A stretch of 64,000 nucleotides of DNA from Paraphaeosphaeria minitans. Lineage: Eukaryota > Ascomycota > Dothideomycetes > Pleosporales > Didymosphaeriaceae. The notes under the pieces are model-generated. The model saw only the letters and a program-made list of their open reading frames with translations, had not been told where the DNA came from and searched no databases. The DNA lies in NCBI GenBank assembly GCA_015832175.1, contig WJXW01000016.1, positions 806,001-870,000 on the forward strand, read 5' to 3'. Shown in pieces: positions 1-64,000 of the stretch. Each line of letters starts with the position of its first letter. Position 1 is the stretch's first letter. The translations under genes were made by a program, and so were the position numbers.

Positions 1-1108
1 ATCCTTATGCTCCAGACCTTGCAAATCTCCGCCAACGACGGCCGCAGGAAAAGGCTGCGCTTTCCTAGCTAATGTGCACGCAGACGGCTAAGCTGGACCT
101 GTCTTCGCTGATACTCCCCGAATCGAAAACGACCCGGAAACAGACGCGCAAGATTACAACTGACACGAAAAATGTCACGATGGCAACGCTGTCGACCGTA
201 AAGCAACCAAACAAAGCCCCGAAACTGCCTAGTCAGCGTTCCATGCTTCTGCGGTGCACCTTGGTCAGCAAATGCCAGGGGCATCACTGTTCCAAGGCGT
301 CAGGAATCTCCACCCCAAGATCGAGAAGACCGGACATCCTATGGCCGCAAGCCATCACTGTAGCACGCTAAAAAATTCCAACTCGAACGAATCTTCCAAG
401 CGGTTCCGCAAAGCTTGGAATCCACATGCGCGATCCCTTGGCCGCGGCCACAACAGTTACCACTTCCCTTCCCACCATCTATTGGTAATTATCTAACTTC
501 TGTATCCAATGGATCTACTGGGGCGTATTAATCTACTGGCTAATGTGCCCACTGGCAAGTATGCACCCACTGGGAGTATATGATCACTGCCAAGTATCTA
601 TCCACTGGCAAAGATCTCTATACATCTTCTTCCATACAAGACTAACAATGAACTAGGGATGGGTAAGCGACAGCACAGCTTAAACAACCAATCTACCACG
701 GCGCAATCACCGAACCCGCCTCTGATGCTCGACCTCCCACGAGGTAAGTAGTAGATCCGATTATCACATCTGGATAATAAACAATTGCAACAGAGTTGTG
801 CGACACGGTGTACAGATTAGCTTCATAGGAGCATCGAGAACGAAGTGTACCAGCCTGTGGCACGTAGGAAACTTGACCGAGACTACAGGAACGGCCGTTC
901 ATCTCTCTCGTTTTCTTCTCGGCGACTGTTCTACGTCTTGAATCAAGTCTGCCGTCAATTGCACGAGGAGTTATTCGCTAAACACTCTGCTTCCAAACAA
1001 AATCAACATTCCCTTGGCCTGGGCCATGATGCCTGGAAACAATTGTACGGTTGCTGAGCACACATTCATACTGCTGTCATCTTTTTGCAACACCTACTGC
1101 AACTCATA
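1..1108. other. Left-edge intergenic region, no gene recognised
   Basis: Short open frames occur on both strands but none shows a recognisable domain or an obvious splice structure. The only structure seen is an imperfect 18-bp tandem repeat near 548-616. The stretch probably holds the 3-prime flank of the RRM gene that ends at 1109 on the minus strand. Confidence 0.5.
548..616. repeat. Imperfect 18-bp tandem repeat, about 4 copies
   Basis: Consecutive 18-bp units share the core CACTGGCAAGTAT, with substitutions between copies. Four units are visible in intergenic DNA; no coding frame runs through them. Confidence 0.6.
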
Positions 1109-2457
1109 TCACTCCTTCTCTGTGACGATGTTGTACTGCCTGCCGTTGCTATCGTTTCCGGCGAGGTTCCAAGGTCCTGGGTCACGAAGGGGCGTCCTCT
1201 GGATGTTGGTGGGGACATGATGCACCTCGCTCGGCGTGTCATGCACAGAGATTGAATGACGGTATGCTACACCAGGTTGGTACTGTGGGGATCCGTCGTA
1301 GCTTGACGGGCCCGTCTCCGGAATGAAGTGACGAGCCGCGTTCATCGGCAAGTTGTTTTGTTCGACGTGGTTGGTGTTGGTGTGCGCTTGCGCCCACTTT
1401 GGGGAGCCATAAGTGCTGCGATTAGTTTCAAGATTGGAATCGTTTATGAGGTTGGATGCCGAGGCAGAAGGAAATCCGCTACCAATCCTATCTGGCTCGT
1501 TTGCAAGAGGCGTCCTTGGCATTGAGGCTATCTCGGATATGTTGTCCGGCAGAAAGCCATTGTTGCTAACATGGATGTGGTGCATTGCGACGTCCAAGCT
1601 GACCTCCCTATCAAGGATCTTCTGTTCATTTTTCGTGTTCCGGGCACGATCGCGCTCCTCCACCGACTCAAAGAGCACGAAGGCGGTGTTGTTGTACTTG
1701 CCGGTACGATCGTTGTACTTGCGCTTGTAGTCGACGATGAGGAACCCTTCAAGGAAGAGTTCAATAGCGTTCCGGTTTGCATCGGGATGCAGTTTGCTGA
1801 TAAAGAGCACTCGATGCTCAGGACCTTGTGGACGAGACTGGAGACGCCTGCGGCGAGATGGAAACATGTTTGTAGGGCGGTGCTCGTTGCTATCGAGAAG
1901 AGCGGGCGGCGGGATACGGGAACGGCCCAGCATATTATAAGAGGTGCCGCGAAAGGTCTGAAGTTGTAAGGTGCCAGTAAGAGGTGGTAACGGCATAACC
2001 TGGGATTCGGGCTTTACGAACGGTGTGTTTTCAAGAGCAGGTGATTCGAGGTGTTTATTGTAGCTTACCACGTTATGAGGTTCTAAAAAGCTGAAAAAAT
2101 CCGAGGGTGCGACTGCATAGACAAAATTAGCCATGATTTATCTGCTCCCACAGTGTTTAACTTACGCTGAAACCCTCCCACGGCACGCATGATGCGAACT
2201 TGCCGTCCGAGTAGCTCTTTGAGATGGAGCTCTTCGATTGCACGCACGACATCCTCGAGAGTGCTCAACAGCACATAGGCGACCGTTGACTTGCCGATCT
2301 TTACGTTGATATAGCGTTTGCAGTCTACTAGACCATAGCCTCCGAAGAATCGAGCGATATCTGCGTTCCTAGCATCCCAATGGATATTCGTGACGCGAAG
2401 CACGCGACTCTCTGGTGCGCTAATCTCACCCAACGCGACCTTCACGCCCCGGGGCAT
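1109..2457 (-). CDS. Two-RRM RNA-binding protein
   Basis: Two exons, 2457-2166 and 2112-1109, separated by a 53-bp intron (2113-2165) with donor GTAAGT, a CTAAT branch-like site and acceptor GCAG; the join keeps frame and gives 431 aa. A first RRM covers about residues 17-90 and a second about 197-272, both with the alternating hydrophobic pattern of RNP1/RNP2 (for example RVLRVTNI and HRVLFISKL). The linker and C-terminal third are low complexity. It probably binds RNA, but no specific orthologue is recognised. The first ATG at 2457 is used because RRM1 begins shortly after it. Confidence 0.8.
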
Positions 2458-3816
2458 GGTTATTTGTATTCGGTTGTTGTAGTGAGCAACGTCTTGAGTA
2501 TCGACGAGAGCGGTTACCCTGGCGTTGTCGATTGTGTATATAGAGTGAAGTCGTACTTGTTGAATGATCGGTTGATGATCGGTTGATCAAGTTAAGTATG
2601 CGAAACATATATTGATTTATAGGCTAGCCGTCTTTGTCCTGGCGCGGCGAATGGAATAGATCACGTGACTCGCTTCACCAAGCAACCTGGGTGCGAGAAT
2701 TCTGCTGAATGAACTAAGCTGGATATGCCAGCCATATCATAAACTTTCGTCACGATGCCCGGTTATACGGGTAGGTCGACGATTACAGGCACAGGGTTTC
2801 ACAGAGTAGCCGGATACGCCATACTGTATCAAAGTCCAAGCTCTGTGTCATGGTGGTTATCCTGTGCGGTTGTCGCAAACGGTCTCTGCGCAACGGTTTT
2901 GACTGTTACCTAAAAGTGTGGCACTGCTTCATTTCGTAAACTTGATTCATTTTTTGCTCTTCAATGGGGTATAAAACGCCGAAATGCTGTTGTAGGAATG
3001 ATTTTGGCCCCTCACTCTATGTTCCCGCACGAATCATGGATGAAAAACGCTCAAAATTTTGATACAGGTATACAGTAAGAAAGACGACTCCATGCTGAAG
3101 CCAAACGTAAGGGGGATGTACTGAAGCAAACATAGGGGGGATGTACTGAAGCAAAATGGGGAGGGTGTACTGAAGCCAAATACAGGGGATATGTACTGAA
3201 GCCAAATGGAGCGGCAAATGACCCCAGACCCGTCACAATGTCCCAGAGTATAACCCTCAGCTTGCTCCGCTCGCGCATTCTTCCATGTCCATCGAAGGGC
3301 ACTGTCAAACTAGGCGTTCCCTCCTAGTTATCTAGCACCCACCCACCGAGTTGAGCGTGCACTCTCTCGTCGGTGGGTTTCGATGGACAGTAAAAAAGCT
3401 CTCAAGCAGAGGGGCTCTGCGTTCTTTGGCTTAGGGTAATGCGAACAGAGCTGAAAGGCCCGATTTCTTTTTAATATTTTCTCTTTTTTTTTCTTTGGTC
3501 TGAGAAAGATTTCACTTGCTGTTTTGTACCGCCGGCATCGAGTGTTGGATTGTCGGATGCCTCAATTTTTCATCTTACCACTGGCACTCATCCGGCTATG
3601 TACATCGCTAATGTTGCAGCTTAGGAGGCATGCCTCGACTAGGGAGCTCAAGCTGTGTAGACCAGTGGGTGTGACGCTGATGGAGTGGGTTGACCAGGTG
3701 TAGCGATGTTGTGCTCGTGGGAGGATTCTTTCGCGACGGTAGGTATTGTCTTTGATCGTGTGCGTGAAATCGAAGAACTTGCAGGCGTATGAGGGAATAC
3801 CTTTTTTAGAGACAGC
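2458..3816. other. Intergenic region with tandem repeat and poly-T tract
   Basis: No gene recognised. It holds the promoter side of the RRM gene, a minisatellite-like repeat at about 3091-3212 and a T-rich run near 3470-3500. The 3-prime flank of the zinc-finger gene lies at the right end. Confidence 0.5.
3091..3212. repeat. Imperfect tandem repeat, about 25-30 bp unit, 4-5 copies
   Basis: Each unit contains the core TGTACTGAAGCMAA followed by a G-rich spacer (for example TAGGGGGGA). Open frames on the minus strand translate it to similar peptides in successive units, but there is no other coding signal, so it is read as non-coding. Confidence 0.65.
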
Positions 3817-6800
3817 CTATGGCGCAGGTGGTTTTGCGAACCTCTGGGCACGCTTCCGGCGCTTCTCTTCCTCAATTGGGTCGGAATTAACTTGTGTGGA
3901 TCCCGGAGCCGTGGAGGACTGTTGGGAAACGCTCATTCGTGCTTGTAAGTCCGAAACATTCTTCTCAGTGTCTGTAAAAGGTTAAGTAATTGCAACGTTT
4001 ATTAAATGTCTTCAGCAGATGGACTTACCACGTTTCTGGCGTTTATGCGCTAAAAATTCTGAGTTCAAGGCTTCCCTTGCAGGACGCTTCTTGCGTTGAG
4101 GTGGAGGCTGATAAAGTTCGGCTTTGCGAACACGAGACACTATCTGGGGCGGAAGGTCGGTTTTAAGGTGAGACTCGGTGGCGGATTGAGTTTGGGACTC
4201 AGAGCACTTATTCTCCCCATCAGCGCCAGCTCCAATGATCCGTTAGTAACTGCTATATCAATCGCCTGATATGGGGGATAACTTACCTGATCTATGGCGC
4301 TTAGGAGCTGGCGAGTCGTATTGGTCATTGCTATTGCACTTGCGCTTGGTCGCATGTTGGGAGTTCCCAGAGCCCATTCGATCGGCGAGAGGTGGTTGAG
4401 GGGACGGTGCCTGCATACGGGGCTGGCGGGGCACAGGGCGAGGGCCAGGTGGAGGAGCAAATGCTGGAGGATGAGATGGACCAAAATTAGATCGAGGAGC
4501 TGCTGTAGGCGTGCCATTCAGTTTTGCATGGTTGGGCTCCTGTGCATTTCGATCTCCAAAGTTGTGACGCGCTCCATAACCCGTGAAGCCAAAACCATAT
4601 GCGGATTTATGACCGGGTAGCTGACGTGGGTATGGAGATGTTGCGGACATTGGGGTCGATAGAGGTATCTGTTGGCTGGATCGCTCAGAGAATGGGGTGA
4701 AGGGAGACGAAATATGGCTCGGATACGATATAGCCTGAGCATACGGGCGCATGTACTTGCTCGGGAGTTGATGCTGCACGTATGCCCCAGGTACAGCATT
4801 TGGGATAGGAGCCATCATTTTACCAAAATTATCGCGCATCTTTTGAGGGCACTGACGTTTTATATGACCCACACCGTTACAATGATGGCAAACCGGGCCA
4901 GTACGGTTGCTGGCCGAGTAAAGCTTCTGCGGCCACGGCTGCTGCCACTGCAGCATGGCCAGATTCGAACCCGCAATTGGCCCGCAGGCGCCGGAGGGGC
5001 TGTTTTGGTTCATAGTACCAAAACGCTGCGGCTCAAAGGTATGCGGAATAGCTCCATTGGATTGAGAAAATGAGAAATTTGCCGAACCGACTGGATCAAA
5101 CATCTCTGGGGTACAAGCTGGGAAAAGGCTCGGGCTCACGTATGTGTTCCCAGACTGCGAATGGAACCCTGACTGATCCTCGTTCATTTTGGGAGCAGAT
5201 GGTTCCGGAGCAGCTGGTGAAGTATCCCCCGTGACATCCTGCTTGGTTCGCTTGCGAGGCCTGTCTCCTACGTCTGATGATGGTCGCTTCGTTACAGTTT
5301 TCAATTCTTCTGCACCAGCCCAGACATGCACGATGTGTCTACACCGATGGCTCTCATGAAAACGGCATGATCCATGTTGGTAATAGAATGGGCAGATATC
5401 GACCTCGTTCGGATTGAACTTAACCAAGTTAGTGCCGGGATGAAGCTTTTCGCAGTGGATATCAAGCGGACAGTTCGGATAGTTCCAGCATTCTTGGATG
5501 GTCAAAGTGATCGGTTCGTTCTGATTTGTGACCTTGACACCATCGGTCTTGTGTTCAAGCCAGCAATTATCGCCACGCCAGCAATACCCTTTTAACAGCA
5601 TGTTGCGGCATATTATCCGCACCCCTCCTCCGGCAGTAGGTTGAGCCAGGTTAAGAGGCCTCCGATCAGGTTGGTCGAGGGGTGCGCTGGGGTCGTACCA
5701 GCTGGAGTAATATAGCGATGGCTGGCTGGGTGCACGATCGTCATGTAAATACTTGCACCGGTCGTCCAAGTTACGGCAACCGCCGAATGTGTGAAGGAAC
5801 GGACACGCGTATTTGACCTTGCCATTCGGTAGGAGGTGGAGGTGCCGGCATGTCTCACCATGCGGACAGTTATCTTGCTGCCAGAACGTGCAAGTTACTT
5901 GACGTCCAGGGATCTGAGACGGATACAAGTCTGCCACATGCATGTTCCGAGGGTACAACGGGTCGTCGTGCGCAAGGTCGCAATGCACGTCATTGCATTT
6001 GTTTTTCAGCCAATCCCAACAAAGTCCAGGTCGTGACAAATCCGGATGAAGCCTCATGCAGTGATGCTTTGTGCCTTGCCACTTGCATTGTGAGGGCGAG
6101 TTTATCCGCCTCCCGTTCTGGAACATGTGTCCGGAATCGAACCAGCTCTTGCATACGGAAGTTGGCTTTGGCTGAACCTCGTCGCTGATGTCGATGGAAA
6201 CGCTCAAGGATCCTTCAGGGCAAACGCTGTCTGAGTCACTGTCGTGTTCTACACTCGGCTCCTCGTCAAAATCGTCGCCGCCTACCGGGTCAGGATCATC
6301 TAACGTGCGCGGGAAGAGAACGGTATCATCAACTTCAGTCGCACTAGATACGTTCTTAGACAACCAAACGCTATGCCGAGATCCGTGAATTTGCGGTCCC
6401 GGCCAGTGGTTCGATGGAACGTGGGAATCTACCGAAACGTCGATGATGTAATCGATCATATCGAGAAGATCTACCCCAGAGAGGCCATCCAATGCCGGAT
6501 CGTTCACTAGCCCATCAATACCATCGGCAGCTTTCATTTGGAGTAGAAGCGGCACTAGGGCCTTGATAGGCTGGTCTGTAATGTTGTCCTCACGCAGAAG
6601 ACGCCGCGAGCCAAGCAAGATGCTACGCAACTCGTCCGCTGGTGTCTCAAAATTGAGGAGAGCATAGATACCGCGACAAAGAGGAAGTAAAGCCAGGCGA
6701 TACAACCGCAGTTTCTGGTCAGATCGTCGAGCCCAATTCGTCACCCACGTGGTAGCATTATCAAATAGCACCCAAAACGCGGACAGGCATTGACGCGCAT

Positions 6801-8552
6801 AGTACTCCTTTGGATGTGGGGAACAGCTACCCCTCCAAGGCAAGGATCGACCGAAGCCAGTAATGTTATAACATTCGCTCACTGGCCACTGAATCACTGC
6901 CTCCTCCTCATCCAGGTCGGTTCCGTGATAGGAAGCAAGCGATTCTCGCTCCAGGAGACGAATATGCTCGTAGTCATCCTGCAAATAGTCTTCATAGGCC
7001 AACCATATAATATAGGAGAGATCAAGTAGTGGTGTCCGGTATTCGAAATCCCAGTAACGAAGTTCGAGCGTGGATTGATCCTTGCTACATGATGCATTGT
7101 GGTTCTTGATAGTGCGCCAACCATGTTCGTCTTCTTTCCGTCGCTCTTCTTCCAAGCCAGACTCATCAGAGTGATAGTAAAGCAAATTTGCAGCTGCGCT
7201 CTTAAAATTTGTGAAGTGCGCCAACCGTGGCTCCACCACTCGATTCGGGAATGAATCCGGGCCTGTGTATCGCATGAAATTAAACCACAGCAATTGACAC
7301 AGCTGAACGGTTAGACTCTTGACCAGGACATCATCAGTACGGTCTTGATTCTGCAATCCCCAGATCTTGAGTAATCCCATGAAACGAGCCACTGATAACC
7401 ACGGTAGGCCAAGTGTACCCATGCCGTTCTGGTACAAGCAACGAGCCGGCTCGTGTATTTGACTCGTCCATATAGCACATTCCTCGCGGAAAGAAGAAGA
7501 ACGAAGTGCTCGGCTCGTGGCTGAATCAAGGAAGTTGCAGAAGGACGCCCACTCGTCTCGTAAACGAGTGTACTGTTGCCAGTTTTTGGCGAGCTGACCA
7601 TTGGCTAGTTGATTCACAACGTGGTGGAGGTCCACTAGGATGGGGATTGGTTCCTGGTAGACTTGAACCATGGAGGTCCTCTTAGTCCACTGAAGAAGAA
7701 TAACCTTCCGCTTTTTTGCCTTCTCGTGCATTCCGACAAGGATCAACTCCCTCATTTTTACAAGATTCTTTACATGATCTTGCACAAGCTTTGAGTTGCA
7801 GATGCTAGTGACAGCTAGAGGCTTTCGACGCTTATTGGAGTGTGACTGGTTACAATGTTAGCTTGAGCACCGCAGAGTTGTAGGCGGATATTACGAACTG
7901 GCGTTTTTGCCAACTGAGTGGTATTGTCTTGCGACGGACCACTGTCTTCGGCGTTGTAGAAATCATGGTCGCTCATGCCTTGGTCGTTAAAGTTATCGTC
8001 AAAGTCATAGAATACCCTTTTCACTAGTATCTGGTCGATCAACTCCACACCAAGCACTTGCTCCGGATTACGTAGAGTACGGCGTACAACGCAATCAAAC
8101 TTCTTTAGCTCCGTAACTTTGTTTTCGCGTAGGTTGGTGACCGTGCCTTCGAGTACCTTGAAAGCCCACTGCTCGCGCCGCTCGCGCTTCTCGCGATCTT
8201 CACGTTCGCTGCGCTTCCTATCTAGAGATTCTCGGATCGACATTAGATCATGGAGAGCCTTCGAATTGAACACGGACAGGGCATCGTGCGATATTGGGAG
8301 ATCATTGTCCACGACAACAGTTTGTCGCTGGTGCTCGTGTGCAGACTTGTTCTTGATCCATGCTTTCTGCTCAGTGGAGAACTGTGCCACCTCTAGGAAG
8401 GGATCCACGACGAAGTAGAAAGACTCGTGCGTGAGACTGTTGCTGGCATTCTGCTCGCGCAACCCAGGCATCATAGCCTCAAGTGCCCGGAGGACCCAAA
8501 GCTGCGAATTGGGCGGAGAGCCCTGCAGAAGATCTGGTTGGAAGCCTGGCAT
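3817..8552 (-). CDS. Large CCCH and CCHC zinc-finger protein
   Basis: Proposed exons: 8552-7899, 7845-4287, 4229-4029 and 3971-3817, giving 1,522 aa. The two downstream introns have GTAAGT donors. The 57-bp one at 4230-4286 has a CTAAC branch site; the 57-bp one at 3972-4028 ends TTTACAG. The upstream intron (7846-7898) has CTAAC and CAG, but only the weak donor GTTCGT is in phase, so the N-terminal 218 aa could be a separate gene. Six CCCH-type fingers lie at about residues 825-1050, such as CWDWLKNKCNDVHCDLAH, followed by a CCHC knuckle at about 1203 (CHHCNGVGHIKRQC). The N-terminal exon has a charged coiled-coil-like segment; the C-terminus is Pro/Ser-rich and basic. A role in RNA binding is inferred from the fingers. 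Confidence 0.75.
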
Positions 8553-9866
8553 GGCCAAGGGCCTCACAAGGTTTCGTGTATCAGGGTAAAAAGGAGGTAG
8601 TTAGTCGCGCGGTTCAGAATTAGAGCTCGACTGAGTCCGGCGGGTGATCAATTTGGAGTTGAGGTGCGCAGGGCAAAGAGAGTAAGGAGAAAGAGAGGTC
8701 GCGCGCTATTACGCATGTGCCTAAAAGCTCGTGAGACCTCGCTGGAGTGACGCGGAGAGTTAGCGGGTGAGGTGAGGAGCAGGCGGAAGAGAGCGGCGCT
8801 GGGAATTTGTACCGTGGGCAGCAGGTGCGGGGCTTGGCAGAGGTTGGTGCTCCAGAGGATCTTGCGATCCAATTGACGTAGCTGTAAGTGAAGCTTTGGT
8901 CATGGGTTGAAAAGGTTGAGTTGGGCGGCCGGCGTGGGAGGTCGGGGAGCGTGCGTGAGGGCAGGCAGGCGCCCAACGCACGCCATCGCGAGGGAACAAG
9001 AACACGAAAACATCGGAAGAAAAAGCGTTTTACTGGAGGCCAATCTCAGAGGGCGGTTATCGTATATATTTCTGCGAGGGTTGGTCAGTGACGCTTCATC
9101 TGCAAACCCGTTATACTGCCCGCTAATAATTAGATCTATATATTCGATATCCCAAGCTCCTTCAAAAGTTTGGAAGGCAATGCCCGCTTGCGAGAAGCCT
9201 GCCTCACGTTGTGTGTACATAATATTCCTCGAATATGGCCAGGGGCAGTTTGCCAAGCAATGAATGTTCCCCCAACCAATCATTGCAATCCCTGAGCAAA
9301 ATGACTAGAAACAACACTACTCACTTTTAACATGATGTGAGTTCGAAATCAGAAGGCCGTTCGTATCAGGAACCCGTGCTTGACGACCCGTCGGCGAGGT
9401 CGGATTGCCGGCGCCGACTGCAGTTGAATTAATGGCATGAACAGGATCGCGTCCATTGTTCCCGAAGCGTAGTCACTGCTGGGCTGTCTATAGTGGCTCT
9501 CTATAGTTTCTTCCATTCGCTGCAATACAAAACCTGGACTACAGCTAACTTTTACGCAGCGGTGTGGGTGGCGTCGGACCAGGTTCAGATTACAAAAAGC
9601 AGCTCCTTGATGTATGCCCATCGGGGTGAGCATATGATCCAGTCGCTAAGAGATGTGGTGCACATGCAGAACATCAACGACTGTGAAGTGATAGTGTGAG
9701 GAGGCAGCACGCATGTTCACAGTAGCGTCGAGGCTGATGAACGTCGGCCCAAATGCGGCGAGTCGCCGAGGCGGAAAGAGCGCCGTGGCCACCCTTACGG
9801 TAATGAAGAAGACGAGGGCGGCAGCAACTCAGGGCACGGCGTCAATGTCTACGTCCACCGTCTGCG
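8553..9866. other. Divergent intergenic region, no gene recognised
   Basis: Lies between the minus-strand zinc-finger gene and the plus-strand Zn2Cys6 gene, so it should contain both promoters. Several GC-rich short frames near 8620-9280 overlap each other on both strands without domain or splice support. Confidence 0.5.
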
Positions 9867-12047
9867 ATGCGCAATCCAGTCGCCTGCATCACTTGTCGGA
9901 GCGGGAAACAGAGATGCATCCACAATGGTCCGTCCTGCAGAGTCCAGGTCCGTACACGTGTGCTAACGCGCCCCAGACGCTCCACCTTGCGACCGATGCA
10001 AAGCAGCTGGAAGGGCCGATCTCTGCGAGTTCCCACCACCAGGAACGAGTGCTATTCATCGCAGGCCCAAGCGGCCAAGGCAGGACGATGGTCCCACGCC
10101 GTCAGCGGCATCGAACGCATTGAACGTTGGCTATCATGCGGCGAGCGGCAACGATCTCAATGCCGCTTCGGCAGCCCCAGCTCCAGCCCTATCGCCGACG
10201 GCCACCGCATCTCTGCTGGACAGCCTGGACCCCTTTGACCTGCTCACCGACGAGGTCGTTAACAGCTACCTGCGCTGTAGCTACAAATGGAGCTTCCACC
10301 ACACCCCCACACTGTTGCTGCGCATCCGCGCGCGTACACTGGAGCCATGGATGGTCTGGGCGATGCTCGCGCTGGCAGTCCGGTACAATTGACACAACTA
10401 CCCCCTCGGCTTCGCTGACAGTAGCAGCTTTGTGAGAGAGCCGCCTGCCCCGTTCAGAACGCAGATTGAGGCCAGTAATGCCTTCGCCGCCCACGCCCGC
10501 CAGATCCTACAATCCGACCTCGAAACGCCGAGCATCAGCCGCGTCCAAGCCCTGTTGATGTTGACGGGCCACGATTGGGGAGCAGGAAACGGGCGCCGGG
10601 CATGGATATATCTCGGCATGGCTATCCGTCTGATAGAGGTCATGGATATCACACAGGAGCCGAAAGGTCCCAGAAATCGCAAACCAACGCGCGAGGAGTT
10701 CATCGACGCCGAAGTGCGCCGCCGGACAGCTTGGACTTGCTTCTTGATGGACTCGCTACTCAGCGGCGGCAGAGGCCGCAAGCGCTCGCTGGCCGCCAGC
10801 GACATGGCCATTCAGTTGCCTTGCGAGCGAGAGGACTTTGTCTTTGGCGAGCCTGTCTGCACTCAGCGCCTCGACGGGTCGATACACATGCCTCCGCTCT
10901 CTCTGGCGGTGGGAGAGCTTGGCATAATTGCGTACAGCCTTCGCGCAGCAAACATCTGGGGCAAAGTAGCTCGATGGGCGTGCTCGGAGGAACTCAAGAC
11001 GCAGCTTCCTTGGTCGGTGACTTCCCAATTTCAGCAGCTGATCTACGAGCTCGAACACTGGAAGACTTCTCTGCCGTCTCGTCTCCAATACGAGTTGTTC
11101 TCGCTGCATAGTCACAATGCTGTAGACCAGGGACAGGCATACTGTTATATGCATTGCATATACTTCATGGGCTACATGTTTCTCCACCGCGCCTACCTAC
11201 CAGTCCTAGGGCCGCAGAACGCACCAGAAGAGACGCTCCACGAATACAGCGAGCACCGCGACAGGTGGAAGATGTGGCAAAAATCCTCCAGGCGAGATTT
11301 GTTCAACGAAGCGTCCATGGTGCTCGACATGCTGGAAGAGATGCGCAACTTTGGCGTCTTCTTCTTGCGTGGTCTAGTACCGTGGATTGGCTTCACCATC
11401 TACACTGCTGTGGGTGTAATGCTGTACAGTTACAACTTCCCGTCTGGCGATGACGACCCACGGGTCACGGAGAAGGCGCGGGAGAGAGTAATCCGCGGTT
11501 GCACATTCTTGAAGGAGATGAAGAATCAGTGGCCCATGTCGGAAACCTGGTTTGAGACAATCAAACGCATGCAGGCCTACTACCGCTCTGTACTGGGACA
11601 GGACGGACCTGTGTCACCGGACGAGCGCCAGGCGTTGCGCCGTGCTATGGTGGATTATGGAGCCCTGCAGCCGTCTCCAGTGCAGAAGCCAGCTGACGCC
11701 AAAGCGACGGTGGACACAAATATAGTTCGCAGCAATGCGCAAGAGGTATGCATCCTGTTCGCCATTTCCTGCACATGGCTCATTCTTACCAGCATCCTAT
11801 TACTGCGCCTACACAACAGCAACAGCAACAGCAACAGCAGCTCATATCCCCGCCAGGGTCTACGCCGAATGGCTACGCCTCAAATTTCAACTGGAGTGCG
11901 CAGCACACCGTGCCGCCTCTCGAGGACGACGACAACTTCAATTTGAACTTTGACTTCACCAGCGCAGACATGGAGGAGATGATGAGGGATGCAACGCAGG
12001 AGTTTTGGGCTTCGTTCCCCGGCGAAGTCGGTGTAGGATATCCGTAG
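9867..12047 (+). CDS. Zn2Cys6 fungal-specific transcription factor
   Basis: Proposed exons: 9867-9927, 9977-10382, 10428-11745 and 11793-12047 (679 aa). The first intron (49 bp, CTAAC, CAG) splits the zinc cluster; the join gives CITCRSGKQRCIHNDAPPC then CDRCKAAGRADLC, a complete C-x2-C-x6-C-x6-C-x2-C-x8-C cluster. The middle matches the fungal_trans regulatory domain (residues about 100-450, with ISRVQALLMLTGHDWGAGNG). After the last intron (GTATGC, 47 bp) the tail is Gln-rich then acidic, as in activation domains. An in-frame TGA at 10390-10392 lies inside the proposed 45-bp second intron (GTACAA, CTGAC, CAG); if that intron is not real the gene is interrupted at codon 159. Target genes cannot be told from sequence. 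Confidence 0.75.
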
Positions 12048-12307
12048 GCTCTGTGAACGGTACAGTATGTATAAAGATTAGTTCAGGATTCCTTGAACAA
12101 TCAAATCAATAATAATACTTTTTTTCACACAAAGCTTCGGTGCGTTGCTCCTATCCTGGACGGGACAACTAAGCGCGTGCTTCCCACCCCACTTCGAGCA
12201 CAGTTTTTTGCATGCCGATTCTTCGCCGCCACTCCCCCTGTACATGGTCTTCATTCCTATATACTTTGCAACTACCTACTCCTTCATCAGACAGCTGAAA
12301 TCAAATC

Positions 12308-12456
12308 GGCCGTGTGGCCCAATGGCAAGGCGCTTGACTACGATGTCACGGGATCAAGAGATTCCAGGTATGTATTCAAAAGCTGGCAAAACAAGCCGGC
12401 AAGCCAATCAAGACAGTATCACTAACAATTGAAAGGTTCGACCCCTGGCACGGTCA
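12308..12456 (+). tRNA. tRNA-Arg(ACG) gene with two interruptions
   Basis: The acceptor arms GGCCGTG (12308-12314) and CACGGTC (12449-12455) pair fully with one G-U. The D stem is GCC/GGC; the anticodon stem CTTGA/TCAAG is perfect with anticodon ACG at 12340-12342. A 9-nt insert after position 37 (about 12344-12352) is at the canonical tRNA intron site. The T stem CCAGG/CCTGG is split between positions 52 and 53 by 68 nt (12368-12435) that starts GTATGT, contains CTAAC and ends AAAG. Without both inserts a 72-nt cloverleaf remains. The A-box-like TGGCCCAATGG and B-box GGTTCGACCCC are both intact. It may be functional after unusual processing, or a pseudogene. Confidence 0.8.
12368..12435 (+). 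other. 68-nt spliceosomal-intron-like insert in tRNA T-stem
   Basis: Begins GTATGT, has CACTAAC at 12420-12426 and ends GAAAG, sitting at a CCAG|G proto-splice context. The last nucleotide is ambiguous by one because G occurs at both borders. A 6-bp hairpin GCTGGC/GCCGGC (12382-12387 with 12395-12400) sits inside it. Confidence 0.7.
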
Positions 12457-12470
12457 ATATGACTTCCTTC

Positions 12471-12476
12471 TTTTTT
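12471..12476 (+). terminator. Pol III T-run downstream of tRNA-Arg
   Basis: Six consecutive T residues 15 nt beyond the tRNA 3-prime end, suitable as a Pol III terminator. Confidence 0.6.
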
Positions 12477-13231
12477 GTGTTGTGAGGTGGTGTAGCTATT
12501 TACCAATGCGGGAAGACTGCGGTGCAACTGAGGTTCGCCTCGAGAACGTACGATCAGGGGCAGCCTTGGATTTCCTACGCAAGGAACTGGCAGAGTAATT
12601 CGATGTACACGGTGAAGCCTCTCAGAGATGTGTGGGTACAGAATCGGGGTTCTCCTACTTAACCTCGCGGTTGCGCGTTTCCTTTTTGTAGGCCTCGGTT
12701 GTGGTCACTGTTGCGCTTAGACTTGCCGCGCCTTACCGTACGGTACCTACCTACCCTGAAGCTAGCTCGCTCTACAGTTCCCTATCCCACACCCTGAAGT
12801 CTACCTACGCATGATAGCACGAGGCACGCCATAATTCGTCTCTCTCACGTTGTCAGGCCATTGTTGGGGCAAGGCGTCATTGATAATCTGGCAAAACGCT
12901 CGCGCAGACAGCTACAGCTAGGTAGATGTAAGCTCCGAAATCGGCGCTCGCACCATTTGTATTGGGACTTGCATTTGAAGTACTGATTCCGGCGGACAAA
13001 ACGCCAGGTCGAAAGACTGAAATTGAAAACATACCGCAGAGACAAAAAGTCCGTATGCAGGTATCTTGACTGTTATTCACACGTTTGGAGTGATCTATCT
13101 CGGCCGCGCATTCAGCGATACGACCGAAGCCTTTCTTGCAACCTCACACCAGACCAGTACCTCTTCACACCTACCGTACTTCACCTCCAATAGTCCTTCT
13201 CCAGGCCTAAAAACTATAATCAACCACCACA
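12477..13231. other. Intergenic region upstream of the PNPOx-like gene
   Basis: No gene, RNA or repeat recognised. It should contain the promoter of the gene starting at 13232, including a pyrimidine-rich leader ending CCACCACAATG at the start codon. Confidence 0.5.
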
Positions 13232-14079
13232 ATGGGCGTCTACTACGAAACCATCCCGGACTCCCTCAAACCATGGATCCTCGACCAGAAAATGCTTTTC
13301 GTCGGTACCGCGCCGCTCTCCCCGACCGGCCATATCAACATCTCCCCCAAAGGCGGCAAGCAATTCGGCATCGTCTCGCCCACGCAGTTCTGGTACCTCG
13401 ACCTCACCGGCTCCGGCGTCGAGACGCATGCCCACCTGCACGAGCCCCGCAACGGCCGCATCTGCGTAATGTTCGTGGCGTACACGGGGCCGCCCCGGAT
13501 CGTGCGCATCTGGGGCACCGGACGGGCGGTCGAGAATGGGACGCCCGAGTGGGATGTGTTTGTGCGGGAGAACAAGGTGGATGCTATCCCCGGGAGCCGG
13601 AGTATCATACTGGTGGATGTCCATCAGTGTGCGACGAGCTGTGGGTTCAGCGTGCCGACGTTTGAGTGGACAGGGTGGCGGACGACGCTGGATGATTTCT
13701 TTGCGAAGAAGGAGATGAAATTCCTGCAAGGGCGGGAGGAGGAGAGCATGGATCGGTAGGCGCAGATCTGTCCCACAACACTGCTCGTGAAGCTAACGAT
13801 GGAAGGTACTGGGCGTTCAAGTCGCAATACAGCATCGACGGCATGCCCGGCATGAAGCGCGGATACGAGTTCGCGCAGAAGAACAACGTCGCGCCGCTCA
13901 AGAAATGGGTCGGCAAGTGGGCGCCCAGAGACTTTGGACCCAGACCGGCCCAGCATATTTCGCCGATGCATCTCATTCTCGTGGTGGTACTGAGCTTGAT
14001 CATCGGCTTCACACTCGCCGTGACCATGACACCGCCGGAATTTGTGCGCAAGGTACAGCGCAAGGAGTTCTTCATGTGA
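13232..14079 (+). CDS. PNPOx-like FMN-binding protein with C-terminal membrane anchor
   Basis: Two exons, 13232-13755 and 13806-14079, joined across a 50-bp intron (GTAGGC donor, CTAAC branch, AAG end), giving 265 aa. The first 150 residues match the pyridoxamine 5-prime-phosphate oxidase-like split-barrel family: LFVGTAPLSPTGHINISPKG, then RICVMFVAYTGPPRIVRIWG. The exon-2 part reads GMKRGYEFAQKNNVAPLKKW and ends with a hydrophobic segment (MHLILVVVLSLIIGFTLAV, about residues 235-253) and a short basic tail, so the protein looks membrane-tethered. Flavin-dependent reduction of a small substrate is the family expectation; the substrate is unknown. Confidence 0.85.
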
Positions 14080-14639
14080 AGCGGGGACCCCGGCGATGTC
14101 TTCTGTACTCATCGCCTGCGCTCAGATACTTTGTGGTTTTGCGAACGTTGTACTTCTGTATCCACATGATAATTCTGTGTTTTCAGAGGACTTCAGGTTT
14201 TTGGTGCCATCACAGAGCGAGAGGACCGTTGGTCGTTGTCAGCAACCCGGCCTCGACGACACCTGCATCCTCTATCCGCCGCTGAAACACTTGATACTTG
14301 CCATCTATTGCATCAGGGCCACCGCAACCCCACCCCATCGGAACTGACAGTGACTGCCAAAGCAAGTTGGTATTTATCGGCTACGAACATGCAGGACGTA
14401 TTATTTACCAGTTTCTTACAAGCATATTGTACGATTGTGGTTTTTATGATGGGATGCACTAAGATTCTAATTTTTGGTGCCGCTTTTGGCATCTTTTGCA
14501 GTTCAGTAACACATTTGACGAGGCCCACCTATCGCGTGTGCCGCAGTACTTCATCCCATTATCTTCATCCCACCGCTTGACAAGGCAACGTTGTCATACA
14601 GACTCGTGCTTGCATTACTACTATTCGTACTGCGACGTG
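14080..14639. other. Intergenic region, nothing recognised
   Basis: Contains the 3-prime flank of the PNPOx-like gene and the decayed downstream part of the MFS pseudogene. Overlapping short frames have no supporting features. Confidence 0.45.
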
Positions 14640-15317
14640 GTATGGCGTGAGAAAGACGCCGTACGTCTAGATGCCGTTCCTGCGAGCGTGCTCGTGGAAG
14701 TAAAACATATCTTTAATAGGCCAGACCTACGATTTGGAAAGCGCTGAAGCTGAAGCCCATCAGGAAGCGGAAAGCGTACTAGACGGCGTACTTGCGGGTG
14801 ACGGCGCAGGCGATGGTGAAGACACAGCCGGTAAAGGGAGACCAGAAGAGGGCGGGACCCCGGCCCCACCGTGATGAGACAATAATCCAGAAGATACCAC
14901 GGAGGGCACTTTTCTGATGAGCGTGTGGTCTCAAATTGAGTCGGAAACTTACACCATGAGGACGTTCAAGTTGCCAGTCTCGTTGATTTTGGCAGGCGTC
15001 TTGTTCCATTCCAGACCCTAGGACACGATCATGGGAATACCTGCAGCACTGTAGTTACCCAGACCAGCCATGATGGACAAGTCGATAAGAAGAGCATGCT
15101 ACTCAGTCGAAGACCAGTTGAGAGGGTCGTCCGGGTCGTCTGACGTCTGAGGAACCAGAACGGTATGCCCATCCGGCGCAAGCTTCAAGTTTCTGTCCAC
15201 CTTACCCACATTCGCATTCAAAACGATGTCGTCGCCGAGGTCCTTTTTCTCGTGGACTTGGATCACCTGCACAGCGTGGTGCAGGATGCCGGTTTTTTTG
15301 TCAGCTAGGATGTCCAT
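14640..15317 (-). pseudogene. Truncated MFS transporter pseudogene
   Basis: Reading from ATG at 15317, the frame has the MFS N-terminal signature DDPDDPLNWSS. It then hits TAG (15099-15101), continues HALLIDLSIMAGLGNYSAAG, hits TAG (15018-15020) and reaches a GTAAGT donor at 14952. After a 44-bp intron it reads WGRGPALFWSPFTGCVFTIAC, typical of TM2 and the following loop and helix, then TAG (14779-14781), RFLMGFSFSAFQIVGLAY, TAA (14713-14715), a frameshift, KDMFYFHEHARRNGI and TAG (14667-14669). Homology fades after the first third of a transporter. CAG-to-TAG changes would fit RIP-like mutation but the ancestral codons are not known. Confidence 0.8.
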
Positions 15318-16099
15318 GTCGAACTGTCAGCCGGTGAAGCAGAGGTGGTTGCGAAAGCTGTTTCGTGTACGCTGTAGGCCCAATGCATTAGGTCAGTGTT
15401 AAATATATGCGACAAGACTATGAGATGGCCGTACAAGGCAGCTCCATACGATGCGAGCGCCACGCAACTGGGCATCATGCAGTGGAGAGACGTAAAGAAA
15501 TGATGAATTAGGAACGAACCGAACTCCGAAAGCCCGGGTCAGTGTTTCTACGTGCGTATGAGGCTCCTTGTGGGATGGAGATTTTCTGATCAAAGACGCT
15601 GTGGGATCTGACGGTGTCGATATCGTCAGGCTTCCGAATTGGGATGATCGCAAGATCCCAGGTATTCGATGATCAAACCGCATTATGTGATCTTCATAGA
15701 TGCTCACAATCTAGTGTGTTTGAAAACGTTTCTTGAAGCCTCTACGCCTCTACGCGATAGATGTTGGTCTTGTGGTCTGGAGTGAAGTTGCACATCATCA
15801 TATGTGACTAGCGCTGTGACCAGGATACCCTCGCTCGGGCCGAGCCTGCCTATCTGAATGAGAACTCGGGATGTCCGTAGAGTGTCCCAGGCGGTCCAGA
15901 CTTCTGGTGGATGGTGTACTAGGCCTCAGTGTTCTCATTGGACGAGTGGTGAAAATGCTGTGTTCATCTCGGCAGTGCAGCTCACACCCACACGATGACG
16001 CGCGATCCTGGCATCGAACAATAAACAAGTCCTGCCGGAAGAGTGATTGTAGCTGTGGAGCTAAATGACCGTATTCCAGGCTTGTGAATGTTTAGCTGG
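15318..16099. other. Intergenic region, nothing recognised
   Basis: Short frames only; no domain, RNA gene or repeat seen between the MFS pseudogene and IND1. Confidence 0.45.
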
Positions 16100-17144
16100 T
16101 CACTTGTCTAATTCTATCATCCGTGCCACGTCGTTCGCCATGGACGCGAAGATGTGCGCTCTAGAACTGTCTGGTTCCGCGACTACAGTAGGCTTCCCCC
16201 CCTCAGCCCCGGCACCCATAGCAGCATGCAGCGGAAGCTCACCCAGTAGCCTCATGTCGTATGTGCGGCACATGGCTCTTAGATTACTCAAGTCTCCGAA
16301 CACGTTGTGCGTCTCCCCGCAACCAGGGCACTGGAAGCCGCTCATGTTACACACAAGCCCGAGTATATTCGTGTTCACTTTGCGGAAGAGCTCGACGCCT
16401 TTCACAGCGTCTTTGAGCGCAAGGTCCTGCGGAGTGGAGACGATAATGGCGCCATCGAGGATGAGCTGTTGGGTGATGGTCAACTGCACATCGCCGGTTC
16501 CAGGCGGTAGGTCGAGCACAAGGACGTCAAGGCCACCCCACTCCACCTCGTGGAGGAGCTGCTGCAAGGCTTTCATCACCATAAGCCCACGCCATGCTAC
16601 CGGCGAAGACTCTGGGACTAGGTAGCCCATGGACATGCTCTTAAGACCATAGTTGGATAGTGGGATGAGCTGGTTGCCTGATGGTCGTGTCAGAATGCGG
16701 GTCTGGGTCGCATCAGGAACAAGACTGACGGGCGGAGAGTCTGGGTTCGCCGGAGAGATTTAGCAGGGTCGGTATCGATGGACCGAAGATGTCAGTGTCG
16801 AGGATGCCAGCTCTGTACCCGCTACGCGCGAAGCTCAGGGCCAGATTGACTGCAATGGGTCAGGGTCGCGATCATGGCTCTGCTGGTGGCTCGCATGCCT
16901 GCAATGGTGCTCTTCCCAACTCCTCCCTTGGCGGAAGAGACGGCAATGACCTTCTTCACGTCTTTGATGCTTCGCTTTTGAGGCAGACCGCGCTGCATGC
17001 GAGGCATCTGCGGCGGCGCGCCGGAGCGAGGCAGCCCCTGTGACATGCCATTAGCTCTGCATATGAGTTTATATACACTCCAGGGCATACCAGGGGGTTC
17101 TCATGCTGCAGACGGCGCAATGTCGAGAACAGACGCGGCTTCAT
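16100..17144 (-). CDS. IND1: IND1/NUBPL-type mitochondrial P-loop Fe-S assembly protein
   Basis: Four exons, 17144-17091, 17037-16899, 16849-16730 and 16677-16100, give 296 aa. It is a Mrp/NBP35-family ATPase: deviant Walker A KGGVGKST (residues 55-62), [33 protein letters not shown] and the CPGC motif (221-224) that binds the bridging Fe-S cluster. The short basic N-terminus ([13 protein letters not shown]) fits a mitochondrial presequence, and [10 protein letters not shown] is typical of the family. IND1 inserts Fe-S clusters during assembly of respiratory complex I. Introns are 53, 49 and 52 bp; the middle one (16850-16898) uses a GC-AG boundary (GCATGC donor). The start has a good context (CCACCATGA). 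It is divergent from BFR2 with 144 bp between starts. Confidence 0.9.
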
Positions 17145-17288
17145 GGTGGCATCGCGGTGGTGACGAATGAGCGGCGAAGAAGCTCCGCAACTTGAGACGG
17201 AAAACGCCAAGATTTCGCAGCCGAGACTTTTTAGCGGGGCCGCAAAACTGCTTCCCCATCCTCACACACGGCAGCTACGCCTATCGCC
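17145..17288. promoter_or_regulatory. 144-bp bidirectional promoter between IND1 and BFR2
   Basis: The start codons of two divergent conserved genes are only 144 bp apart, so both promoters must lie here or extend into the genes. No specific factor site is claimed. Confidence 0.5.
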
Positions 17289-18864
17289 ATGAAGAAGTCC
17301 AAAATTACAGGTAATTCCATGCTGAATGGGGGGGTTCTGTTTTCATGTCTGACTCTTGCGCGCAGACTTTGATCCCGAGGAACTGCTCGACCCTGCGCCG
17401 AGCTCCAGCGAAGACGAGAACGCCGATTCTTCGGGCGCAGAAGACGACAATGCAGGCCGCGAGCATTACGCGGATGTCGGAAAGAGCAAGCTAAGAAAGA
17501 AGGAGGTTGTTCCTCTGGGCCCGCAGTACACTGGTACACAAGTTAGCCGCAGCGCCGTGGAAGACGAGGACAGTGACGACCCGTTCGCAAAGCGCTTCGA
17601 TGAGGATGGCAGCGGCAGCGGCAGCGGAAGCGATGATGAATACGATGGCGAAGCCCACCTTGAAAATGGCGTAGCCCAAGGATCGGATCCAGGAAGTGAC
17701 GAAGAAGACGAGGAAGCTGGAGACGAAGGGGAAGGCTCGGATCAGGACGAGGACATGTTTGACGCAGAGGAAGACGACAAGGCTGACTCGGAAAGCGCAT
17801 CGGACGACGATGTGTCCGAGGACGACGTCACCAATGATGTGGCTGCGACGAGGGCGCTTATGAGCAAGAACAAGGAAGACGTGCGCGAGTTGATGAAGGA
17901 CCAGAAATCGCTCGTCACCAGCCTCGCCGCCGCGGCGCAATCCGACGTCGCCAAAGGCCAAGCGATCAAGACGCAGCGCAAGACATTCGATTCGTTCCTC
18001 AACACACGGGTGCGCTTGCAGAAGGCACTCGTCTCGATCAATTCCATGGTCGCTGAAGACCACAAGGACGAAACTGCGCCCACTGCATCTGTCGAGGCCG
18101 CCGAGGCCGCAGCAGTGTCGCTCCTGGACAACCTTACGCGCCTCAGAGCATCGATTGAGGAAGCACGTACGGGAGAAAAGCGCAAACGAACAGCCTTCAC
18201 ATCCTCCACTGCGTCGTCCGACATCTGGGACCGATTGTGCGCACAGGAAAATTCGACAAAGAGGCAAAGAAGAGCAGTCATGGAAAAGTGGTCTGCAAAG
18301 ACACGGACGGCAAAGATTGCAACTGCTCAACGACACCTGAATGTCAGCGCCGAGCAGACATTAACTGAGGTGCTCGACTCCCAGCTCACCAACTCGACCC
18401 ATCTGGTCGCGCGAACACAGACGCCCCGCTCGTGTGCCCCTATCCAGTCGGCATCGATCAAACCTGTTCCCGATGCCAACATCTACGACGATGCCGACTT
18501 CTACGGGCTTCTTCTGAAGGAGCTACTGGAGCAACGTTCCGCCGAGCTTTCCAACAGCGGCACGGCAGAGTTTGTTGTGCAGGCGCCGTGGCAGGTAGCA
18601 CGCGAAGCCAAGACGAGGAAGGTCGTCGACACAAAGGCCAGTAAAGGGCGACGACTGCGATACACGGTGCACGAGAAGCTGCAGAACTTCATGGCGGCGG
18701 AGCAAAGAGGGCTGTGGGGCGAGCGTCAGCGGGACGAGCTGTTCACCAGCTTGTTTGGACAGCGTCTTGCACTGGGCGAACACGACGAGGTCGTGAGTGA
18801 GGATGAGGATGCAGTGGATGCAGCGGATGCCGCGGAGCAAGGCCTGATGCTGTTCAGGAGCTAG
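17289..18864 (+). CDS. BFR2: BFR2/AATF-family ribosome biogenesis protein
   Basis: Exon 1 (17289-17310) encodes only MKKSKIT; a 55-bp intron (GTAATT...CTGAC...GCAG) leads to exon 2 (17366-18864), for 506 aa. After the DFDPEELLDP start comes the conserved stretch KSKLRKKEVVPLGPQYTGTQVSR, then a long Asp/Glu/Ser-rich segment (about 85-165), an AATF-like helical region with KNKEDVRELMKDQKSLV, and a C-terminal TRAUB-type domain (YDDADFYGLLLKELLEQR; KASKGRRLRYTVHEKLQNFM). The yeast homologue acts in the nucleolar small-subunit processome. It shares a short divergent promoter with IND1. Confidence 0.9.
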
Positions 18865-19300
18865 ATAGTGCCTTCGAATGTTCAAATTGTCCCGTTTCGT
18901 TCTTTGGGTTTCGCACTGTACACATGGTGCCATTCGTCGTCTGCGGGGCGGTGGAGCGACGCCTTCAATGTCTTGCAGTTGTTGATCGACTTGAATGGCA
19001 GACAATGCCGCAGTGGAGCGTCTCAGATGAGGAGTTCACGCCCAGGTTGGGTCGAGACAGATGAATGATGACAGTGGTGTCGAGACAGATAAATGATGAC
19101 GTAGCTGGCGTTCGCTGGACCCTTGTCGCGAAGATCAGATGCACCTGGGGGAACTACGCAGATCTCCTGCTGAGCACAAGACACTCTCCCCTGAGACACC
19201 TCAGGCGGGAACAAGTTTTGCCATGTTCCCACCATCCTCTTGCCACAAGCACACTTATTCTGCCTAACATTCTCTATCTTTAACTCTACGGATTGCGCGC
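18865..19300. other. Intergenic region upstream of the alpha/beta hydrolase
   Basis: No gene recognised. The stretch includes a pair of similar ~18-bp segments near 19054-19097 (GAGACAGATRAATGATGAC), a small direct repeat. Confidence 0.5.
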
Positions 19301-22238
19301 ATGCCCATCAACACCATCACCGTGGGCGCCGCCGTCGCGCCCACCATGATTGAAACATACATCTCGCACTACCTCAACCGGCGCCCGCTCAAGCAGAAGC
19401 CGACCGCGCATATCTCGTACCACGAAGGCCTCGAGCTCATAAGAAGGTTCTTGCACTACTCGTCCTTCCACGCCGTCGAGGAAATCCAGGCCTTCACGGC
19501 GCAATGGGTGCCCGTGCCCGTTTGGGTCCATGTCGAACAGCTCGTAATACCCAACGCGCAGTTGAAACTCTCTGCCGACCACGTACGCGCCCAACTCGGT
19601 CCTGACGGAATCAAGGCTGTCGGTGGGGATACCTGGTGGCAATGGCGCCGGAATGGAAGCGAACAGCTCAAGGCTGAGTGGATTGAGATGCGCAAGGACA
19701 TGGAAGAGCGCAACAAGTCGCCCAACACCAAGGGCCAGCGGGTCATGCTGTATGTGCATGGCGGGGCCTACTACTTCGGCAGTGTAGACGAGCACCGCTA
19801 CCAAATGCAGCGGCATGCCCGCAAGCTCAAGGCCAGGGTGCTCGCGCCGAGGTATAGGCTTGCACCCCAGTTTCCGTTCCCCTGCGGATTGATGGACTGC
19901 TTAGCGGCATACCTTTGGCTGCTGGAGGAGAAGCACGACCCATCTACCATCATTCTAGCTGGCGACTCGGCAGGCGGCGGCATGGTGCTGACAATGCTGC
20001 TGGTCATGCGCGACCAAGGCATTCCTCTGCCCGCTGGTGCGATATTGTTATCTCCGTGGGTGGACCTCACACACAGCTTCCCCAGTTTGGCTGGAGACAG
20101 CAAGCTGGACTACATCCCTCCACATGGTTTCGTTCATAAGCCCAGCGCAAGCTGGCCCCCTCCAAACGCCGACGACCTACTGGCCTACGAGGGCAACAAA
20201 CCCATCGGTAAGACCCCCAACCCAGACACCGCAACTACACGGGAAGGGAAAAGGGAAGAGAAATCAGCGCAAAAGGAGGAGAAGCATGATCGAGTGAGAG
20301 GCTTCTCGCTCACCTATGCCGAGAAAGGCGACCTGGGCACCCTCTCGAACGCGAAGGTATCTGATGAGAGCGATGGAGCTGGGACAGAAATTTGGATATC
20401 TCATGACGGCAAATATAGTATAGGACCCAAGTCGATGCTTTCCCTCCAACTCGGCGGAAAGCTCATCGAGATCAAGGATCAGATTCAGCTGTATGCGCCC
20501 AACCACATGCTCACTCACCCGCTAGTTTCACCCGCTCTGCAGCCTTCCTTGGGTGGGCTTCCTCCCCTCCTCATCCAGGTCGGTGGAGGAGAACTCCTCA
20601 GAGACGAACAGATCTACATTGCTCACAAGGCCGCCCAGCCGCTGGCTTACCTCCCTCCGCCGTCGAACCATCAAACAGCCCAAGTCATTTCGGAGCAGGC
20701 AGCTCGGTACAGGCCCACGAACGTACAGCTACAAGTTTGGGATGACCTCTGCCATGTCGCGCCGACACTTAGTTTCACTCGGCCGGCAAAGTACATGTAC
20801 CGCGGCGTAGCACAGTTTGGTGCTTGGGCCCTCGCCCGTGCGCAGAAGACTTCAATCGACATCATGGACGATGACAACATCTCCATCGTTAGCAGTGACT
20901 CGGGATCTACTTCATCCGACAGCCAGCTGGGCGCAGAGGACATCAAGCTGAGCATGCCGCAAAGCGCGCAGCACGTCGACTTCGAAAGCGTGACCACCAA
21001 GAGAGAGCAAGGTACTGTGGTAGGCAGAGCAGGCGACCCTATCCCCCCGTTCGAAAACCACATGATCCGCCAACGAGTCGACCGCCACGGACGCATTTAC
21101 CCGCTTCCTCAGCCCAGCGAATTGGCGGCCCTCAACATGCCGAATGCCGACGTGGGCGTTCCGAAGAAGGGTCCAGTTAACAAGTGGATGGAGGCTCAAC
21201 AGCAGTGGAACGGCAAGTTTGCGAAGCAGAAGCTCAAGATCCAGCGCAAGCGTATGCGGGACATGGAGAAGGGGTACGAAGGGTTCGAGGGCGAGACACC
21301 GCCTCCGACCGCACTGGCAGGTCGTATAGTGAAGGGTATGAAAAAGGAGAAGAAGGCGAAGAAGAGTTGGGGTATGGCGATGTGGAGTTTATGGGGAAGC
21401 AAGCACGACGAAGCCACTGTAGGTACCCAAAAAGCCCTTCCCACATCAATAGATTTGCTGACACGCCCTGCAGATCGTTCGCGAAGAACAAGCCAACCAG
21501 TCCTCCGAAGCAGACCCCTCCCAATACACCGCCGAACCCACCCCAACAGACGGTACATTCGACACACGCCCTTCACTCTCACCCCGCGCATCCCGCCGCA
21601 GCAGATCCAAACACCTCGCCCCAGCTGGCGCACCCACCACCCACTCGCGCTCCCGCTCCCGCCACTCTACCGTCACAGACCGCGGCCAAATCAGCGCTTC
21701 CACAGACGAACTCGCGCACCTCGCACCGCCGCCCACCCTCGCCGACGCCACCGTCCTCGCGCCCGAGCGCGACAGCAGCGGCGACGTGCCCAGACCTGCG
21801 CCTACGCTCGTGTTGCCAGATGATAGCGATGGACAGGAGCGACCGCAGAGCCCGCCGACGCTGATCCCCGCGACAGATACGCTGAGTACAAGGCCGACGA
21901 GGGGAGGTGTTGCGTATCCGTTTACGCTGAGGATGGGTGGGGATGCGGATGGGGACGCTAATGCCAGTATGCTCACGTTGCAGAGTATCAATTTGGGGAG
22001 CCCGGGCCTGGAAGAGGAGGGCAAGAAGGAGCTCATTGGGGAGGGGGAGGAAGGAGGTGAGAGGCCGGGTGTAGAGCGGTTCGCTACTACTGCGGATATT
22101 GGCGCGTTGGGGGAGGTGAAGGACGTACAGGAACAAGAGAACGAGGGCATTGAGAGACCAGGTGTAGAGCGCTTCGAGACGGCAAAGGAGGATCTGAGTA
22201 CACTGGCTGCTTCCGCAAACGGGCATGAGAAGGCGTAG
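19301..22238 (+). CDS. HSL-type alpha/beta hydrolase with long disordered tail
   Basis: Exons 19301-21418 and 21474-22238, with a 55-bp intron (GTAGGT, CTGAC, GCAG); 960 aa. The catalytic domain lies in roughly residues 140-510. It has the oxyanion-hole motif HGGAYYFG (His about 153), nucleophile elbow GDSAGG (Ser about 223), acidic residue in GGELLRDE (about 435) and His in WDDLCHVAP (about 485), the order expected for the hormone-sensitive lipase/esterase family. The C-terminal 450 residues are charged and low complexity; near the end ERPGVERF occurs twice. Family members hydrolyse acyl esters; substrate and location are not evident and no signal peptide is seen. The tail is unusually long for this fold. 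Confidence 0.85.
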
Positions 22239-22473
22239 ATGCGGCAGAGTTCCCTTCATTGCGTATACCACTTCCCTTCTTTCCATTAACCACACCCCAC
22301 CTATCCCCTTCATAGGCACCAAGAAACAATAAATATAATACCATACCATACCCTTCTATCGCATCGACACGAAGACCGGACCTAAGACGAAGCTCAATTA
22401 GAGTCTACCTATAAGTGTACCCTTGTACAATATCTCTAGTGGTCACGTCTACATCAGAGTTAACCCCTTCCAC

Positions 22474-23668
22474 TCAGACCTTCTGCTTCGCCATCCACTC
22501 CTCCGCCTCCCCTTTGAACTCGGGCCTCCATCTCGTCATCGGTGGGCGCTCGTTGACAATGTCGCCCACCGTCCACAGCATGCGCTTCTTGTCCGTCTCC
22601 TCGCTGACATCGTTGTCCGGGCAGACGATGTAGAATTTCTCGTCGCGGATCTTGGTCTCCATGTACGAGGCTACCTGCTCGGGGCTCCAGGCGCCCGCGG
22701 GCTTCTCGGCGGAAGCACCGGGGACCTTGCCGGACTGGACAACGTCAGTGCGTCCGATGCCGGTTGGTAGTAGGCGTGAGTCGGGACTTGGAAGAGCAGC
22801 GAAGCACCGCGTAGGCATATATGTCCGCTACACGTGAGCGAAAACGAAGCAGGAATTAACTTACCATCCCCGTGAATGTCCACCCCGGGACGAGCAGATG
22901 CACGCTAACGCCCTTGTTCTCGCGGAGGTCCCAGCTCAGGTACTCGGTAAGCGTCTTGACTGCAGACTTGCTGGCATTGTACGCTGGGTTGCCCGGTGGG
23001 TTTGTGATACCTTGCTTGCTGCCAGTGATGACGATGGCGGCAGGGGGGGCATTGCTGCGCGCTTGGAAGGAGGGCACGTAGGTGTTTAGGCCGTTGATCA
23101 CGCCGAAGAGGTTGGTAGAGAGGATCTGTGTGTGTGGGTTAGTCCAGCGAGGTGTGGAAGGGATGGAAGGGGTCGTCTCAGAGGCTGTGCGATGGAACGG
23201 GCACTGAGTAATCAGGCTGGAGACTGCGGCACGGTGTAGGTAGGGGTGTTTACGTGTAGATGGTGACACGCCCTCGCAAGAACCGCCGTCCTCAATGCTG
23301 ACCACCCAATGCCGTTCATGGGCCTAAGCTCAGACGCGAGTTCCCCAGAATGACAACTGACTCACCTTCTGGAAATACTCAGAGTCTCCCCACGTGCCTT
23401 TTCCGCCGATTCCCGCGTTTAGCATCAGGAAGTCGACATCCCCAACCTTCTCTTTGATGCTCTTCCACTCCTGCTCTTGGCTGACGTCCGCCTGCAGACA
23501 CTGCACATCTCCATTCAGGCTGCTCTTTGCTAGTTCAAGCGTGTCTTTGTTGAAGTCAACGACCGCAACACGCATCCCGTGCTTCAGGCATAATTGCGCG
23601 ACGGCCAAACCGATCCCCGAAGCTCCCCCAGTGATGAGTGCTCTAGACCCAGACTTGAAGACAGACAT
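22474..23668 (-). CDS. Short-chain dehydrogenase/reductase
   Basis: Three exons, 23668-23366, 23125-22865 and 22734-22474, give 274 aa. Cofactor motif TGGASGIG (residues 13-20), NAG in FLMLNAGIGG, catalytic Ser137 (VITGSKQG), Tyr150 and Lys154 (YNASK) show a classical SDR; VVDFNKD after beta-2 suggests NAD(H) preference. The introns are 240 bp (GTGAGT...CTAAC...ACACAG) and 130 bp (GTAAGT...CTGAC...CCAG), long for this window. The first in-frame ATG is MSVFKSG; upstream codons lack ATG. It is convergent with the hydrolase, 235 bp apart. The substrate is unknown. Confidence 0.9.
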
Positions 23669-25938
23669 CTTGTTCACAGGGTTTACTCGGGCGAAACAAA
23701 AAGACTATTTAGTATTGCTGTGAAGTGATCACTCGGAGGCTCGAGCAGCAGACTACAGTTCTCAATGGTTAGCGTTTTGGGTCACCTGAGAACGGGTGGG
23801 CGGGCACAAGGCGTGTACGGTGTGGATAGCGAGCCGACGGACAAATTCCGTACCCTTCAGGGATAGCAGGGGTGCGTTTTTAGAATACACAGAATTTCGC
23901 AGGATGCTGGCTTCGAGAGCGCCCGTCTTGGAAGGGGAAGTTGGCTTACGGGGTTGCCCTGTGGCAGATGTCCGTGATGCGGTTCTAATCCGTATCGAGC
24001 ACTCTTGCTCTAGCACGCGGGCAGTTAAATAGGGGTTTGGCTTTGAAAATCGTATCGCAATTGCTGTACAGACTTTAGAGCTGTGCAGGAGAAAATGAGG
24101 GGAGGTGCGGTTAAGTGGCGTCTGAGAGTGGGCGGAAATGTCGTTAATGCCGTTAATTCCGGCGTGGACTGTAGGTACCGTAGAGTTTTTCTAACGCCGG
24201 TTGAGCTAGGTAGGTGATGATAAACGATCTAATCAAGAAACAGAATATATCGTGACAGCGGGTCAAAAAGAACGTACCGCTTGTATAATTGGGTGCAAGG
24301 TGCGATCTAGCTCAACCGGCATTAGAAAAACTCTACGGTAGGAACACTCAAGGCTCTATCGCACCTCCTTTGTGCGCTTAGTCGAAAGAAGCACTGCATC
24401 TTTTTCCTGTTAAGACCTAATTTTGCTTCGCACATGTCCTCAATCTCAGCTTTGAGGTCCTACCATTGAAGCGCGTCAATAAGAAAACAATATTTAGGGG
24501 TTGCGGCCGAATGTGTTCAAGGCAAATACTAGTCATAACAACTATGTACTTTTGACTACTAGCAATGCTCCTGTTATGTAGTACATCGCTATGGTTACGG
24601 AGAACCACACTACCTATACAGGGTATCGTATTCATCCCGTGTTGCCCAAACGCCGTAACAGTCCAAGACGAATCCTTTTTAAAGAGAGGCCTGTACAGAC
24701 GAAAACCTCATTGAGATGATCAAAAATACATATCGATAACTTGTTGGTAAGCTAATAGTGTCTACCGAAGCTCGAAAAGGATGGGCAGGCGCATACTCCG
24801 AACGCTATTGGGCGTTTTTGGTGTCTTGGTTGACTTCGGCGTCTCCGGTCTTTTCAAATTATCGGTTCTCTCTGCTACTGAATTATTCCCCGACGCCAAT
24901 GGCAGCAGTGTTGGTAGCAGTCTCTTCGTGTGCGAGTCTCGGGGATTGTAGAGAGCGAGCGGACTCTTCCGGTAGGTAAAACTCCGCCGAGGCCCCCCGG
25001 AAGAGTATTTCTCCTACGCTCATGTGCATTTTGCGCCAGCTTGTTTCAGGTCCAGTATAAGTGTGGAAGGATGTGTATGCGATGGGATTTTGTGCGCACT
25101 CACAATCTTGAAACGTCCATTTGCGAGCAAGAACGCGACTAAGAATACGAGCAAAAACACACAGGAAGACCAAAAGCAAACGCCCGCCCGATGTGGCTAT
25201 CGCTTGCAAGGCCAGAGAGCCCGGCTGTTCATATACGGACACGACACCCACTATGACGGAGCCGTACGATTAAGTGGAGCCGCGGCGTGGATGCCAGATC
25301 CAAATCAGGGCTATCGATCATCCCTGGTTATTTTTCCACCGCCAATCCCCATGCTAGACACAAGGAAGGATTCGCTGGCCTCGAGCAATTGTGCTGCACT
25401 GCAAATTGATGCATCGGCTGCTTCTTGGTTCGTGGTTCGTGTTGGTGCAACTGGAACTGTGTGCTGCGGACTGAAGGAGAGAGGCTGGTGTCTTGGGTCA
25501 AGGCGAAGACAGTCTTTGCTAGTCAGGTATTATCAAAACCTAGGTAGGTACGAATGAACACCGAAGGATCCTCCCGCATCTTGGGGCCACCCACGATGAT
25601 AAGCGCACTATTTACATGTCCAGCACATGGAATTTCGGTAAAAGAAAGTCCCAATAGTCTTAAAAGATGAGCTTGGGCCGACCTGTGCTGCTGCACCTGC
25701 ATCGATCTCAAACGATGCCGGGCGTATGGGCAAAGCCTGGGGTTGCAATTCTGGTCTGGCAGGTGTAGACGTCGAAGTCACTTTTAGTGCCCCGCTTCTA
25801 AGAGCTCTTGGATTGCTTCGGGTTGACGATAGTCCAGACGGTTGTTGGTGCTGTCCTTGTGGGTACCTATTGTCGCATCCCCTTACCGTACCCATCGCGT
25901 TCTGGGCTCGGACAAGGACGCGCCCGATGCAGGCAGAT
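23669..25938. other. Gene-poor region left of the transposon island
   Basis: Holds a 165-bp MITE-like element (24176-24340) and many short frames without domains. A minus-strand frame around 24883-25251 looks vaguely membrane-like but has no ATG start and no family I recognise. Probably intergenic or decayed DNA. Confidence 0.45.
24176..24340. mobile_element. MITE-like element with 34-bp terminal inverted repeats
   Basis: The left arm 24176-24209 (begins TACCGTAGAGTTTTTCTAA) is the reverse complement of the right arm 24307-24340 with one mismatch. Both ends carry TA, compatible with a TA target duplication as in Tc1/mariner-related MITEs. The 97-bp interior has no coding capacity. It could also be a fold-back sequence of other origin. 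Confidence 0.75.
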
Positions 25939-25941
25939 CAA
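25939..25941. other. Left 3-bp target-site duplication (CAA) of TIR element
   Basis: CAA immediately precedes the left TIR and recurs at 33383-33385 directly after the right TIR. Confidence 0.5.
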
Positions 25942-26227
25942 GGGCCTGTTCGGTAGACGTGATCTGGAGGCTTGATCTCATCTCGATTACTAGATCCAGT
26001 TAGGCTCACATTGAGATCACGCTGTGTTCAGTTCGAGCGTAATCTTAACGTCATAGATAGAGGTCTAATCTAGGAGTAATTAACTAGCTAAATTAAACTT
26101 TACTAGTGCTAATAGGATCTATATTTATACTTATTTAAGCGCAAGATTATAAGTTAAACTAAGTATAAAATTAGGAAGTCTATTTTACCTAATCTTAGAG
26201 CTTTTTAACGCCGCAATACTTAGTAAA

Positions 26228-26638
26228 TGTTAAATCCAAGAGGGTAGCTAGTCCTAAAGGGTTAAGGTTAGTTCTTAGGCAGGAGTACTTACAGAAGGTG
26301 GAAGGTCTTATTAATACAATAGTATCTTGCAAAGTATAATAAGTTAATAATTTAGTCTACTAGAATCTAAACAATAGATTAATAAACAGATTAAACACAA
26401 GTATAGAGAGCCTATTCTTACGTTCCTATATACTTTAAGCAATTAGTAGACTAATCGCTCTAATTAAACTAATTAAGCACTAATTAGTTACTTAGTATAT
26501 TAAGTGCTTAGTCTAATTAGTTATCTTAGCGCTCTAATTACACTAATTAGGTTACGTGACCTTTTGTGCTGTGCCACTTAAACAACAAATGTAGATATAT
26601 ATAAAAATCCTAAGAGGCCTAGCCTTTAGATCTTAACA
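26228..26638 (-). repeat. Left LTR (3-prime LTR in element orientation), 411 bp
   Basis: Starts TGTTAAATCC and ends ATCTTAACA. It aligns along its whole length with the right LTR and is visibly more AT-rich, with extra C-to-T/G-to-A differences. Confidence 0.9.
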
Positions 26639-29600
26639 TTATCTCTCTCTTTACTAGGATTTGTCCTTAAATTATATAACTGTGTCTTATACCTAGTTAT
26701 AACTAGAGCTCACCCTGCGTTATAAGTAGCGTTAGCTTACTTATATTATACCCTAATAACCTTCTAAGTCTAGCACCACTTATCGCTATTACCTAACTAA
26801 TTTTATTAACTCCTTTAGCAAAGTTATAGTTAAGAAATACTTAATATGTATAAAACATAACTGTGTTTATAAGGTTTATATTTAGTCTAGAAGATATAAG
26901 AAATATGTTTATTAAAGTTAACGTTGCAATATACGCGTTTTAGAGTCTAAGTTTAAGCGTTTATTAGTAGAGAAAGAGAAATTACGTGTGTAGATAAAAG
27001 AGTTAAGAGAAACGCAGGAGGCTACGTTTAAGGCCTATAAAGAGGCGTTAGAGAAGTTATAAGTTACATACACATATAAAGATTAGTTACGTTAGTAAAT
27101 AGACTTACTAAATAAGCGTGCTAAGAATACAATAGTAGTTAAAGAGAAGAATATTAAAAAGACTAAATCTCATAAGGCTATTAATCTAGTAGTTAACAAG
27201 ACTCCTTTAGGTCCCTTCTTATCCCCTACAACATAGAGCGCTTTTAAGGATTTCCTATTAAAATTCTAAGATAATCTAGTGCCTTTACTGTCTTAGGTAC
27301 AAATGTTATTATACTATATAGGTTATTAGTAGAATTCTCTAATCTTTTGTTAACAGTTTCCTAGATAGTTCTCTAGTTCCTAAGTGTTTTCGCTGTGTAA
27401 ATAACCTTTCCACTTAATAAAGTACGCGTTATTATACTAATTATATTCTAGAATTCTTTTAACCTTAAATTTATTTTCTTCCTTAGTTCTGTGGTAGAAG
27501 GCAGTTCTAACTAGTGTATTAGGGTCTGCTAGTTCCAGTAGTAATACGTAGAATACTAGGTGTATCTTTGCATCTGGCAGTAGTTCTAACTTATAGTTCA
27601 CTAGTAATTTTTACTTAGAAATATAAAATAGTCTAACCTTAATATAATCTAGTTTCTTATATTTTCTCTTCTAAGTTTAAAAGTTCTTTATAAGCAGATA
27701 TACTTTATCCCCCTTCTTTAGCTAAGGTGCTATTTTTTATTTTTAATTTTAGTATAAAATTAATTACTACTAAGCTTTCTTAAGATTTTCTTAGAGTTGT
27801 TAGTGTATTTTCTTTATATTTTCTGCTATATCTATAGCTTCTTTTGCTTTAATTGTCGTAGGAAATTATTAGTTAAAGAGATGTAGGTATCTTCTATAGT
27901 TTACATAGAATAGTGTATGTCCTAATACTGCTAATACTTTGTTATTATAGGCTAACTGTGCTATAGGTAGTAATAAAACCTAGTTATTCTTCTAACTATT
28001 GTAGTAGATACATAGGTACGTTTCTATAGTTTAGTTTATACGTTCTATTTATCTATTAGTTTGTAAATAGTAAGCTGTTAATAGTTTTTGTTTCATTCTA
28101 AGTAGTACTATAAGCGTTGCCTAATAATTTAACATAAAGAGCTTATCTCTATTACTAATAATTGTTTTTAGGATTCTGTAGTGTCTAATTAGTTAGTCTA
28201 AAATAAAAAAAGCGAGTTCCTTTGCTATTATTCTTCTAAAGCATGAAATGAGCTTAATATACTTAGTTAGTTGGCAGACTATTACTAGTATACTGTTATA
28301 TTTAATTCCTGTTATTAAATCCTTAGAGTTTAGAATTCCTATAACAAAATCTATAGCGATGTTTTCTTATGGTGCTGTTAGTATTCTAATTACTTACATC
28401 TCTCTATATTTGAGATATATACTATATTTGTTTCTCTAGTATTCTACACATTTGCGGATATAAGTTATTATAGCTTCCTTAATTCTTTTAAAGGTGTAAT
28501 TCCTTTAGATAAGTTCTATTGTCTTTGTGATGCCTAGATGTCTATACATAGGGTTATCGTGGTATTGTTAAATAATCTTAGTCTATAGATGTTCTAGAAC
28601 TTCTTAGTTAATTACTAAAAGTTAATTTAGTTCCGCTGTTAGCTCTAGAGATCTATCTTTGGCTTTACAAAGAATTGTAGAGAAGGTTTTTACTTTTTCT
28701 TTTACTAGATTACTTTGTTAGCTAAGAGCATCTGCTCTGCCATTTTCTTTTCTAGCTACATAGATAATTTTAAACTTATACTACCTAGTAGTTTACAACT
28801 ATTTTTATTATTATAGCGTAAGTTCTTTTGTTGTCGTGAACCTTAGAAGGTTCTTATAATCTATATAGATTTCTAGCGTTAAGTAACTAAGCGCGTAAAT
28901 CCTCTAGTGCTTTAAAGCTTTAATAATAGCGTAGAGTTCTTTATTATATACGTTGTATTGTGTTTTGGCGTTATTGAATTTACATAAATAATAGGTAATT
29001 AGGTGCTATTTACTATTATGTTCTTATTTAGCGTAGGCGCCTAGCGTAAGATTGCTAGCGTCTATTTTAAAGCGCAGTGGTTTATTACTTCTAAAATAAA
29101 TAAAGATAGGTTCTATAATACATACTATCTTAAGGAGTTAGAATAATATTCTGCACTTATCTGTCTATTTAAAGGGTACGTCCTTCTTTATAAGATTTAT
29201 TAAGGGTATCGTGACCTTTGCGTAATCTTGGATGAATTATTAGTTAAATTTATAGAATCTTAAGAATTCTTAGATATTTTTAGCTATCTTTAGTATTAGC
29301 TAGTTCTTAATGCATTTAACTTTACTTAGTGCTATCTTAATTCTTTCTATAGTAATAATGTGTCCTAGGAATTTAAGTTATTTAACGTTAAACTTACATT
29401 TCTTAAGTTTAATACAAAGGTATACTTTGTCTAGTGCTTCTAGTACTGTCTATACATACTTAGTGTGGTCCAATTTGTTTTTAAAAAAAACGAGGATATT
29501 ATCTATATACGCGATAACAAATATATCTAGATGTTTATAGAGTACGTTGTTAATAAGTGCTATAAAAGCTACTAGTGTATTTATAAGTCTAAATAGCATA

Positions 29601-32525
29601 ACCTTATATTTAAATAGTTTATAGCGTAATTAAAACACTGTTTTCTATTCTTTACCTTTCTTAATTTATATAAGGTGGTAACTGTCTCTTAGATCTATTA
29701 TTATAAATATCTTAGCTTAAGATAGTTAATCTCGTAACTCTACAATATTTAGTAGTAAATATTAGTTCTTTATTGTTATGTTATTAAGTTGTTAGTAGTT
29801 AACGCATAGTCTATCTAATCTATTCTTTTTCTTAACAAACATGAAAGGGCTTACTACTAGTGACTTTAATAGTTATATATATTCTTTCTTAAGGTTTGTC
29901 TTAATAAAATTACGTTCCTTAAGAAGTTCTTCTCCTGTCTTACTATATAGTAGTCTAAAGGGTGGCGTCTTCCCTTTTTCTAGATCTATTATAAGATCCT
30001 AGGGTTAATGTTCTAGTAGGTTTGCTTTTCCTTTTTTTTCTGTAAATATATGTGTCTATTTCCTGTACTCTCTTAGTAAGGTAAGGGGTGTGCTATTATT
30101 CTCCTTTTTACACTTCTTAATCTAGTAGTTCCTACTAGCGTCTGCTAAGGTGTATTTCTATTTTTTAACTATCTATTGTAGTATTATGTTGTTAATAACT
30201 CCCTTATTTACTATTATTTTTAGTTAATATATAGGCTTTACTTATAATGCATAATTACAGCGTTTAAACAATATTTTCTTTATACCCTAGTTAATCTATA
30301 AGTTGTGTATTATTAACTAAGGTAATCCTAAGACTAACTTATACTTAGATCCTAGTAAGACATCTAAGGTAAGTTCCTCTCTATGTCCTTAAACTATTAT
30401 TATAGTAGTGACCTCCTAGTATATTTAAGGTGTCTTAGGCATTAGGGATCTATTCGCGACATAGATAATATAGGGTACTTTTTTCTCTAATATTATAAGT
30501 CCTACTTATCTTACTATCTAATAAAATATAAAGTTCTTTCCTACTTTTAAGTCTACAAGAGCTTAAGCCCGTATTCCTTTAAGCTATACTAGTAGCTTAA
30601 CTAATACTATGCTTACTATAGTATTTAATTTAATAAAGGCGTTTTCTCGTCTAAGTTTAGGCCTAAAAAAGACATCTGTTTATATAGGTTATAGTTAAGT
30701 TCTAGTGCCTAGTATGTGTTTCTAAGCATCCGCTTCTATTATTATTTTTAAGTATATAGCTTATGTAGATTGTCTTCTTCTTCTTCTTCTTATAAGGATG
30801 TTCTTCTGTTTTTCCTTCCGCAGTTTTTACTGTTCCTATATACTAGTTAAATTAGTAGCTCTATTATTACTTTTTACGTAGGGCAGTTTGCAAAGCTGTC
30901 CAAACGTTTAGCTATATAGTAGTATTTACAGTCTTAGTTTAGACACGTGTACTAGTACAGTTATATATAGTCTCTATTAATAAGTATATTATAGTATTTA
31001 TTACCCTTTAGCGTAAGGTAAGGAAAGTATTTTACTTATTATTTATTCTAGAGGTGTTTGTTATAAGCTACAATAGGGTAGTCTGTTTATATCTATCTAT
31101 AGCGTAGTTTCCTTCTAGGTTATTTCTTATTCTCCTCTTTCTCTGCCTTATGTTGTGCGTATATTAGTTCTTCACAATGCGTCCACATACAGAATTAGTG
31201 TGTAGAATTTTAGTAGTTTAGGTAGTACTTTAGTACGTAGTCTAACTTCTTATTTTTGTAGGGTTGCATTCCTTTTAGTGCTTAGTAGGGTTCTATATAG
31301 TCCTAAACATTTAGTTTATACTTAGGTAACATAGGGTTGTCTTCTTCCTACCTACTTTATAGGTAAGGAGTAGGAGATTTTAGTATCTCTTCTACGTCTT
31401 CTGTATTATAGTATACGTTGGAGTCATCTTCTAGATCTTTATATAGTTATAAGTTAGATAAATCTAATTACTTACTTTGCTCTAGTGTAACGCGTTAGTA
31501 ACTAAATAGCGTTGTAATAACTTCTTATTTCTTATTAAGTTCTTAGTCCTTAATAGTTAGTACATTTAACTTAGTTTAATAGACTTTGTTCTTCAATCTA
31601 TAGTTCCTAGCTATATAGCCTAGTTTACTATATATAAAGCATTTATAGGTCTTAGTTATTAGTTATTAACTTCTATTAGAGACGCATTTATTAGGCTACT
31701 TAAGACCTATCCTTCCTCTTTTTCCTTTGCTTATATAGTTAAACTAAACATCTTTTATTAGTTTATATCTCTAGTAGTTCCTTAGCTGTTGCTTTTAGAC
31801 AATTCTAATAGGGTTCTTATAAACCACTTTTACTAGTTATCTAAAGCTTATTGCCTTAGAGTTTTAGTAGAGCTCTTATTGCAGTAAAAACTACTCTCTA
31901 TTAATTCTAATAGTTTCTTTATATAGTTCTTTAAAGTTAGTAATTTGTGCACTACTACGTAAGAGTTCCTTACATAGTTTCTGTTTAAGTCCTTATTTAT
32001 ACATATCCTAAAGAGATTTATTGTCCTAGTTAAGTTGCACAGCGTATCTACGAAACTTAGCTATATACTTAGCTACTAATTATTTCTAAGTTATAGTCTA
32101 AATTTTTACCTTTGCAATAGAGTCCTTATTAGCGATCCTAAAGAGTTATTTAAAATATTTCTTAAAGTTATTATAATCCTTAATAATATTAACTATATTA
32201 GTGTGCTTATTTACGTAATTGTTATTATTATTATTATAGTCTATTCCTAGGTACTTTTTAAGGTAGGAATAGATCTATAATCCTATATCTCCTTATATAT
32301 ATATTGCTGCAAAGATAACCTTCTTTTTATCTTTAAGGGGTTTGTCTAAGTTAAAGAAGTAGAGGTCTAGTTAGAGAATCTAGACGTTAGTTTAAGATTA
32401 TTCGCTAAAGTAGAGATTAGGTTTATATACCTTACTACTATCCTTTATAAAAGTAATCTTAGCGGCACCTAAAGCTGTAGAAGAGGTAGAAGTTCGTGAA
32501 GTACTTATATTAAGGGTGTTTAAGA

Positions 32526-32936
32526 TATTAAATTTAAGAGAGTAGTTAGTCCTAAAGGGTTAAGGTTAGTTCTTAGGCAAGAGTACTTACAGAAGGTAGA
32601 AAGTCTTATTAATATAATAGTATCTTGCAAAGTGTAACAAGTTAATAATTTAGTCTACTAGAATCTAAACAATAGATTAATAAATAGATTAAATATAAGT
32701 ATAGAGAGCCTATCCTCGCGTTCCTATATACTTTAAGCAATTAGTGGACTAATCACTTTAATTAAACTAATTAAGCACTAATTAGTTGCTTAGTATATTA
32801 AGTACTTAGTCTAATTAGTTGTCTTGGCGCTCTAATCACACTAATTAGGTCACATAACCTTTTGTGCTGTGCCACTCAAACAACGAATGTAGATACATAT
32901 GAAAATCCTGGGAGGCCTAGCCTTTGGATCTTAACA
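32526..32936 (-). repeat. Right LTR (5-prime LTR in element orientation), 411 bp
   Basis: Same length as the left LTR. Its outer end keeps GGATCTTAACA; its inner end reads TATTAAATTT where the other copy has TGTTAAATCC, a G-to-A/C-to-T pattern. Confidence 0.9.
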
Positions 32937-33385
32937 GTAAAAAGGCCTTTATAGGCGTTATAGAAGCGTTAATAGCGATAACTTTAGATATATAGTAACT
33001 ATAGACTCTAACCCTAGCTCCCTCTAGGCGTTAGTAATACTATAAATATTAATAGAGACAACGCTAGCGTCTATAATAGAAGAAAAAGTGTTAATATTAG
33101 TAATAGAGTAAGCGTTAAGCTCTATAAGAGCTTTTATAACGCTTTACGTATTAGAGTACTTAGAGTTAGTATAAAGGATTAATTAATAATACTAAAGTTT
33201 AATAAGAAAAAACTTTTAGATAGGTAGTTACTAAATATAGGTTAATCTAGATATGTTAGAAGTAGGTCTTTAGAACAATTTGTATAGCTACACTAATAAA
33301 AAATTCTTCGCTAGCGCTTTACTGAAACTAGGCGAGATCAAGCCCAGATCACGATTTGAGATCACGCCCACCGAACAGGCCCCAA

Positions 33386-34046
33386 ATCGCGACGGTGAAT
33401 TGCTGCCAGGGCCAGTCTAACCGACAGCGCGGGCGCACCGACCGATCGCCTAGGTACCGACTCTGGAAGCCCTCGCCCCCTGCACCTCGATTGCACGCTG
33501 ACCGGACACTTCGAAAACAATTCTACCAGCCAATAGCTTGTGTCCAGGCCTGTTGACGTTACCTAGATTGAACTGCGCGTCGTTGAGACCACCAGCACCG
33601 GCGATCAACGATTCCCCAAGAAGAATGGAAGAACTGACATTATCCGCAACCTGTGAATGTACAACAACCCATGACTGCTTGCGATACGGTAGAAACGACC
33701 TGCGACGCTCAGAGCTAGGTAGCCGACATCGGACAGAGGGACTTGCGCGATGTAGGTACCGTATTTTTTAGCGCCCGATGCATCCGTACCAGCCTCGTTC
33801 ATAACGACTCATCTCCACGGAAAACACACTACCAATTAGATTCGGGATAGCTCTCGTTTCTGTTGCTATCCTTCCCGTAGGCACGGTGTATGCGGGGTCA
33901 TCTTGCATGATGCCATCCATGTTCATCCTAGCAAATTTCCCCCGCATCTGCATGAAGACGCGAAAGATGTCATTTGGTACAAACATAGATATAAGTCGGA
34001 AGCCTATATAGTGCACACCAGTATCTTGGTTCCCAATTTTGCAACA
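33386..34046. other. Intergenic region right of the transposon island
   Basis: Base composition returns to normal immediately after the right TIR. Overlapping short frames lack support; the right end must hold the carboxylesterase promoter. Confidence 0.45.
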
Positions 34047-36146
34047 ATGATATCTCTATCTGTGCCTTTTCTGCTCGCTCTCGCAACGACCTTCCAAAGT
34101 GTTCTAGCCATCCCTCATGCTAAGCCTTTCGCACAATGGAAACGGCAATCGAGCGCAAATGTCACTAGCTCCACACAGGTGGACCTCGGATACGAGGTCT
34201 ATGAAGGCGTCGCAAATTCTTCCACGGGATTGAATACGTTCAAAGGGTCCGTATCCCCTGCAGCTCAGGCAATGCCACGCTAAATTGGATCAGTGTGCGA
34301 TACGCAGCTGCGCCTACGGGAACCCTCCGGTGGCAGGCGCCCCAAAGCCCTGTGTCAAACCGCAGTGATGTAATTTCGGCTGCCAAATCAGGTCCTACAT
34401 GTCCTCAATCATCGAGAGCCAGGCCAGGTGCTGTAATCTCTGGCGTCACGGGAAGTGAAGACTGTCTGTTTCTGAACGTTTATGCGCCTCAAAATGCTTC
34501 CAATCTTCCAGTGCTCGTCTATATTCACGGCGGCGGGTACGGCCAAGGATCGGCGGCGGCGGACATGAGTGGGATAATCAATGCCAACAACGACAGTTTT
34601 GTTGGCGTTGCCATTCAGTACCGCGTAAGTATCTCTACGTTAGATTGCAATTCTCATGGCTAATCGCAAGACACAGTTGGGAGCTTTTGGATTTCTGGCA
34701 GGTGATGAAGTACACCGGAATGGGGTCACGAATGCCGGAATTCTTGACCAGCTCTTCGCGCTTCAATGGGTCCAGGCATACATTGAACTATTTGGAGGTG
34801 ATCCCAGTCGAGTCACGATATCCGGCGTGTCAGCAGGCGCAGGCTCTGTCATGTTGCTAGATATTGCGTACGGCGGCACACTTGGAACATCGCTGTTTGT
34901 CAACGTGAGTGAACTCGAAAGCCTCATGTACTCCGAAACACTAACATTCCAGTCTATAACGGCGTCGCCCTATCTGCCCCAGCAGTATCACTATAAAGAT
35001 TGGGTTCCTTCGCAATCTTACTATGCTTTCGCCATCGCAGCCGGATGTCCACCAACATGGGCATATGGCAACAGCTCTCAGACAATATTCGAGTGCCTGA
35101 TTTCGCAGAGTACCGAAACTCTTCAAAGTGCCTCAGAGCTTGTCTCTCAATCCGGCACATTGGGCTCATGGGGTTTCTTACCAGTCACTGGTTTGTATTC
35201 TCGAATTTGTCCACCGATAAAAGCTAACCTCTTCACGCAGACGATGTCTTTATTCAGTCCACTCCCAGCAAAGCTTTGCTTGAGCGCAAAGTCAACGGTC
35301 TCAGTCATCTTTCAGGAAACAACGCCCAAGAAGGCGACATCTTCACTACGCAGAACATAACGACTGAGAATGATTTGATGGACTGGATCCGTCTGGTCTT
35401 TCCTCTTTTCACGCAAGATGATATTGCCAAGCTGCTTTACTACTACCCATCTTCTAACGTCAGCGATTCGTCGGATGGTCTTACCGAATTTGCGACCGAA
35501 GGCACTATGGGTCCGACAATAGTGAACGTATCTCAGACTGCGTAAGTGATCAAACATCTGGAAAAGCGGATACACTCAACTCACATGCCTCCTTAGCACC
35601 GGCCAGCAGCAGCGTGCGCAGGCCATATATGGCGAGTCAACATTCGTGTGCCCCAGCTACTGGATCGCAGAAGCATACAACGCGCGTGGACGCACAGGAT
35701 ACAAGTACCAGTACTCTGTCCCAATCGCCCTACACGGTTTCGACCCCAGTGTCAACTTTGGCCCAGCCACAGCAAACGTGGGACCAGATATGTTGCTCGC
35801 TTTCCTACGTATCTGGGGTAACTTTGTCACTACTGGTAATCCGTCGATATCAGCCTCTGTCGCCAGCGGCAACAACTCGAACGGCACAAGTCAGTCAGGT
35901 CTGGAGGACTGGCCGGTATTCGCGCTGTGGGATCCGAGAATGGTGAATTTGAACCAGACAGGCGGATCGCCGCAGTCGATAAATCTGGCTGATTACACTT
36001 CTGGGTTTTTGGATCAGAATGTCACCGTGTATGTCGGTCCTGGGCAGATGAACGATATCACACTGGTGGATGCGTATTCGTGGGAAGGCGGACGCGGAAA
36101 GCGATGCGATTTCTGGATGAGCGTTGCGGCTATTGTGCCAGCATGA
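34047..36146 (+). CDS. Secreted type-B carboxylesterase/lipase
   Basis: Six exons (34047-34246, 34294-34624, 34677-34904, 34953-35190, 35241-35541, 35597-36146) give 615 aa. The five introns are 47-55 bp, several with clear CTAAC sites. A signal peptide covers about residues 1-21 (MISLSVPFLLALATTFQSVLA). Type-B carboxylesterase motifs: EDCLFLNVY, oxyanion hole HGGG (145-148) and nucleophile elbow GVSAG (Ser229), where Val replaces the usual Glu of GESAG. The likely catalytic His is in ALHGFDPSVNFG. It should hydrolyse esters outside the cell; the substrate is unknown. The gene starts about 660 bp from the transposon island but all exons are in frame, so it appears intact. Confidence 0.9.
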
Positions 36147-36603
36147 GTTATGTAGATATGTAGGATGATGTATAGATAGGGCAATATGTACGGATTTTCT
36201 GCCCCAATCCACTTCCACGGCCATTTGATCTGTCCAAGCCCATCTCACTGTTAAATATTCTAGCTAGGTATACGGTGCTTGGCGGAGCTGGCATGATTCT
36301 GACCAGACGGGTGAGAGTGCGCCCTGGATTGGCTCCGATCACAACGCACTCGTAGGCGGGCTCGTAGCCCTCGCCGCTCACAGGTTTCCGACTCGCTACG
36401 TTACGGATCTTTTGTGGAGATTTTTCAGGAAGGTGCATTACGTAGACAACCGTCATCATGTGTCACACTGTAGATGAATGTCGGCGCACGTGACATGTTC
36501 ATCGCGCCCGCTTTACGAACGTCGGGCGGAGTTCAGAAGTCTACCTGCTCTACATAACATAGAAACATCGTCGATAGATGCCTTATCCACGACTACATAC
36601 ATC
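36147..36603. other. Intergenic region between carboxylesterase and 5S rRNA
   Basis: No gene recognised; contains the 3-prime flank of the carboxylesterase and the upstream flank of the 5S gene. Confidence 0.5.
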
Positions 36604-36722
36604 ACATACGACCATAGGACCTTGAAAATTGGGCTTCCCGTCCGCTCAGCCTTACACAAGCAGGGTACCGGCGGATCAGTAGTCAGGTGGGTGACCACTG
36701 GCGAATCCCCGCTGTTGTATGT
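36604..36722 (+). rRNA. 5S ribosomal RNA
   Basis: 119 nt starting ACATACGACCATAGG and ending CTGTTGTATGT, with the conserved internal block GGGCTTCCCGTCCGCTCAGC and the block GGTGGGTGACCACTGGCGAA. The terminal stem ACATAC/GTATGT pairs, and helix II (ACCTTG with CAGGGT) is retained by compensating changes relative to the Neurospora-type sequence. It is a single dispersed copy, as usual in filamentous ascomycetes where 5S genes lie outside the rDNA array. A T-run follows. Confidence 0.93.
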
Positions 36723-36733
36723 TTTTTTTTTTT
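36722..36733 (+). terminator. Pol III T-run terminator of 5S rRNA
   Basis: A run of twelve T residues begins at the last base of the 5S gene. Confidence 0.8.
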
Positions 36734-37250
36734 GGAATTTTTTGTTTTTTTCTTTCTGTAAAGAAACACGTCATCTCGGAAAGACGTGATCTCTTTTGAT
36801 GCGAGACCTGACAAGCTCAGCGATGTGTTCGTGACATATGAAGTTACGTGCGTTTTTTGTACAGAGTGAATGATCGATGGGAGTAGATAACTACAATTTT
36901 ACGTTGCCCCACGACTTATACGAAGAGAAGTAGCTCCGCAGGCTCGTGAAGCTACCTTGGCCTCTCCTGGTTGAAGCCACTGATTGTGTGTGCCCTGTGG
37001 TTCTTAATCGATGTAGAACATACAAGGCTAAGGCGACGGTATGTTCGTTGTTGTTAAGACGACTACATTACTTCCGAGGACTGGTACAGCTCTCGAGGAC
37101 CGTTTTATTGATCCGTGAGCCCCAAGGTCTTTCGCAGGTGGATGGTGTTGAGGGCGAGCACAACGCTAGCGGACCCATGAACAGTGACGTCATGAGAAAA
37201 CCTCACTCACAGCGTTGGTAACCTCGCTCTCCAACGCGTGCGATATTGCA
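36734..37250. other. Intergenic region, nothing recognised
   Basis: No gene or RNA recognised between the 5S terminator and the small membrane protein gene. Confidence 0.5.
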
Positions 37251-37715
37251 ATGGCTTCTCATGGCGACGAAAAGGCCATAGACGCGCATTCCCGCAGCGC
37301 GCTTGCCACCGCAAAGCGCAATCTGCGCTACATGTACGACCCATCAACAGCCAACACAGCACCCGCCCGCCGTCGCACACGCGCAGTCCTACGACTCCTG
37401 CGCTCCTCTCTCGTCTTTGCCTTCTGGCGCATTGTTCGCTATGCGAAGTATGTTGCCATTGGTTCCCTTGTGGCTACGATTGGCGCGGGCGCGCTGGGCA
37501 CCGTGTTCAGTGGCGCAGGATTTGTGCTTGCACCGACAGGAATTGCCGGCACCATTGTCGCTACGTCAGTCTGGGGCGTAGGGAAGTTTGCGGTAAAGCG
37601 GCTCAAGAAGAGATGGGATGGAGGTCACGGGTATGGCGAGGTTGAAGAGGCGAGAGATGAGAGGATGAGCGGTGTGATTCGTATGGAGAGAGGCCCGGAC
37701 GCTGTGCCTTGGTGA
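37251..37715 (+). CDS. Small conserved-looking membrane protein
   Basis: A single exon of 154 aa starting at the ATG of MASHGDEKAI. The N-terminal third is basic (ARRRTRAVLRLLRSS). Two hydrophobic stretches follow (about 61-80 and 80-110, rich in Gly/Ala: GSLVATIGAGALGTVFSGAG, then FVLAPTGIAGTIVATSVWGV) and a basic, acidic C-terminus. It resembles a helical hairpin membrane protein. I do not recognise a named family; function unknown. Confidence 0.7.
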   Translation: MASHGDEKAIDAHSRSALATAKRNLRYMYDPSTANTAPARRRTRAVLRLLRSSLVFAFWRIVRYAKYVAIGSLVATIGAGALGTVFSGAGFVLAPTGIAGTIVATSVWGVGKFAVKRLKKRWDGGHGYGEVEEARDERMSGVIRMERGPDAVPW

Positions 37716-40227
37716 TTGCGGGGCGTGACATGTACCGCGGCAGTATCACAGTCGGACCTGATTACGGTGCGCAGCATCACAACTGCCATGGAAGGATATC
37801 GAGGGCTCTTACGTGGAGAGCACAGCTTGAAGCCAAGTAAAGAGGGCGCGCAACGGAAATTGGTCTACAGCGAACGCATCGAAGCAACACCACTCGCAAC
37901 TATAAGCCAAGCCATCCGTATCAAGGCCAACCTGAAGAATAACTTTCATTTTCCCTGTTACGCCAAGCTCCAACGTCCCTATGCTTCACCAAACTCCTGA
38001 CTTCGAAAGGGTTCCTGCGCATCTGTCAGCTGCCATCGAAACCACGTAGGTCTCCGAAAGAGCGCACCAAATGGGAAGACATCAACTCGATCGGAACTGC
38101 TGTTTCTCCACATAGCCAACCCTTTGACTCCAGAAACCGAAGACCGTACCATCGCGTATATTCATTTCGTTGGGCTCGAAGCTGCCGTTGGTCCCGACGC
38201 GTCCGGCGAGTGTGCCGTCAAGCCAGTATACACTGAAAGGCGGAGACGCCGTAGAACGCGGACCAGCGTCGCCATCTGGTATCGCACTTTTCTTATCGGC
38301 TTCGCTCAGGTAGATGGGGTTGCACTTCGCAGGTATTTCGGTGGAAGCCATCGTATTGCTCGGATAACAAGGTCGAATTGATGAGATGGTCGATGGGAAC
38401 CCGTTCTTCGATGATCATTTAAATATGGACTGTGCCAATTTCATAAAAGTTGAGGGACGTCTAGGATCTGGTACGTGTTACCATCAATAACGGGAGAACA
38501 GGGGTTGAGGGCATCCGTGCAACTGGACACTGCATACATACTCGTACAGTCCCACTGTATTTTCTTTCAGTGGAGCGTCGAGATACTCACCGCACCCTGC
38601 ATTTTTTCAATAAGCCCCATCGCCTGGTAACGGGGAGTCTAAATGTCGCCCAAGCACGGTGATACAATACATATCATCGGAATTTCACGCGAAAAGAAGG
38701 CGAAAAGGTCACATTCGCACAGGTGCTACAGAGTGATGGCCATTCCAAAGAATGGTCGAACAGGGGACAGAAGTTGGAGTGCCTGAGGTGCTTGAGGTGC
38801 CTCTGGTGGCATTCATTACTCCATTCCGCTTGCAAGAGAACGTAACAACATCCGCAACAACATCCGCAACACATCGTCGAGCATATCTTAGTCGCCTTTC
38901 TGTTCTAAGACTACACAGAATCCCATCTAGATCGTCGCTGGTGGAAAGTGGAATGAATTTTAATCAGGCAGCGTGGTAGAACTCGATACCCTCTCCCTCT
39001 GAAAGGACCAGAAGTGTCCGCATCCGCATAGCCCACGGATTGATCTGTCGGTTGATCATATGTAGCTACCGTAGCCCTATGCGAGCGTCTGTGTGTATTA
39101 GTAAAAATCTTCACTCTACCAAGATCAGGCTCAAGCTCTAGCTTGTTCGACCAGTGTCACGGAGTTTGTAGGGTGATATGTCCGCCTCTTGGGCGTTTCG
39201 CAGGGTTTGGACATGATTGTACGAATTGGCGCTTCGTTGTACGAGAGCTTGGCACCTGCGTGTTTGTCATGATTGACCCTGTCGGTAGTGCAGACTCCCG
39301 CCTTCGGAGTTCCAGCCCATGAGCATCTAGTCGCATGTTTCTTAGTGTATCTCGCCTCTTGATCAAGTTCACATATTAACCAGCTGAGAGGCCCCTGGGT
39401 TCTGGACGGTGAGAACTTGACCAATGATTTTAGAAGTATAGGTCCCTCCCACATCACGTGGTTTCACCTTTGGCCTTACCGAGTTGCCGGATGTAAGCGG
39501 ATCTCACTATAACGTCATCACCATCAGTGGCTTCCAAAGTCAATGCTCATTCCCAAATGCAAGCTACATTCTTCTATAATGATGCAATCAGATTCTCTTT
39601 CGTCCAAGAACGTGCCGCTCCCGGCGACGCCTAGGGATATGTGATCAGCTGGGCGCTAAATTTCCTCTGATGGGACAATGTTCCTCCGCCATCATCAGAT
39701 TGGTGTTCTACTCACGATCACGCCTTGCCTATAAATGCTTCTCTTCGCTTGGGTGAACCTTACGTTGAGGAATGGAGGTCAAGTCGATGAAGTCATCATC
39801 GCAAGCGTGTCTCGGTCGCGATGCAACGTGGTTATTAATTGAAGAAGATTGGACTCGGTCGTATCGGACGGCTGGGCAAGCGAGCAGTCGGTCTAAGTTT
39901 TATGTATGTCAGATGTCGAATCGGGAACTTTCCTTCACATGCTAGTCGCTTATTCAATGCATCTTACCAAAGCACAACCATAATTTCACGCGCCATTGAG
40001 TCACAGTTCGGTGACTCGGACCAATAGTTCGTTTACCGTACTCGGTCGCGGACAGCAGGTGAACGCCGCCATGCTTCTTCTGCTTTGGGAGTAGCAAAGT
40101 GCGGCATCGCGTTCAATCTCACACGGGATAGAATGGCGATATAACTAGGGCTGACGCTCTGCTTTCGAAGTTTTGGACTGTAATCCTCCTGCTCGGTCTT
40201 TGGACACTTATAACTACGAGTTTCAGC
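37716..40227. other. Long gene-poor stretch with one possible small gene
   Basis: About 2.5 kb with no recognised gene except a candidate 89-aa frame at 38082-38351. A run of short direct repeats (GAACAACATCCGCAACAACA-like) lies near 38840-38870. The right end is the promoter side of the MFS gene. Confidence 0.45.
38082..38351 (-). CDS. Possible small hypothetical protein (89 aa)
   Basis: An ATG-initiated frame MASTEIPAKCNPIYLSEADK ending in KQQFRSS then TGA. Codon third positions and the mixed hydrophilic/aromatic composition look protein-like (PFSVYWLDGTLAGRVGTNGS), but there is no recognised domain. It could be a remnant of a longer gene. Confidence 0.4.
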   Translation of the reverse strand: MASTEIPAKCNPIYLSEADKKSAIPDGDAGPRSTASPPFSVYWLDGTLAGRVGTNGSFEPNEMNIRDGTVFGFWSQRVGYVEKQQFRSS

Positions 40228-42174
40228 ATGACTATCAAAGAAATCTTACGAGACGCGCCGGCCGGCCAACTAGCCAGAACTTACCTAGGATGGAAGGTTT
40301 CACCGTACGAAGATGAGAAGGATAATTACCAGCTGCCAGAGCCTGAGAAACAAGAGCTTGTCCCACAGACCGAAGCTCAGCGCAACATAGCTCCGGACGA
40401 TGGATCAGATGAAGGTTCTTCTCACCAAGAAAAGGACAAGGATCTCGAGAGCAATGTCCCAAACACGGAACTTCGAGGGCCACAGTCACACACTGATCAT
40501 TCTGGTGACCGCGATATCGAACGCATCGCAACGGAGAGAGACAATCATGGAGGAAAACAACCTGCTTTCCAGGAAGTAGGTTTCAGCCCTATGGACCGTG
40601 ACAACCCCCAGAACTGGTCAACCATGAAGAAAGCTTTGGTGTTCTTCCAGATATGTCTCCTGACATTCTCAGGTCAGTCCATGTGTCCTCTAGAGTCCTT
40701 TCGATACTGAGTGCAACACAGTCTACAGCGCATCTGCGATCATTACCCCAGCGGAAGGCATTTTTGAGGAGCAGTGGGGTACCTCAGGACAGGTCTCTGC
40801 GTTAGTCCTCTCAATGTACGTCCTAGGCTATGGTCTTGGGCCCTTGATATTCAGTCCGATGTCCGAGATGCCCATGGTCGGACGGAATTTGCCATATATG
40901 ATATCGTTCGCAATCTTCATCATCATGACTGCCATCGGTAGCGGAGTCAGCAACTTCCCCGGAATAGTCGTGAGTGAACCCCCGGGTACAAAGTTGATGT
41001 GTCTTCCGTTTCCCTCCCAGCTGAGACATATTACCCTGTCTTAACTCATACTGACATTTTACCTTATCGTAGGTAATACGATTCATCCAAGGCTTCTTCG
41101 GTGGCCCAGTCTTGAGTACCGGTGCTGCATCAGCAAGCGATATATATCCATTCAACAAAATTCCTTACGCGTTGTCGTTTTGGAGTTTTTTCGCATACGC
41201 AGGTCCAGCGCTGGGTCCAGTCCTCAGTGGGTTTGCGATCCCCCTCAACAATTGGCGATGGGGTTTCTGGGAGACGTTGATCCTTTCCGGCTTCGCCTTC
41301 TTACTGTTGTTCTTTTTCCTGCCCGAGACAAACGCCGACTACATACTCGCGCAGCGTGCAAAGCGGCTCCGCAAGAAGACCGGGGATAGTAACTTGCTGT
41401 CGAGATCTGAAAGCCGCTCTGGGAACAAGAACTGGGTCAAGCTGACGATATACCATCTCACCATGCCGTTCAGAATCACGGTACTCGACCCTTCAGTCGG
41501 CTTCATAAACCTTTACACTGCGTTGGTATACGGTGTGTACTATTCGTTCTTCGAATCGTTTCCGCTGGTGTACATGGGTACGTATGGCTTTTCGATCGGA
41601 ATCATGGGCGCTGTCTTTATCTGCGTCATAATCGGAGCAGCGATCGGCCTGGCCACGTATGTACTTCTGGTGTACTTCATCTACGAGCCATACACGATGT
41701 CGAAGGGTATCGGTAGTCCGGAGTTCCGCCTAGTACCTGGTCTCTTCGCCGCGGCTCTCGCACCAGCTGGCATGTTCATATTCGGGTACGCATCGAAGCG
41801 AGACATCACCTGGGTAGCTCCGACCATCGGTATCGCGCTCTACGCGGGCACTTCTTTTGTTGTAAGTTTGGTTCACCGGTTCATCGTTGGCCAATCCAGC
41901 TAACATCTCAAAGCTCATAAACTGCATCTTTGTCTACCTACCCATTAGCTACCCACGCTATGCAGCTAGTATCTTTGCAGCGAACGGTTTCCTACGTAGT
42001 GCTATGGCATGCGGCGCCATTCACTTTTCCCAGCCACTGTTCCACAACCTGGGAGTTGGGAATGGGTGCGCCATTCTGGGGAGTGTCGCGGCTGCTTGCG
42101 CTGCTGCATTCGTAGGGTTGTGGTACTATGGACCGAGCCTCAGAGCGCGCAGCAAATTTGCCGAATCATACTAG
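40228..42174 (+). CDS. MFS transporter, DHA1 drug:H+ antiporter type
   Basis: Four exons (40228-40672, 40722-40969, 41073-41861, 41914-42174) give 580 aa. Introns are 49, 103 and 52 bp with CTGAC/CTAAC sites. A long charged cytosolic N-terminus (about 1-135) ends in DRDNPQNWS, the usual entry to TM1 in fungal DHA1 proteins. Further landmarks are LVLSMYVLGYGLGPLIFSPMSE, VGRNLPYM, FIQGFFGGP, the PETNADYILAQRAKRLRKKTG loop and the C-terminal block ISYPRYAASIFAANGFLRSA. About 12 membrane helices are expected. It should export a drug-like or metabolite substrate using the proton gradient at the plasma membrane; the substrate cannot be inferred and no biosynthetic cluster is adjacent. Confidence 0.88.
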
Positions 42175-43631
42175 GCCTTGTCCCAGTAAAATGGCGGGAG
42201 GTGTCGTTGGAAGATGGGTGTTAATATAATCTTCAGGCGCACACATTGTACGAGACGAAATTGCCTGTACGAAAGGGGTCTCCGAAATATATGTAATTTT
42301 AAGGGCAGTGAACACGCTCGCCACTCACTACTTAGTAAACTCTGTCAGGATTCAGAAAATCATGAGAATGAAGACTCACAATATAAAACCAGCTAAATAT
42401 TATACCAGTAGAGTGGGTTGAACCAGGATCAAGTGCGTGGGTATCGAAGGTCCAATTTTGGTGGTGGCCCACTATGATATGTCACACAAAAGACATCACA
42501 GGGATACAACAAATTGCAGTGTCCCAATTCGCTTTACTTTGGAGGTACACCGCCGCTACTTCGTGCTAGAAGGAGCAGGATCAGTCTTGGAAAGCGCACC
42601 CGCAATGGAGGTGCTGAGCCCCACACCCGTCCGATGCAAAGGAAGGTGACGACATGTGATGAGACGCTTGTCGAAATTGCATCTTCAAGCGCTCCAGCAA
42701 GACGAGAATCAGGTCTACGGGAATTTTATCCTCCACGCCTGCAACCACAAGCAGCGGCCGCAAAAGCACTGGCGATGAACTGCACTGATTCCCAGGAGTG
42801 AGTCGCTTAGGTACTTCACTGTGAATCTTGCGTTTCTCGTTCTAGCGGCGAGCGACATAGGGAAAAAAAGACAATAAACGGTCCATAATGTCCATGGCCT
42901 GAGCTCATTGAGTTGAGGATGAAACGACTACACTTTACGAGCGACAAGGTGCTGCCATCGTACCGAAGCCTATGTACGGGAGGCATCATAAGTATGTAAC
43001 AAGATTTCAAGAACAGCGCGTACTCGTCTGCTTGTATTTTCCAAGCAATTATGTTCCATCGTTTCCGTTGCGGTTTGCAGGTCACTCGCTTTCATTCAGT
43101 GCATCTCTCATTTCCATACTTTGCCACACAGCCATCTTTTTCTCCAGCACAATATATACCATGCAGCGGTTTGTGGTCGGTCTCCTCGGCGCCATCGTTG
43201 CAACCCGCGTATTCAGGCGCATTTTCCCTGGCTCCGAACCTAACGGATTGTGGCGAAAGCCAAGGACTTTTACAAATAATAAGCCATCCTACGTGCGAGA
43301 GCCAGCTTGCTGATGAGTTCTAGAATGTTCACTTTCTCGTATCCCGGGTTCTCGGACAGCGTGTCCGTCGCCCCCTGCATTTTATCCGGTCGGCTGGAGA
43401 CGAGCTCTTTTGATTGGACTGCAGGCTAAAACCACGTGGATTAGATTGTTCCTGCCCCGGCGACATCCTAAACGTGTGGAGAGAGGATCCAACACCCAGA
43501 TGCTCGAGATTGACGATTCCGGGTCAATGGGCTAACATAAGGTGTTTAAATGAAGTGAGATCCCCTCTGTTGGCATTCGGGGCCTGTGGCAATCTACACT
43601 GTCTTTGTCAACAGATCATCTCTTTCTAGCA
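42175..43631. other. Intergenic region, nothing firmly recognised
   Basis: Several short frames on both strands; a 51-codon ATG frame at 43161-43313 starts with a hydrophobic segment but is too short to support. The right end holds the promoter of the lactonase-like gene. Confidence 0.45.
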
Positions 43632-44849
43632 ATGGCTCCCGTCAAGTTGGTTGCCCTTCTGGGCCTCTCTTTGCTCTCGCAGGCCTCCGCAGTTAAGCTC
43701 TTGGCATTGAATTTTGCAGGCCAATTATACTCATTGGATCTCTCTTTCAGGTCGTCCACAAAGGCCAGTCTTGAGCTCGTTCAGAACATCACTGCGTGTG
43801 GTGTGACACCCACCTGGTTGCACCTCGACGAAGAGACGCGCACTGTCTACTGCATCGATGAAAGCTGGTTGAACGAGGGTCTTGGCAGTGGCAACCTGTC
43901 GCAGTGGTCTGTCGGACCTGACTCCAGCGATAAAGATGCCTTGACCCTGACCGGCTCTACCGACACAGAGGGCAACTCAGTACATGGCTTCACGTACGGA
44001 GGTCCTGATGGCAGGAGCTTCCTCGTCACATCGGAGTACTCTCCCTCCACAGTCACCACGTACAAGCTGCCCATCACTTCTAGGACGAAGGCTTTACAAA
44101 AGCTTGAGTTCACGATGGCTGCTCCGGGACCGCGCCCTGACCGCCAGGACAAGCCCCATCCGCATGCTGCGTTCACGGATCCCACAGGAGACTTCCTGAT
44201 TGTTCCTGACCTGGGTGCAGACCTTACTCGCATCTTCAAGATCAACCAAAACACTGGCCAACTCACCGCCTGCCCTGCAATTGCCTCGCTTCCGGGTGAC
44301 GGACCTCGTCACGGTCTCTTCCGCAAGGCTGGCCGTGCCTTGAAGTACTACTCCCTCAACGAAGTCAGCAGCTCCGTCGGTGTTTACGACGTCAAGTACC
44401 CCGATTACTCGTACGGATCCAAGGAGTCCTGCCTCTCCCTCAATCTCGTGCAGACCCTTTCCAACTACGGTCCCAAAGTTCCGCTCGGCAACGTCACCGT
44501 CAAGTCCGCTGAGATCCGCGTTGTGGGTAACTTCCTCTACGCGTCCAACCGTAACGACACCACCTTCGGATTTGAGCAGGACTCCATCGCTATTTTTAAG
44601 ATTGGCGGTGACGGCAAGCTCAAGTTCCAGGAGCTGACCAACTCGTACGGATACTTTCCGCGGTCTTTCTCGTTCAATGAAGCAGGGACATATGCTGCTA
44701 TTGCTGGACAAACGACGGCGAATATTGCAATTGTCAAGAGGGATACGAAGACTGGAAAGCTTGGACCGCTGGTCACCAACCTTCTTCTGCCACCGAGGGG
44801 AAGCTATGGAGGAGAAGATGGCGTCAGCAATGTCATCTGGGTTGAGTAG
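43632..44849 (+). CDS. Secreted beta-propeller lactonase-like protein
   Basis: An intronless gene of 405 aa. A signal peptide is predicted by eye at 1-20 (MAPVKLVALLGLSLLSQASA). The rest shows repeated propeller-blade patterns such as HPHAAFTDPTGDFLIVPDLG, RIFKINQNTGQL, GDGPRHGLFRKAG, YASNRND and FPRSFSFNEAGTYAAIAGQ, typical of the lactonase / 3-carboxymuconate cyclase-like seven-bladed propeller family (PF10282). Members open lactone or muconate rings, though many fungal secreted members are uncharacterised. Putative N-glycosylation sites (NIT, NLS, NVT, NDT) fit secretion. Confidence 0.88.
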   Translation: MAPVKLVALLGLSLLSQASAVKLLALNFAGQLYSLDLSFRSSTKASLELVQNITACGVTPTWLHLDEETRTVYCIDESWLNEGLGSGNLSQWSVGPDSSDKDALTLTGSTDTEGNSVHGFTYGGPDGRSFLVTSEYSPSTVTTYKLPITSRTKALQKLEFTMAAPGPRPDRQDKPHPHAAFTDPTGDFLIVPDLGADLTRIFKINQNTGQLTACPAIASLPGDGPRHGLFRKAGRALKYYSLNEVSSSVGVYDVKYPDYSYGSKESCLSLNLVQTLSNYGPKVPLGNVTVKSAEIRVVGNFLYASNRNDTTFGFEQDSIAIFKIGGDGKLKFQELTNSYGYFPRSFSFNEAGTYAAIAGQTTANIAIVKRDTKTGKLGPLVTNLLLPPRGSYGGEDGVSNVIWVE

Positions 44850-46440
44850 AGTGTCATTATAGTACAATATCATTCAAAAGGTGGACTACTGGTACATATC
44901 ATCATCGAATTCTACATCACATTTTCGAAACTTCGGTTGTCTTGATACCTTTTTCACCGTGACTGACGATTGGAATTAGGCTGCATGTAGCGGTCCTTAC
45001 TCACGTTGGACTACTACACCGAAATCTTACAGAGGTACATTGACGTGGGTAGCTACAGGACTGGTTGTGCTCATCCATGGAACACAGCACCTCGAACTCC
45101 CGGTGCTATGTTCAAGATAGTCAAAAGGTGCCGCACGCTAGACCTCACCCACGCACAAATTCTTGCTCCTCACAGAAACAGGCAACGAACTCCCCCAAGC
45201 CACGCGCCAAAAATCTCGGCTTCTCCATTACATGTTCCATCCGCTCCATCGCCTCCAGTACATCATTCTATTTGAGCTCGTGACTTTCCTCCAGCTTGTG
45301 GGTAGCAACACACTGATCTTCTATGCCCTTTTGGAAAGCTGCCTCAAAGGTCTCATCGCTTAATCTTTTCGCCCACTCGCTCTTGGAGAGCTGAATACCA
45401 ACGGCTTGGCTTCCATCAGGTTCATCCGAATGTCCGCACACTTGTCATCGTGCATGCTTGCATTGAGCTCGCCTCATGTCCTATGCGATGTTTTGATTGG
45501 CTCAGTGGGCTCCTGGAGAAAATTGGCTGTTACCTATGGGAAGGCTTCTGCGATTGCATGGTACCTCAAGGTCGCGTAAGCCGTCCACGCTGTGGAGATC
45601 TTGCTGTGTCCAGACTCCCAACATGCTGCTGGACTGCGATTGCAATCAGATTTTGGATAGCTCGTACCACAGGAGCTGCTCGTCGTGTGTATGGTCTTTG
45701 AGATATTCTTTTTGATTACGTATTGTCATCGTCCATGACTAATGAACAAATACAAAGGTTTCCGCGGCTTGTTATTTGCGTATGAGGCTCGTGAGAACAC
45801 CAAACCTCGCGTTTCTAAAGCAAAACCAAGAAGAATATTTGGTCAGCAGTCACGAAGAGAAGTTTACCATTCGAGCCAGTAGATACTGGGCTTATTTATC
45901 ATTCGAATAATGAAAGCGATGTCTAGATGTATGTTCACGCAAGCAGTTTGTCTAGACTTCATGCTGCAACGAGTCTACTCAGGATACTGTGTGAAAGAGA
46001 AACCCTTGGTCGAAGCACTAACAGAACCAAAATAGTGCAGAATGATCACAACCACAATTACAGGAATATTTAGCACTTATTTGAGAGCTTGAAGTTGATT
46101 GCGAAGATACTAATTCTTTCTCTGAAGATCTGCTTGAGCACGATAGGAAATCAGCATGAAACAGTGATTAACATGTGTGGAGGTGAGCTGGAAGATACTG
46201 CTTAGGGCGATCAAGTATATTGTCACTGAACAGGATAAGCCTGCTCAGAAGTGCGTCTATATACAGTAGTTTTAAGATACATAATAAAGTAGTAAGCTGA
46301 GTGGGAAGCTCGTCTGGGTCATGTTAGCTCGTCCTGTAGGGCGTACAGGCCCTACGCGTGTACCTCATACGCCACAACATGCCTGCACCTAGACATGCAG
46401 CTGCTTTCAAGGCCCAACATTCTTGCTTTATCTCTTCGCT
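44850..46440. other. Long intergenic region, nothing recognised
   Basis: About 1.6 kb with only short overlapping frames. No RNA gene, repeat array or transposon end was seen. Confidence 0.5.
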
Positions 46441-46941
46441 CTACGATTCCAGCGTCGTGCGAAAACTGTCATTACTCTCCTCATTCTCGTCTGTCTTCCT
46501 CGACCAGACCCACGCAACATCTTCATCACTGAACCCCAACGCCCTCAACTTCTTCGGTTTCTCCTGTATGAACAGACCCTCGCTTTCAAACCCCGACTCC
46601 ACCTCTCTGAAGTGCCGCATGATATGGGCAGGAACACTGGCTGCATGCACCTGATCATGCTCGTCTGCGTCTGCAGCAAGACCTGCCATGCGCTTCTTCT
46701 CAAGCATACCAGCCTTGGCTTTCCATTTCTTCAACGTCGCGACTTTGTTGTCTCGGTGTGCCTCCTTGCGTGTCTGGAGATCTTTTAGGTAGGGTTTCAA
46801 TTCGTGCTTGATGGCGGACCAGGCAATAGGAGAAGGCGGCGGATTGCCTGCAGCGATGAGTGCAAGTGACAGAGGAAGACCTGGCTGCTGAGTAGGTTCG
46901 TTCATGGGCTCGACTTTAGGATCATTTGTCGTTTGCTTCAT
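46441..46941 (-). CDS. Hypothetical protein (166 aa)
   Basis: A single exon from ATG at 46941 (MKQTTNDPKVEPMNEPTQQ). The central part is a charged helical segment (SAIKHELKPYLKDLQTRKEA, then TLKKWKAKAGMLEKKRMAG) likely to form a coiled coil, followed by HIMRHFREVESGFESEGLF and an acidic tail. No known family recognised and no signal peptide or membrane segment. The codon pattern and helix periodicity support a real protein. Confidence 0.65.
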   Translation of the reverse strand: MKQTTNDPKVEPMNEPTQQPGLPLSLALIAAGNPPPSPIAWSAIKHELKPYLKDLQTRKEAHRDNKVATLKKWKAKAGMLEKKRMAGLAADADEHDQVHAASVPAHIMRHFREVESGFESEGLFIQEKPKKLRALGFSDEDVAWVWSRKTDENEESNDSFRTTLES

Positions 46942-47768
46942 GACGGGATCAAGGCTGTGTGTCAAATCGAATAGGTTGTCTCTGTGTCTTGAGGACTTGT
47001 GAGTGTCCAGTATGGCCTATATATACTTTCATCAATCCGTTGAACAATTCGCTAACATCGTTTGGGTTGAGTATTCGCCAATCAGCGCATTTGTTTGCCT
47101 TGAATCAGGTTATGACACATTATCGGAGACTGTGAGAATTGATTCACCTGGTTGGAACTTTTATTCACTACGAGACAATTGAAATTGGGAGTCTCAATCT
47201 CTTGGAGCACCTGAACATTGTATGTGTGGCATTAGAGTGACCTGATGCCGTGATTTACACTTATGCCATGTCCAGGTAGTCTTTGAGCGATACTAAATGG
47301 AGCATACACACGTTCTATGTGTAAGATACAAATATCACCTATTCACCCCTATTCTCGCTACATTGGTCTTTCTCCACACTTTTTTCCCATACAATACATG
47401 AAAATGGTACCCCTGTGCCGACTCAATCCTCGATCAACCCCCAATTTTCGAAATATCCTTTCACAAGTTTTCCCAATCCCCCTCCTCGTCCATACCCAGC
47501 TCCCTCTATCTTGGCCAAGATCAGCTATTGTATGTTATCCGCCACCTGCTGCATCCCCCTACAAGCACATGAAATTCTTTGCTCGTCTCCGCAAGCCAAA
47601 TATTTCTCTTGATGATCTCATGAACCCTTTTCATACGTTCAAATCGTACAAAAGTCACGCACAGAGCAAATTAAGCCACCCCGGCACGACACAACAAGCA
47701 ACCATCTCTCCAAAGACTCAGCATCAATTTCACTTACACGTCCGCCCAAAATATACACTCTCCACGAT
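46942..47768. other. Intergenic region between two minus-strand genes
   Basis: It should contain the 3-prime flank of the S28 peptidase gene and the promoter of the 166-aa gene. A plus-strand frame at 47317-47772 has Pro-rich low-complexity content and no supporting feature. Confidence 0.45.
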
Positions 47769-49555
47769 CTAATACCCCCCTTTACCTTTCCACCCGCTTA
47801 CCCACTTCTTCACCGTCCTAATCTCCCACTCGTGCGCCTCCCGAATGTAATCCGGCTCATCCGCCACACTCTTCACCCCCGTCCTCGGACTACTATCCCA
47901 ATGATGTCCTGCCCCCGCAATAAGATAACTCGGATGCTCCTCACTACTAACCACAATCCCCTTCTTCTCATGGCTATGATACGTCAAATCGACCCAGACG
48001 TCGGCCTCTCCATCAATCAGCGCGAGCCGCGGCGCAGAGATGTTCACGCCACCGTAGCGGTTGATGAGGTTGGTGTCGGGGCGGGAGGGGATGGAGGAGT
48101 AGGTGCCGGGCGGGAAGGAGTAGTGGCACCAGGACTGCATGTAGGACCCGTTTAGGGCGCGGGATATGAGGCTGGGCCCGTGGGTGGGGGCGGCGATGAA
48201 GGCGCCGAGTTCGATGCAGGAGGTGTATAGGTAGGAGCGTTCGGCGTCGTTGGCGGTGTTCGCCCAGTATGTCGCGTTCTGCGTGTTGAAGCAGCCCTCG
48301 TCGGTGGTGTCGAGGCGGCCGGAGGTGCAGAGGGGCACAATGACGCGCTTGATGTAGGCGGCGTAGTTGCCGAGGCCGGTCCAGGGCTCGCCTTGGGTAT
48401 AATTTGCAAGTTTCTTGTCGACGGCTGTGATGTTGGCGGGGGCACTAGGGTTGGTGATGTTGGAGCAGAAGTTGTAGAAGTCTTGGGAGGAGTCCGGGGG
48501 GTTCCAGTTGAGCTCTTGCCAGGTTCCCGTGGGGTAGTCGAAGGGGCCGCCCACTATGGGGTGTTAGGAAGCGAAAATGTTTACCGGGTGGGTGGAATGC
48601 TTACGCGGGTAGCTGATGGCCTGCGCGAAGTCTCTGATGTCGCTCACTGGGCCCAAACCAAAAACCTCCTTGACTTGTTGGATAGCAGCGCTATTGCCCG
48701 AGTCGATGACCTCGTCGATCTTGTCGATGATGCCAACGATACGTGATATGCAATCCGACGGTCCGTACTTCAGGATGGGATTGTACCAGCTGGGATACTC
48801 CCACTTGGCGATCGCGGGCGCACTAGCCGCTATGCCTCCCGCGAACAACTCATTGTATGTCTTCAGGGTGAAAGCGACCTGTCCACCAGCCAGACTTCCG
48901 CCGTACATGATCCATGGCGTGTGCGGTGCATTGAGGCTCTCGTTGCCGTTTACGCCGGGGAACGTAGCGTGCTTAGCGAAGAACGCATTGTCCGCGATGG
49001 CTATCATTACATCAGTATAGAGTTCGAGAGGTTCAGATGCCGTGTGGTTTGAGCAACTCACTCTGATCTGTCGTCAAAAACCTCAAGTTATCCGTCGACG
49101 AGTCCTCCGTGGGCCAACTCTTTCCATAGTACCTATTCTCCAGAATAACCCCCAATCCACCCGTCGCCTCGGCCAAAATCTTGATAAGCCCGTTCTGCAG
49201 ATTACTAAACCGCGACTCGCCGCTCGTCTCCCCGCCAATGTACAGAAGCACCGGTCCACCGGGCTTGTAGTACGTGGCGTCGAAGAAGTAGCGTTGCGAG
49301 AAGGTCGCGTTGGTGTGGGGTTCGTAGCGCGCTTCGTGGTGGAGGTGGTCGACCTGTGCGATGTGAGGAGACAATGCATGAAAAAGATTTGGGGTAGAGT
49401 GGGCATACCGGCTGATGAATCGTATGCTCCTGGTACGTAGCCTGCGTTGACTGTCTTTTTCCTAGGTGCACGTCTGCTACTCTTCCCCGTCTTTCCTTTG
49501 CATCGCTCAAAGCACTCAGACTGCTCAAGACGGTCAACGTAGCTAGGAACTTCAT
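47769..49555 (-). CDS. Secreted serine peptidase, family S28 (prolyl peptidase-like)
   Basis: Four exons, 49555-49409, 49353-49062, 49000-48605 and 48553-47769, give 539 aa. Introns are 55, 61 and 51 bp, the last with CTAAC. A signal peptide occupies about 1-20 (MKFLATLTVLSSLSALSDAK). Family S28 motifs: QRYFFDATYYKPGGPVLLYI, LENRYYGKSWP, nucleophile in YGGSLAGG (Ser about 182), Asp in LIDGEADVWVD and His in AGHHWD near the C-terminus. S28 enzymes cleave after proline from exposed peptide ends. The variant GGSLAGG (Leu for the usual Tyr) is within family variation. Extracellular protein degradation is the likely role. Confidence 0.9.
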
Positions 49556-50303
49556 TGCGCGTCACGACCAACTACGGAAATACGAGCAATGTCGATGCCT
49601 TGAAACCCATGTTCCCAGCCCGTTTATATACATGATGCCAGCATTGGATCGCGTCAACGCAGGCCCAAGGTACAGGGTGTGGAGCTCTGTCGCTCACTGC
49701 CGCATTAGGAAGGCGTAGATGGAAGCTCGGCTAAAGCTTCGCTGAGCTTATCGTCACTTGGCATAAGGTGGGCCGTTGGAAGCTCGCGGAGGCCTGTGAA
49801 GGCTTAGCTGGGCTGCAAGCATCGTCATCCCGTCCTGTTATCAACGGCACGGCAGGATCTTGCACAATGCTGGTCGAGATAGCGTCATCCTGAGCTTGCG
49901 TGATTTGGTCTATATTGTCATCTATCCCCTTCATAGGAATACCTCCTGCCAGCCTGGGCAGGGATGAGCACATTTCTTCAAACTCCATTTCCACGGAACT
50001 CGGTGCAAGTATCCTCACGATCGACCAACGAGGCCGACAGGCTCTGTCCCTCTACCATTTCAGTCCTTGGTGGCACACAAAGCCCTCAAGGGTAGGTCTG
50101 TACGCACCATGCAGCATCGTGACTTCTCATAATGACCAGGAGTCGCTCAGGAAATTTCTTTACGCTCGTCGACGTCCATGATCCAACTAGAAAGTATCAG
50201 ACCACGAATGCTCGGCTCGGCGCTGGCCATCTTGGGCGGCATCTTGTTAATCGCACTGTCAGCACATGGCAAACAAAGGTAATTCGACTTTGACGAAGCA
50301 GTC
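49556..50303. other. Intergenic region, possible small minus-strand frame
   Basis: A minus-strand frame at about 49731-49988 reads MEFEEMCSSLPRLAGGIPMK and onward without a stop for about 85 codons, but no splice partner or domain is clear. Otherwise this is the promoter of the S28 gene and the 3-prime flank of the ataxin-10 gene. Confidence 0.4.
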
Positions 50304-53300
50304 TCAACCCTTGCTTCCGCCTGGTCCATCAAACTCTTTGTCGAGCTTCGCCAACGCCGCTGCCTTCTCAGCATCATGCTTCACCCCCTGCACTCTTGCA
50401 GGCAGCTCACGCATTACCTGCTGCACCAATTGCTCGAGGTCCTTTGGATCTCGTGTTTCTAGCTTTGCCTTCCCTTTCGCGGTGTTGCCGACAACCGGGG
50501 CCTTCACTTCACGCTTGCGCAGCATGACCTGACCCTTGGAATCCATGAACGTCTCGTAGCCTTGCTGATCTAGGACTTCATCGGGCACGCGCACGCTCAC
50601 AGGCGGCTTACTGGTAGGGGGCTGAGGAGCCCTGGGAGGATCGACCGGACTGGGACCCTCTTTTTCTTTCTCGTGCCGTTCGAGAGCACGAATGTGATCC
50701 TGGTTCTCCTTGTTGCCTTCCATTAAAAAGCGCAGACACATGATGGCATGTTCGCGAATGTATGGGTTGTGCTCGTCGTATGAGCAGCAATTCAAAACAG
50801 CCTCGATTCCACCAAGTGGTCGGATTTGATCCTGGACCTGTCTGTTTTTCCAGACAAGGGAGCTCATGACGAGAACAGCGAGTTTCTTCAGGTTTCGCCA
50901 TTCGAATTCGGAAGGCTCATCCTGGGCTTCGTCGATGTAGGGACGAGGAGACGGCATGTATCCTTCCGGTGCAGTCGTGTTGGCGGATGTGTCGTACGGT
51001 CGCTCAACAGCTACTGGCTGCGGCTCAAATTCGGAAGACGGCGCTGGAGTGTTATTGTTGCGTGCAGCTGCGGTGAGTGGAGGTATTGATATCTGGCCCT
51101 TGGGGATAGCAGCATCAAGCTCCTTCAGCAAGGTGACCAGCTCGTTGGCCACCTCCCAATTGCTCAGCATGGATTTCCACGTCTCGTGCTCCGTTAAAAT
51201 CGCAAAGAACTCCAGGTACTGATATACGCCCTCATACATGCGTTCCATGTCCCACAGGTTAAGCGGGAAGTCTTCGGGTTGAGCATGCCCCGCGCGAATC
51301 TGGCCTTGCAAGAAAATGAGTGCGCACGTTTGCGGAATGATATGGCGTCGAAACTCAGTCAGCAAGAAGTTGACCATGTGTGCATCTCCCTGGTCCACAG
51401 GAGCGGATCCACTCTTCCGCACAAGGTTACTCTTGACCGGTGTGCGAGCCTGGCGGGCGCGGAATATGTTGGTCAAGAGCTTCATGATGACAGCTTGAGC
51501 GGGTGAGATGATATCCTTTGACCTACTGCGTCTATGAGTAATCGTCTAGGGGAGGCGTGCAGCTTACTTACTCAGATTCACGGAAAGCGTGGTACGCGAA
51601 AGGTAATAATCCATTGGCAAGAATCGACTCCATGATCTTCACCATGAACTTGAAGTAGAGCTCCTCCTCTCGAAGGTCCCATGCTGCAACAAAGATGAGG
51701 AGTTCCCGCAGTAGGTTTCGGCCATTGTCCTGGGCAAGCAGAAGATGGCATCTGACGCTATGCATGCTTCGGATGCTGCTGAACTGATTGGGGTCGACGT
51801 GGTAGCCAGGCTGCCCTTCGGTGGGCTCTACGATGCCTGCCATGATGATCATTGGAAGCACTTCGATTTCGGTAGGTCCAAGAATGAGAGGAACGTCTGT
51901 GAGTAAACCGTGGCCCTCATCACCAGCATCATCATAGTCTTCATCGTTGTCGTCGTCCTCCGGTAGGGGTGAGGTTGGAGAGGCTACGTCGCTGGTCAGC
52001 GCTGCAGGACGATCGGGATCAGGCTCCAAGCGCTTCAGCAGATCCTCTTTGCCATTCTGCAGGATATCGGCACCGAAGGCGGGCGGGTAAGTGACGCGAA
52101 AATCGACCTCACCTGCCGGGGATGACCGATTCAAGCTCGGATTGTATATCGACTGCGCTCGCATCGACCGTTCCTTTTGCTCTTCGGGAGACTCGGGAGC
52201 TTCGTTTGCAGAAGCTGCAATGCTGGAGCGCATTCTATCAACTTCAACTTGCAATTGGTTGATGCTCTGGGCAAGTGCCTGGACGCTCTCTTGGTTCTTA
52301 GCCTGCTGTTCCAGCACCTGCTTATATGCGCTGGACTGAGTAATCTCGTCACGGTAGCGTGCAACAACATCGGCGTAGCGCATGTTCCATTTCTAACGGG
52401 GTCAGACGATCCATGACTCGTAATGCTCGGGTAGCTTACATTCTTCTCTTCCTCGGACATGGTCTGCCACTGGCGCTTGCATTCTGAAGCAATCTCGTTC
52501 GCACCGGCCTTCTCTCCCATCTTGATGAGCGACTTCTTTACCTCGGCCCCTACTTCGCCAATGTACAGCAAGAAAGGCGATGAAGCCGGCTGCTGTGGAA
52601 TTTTGAAGGCATCGGGACCGCGGGACACGTGTTGGGGCACGGCGGGCGCAGCCTCGCCAGGGAGCTCGGGGTTCTTCTCCAGCCGATACAAGAAGTCCAT
52701 TCTCGACTTCATGTCCGCGAAGTTGGGGAGCTCGCTGTCTAGATGGCTGTCAAAAAGTTCGATCCAGAGCATCAGCTTCCGCTGCTCGTTGCGTGCGATG
52801 AGGTTGTTGAGAAACTGGAGGCATGTAATGAGGAGCTTCTTGACTGCGACACTGTTAGCAGCGTATCCGGAGCTGTGCTCGTGGAGCGTAATTTACAGGC
52901 ATTGATGACGCCCTGCCACTTATCCTCATCTGCCGTGCCCGCCTCGCCATCGTAGCCTCTGGCAGTCACTCGCACGCAGACATTGATGAGCGCAAAGATG
53001 TCCTTGTCGAACAGTCGGGCTGCGGATAGGTCTTGAACCTTCTCTCCAACAACCAGCACGTTGCGTGCAATCGAGACCAGCTGGTTCAAGCGCTCTAGGT
53101 CTCTCAGCAGGCTCGGCGAGTATGAGGCAATCAGTGGGCCGGAGAGGCCTTCGTATTCGGGTGTAGCGGGGTCGGGTGCCGCAAAGCAGCGTCGCTCGAG
53201 TGAGGGGATGGCGGCCTTCAATACGCCGGCGAGGTCGTCCCAAAACAGGTCCGAGAGGCCCAGTTCATCACTGCTTCGTCAGCACTATCCTCTCGTTCAA

Positions 53301-53506
53301 TACTTTGGGAGCGCCTACCGGAGCTCGAAGCTGCGCCGGGACTCCTCGAGCGTCTTCTTCACTACATCGCGTTCCAACATACGCAGCGTTTCGTCCTTGA
53401 TGTATCCTGGGCTCTGAAAGTGCACTGTGTACGGTGCGAGTGCGAGTCGGACTCGCGTGACGTACAGCTTGGCGGGCTCTTGCACGTCGCTCGAATCGTC
53501 GTCCAT
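50304..53506 (-). CDS. Ataxin-10/Ctr86-family protein with HMG-box-like insert
   Basis: Five exons, 53506-53319, 53270-52897, 52843-52440, 52392-51572 and 51522-50304, give 1,001 aa. Introns are 47-53 bp with CTAAC or CTGAC sites; the last ends in a CAGTAG tandem acceptor. Armadillo-like helices run through the protein and the C-terminal ataxin-10 domain (about 800-870) reads LKKLAVLVMSSLVWKNRQVQ, then NPYIREHAIMCLRFLMEGN. Residues about 273-339 resemble an HMG box (PFLLYIGEVG, IASECKRQWQTMSEEEKNKW, ARYRDEI), followed by a coiled coil and an acidic linker (EDDDNDEDYDD). The molecular role of fungal members is poorly known; a nucleic-acid role for the HMG-like part is inference. Confidence 0.85.
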
Positions 53507-54023
53507 GGTAGGCGGATCCGTGTGCGCATGGGCGCTGGCGAGCGCAGTATGGACCAAAGGCAGGGTTACGTATAATACCGTCTCTGCCGGACGATCGCTC
53601 AAACGTCAACGTCGGGTGGTGAAGGTGAACGGACATGCGAGCGTGACGAAAGGCGGGGCAGGAACAACTTTGATCCTGCCAAAATTCCCCCCGCGAGGCA
53701 AGAGCGATCCAGTGCCCCGCCCCCACCACTCTCGGCCCGATGTTGAACACCGCGTAACGATTAGATTCAATGACGTTCACTCCCGTGCTTCCAAATCGAC
53801 AAAGAGCTGTGAGCCTTAGAATGGTGCTCAGGGCCCAAGCCCGCTCTTGGCAGCCATAAAATGAAGATCAGACAGGAGCGAGAGCGGCTTTCACTAGTCA
53901 AATTCATACGTCCAGCCTAGGGCAACTCAGGTTACCCTCACTACACATATCTGTGTCCGCAACCTTTCACTGTATGGTCGAAGACTACATCCAACCGCGA
54001 GAATTCCCCAAACCAACCCATAG
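53507..54023. other. Intergenic region, nothing recognised
   Basis: Promoter side of the ataxin-10-type gene and 3-prime flank of the next minus-strand frame; no other structure seen. Confidence 0.5.
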
Positions 54024-54746
54024 CTAATGAATCCGATCAAGGCACGCCCGGTTCATAGCAATATGCGGATCAACACGATCAATGTGCTGCGGGAAGCGAC
54101 ATGTAATCCCCCCATTGCCCTCTTCGGCCATAGCGCGGCCAATGGCATTCAACCTCCGAGCGTCAGGGTGCCGCTGCACGTCATGGTAGTGACGACTTCC
54201 GGCGATATGGTCTTCCTTTCCGTCGTCTTCCCACTCGGCGATTGTCATGGCCTGTTGGACTAGATTCCGTTCATGTCCCGAACCTGTAGTACCATCACAT
54301 TTCATGATCAGAACTCTTTCGGCATCGAACTCGCGGCGTGGGGCGGCGCTAGGCGGTAAGGTGGTGAACGGATTGGCTACGGTGACGCTGAACGAGTTGG
54401 AGCGTGATTCGCCTCTACGTGGAAAAGAGGTGCTCGGGTTTGAGAGTGGTGTTGCGTCTCTGTTCTTCGCTGCACCTTTCCGTTTGAATAAGCCCCTCTT
54501 CTTAGGCACTTGAACGCCGTCCTGTCCTTGCGCCTCTTGGATCGGCTGTCGTTCGCCGTTTGCATCGTGTTCGCTACGAGCACCTTGCGCCGTGGCGCCA
54601 TGTTCGTCGACAGAACACGGTTCGGAACCCCCTTTTTCTGTTCTTTCTGCCTGACTTTCGGATATTGGCTGGGGTTCGTATGCGTCGGGGTCGGGGTCGG
54701 GGTCGGCGCCAGAGGCCGCATGAGTGCTGGCAGACTGGGCGTTCAT
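54024..54746 (-). CDS. Hypothetical low-complexity protein (240 aa)
   Basis: ATG at 54746 (MNAQSASTHAASGADPDPDPDAY). The N-terminal half is acidic and polar with a DPDPDPD run, followed by a basic patch KKRGLFKRKG, a Ser-rich stretch and RNLVQQAMTIAEWEDDGK near the end. No recognised domain, signal peptide or membrane segment. An upstream exon is possible because the frame stays open to 54779 without another ATG. Confidence 0.55.
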   Translation of the reverse strand: MNAQSASTHAASGADPDPDPDAYEPQPISESQAERTEKGGSEPCSVDEHGATAQGARSEHDANGERQPIQEAQGQDGVQVPKKRGLFKRKGAAKNRDATPLSNPSTSFPRRGESRSNSFSVTVANPFTTLPPSAAPRREFDAERVLIMKCDGTTGSGHERNLVQQAMTIAEWEDDGKEDHIAGSRHYHDVQRHPDARRLNAIGRAMAEEGNGGITCRFPQHIDRVDPHIAMNRACLDRIH

Positions 54747-55357
54747 ACCGTGGTAGTGGCGTAGCTGGAACACTTGCAATCCCGTTTAAAGCAAGTTTGT
54801 GTCTGGATGCGCAAGACGTGAAGGTCATGGTAAGCCGCAGCAAGGCACTAGCACTTCGTATTCGCGTGGCTGTGCATATTCTACTAATTGGACAATGAAC
54901 TTGAGCCTGAGTTTTAGCCGTTTTGGGTGAATTACGTATTCTAGGGTGACTTCTAGTGTTTTGGGTGGCAAAATCTTTGACACAATGGTTTAGGGACGGC
55001 GCTTTATGTTGGAGGACACTGATGCCCGTGTGTTCGTGACTAAGTCGCAGAGAAGGTTGCTGTTGCGTGTCTGACAAAGGGTCCCGCGGTTGTTTCTGCC
55101 CCCACCAACCAAATCAATTGGAGTGCTTGGGTCCAGCAGTATGAAACCCGTAGAGCATCTCTTACCCCAACTGCAGAAGCTCAAACATATGAATTCGATG
55201 TCGTCTCTTTTGACGTTTGCCATTGCATTTTCACATCAAGTAGCTCAGACACATGGACATGATGAGGAGAATCGAGGACATGGGTCTTTGAAATGAAGGA
55301 CACGCTAGAACGCCGCCCAATGTTATGTACAAGGCCAGAGCCGGGGTATCATGTATA
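54747..55357. other. Intergenic region, nothing recognised
   Basis: Lies between two minus-strand genes; only short frames are present. Confidence 0.5.
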
Positions 55358-56436
55358 TCAAAACACGTCGTTCATGTCCACATCCCTGCCTCCTCCCGCA
55401 GCAACTGCTGCGGCTTGCGTGCCGAAATACATCTCCTCATTCGCGCGGCCATCTTCAAGGAATACACCCAAACCCCCAAAAGCATCGCGAAGCGCGTGGC
55501 TGTAGTATTCCGGTGATTTGTACCCGAAGGCGTAGAACCTGGGCTCGTGCTTGACCGCGAAGAATTTGTGGTCGTACTCGTCTTTCGCGCTGTAGTATAT
55601 GGGGTCCACACTCCACCCGCTCGTTGGATCGAACATCTTCTCCGGCTCTGGCGCTTTCCGCTTCTTGAGGCCGCGGAAACTGAAGCCAGCTTCGTCTTCA
55701 GGGATCGGCGTGTTCCCTGACGACACGTTCTGAGCCTTGCGTTGTGCCCCGCCTTTCTTCAGAATGACGTGTGAATTTTCCGATAGCGTGGAGGTGTCTG
55801 GCCCAGCGTCGACAGAGCGGCGGACTGTGTTGGGGTTAAGCTCGGCCTTTTGAGCTTCCTCGAAGCGGCGCAAGCGGCGTTCTGTCTGCTCGACGTCGAT
55901 CTTCAAAATGAGATTCCAGGTAATCTCTTCGACTTCTTCGAGGTAGTCGTTGTAGTCGCGGAGCGTCTCGAAATCAGTTTCTTCCTTGTTCATGCTACTT
56001 CAGTCAGCCATTTGACTTTCCACCATGGTGGGGAGATCACGCACGCCTTAGCCACGCGCCGCCGGATATCCACTTCTCTCTCGACCTTCAGATCCTCGAA
56101 GGTCTGCGTGCGGAACCTTGCCTTCCGCAGCGTCTTCTTGCAACCTGCAATGGGACAGGGCGCGGGCCCGTGAGAGAAGATGCGGTCGACGCACGACTCG
56201 CACATCTTGTGGTAGCACTCCGGATTCACCAGAAAACGCATGTATTTGTTGAGGTAGCGCGACGATTTGCATACTGGGCAAATGTCTGGGACAGAGTTAG
56301 CGGCGGCGCGCGTGGGCTTGGAGGGGGACTGGTGCTGGATGGAGAGGCTGTGAAGAGAATGAGAGAGGTGAGACGCACCGTCGTCTTCGCCAGCCCGCTT
56401 GGTGGACGCGCTGGGCGCGTGCGCGGCCCTCGACAT
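55358..56436 (-). CDS. TFB3: TFIIH/CAK subunit TFB3 (MAT1 homologue)
   Basis: Exons 56436-56045 and 55994-55358 give 342 aa. The N-terminal RING finger has Cys53, Cys56, Cys74, His76, Cys79, Cys82, Cys94 and Cys99 (CPVC...NPECYHKMCESC...CPIAGC). It is followed by the MAT1-specific KTLRKARFRTQTFEDLKVER and a helical segment with DYNDYLEEVEEITWNLIL. TFB3 tethers the CDK-activating kinase module to core TFIIH in transcription and repair. The 50-bp intron has a GTGCGT donor and an AAGTAG tandem acceptor, so a 47-bp alternative adding one Ser is possible. Divergent from the URI-like gene, 339 bp apart. Confidence 0.92.
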
Positions 56437-56775
56437 GGTGGTGGCGGGAGGATGCTGGAGGTGGAGCGGCTGGGAGACGTTGGGGTGGGTGTGGATTATC
56501 AAAGCGAGCCGGCCACCCCGATCACTTTATCTGAAAGCGTTGAGTATCCCGTGACCGTGCCTTTCACTGTTATGGGTTTTGTGCCTTTAATGCCATCAAA
56601 AGGGTTTATGCATCCATGTTGCGTTGAGCAGCTTTGTTTCACACAGTACGAGCATTCCTACAGCTGTAAGAGCTTGGTGCCATAGCGGGGCTAGCGCGCC
56701 AAGCCCTGTACTCCATCATGCGCACCGCGACAAATCCTTTAACCCTCCTCCACCTCCGCCCTCGTGTCCCATACC
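56437..56775. promoter_or_regulatory. Bidirectional promoter between TFB3 and URI-like gene
   Basis: 339 bp separate the start codons of two divergent conserved genes. A pyrimidine-rich tract (CCCTCCTCCACCTCCGCCC) precedes the plus-strand start. Confidence 0.45.
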
Positions 56776-58566
56776 ATGGCAACCACCGCGCAGCAAACCA
56801 TGGAGAGCGTCGAGAGCCGTCGCTTGCAGCTCGAGGAGACCGTGACCAAGCTCCGCAAGGCAGTGGACCACTGGTCAACCTGGGAGATGGAGTACCAGAT
56901 CCTCAAAGAAGAGCTGCAGGCTGCCGGCTCGCCTTCCCCGTCGGAGATGGCCCAAATAGGTCGCGATATGCAGGGTCAACTCGTCAATGAGAAAGAGGTC
57001 GAGGAGCTGCTCGGAAAAAACTTATCATCGAAACGTACTGCTAACCAGGCCATTGACATGATATCCAGGCGGCTTGACTATGTCGGGCAGAACCGCGACA
57101 GTGTCGAGAAGCAGTTCGACAAGGCGCAGAAACAGCTCGAAGCTCTTGAGATGTTGACGGACCAGGGGCTGGAGACCGAAGAGGGTTTGCCAATGATGGA
57201 CATCGAAGAACGCTTGGATGACGACGATAATGTTCTCTCAAGCTCGGTCACTCAGCCTGGCAAAGTTGCTCCTCAGCTCGTAGAAGCGTTACGGAAAGCC
57301 GGAATAGACAAGTCGGAGCAAAAGAAATCGATGACCGAACAGAGGTCGTCTGACGACGAGCCGTCTACGCGTTCTGCACCGGCACCTTTACCAAACCCAG
57401 CACACGCTCCAACTCCAGCATCGGTTTCTGAAAAGCCGTCACCGCCTTCCACCATCTCCAAGGGCAAGTCAAAAGCTTCCGAAGTCCCGAAGAAATCAGT
57501 GTCGTTTGCAAACGATGTTCAGGTGGAGACTTTTGAAAAGCCGAAGACTCTGAAGGATGACGTTCGGAATTGGAATCTTCCGCCTGGGGCCAAGGTCTAC
57601 GAAATCGATGCCGAAACCGAAGATATCCTCGAGAAAGCCGTCGTTTCAGACACTGACACTCCGGAAGAAGCTGCTTTAAGGCAAGAGATGCTTCAGTACG
57701 GGCTATCTGAAGTTAACGATGTTGTCGCCGAGCTCAACCTGGAGACCGACGATGAAGACGTGGACGACGGCTCTGATGAGGACTACGATGCGTACGGCAG
57801 CGAAGTCAGTGAAGAGGAAGACAAGTTCGGCCGCAGTGCCCGTCGTGTTCTGTCAGATAATTACATAAAAGAGATGCGCGAGCTGGAGAAAAAGCTCAAC
57901 GCTCGCATGTTGGAGAACGTCGGACCCAGCTCGGAAATGCTAGAGAAAGCTGGCGATACTCGCACACTCCGTGTTCGCAACGACGATGAGTTTGAACAAG
58001 CGATAACCACTGCAACTTCATCCACCGCTGGCATGTCTCCCAAGGGCGTACAATTCGATGACGGTGCAAATATGGATGATGCGCCACATCCTGCTGATCA
58101 GGCTTCTGTGCCTATCAAGCCGGCACCTACAATATCCGATACGATCGTAGAGCGCGCACCTTCGGTCCCCCAACCACCTTCAGCTTCTGTCAAGCCTTCC
58201 AGAATGTCGCGCTTCAAGAGCGCTCGCGCACCTATAAGCGGCCCGCCTGCTTTTCTCCCCAATCCTGCAGTCACAGAGCCGCCTCCTGTACCTACAGGCC
58301 CCAAAGGGAGTATCTTGGCGGGCACCGTCGCTGAACACACTCCGCATCCATCCGAACCACAGGTGCCCGACGAGCTCGATCCTGTCATACACAACCGTGA
58401 GATCACAGCCGAGTACCACAAGCTCCGCAATAAGATGATCCAGCAACAAGGCGGCTTCAACCCCACCGAGGAAGATGAACTCGACCCGTTGGTGGAGGAA
58501 CGCAACGGCAAGACAAAGAAAGTAAGTCGCTTCAAAGCTGCGAAGCTGAAGGCAGAGGGTTTGTAG
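56776..58566 (+). CDS. URI/Bud27-like prefoldin-domain protein
   Basis: An intronless gene of 596 aa from ATG at 56776 (MATTAQQTMESVESRRLQLE). An alpha-type prefoldin domain with coiled coils covers about 1-135 (EVEELLGKNLSSKRTANQAIDMISRRLDY lies in it). A long acidic, Pro/Ser-rich linker follows, with KKSVSFANDVQVETF and DDEDVDDGSDEDYDAYGSE. The C-terminus carries repeated RFK motifs (MSRFKSARA and VSRFKAAKLK), as in the DUF3835/Bud27 C-terminal region. Yeast Bud27 and human URI are cytoplasmic prefoldin-like scaffolds in assembly of RNA polymerases and translation. The assignment rests on the overall architecture. Confidence 0.82.
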   Translation: MATTAQQTMESVESRRLQLEETVTKLRKAVDHWSTWEMEYQILKEELQAAGSPSPSEMAQIGRDMQGQLVNEKEVEELLGKNLSSKRTANQAIDMISRRLDYVGQNRDSVEKQFDKAQKQLEALEMLTDQGLETEEGLPMMDIEERLDDDDNVLSSSVTQPGKVAPQLVEALRKAGIDKSEQKKSMTEQRSSDDEPSTRSAPAPLPNPAHAPTPASVSEKPSPPSTISKGKSKASEVPKKSVSFANDVQVETFEKPKTLKDDVRNWNLPPGAKVYEIDAETEDILEKAVVSDTDTPEEAALRQEMLQYGLSEVNDVVAELNLETDDEDVDDGSDEDYDAYGSEVSEEEDKFGRSARRVLSDNYIKEMRELEKKLNARMLENVGPSSEMLEKAGDTRTLRVRNDDEFEQAITTATSSTAGMSPKGVQFDDGANMDDAPHPADQASVPIKPAPTISDTIVERAPSVPQPPSASVKPSRMSRFKSARAPISGPPAFLPNPAVTEPPPVPTGPKGSILAGTVAEHTPHPSEPQVPDELDPVIHNREITAEYHKLRNKMIQQQGGFNPTEEDELDPLVEERNGKTKKVSRFKAAKLKAEGL

Positions 58567-59709
58567 ATTTTCATGATACCCATGAGCAACCATTGCTCGA
58601 CCCTTTCCTTCTTCTCCCCCATATCTCCCCTGTGAGTGATGTGGGTTAGCTGCCCCCATGGGGTTCGTGGCGCCTGACTGTGCCTCCGCGTACGGAACCC
58701 ATGCCCGTGAGAGATGCCTAGCCATGCGTCTGACTCACATTTTATGGTGTCCAAGACTGAATTCAGAGGGCTCTCTGACGGGGCTTGCTAGCTTGACAGC
58801 TCATGCAAGTCTCGATTGTTTTTACGCCCTGTACATTGCGAGTCATCGGAACGGTGTTTTGAAATTGAAGCACAGCACTCTGGTCGGTAGCCACGCCATC
58901 GGTCCGGTCCATGATGATCCGATTCCGAAACTCTATATTTCCCTGCCCTCGAGATGAATGTAGGACTTGTAATGGCTTGACACTCGGCCCCAATGTGCGT
59001 ATGCTTCCCCGGTAGTTCCGTGATATCCTGTGTTGCCTTGGCCTCCTTCACGGCGTCGAAATCCGTAATCCATCCAGGCCACCGTACCGATCTCGCAGTA
59101 GATACCTTGCGTCTGTCATTTGATGAGCCAGCGCACCTGAAGATGCTACGATCATTGCAATGGAAGAAGCTCAGTCTCGCCGTTGTGGGATTCGCGCGCG
59201 CAGCCGCAGCGGGTCGTCGTGATGCGTTGTCAAGCACCTCCCACAAGAAGAGGCCGAGAGCTTCCGCGCGCGCACGTCGATCAGGTGAGCACGATTGGTT
59301 GCGTGGTCCCTTGGAACAAGGAATCCCCGTTCAGGTGTTTCCATACCTCATCGGATGGTCGGGATTCCGGTTCCGACGCCAGTGCCTCACTAACTGTCTT
59401 CATGGTCCTGTAGCTATCGCAACATCCGGACAGATCCGTACGTTGTCTTTCACCTCGCGATGCCTTGTCCTTGTCCTCCTGTCCTACCGTACGCTTGGTT
59501 AACGATTGTCGCATCCGCGTGAGTACGCCAACTCGTCCATGGCATGTGACATCTAATCGACTTGTCCCGCTCAGCTACCTGGTCTACGAGTGGCAAGTCG
59601 GATCACCGCCTCCCCCCCGATGACTTCTCTGGACAACCCGACCTGTATCCTGTCCGAATCGTAGTCGAACTCTGGGTCTCTGTTCCTGTGAACCAGTGTC
59701 AAAACGGCC

Positions 59710-61071
59710 AACATGCGCGATAAGAAGCGGGAAATGAAACGAAGGTGTGCATTTCATGCGCGGAGCTCAAGATGCGATGCGGATGTGCACCTCCCCGTCT
59801 GAACTGCACACGGTAAGTGGACTGTCACCGTCCCATCTCCGCACGTATACGGTGCACGTATTGACCTGTCACTTTAGCTGTGTTCGTCTCTTCTGAGAGC
59901 GCCAGAAACAAGAACCCGCCGCACCCAACCACCCCCACCCAGCGAGGACCCGCGAAGGCGAAGCGTGACACAGAAAGTCGACGACTCGTAGAAATGCCAT
60001 GATCCCCATCCGCGGCGTCCCGGAGGCCGGATTCTGTTCCTCCGCCAGATTCCATGCAGCCTTTCCCAAACTGCCGATTTGTCAGCAGTACTTGCAGCCA
60101 GTGGCTGACGTTGGCGATCCCGAAGGCTGCCGGTGTATAAATGTTTTTTCGCAGCAGGAATTGCGCCCATGTTCACGTTTTGTCGTCGTCCCACACGGAC
60201 GCAGATGCGGAGCAGCCTTGTCGCGAGGAACCACTTTTGCACAAACGCATGCTGATGGTCGCACAAACGACGGAACGATGCGCGCCGGCAAACCAACCTG
60301 GCTCGAGCGATTGGGGACGACATTTTTCACTGTTTCGGTCGTGAGGAAAGAAGCTTTTCCATACTACAAGCGATCGTGTTATGTGTAGGATGGTGAGTGC
60401 GACGACTCGGTTCAGTTGGACTACAAGAGCGATTTGATTTGACCTTTCTCAATAGGACTCAGGCACATCAGCACCAGGGTTGCACTGGGTTTTTATATCC
60501 CAGTGCATCTGGCCCATGCAATAGCTACAAAACTGAGGATAAACGAAGAGGCACAACCCCAGTCCAACATAAGCGCCTGTGCGTTGCGTGGCATTTGAAG
60601 AAAAGGGTCTTCTCAGGTTTCGAACTCTAGAGGAGCGGAGAGCTTACCTAGGGGTTCCCTGGATGACCTTCCCTGTCGGTTCAGGCTTTTGTGTTTTTAC
60701 TTGCGATCCAATGCTAATCTTGTGACAGGATAAACATTTGATTCCCTAAGATGAACACGCCAAGATTTACTAAATACACCGAAGATTGCCGTCGCGTCCT
60801 GGAAGCAGCACAGGATCATCCAAATGAAGATTTTCCTGTGGAACTCGTTCGACTGCTGAAATTGGTCCACAGAGTGGATAAAGTCGTTTACCAAGACGCG
60901 CTCGACGGGAGTAGCGAGATGACCCTACCGTTAGCCCGTCAAGACGAAGCGGCGTTAGCGACGAAATGGAAGCCATTTGTTCCAGTCGAGGCAGTGCCAT
61001 GGTCGGTCACGGCACAAAGATCCATTCGCGACTTTCCGACGTCAAATACGGGCCGTGGAGGGCGACGGTGA
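59710..61071 (+). pseudogene. Decayed Zn2Cys6 transcription-factor gene
   Basis: A basic start MRDKKREMKRR (from ATG 59713) runs by a frameshift into KVCISCAELKMRC and onward to NCTR, the first half of a zinc cluster, then a GTAAGT donor at 59813. After an apparent 3-prime splice site (CACTTTAG near 59879) the frames are broken by stops although ESARNKNPPHPTTPTQRG is readable. A second island at 60751-61071 (YTEDCRRVLEAAQDHPNEDF, then LVRLLKLVHRVDKV) matches the helical region found in the middle of such regulators. No continuous frame links the parts. An intact but oddly spliced gene is possible but less likely. Confidence 0.55.
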
Positions 61072-61433
61072 ACCGGCGCCATGCGTTCGGGCGACTGGCG
61101 CAAAAGATGGGGGAAGCGAATGGGGCGGGAGGGAAGGCAACGCCTATTTTCCATGCGCACATTGTGGCAAAAGCGAGGGACGTGGGGAAAGTCGAGCCCA
61201 ACCATACAGGGCGCATTCCAGACCGGCGGCGTTTTTGCTGGACCGCGACATGAGGGGGCGGCGCCCTATTCGACCTTCTCGACTGGGCCTAGAGACGCGG
61301 TTGCGACGATGCGCTGGGTACAGGGCGGGTTAGCTCTCCGAACACGAACATGCAAGCGGGCGGTGGTGTGGCTCGAAACTCCTTTCCAGGCCAAATGCAC
61401 GCGTTGAGCCGATGGATAACCTGGAGGCAGCAG

Positions 61434-61601
61434 CTGGATAACGAGCTTGAGGCACTGGATAACGAGCTTGAGGCACTGGATAACGAGCTTGAGGCACTGG
61501 ATAACGAGCTTGAGGCACTGGATAACGAGCTTGAGGCACTGGATAACGAGCTTGAGGCACTGGATAACGAGCTTGAGGCACTGGATAACGAGCTTGAGGC
61601 A
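61434..61601. repeat. 21-bp minisatellite, 8 perfect copies
   Basis: Eight head-to-tail copies of CTGGATAACGAGCTTGAGGCA (20 bases plus A), each 21 bp, so open frames persist on both strands. Degenerate copies precede (61411-61433) and follow up to about 61812, with longer variant units containing AGCAACCGGGCACTGG. Confidence 0.95.
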
Positions 61602-62353
61602 GCAACGGGACGCTGGATAATGACCTTGGGAGGCAACAAAGGGACGCTGGATAATGACGTTGGAGAGGCAGCGACTGGATAAAGACGTTGAGAAGCAGGA
61701 GAAGCAGCAACCGGGCACTGGTTCATGACCTTCCGACGCAGCAACCGGGCACTGGTTCATGACCTTGAGAAGCAGCAACCGGGCACTGGATAACGACCTT
61801 GAGAGGCAGTAAAGGGTGCTCCAAGTCGAAAGATGCAAATCGTTATGAAGACAAGCCTCAATGCAGTGGCGAACACGGTCATTGTTAATGGGGTTGAGTC
61901 AGGAACCAGGTTTCAGGCCGCGTGGATCGAGCACTAACGAGGTCCCTGCAGAGGCGCCTTCGCAACTCAGGCCGGAAGCAGCATTGGGGCGGGGCGCGCG
62001 GCTCGTATTCCCCCTCCGTATCCCCCCTCCGTATCCCTCCTCCGTACAGTCGGATTGTGGAGCGATAAGCGCACTACAAACGCTCTTGGGCATACGTCCA
62101 CTTCCTTGGCACGCGTCCACATTCGCGTCACTCGTACACTACTGGATCGGGGGGCTGTGCCACTGGGCGCTAGGTTTTCCGGGCTGGCTCTCGCCCAAGG
62201 GAAGTTGACACGTCCGGCTTTGCAACTGCGTGGAAGTGCCTCGAGCAAAGCGAGTAGCTGGATCAGTCCGGGGAGCTTTCTCGACGACCTGCAGGGCCCA
62301 TGGCATGGCTGGCGACGAGATCATGGCCACGGCGAGTGCGGTGCAGACTGGAG

Positions 62354-62430
62354 TAGGCAGGTAAAGTGGTCTACCGGCAGGTAAAGTGGTAGGCAGGTAA
62401 AGTACTAGGCAGGTAAAGTACTAGGCAGGT
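62354..62430. repeat. 16-18 bp tandem repeat, about 4.5 copies
   Basis: Units contain GGCAGGTAAAGT followed by GGT or ACT; the last two full copies are identical 16-mers. Located about 210 bp upstream of the desaturase start codon. Confidence 0.85.
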
Positions 62431-62641
62431 CGCCAGAGCCCCAAGGTGCCAAGGTGTAAGTGGCCCTGCTCCTGTTTGCAAGCCTGCGCGACGCCTGTCT
62501 TGTCTAGGCTGCGGAGATCTCAGAGCTTGGACGTGTTTGAGCTGGTGCTTCACAGATCTGCCCTGTTTACCGTACGCCCGCACGTGCGGGTGGACGAGTT
62601 ATAATCTGTGTCCTCCTTTCCACCCAGCTACCTCTCCGGAA

Positions 62642-64000
62642 ATGTCGCAAAATTCACTGCCTCACGTCGAGGTCGCCGATGTCGAGCGCCTCATTGCCCA
62701 GAACAGAAACATCGTCATTCACGAGGGACACGCCCTGGATTTGACCACATGGATCAACAGCCACCCCGGAGGACGCCTGGCCATACTGCACATGGTCGGA
62801 AGAGACGCTACCGATGAGATGAACATGTAAGCATCCTCATCCACGATTCGCGACCTCAGCGCTAGTCGTAGGTAGCGTACTTGCTGTCCCACGTTTCCAC
62901 AATCGGAAAAGGGAGCCTTTACATCAGCAACGCAATGCTGACCTCTTCTCTCCAGCTACCACGCCGCGAGGACCCTCCTGTGCATGAAGCAGTTCCGTGT
63001 CGGTCGCATTCAAGAGCCCTGGACGAACCTCGACCCTCCGATCCGATCGCCCGACTTCTACACAAAAGAAGCCTCACGCAAACAAGACGCGAAGAAGGGG
63101 GACAAGGAGAACCTGGACCGGAAAAGGCGAAGTCGGGCCAGCGTCGACCTAAGCTCCGTGCGTCTACTCCATCACGGCGCCATGGCCTCTCGTGCGTGCG
63201 CTGTCAGCATTTGCTGACTGTAAGCCAAAGGCCGCAATCGTCATTCACAAGAAGCTGAACCAGACACCTTGCACCCGGAGAGTGATTCCCCTCGTCGGAG
63301 TCGACCTGGAAGCACATCCCCAGCTTCGCACACCAATCGTGTCGGTCCCTACCGTGCCAGCCAAGGTCGATGGCCCCGACGAAGCAGTCGCAGCACGCGA
63401 GCGATATGCTACCGAGCTAGAGAAGAAGGAAATTGAGGATGGCCTGCGCGACAACCCGTCGGTCGACTTCGACACCCAGCGAGCTATTGCGTTGGAATAT
63501 CGTGTGCTACATCAGCAAATCAAAGACCAGGGCCTGTACGCATGTCGCTTTAGCGAGTACGGCAAGGAGAGCATTCGCTACGGCATGCTCTTCGCAGCAT
63601 TCCTCTACCTTCTCCACATTGGATGGTATCTCACGTCTGCCATCGCGCTGGGACTGTTCTGGGTATGTCGCAATGCATTCGCTTCATGTATCATGCTAAC
63701 AAACGAGCAGCAACAGATTATGTTCACCGCCCACGACGCCGCCCACTGCGGAATCACAGCCAATTTTGCCGTGGACACTCTGATTGGAGCCTTCATCGCA
63801 GATTTCTGCTGCGGGCTCAGCATCGGCTGGTGGAAGTCCTCCCACAACGTACACCATCTCATCACGAACGACCCTGTGCACGACCCGGACATCCAGAATA
63901 CCCCGCTCTTCTCCAACTCCCCTACTTTCATGAAGTCGGTGCTCAGTTCATTCTACAACTTTCGATTCGTGTGGGACGGCGCCGCTGATTTCTTGATCCC
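62642..64000 (+). CDS. Cytochrome b5-fused sphingolipid/fatty-acid desaturase (partial)
   Basis: Exons 62642-62826, 62956-63157, 63231-63662 and 63711 onward; the gene runs off the right edge. An N-terminal cytochrome b5 domain has HPGG (41-44) and the second haem ligand in IYHAA (His64). It is followed by MKQFRVGRIQ, a charged linker and membrane helices (RYGMLFAAFLYLLHIGWYLTS). Two of three desaturase histidine boxes are visible: HDAAH (281-285) and HNVHH (318-322); the third, usually QxxHH, would lie outside the window. The architecture fits fungal delta-8 sphingolipid desaturases in the ER, but other front-end desaturases share it. Introns are 129, 73 and 48 bp; the second ends in AAAG, a less usual acceptor. 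Confidence 0.88.

Follow-up and report, generated by a model that had tools for sequence, protein, structure and literature searches.

Textbook accounts keep two intron pathways apart: tRNA introns are removed by an endonuclease and a ligase, and spliceosomal introns are removed by the spliceosome, whose work is coupled to RNA polymerase II (Pol II) and the cap. tRNA genes are transcribed by Pol III into uncapped precursors, they have no reading frame, and their products must fold exactly once the exons have been joined. The mRNA-type intron found in the U6 snRNA genes of fission yeast and some other fungi indicates that Pol III transcripts can nonetheless be substrates of the spliceosome. Inserts in the D- and T-arms of eukaryotic tRNA genes have been supposed to mark pseudogenes, a view to which a review, in the part available to us, names nucleomorphs and C. 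merolae as exceptions (PMC4090602). For C. merolae, the accessible portion of a paper reports that U55 is left unconverted by Pus4 as long as the T-arm contains an intron and supposes that the D- and T-introns are the first to go (PMC9602550). The spliceosome is not part of these discussions, as far as their texts were available: no word beginning with "spliceosom" occurs in that portion of the review (PMC4090602) or in that of the tRNAscan-SE 2.0 paper, which treats noncanonical introns as archaeal and limits eukaryotic tRNA genes to one intron (PMC8450103). Likewise, the word tRNA is absent from the available text of a paper on introner-like elements in the Dothideomycetes (PMC4457414). In the open-licence literature searched, to the extent that its texts were accessible and with bioRxiv and most subscription papers outside the scope, no paper that we found describes a spliceosomal intron in a nuclear tRNA gene.

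The locus described here is a tRNA-Arg(ACG) gene of the fungus Paraphaeosphaeria minitans, located at 12308..12456 on the + strand of the window, by which we mean the whole stretch of 64,000 nt that was analysed. A preliminary description had read this gene as broken between nucleotides 52 and 53 by 68 nt with GTATGT at the start, CTAAC about 10 nt before the end, and a terminal AG, with a second intron of 9 nt in the anticodon loop and with A-box, B-box, and T-run intact; this anatomy was borne out in every part. The Rfam tRNA model (RF00005) matches exactly these 149 nt over their full length, at 32.6 bits against a gathering score of 29, and the extra bases fall in the T-arm part of the alignment. 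Exon 1 (12308..12343) comprises the 5' strand of the acceptor, the D-arm, and the 5' half of the anticodon arm with ACG. It is followed by the canonical anticodon-loop intron of 9 nt, of the tRNA splicing endonuclease type (12344..12352), which ARAGORN reports as i(36,9) on the joined form, and by exon 2 (12353..12367), with the 3' strand of the anticodon arm, the variable loop, and the CCAG of the T-stem. The 68-nt spliceosomal-type intron (12368..12435) comes next, and exon 3 (12436..12456) supplies G53, the T-loop, and the 3' strands of the T-stem and acceptor. Read in order, the gene consists of GGCCGTG..CTACGA, the 9-nt anticodon intron, ATCAAGAGATTCCAG, the intron GTATGT..CACTAACAATTGAAAG, and GTTCGACCCCTGGCACGGTCA. 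The longer intron begins with the 5' splice site GTATGT (12368..12373), carries a branch-point-like CTAAC (12422..12426) whose A at 12425 lies 10 nt from the 3' splice site, and ends with AAG (12433..12435); a 6-bp hairpin, GCTGGC/GCCGGC (12382..12400), is predicted within it, the z-score of the intron being -1.24, which is not significant.

Repeated letters at the junction allow five placements of the insert (-2 to +2), all of which give the same joined sequence and exactly one of which is bordered by GT and AG. The preliminary description had also suggested comparing the Arg(ACG) genes of this genome, and a DNA search of the genome found five: the window copy and four uninterrupted genes on contigs C1, C3, C4, and C5. 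The mature parts of those four equal the joined exons of the window gene, each of its three exons being identical to the paralogs with no substitution and no broken stem, and the 68 nt are absent from all four. Because the joined exons equal four uninterrupted genes, the recognition of the insert does not depend on any splice motif. At the place of the 9-nt anticodon intron, the paralogs carry other short inserts of different sequence.

The window gene has the signals of a transcribed tRNA gene. The A-box TGGCCCAATGG (12315..12325) and the B-box GGTTCGACCCC (12435..12445) have 0 mismatches to the consensus used, the latter being whole in the DNA because the last base of the intron serves as the first G of the box. 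A TATA-like element, TATATA, lies at -50 (12258..12263), and a T6 run resembling a Pol III terminator (12471..12476) starts 15 nt past the gene end. Applied to the window, ARAGORN reported no tRNA in one setting and a wrong one (Gly) when introns were allowed; with the 68-nt insert taken out, it read Arg(ACG). In joined form, the sequence thus gives a cloverleaf with ACG, both internal boxes, and a terminator, as expected of a tRNA-Arg(ACG) gene, and we regard the window copy as probably functional, judging from its sequence, though it is one of five found. Given the four intact paralogs, this copy alone would be dispensable. The window also holds a lone, complete, and uninterrupted 5S rRNA gene (36604-36723; 72.8 bits) and an AT-rich stretch at 24001-32000 (GC content, 0.395 and then 0.286) between GC-richer gene stretches, similar to the islands of repeat-induced mutation seen in such fungi. 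A lactonase-like protein encoded in the window has Didymosphaeria variabile, a member of the Pleosporales, as its best named match (91% identity), followed by Kalmusia sp. (80%), and on this one protein the fungus would be taken as pleosporalean; a search with another protein showed no named fungus among the 120 hits listed.

We consider it very probable that the insert is a U2-type spliceosomal intron in a Pol III-transcribed tRNA gene and that at least 22 functional genes of this kind exist in the genome. The preliminary description had raised a spliceosomal intron captured by a Pol III gene as one of several readings, and the evidence outlined below supports that reading on a broader scale than was then proposed. 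In the genome searched (47.45 Mb, 30 contigs), 22 of 93 nuclear-type tRNA places are interrupted by inserts of 49 to 68 nt, at sites from the acceptor stem to the T-loop; this is about a quarter of an incomplete sample. The figure of 93 is a lower bound on the gene set (97 distinct tRNA places listed, minus 4 of mitochondrial type on contig C3), includes three decayed pieces (C12:1506687, C12:1506744, and C9:1488069), and counts as uninterrupted, without reading of the sequence, some places known only as one unbroken match. The underlying lists comprise 62 scored out of 1307 first-look candidates in one search, 40 of 73 in another, and four complete lists. Interrupted genes were reached through weak Rfam matches, then homology searches with joined mature sequences, and then reading of the loci; all 22 were first met by tRNA homology, and a motif scan of the loci collected by that stage added none.

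Some side observations concern the same lists. L119 (C12:1506687-1506816) is a decayed copy, with many exon changes, of the tandem tRNA-Ile/tRNA-Glu pair L118 (C4:352192-352395) and is likely a pair of tRNA pseudogenes, and L126 (C9:1488069 onward) is a tRNA-Ala copy with a near-intact 5' half, a scrambled T-arm, and by eye no GT..AG insert, which looks like a pseudogene. The four mitochondrial-type tRNAs (L009, L012, L013, and L052) lie together at C3:2840217-2853194, on a contig of nuclear size, which points either to a large piece of mitochondrial DNA inserted in the nuclear genome or to a join made during assembly. At C3:286482-286677 (L120), a tRNA-Thr(AGT) gene is duplicated in tandem; the two copies are identical, have similar flanks, and are separated by less than 30 nt.

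The 22 interrupted genes comprise five for Gly(GCC), three each for initiator Met and His(GTG), two each for Leu(CAG) and Pro(AGG), and one each for Arg(ACG), Ser(CGA), Leu(AAG), Thr(CGT), Pro(TGG), Ala(CGC), and Arg(TCG). These anticodon names, Arg(TCG) among them, are partly our own reading, and those given by ARAGORN differ in places: the intact paralogs of Arg(TCG) and Gly(GCC) are called Gly-TCC and Thr-AGT, respectively, and one Pro(AGG) is called Pyl. By our grouping, the 22 genes represent 14 insertion events. Toward the 5' end, the sites are 3|4 in the acceptor stem (Ser), 5|6 (Thr), and 10|11 (Leu-CAG a). In the D-arm, the introns of the Pro genes and of Arg-TCG lie in the D-loop, and those of Leu-AAG, Leu-CAG b, and Ala lie on the 3' side of the arm. 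Initiator-Met gene a is interrupted at the end of the anticodon loop and the other two initiator-Met genes in the variable loop, and the T-arm sites are 52|53 (Arg), 53|54 (His), and 60|61 (Gly). None of these is the canonical position 37/38, the window insert lying at 52|53 and the others ranging from 3|4 to 60|61; anticodon introns are also kept in many tRNA genes of this genome.

Such genes are easily missed. For nine interrupted genes tested with ARAGORN before joining, no tRNA was reported in seven, the wrong one (Gly) was reported for the window gene, and the right one was reported only for initiator-Met gene a. After joining, all nine gave a tRNA, and six of the nine gave the expected anticodon; Ser was read with an incomplete anticodon, Thr as Trp, and one His as Asp, misreadings probably due to anticodon introns left in. 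When the genome was queried with six fungal tRNA sequences (Phe, Tyr, Trp, Val, elongator Met, and Pro), no match was obtained. Among the matches listed in the whole-genome tRNA searches, no gene was recognised as Phe, Tyr, Trp, Val, or elongator Met, and these genes may be intact but outside the capped sample, or they may score low because they, too, are interrupted. Patterns of 20 to 24 letters from the interrupted tRNAs, searched in collections of genome contigs and viral contigs, gave two matches, both without tRNA context.

What do the inserts have in common? All 22 have GT..AG borders at exactly one of their allowed placements (43 placements in total, 1 to 5 per gene). For 10 of the 14 events, among them that of the window gene, an intact paralog or a sister gene with its insert at another site determines the boundary, and for those ten the chance of GT..AG agreement is about 7e-22, at 1/256 per placement; the boundaries of Ser, Leu-CAG a, Leu-CAG b, and His were set by the restored stems together with GT..AG. 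The donor is of the GTRNGT type, with G at +5 in 22/22 introns and T at +6 in 19/22, the exceptions being GTAAGA in Arg-TCG and GTAAGC in two others. Position -3 is C or T in 20/22. A CTRAY motif whose A lies 9 to 13 nt from the 3' end (10 nt in the window gene) occurs in 20 introns and is missing from Leu-AAG and Arg-TCG, which have CTCAC and CTTAC, respectively, at about the right place. (The two introns lacking CTRAY belong to L110 [C2:1331638-1331785] and L133 [C3:3287788-3287943], the latter with the GTAAGA donor.) Intron lengths range from 49 to 68 nt, with a median of 52 (n=22). Nine candidate coding introns of the window, picked by eye, are 46 to 57 nt long and have the same layout; they are candidates only, taken from 23 of 90 raw donor candidates that have a branch motif, the tRNA insert itself among them. 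A motif alone is unconvincing, since the strict pattern GTANGT..CTRAC..HAG occurs 6 times in the whole window, hardly above the mean of 4.0 (range, 1 to 8) in 20 resampled sequences.

The same signals bear on a different reading. The preliminary description had raised a noncanonical tRNA intron; taken further, this would have the inserts excised by the tRNA splicing endonuclease and the exons sealed by tRNA ligase, in the manner of archaea, C. merolae, and cryptomonad nucleomorphs. D- and T-arm introns in eukaryotic tRNA genes do have this precedent, according to the available parts of three papers (PMC4090602, PMC9602550, and PMC3978253). The enzyme is presumably present here, given the anticodon introns in many tRNA genes, and the intron of initiator-Met gene a does lie at the end of the anticodon loop. 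However, the pathway requires neither GT..AG borders, nor CTRAY some 10 nt from the end, nor a length near 52 nt, and a test for the bulge-helix-bulge motif (a central 4-bp helix between two 3-nt bulges that contain the cuts, applied to all 22 genes at all allowed placements) left the core incomplete in 21/22: the central helix is complete in Ala-CGC alone, at a placement that is not GT..AG, and has no more than 3 of its 4 pairs in the window gene. Absence of the motif does not settle the matter, since many nucleomorph introns are said, in the accessible literature, to form no defined bulge-helix-bulge. The introns of the Guillardia theta nucleomorph at noncanonical positions are, however, given as only 3 to 24 nt in the available part of the review (PMC4090602). 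Overall, we judge removal by the endonuclease very improbable for these inserts.

A further possibility concerns where the introns came from and would leave the product a spliceosomal intron: introner-like elements, a mobile intron family, may lately have spread into tRNA genes. Such elements are known from the Dothideomycetes, as the accessible text of one paper describes (PMC4457414), and some pairs of introns from different sites score 11 to 12 against a shuffle maximum of 11. Against this, the preliminary description's suggestion of looking for further copies of the 68-nt insert was followed by a DNA search of the genome, which gave a single match, at the insert's own place, though such a search is no proof of rarity. 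Clear likeness is found only among the three His introns (71-84%) and between the two Pro(AGG) introns (70%), each group confined to a single site, a pattern expected from gene duplication. An introner-like element would leave many near-identical copies at different sites; among the tRNA introns, to which the comparison was limited, there are none, and no clear sequence is common to introns from different tRNA sites. We therefore see little chance that an introner family, as the preliminary description had also allowed, is the source.

Are the interrupted genes alive? The third reading in the preliminary description was that of a disabled copy, that is, a pseudogene broken by DNA insertion. 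Intact ACG genes, which it named as one sign of this, do exist: there are four. Intact copies are in fact known for eight of the interrupted families, Arg-ACG, Gly-GCC, Leu-AAG, Pro-AGG, Pro-TGG, Ala-CGC, Thr-CGT, and Arg-TCG, and for Ser(CGA) in another isodecoder, so that the interrupted copies in those eight families, the window gene included, may be dispensable. Eukaryotic inserts have moreover been described as lying mostly in one of many synonymous genes, supposed pseudogenes, in the accessible part of the review (PMC4090602). What this reading leaves unexplained is that every initiator-Met and His gene found is interrupted and that the exons are conserved. The three initiator-Met genes that were found carry their introns at one or the other of two positions and yield the same 72-nt product; of the three His genes found, every one is split at 53|54. 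No intact initiator-Met gene was found in this assembly, where a 26-mer across both sites (up to 3 mismatches) hit only the second exon and intron end of gene a; nor was an intact His gene, a 26-mer over the T-arm, also with up to 3 mismatches, giving no match in the assembly. Initiator-Met and His tRNAs are indispensable. For Leu(CAG), no intact gene of the L111 type was found with a Leu 20-mer that fits AAG or CAG (up to 2 mismatches); it matched three places, all of them intact Leu(AAG) genes, so that the two Leu(CAG) genes observed are interrupted as well, with the second isodecoder examined by homology only.

Constraint is seen on the exons and not on the introns. Among the five interrupted Gly(GCC) genes, four match an intact copy exactly in their exons, and in the fifth the acceptor pair 5-68 has changed from C-G to T-A on both sides, a compensated change; the anticodon-stem differences of Arg(TCG) and Thr(CGT) from their intact paralogs are likewise paired changes. 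The cores of the Gly(GCC) introns, which share one site, are 45-59% identical, compared with shuffle means of 46-51% and shuffle maxima of 58-67%. Introns have thus diverged to shuffle level beside exons that are identical or compensated. The decayed copies L119 and L126 look different by eye, with exon changes and no GT..AG insert. We reject the pseudogene reading for the set, for which it is very improbable, and leave it low weight for the single Arg copy of the window. A group I or group II intron is excluded by size, 68 nt being far too short for either, and by the Rfam scan of the window, in which no catalytic core was found and only tRNA and 5S rRNA reached the gathering score.

A further line of evidence on whether these genes are alive comes from their Pol III signals. 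TTTT occurs within 40 nt downstream in 22/22 interrupted genes and in 66/71 other ARAGORN tRNA calls, and a TATA-like element occurs in 16 of the 18 interrupted genes with at least 49 nt of upstream DNA and in 52/71 of the other calls, these being raw counts without a shuffled background against a rough comparison set that holds mitochondrial-type and some interrupted genes. According to the available part of one review, a TATA box upstream of the gene is important for tRNA transcription in certain plants and fungi (PMC3978253). In a crude count of best matches, the unspliced DNA equals the spliced form for the A-box in 21/22 genes and for the B-box in 14/22, the best B-box match not always being the T-loop for initiator Met and Pro(TGG). 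The B-box of the DNA is poorer by 1 match for the three His genes and by 2 for the five Gly genes. Most of the introns thus spare the inner promoter, as would suit a gene transcribed by Pol III.

Taken together, these observations are consistent with a model in which Pol III, guided by TATA-like elements and the nearly whole A- and B-boxes, would transcribe a precursor from genes of 124 to 153 nt plus a trailer. We posit that U1, U2, and the ordinary spliceosome would recognise the GTRNGT-type donor, CTAAC, and AG and excise the intron of 49 to 68 nt. The T- or D-arm would be able to fold only after removal of the spliceosomal intron, and the restored tRNA fold would then be a substrate for end trimming and for modification of the D- and T-arms. 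Where an anticodon intron is also present, we predict that the tRNA splicing endonuclease acts after the spliceosome. Transcription by Pol III, cutting by the spliceosome, and the order of these steps are all what we would expect from the layout of the genes.

In this model, because all copies found of two essential tRNAs are interrupted by mRNA-type introns, protein synthesis probably needs the mRNA-splicing machine for its tRNA. We regard it as likely that the spliceosome is an essential tRNA-maturation enzyme in this fungus, perhaps across a clade of the Pleosporales; that translation initiation is tied directly to spliceosome activity, since every initiator-Met and His tRNA would have to pass through the spliceosome; and that tRNA genes have gained U2-type introns repeatedly, for the most part at positions where the internal Pol III promoter is little disturbed. 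At least 22 tRNA genes, including all those found for initiator Met and His, thus appear to break the textbook separation of intron pathways. If so, the spliceosome handles uncapped Pol III transcripts of some 124 to 153 nt (the lengths of the genes) as routine and life-critical work, and several general questions become testable. To what extent does efficient splicing need a cap and the tail of Pol II, here in a natural setting? How do introns enter genes that have no reading frame? Could splicing capacity set the rate of translation initiation? There is also a practical consequence: in such genomes, tRNA finders can miss essential tRNA genes, as ARAGORN did with the window gene and with seven of the nine interrupted genes tested unspliced.

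How, then, do these introns compare with the systems already described? Canonical eukaryotic tRNA introns at 37/38 are found in many of the same genes, including the window gene (9 nt), and differ from the present inserts, which have another position, another length, conserved borders, and a branch motif. The ectopic introns of C. merolae and nucleomorphs share more, namely, sites in the D- and T-arms, the company in some genes of a canonical anticodon intron, and 53|54 as a common site, as described in the accessible parts of three papers (PMC9602550, PMC4090602, and PMC3978253). The same texts describe those introns as very short or of the bulge-helix-bulge type and attribute them to the tRNA splicing endonuclease, whereas the present fungal introns have spliceosomal signals and, in 21/22, no bulge-helix-bulge. 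The U6 introns of fungi are alike in being spliceosomal introns in a Pol III transcript and different in belonging to one snRNA gene and not to tRNA. In this genome, no U6 intron was found, the one match among the 47 of 2663 candidates scored being an unbroken 102 nt, which is a point against the spliceosomal reading. Finally, the inserts agree with the U2-type introns of filamentous ascomycetes in their GT..AG borders, a GTAAGT-like donor, a CTAAC-like motif about 10 nt from the acceptor, and a length of about 50 nt; the difference is that here such introns lie inside tRNA genes.
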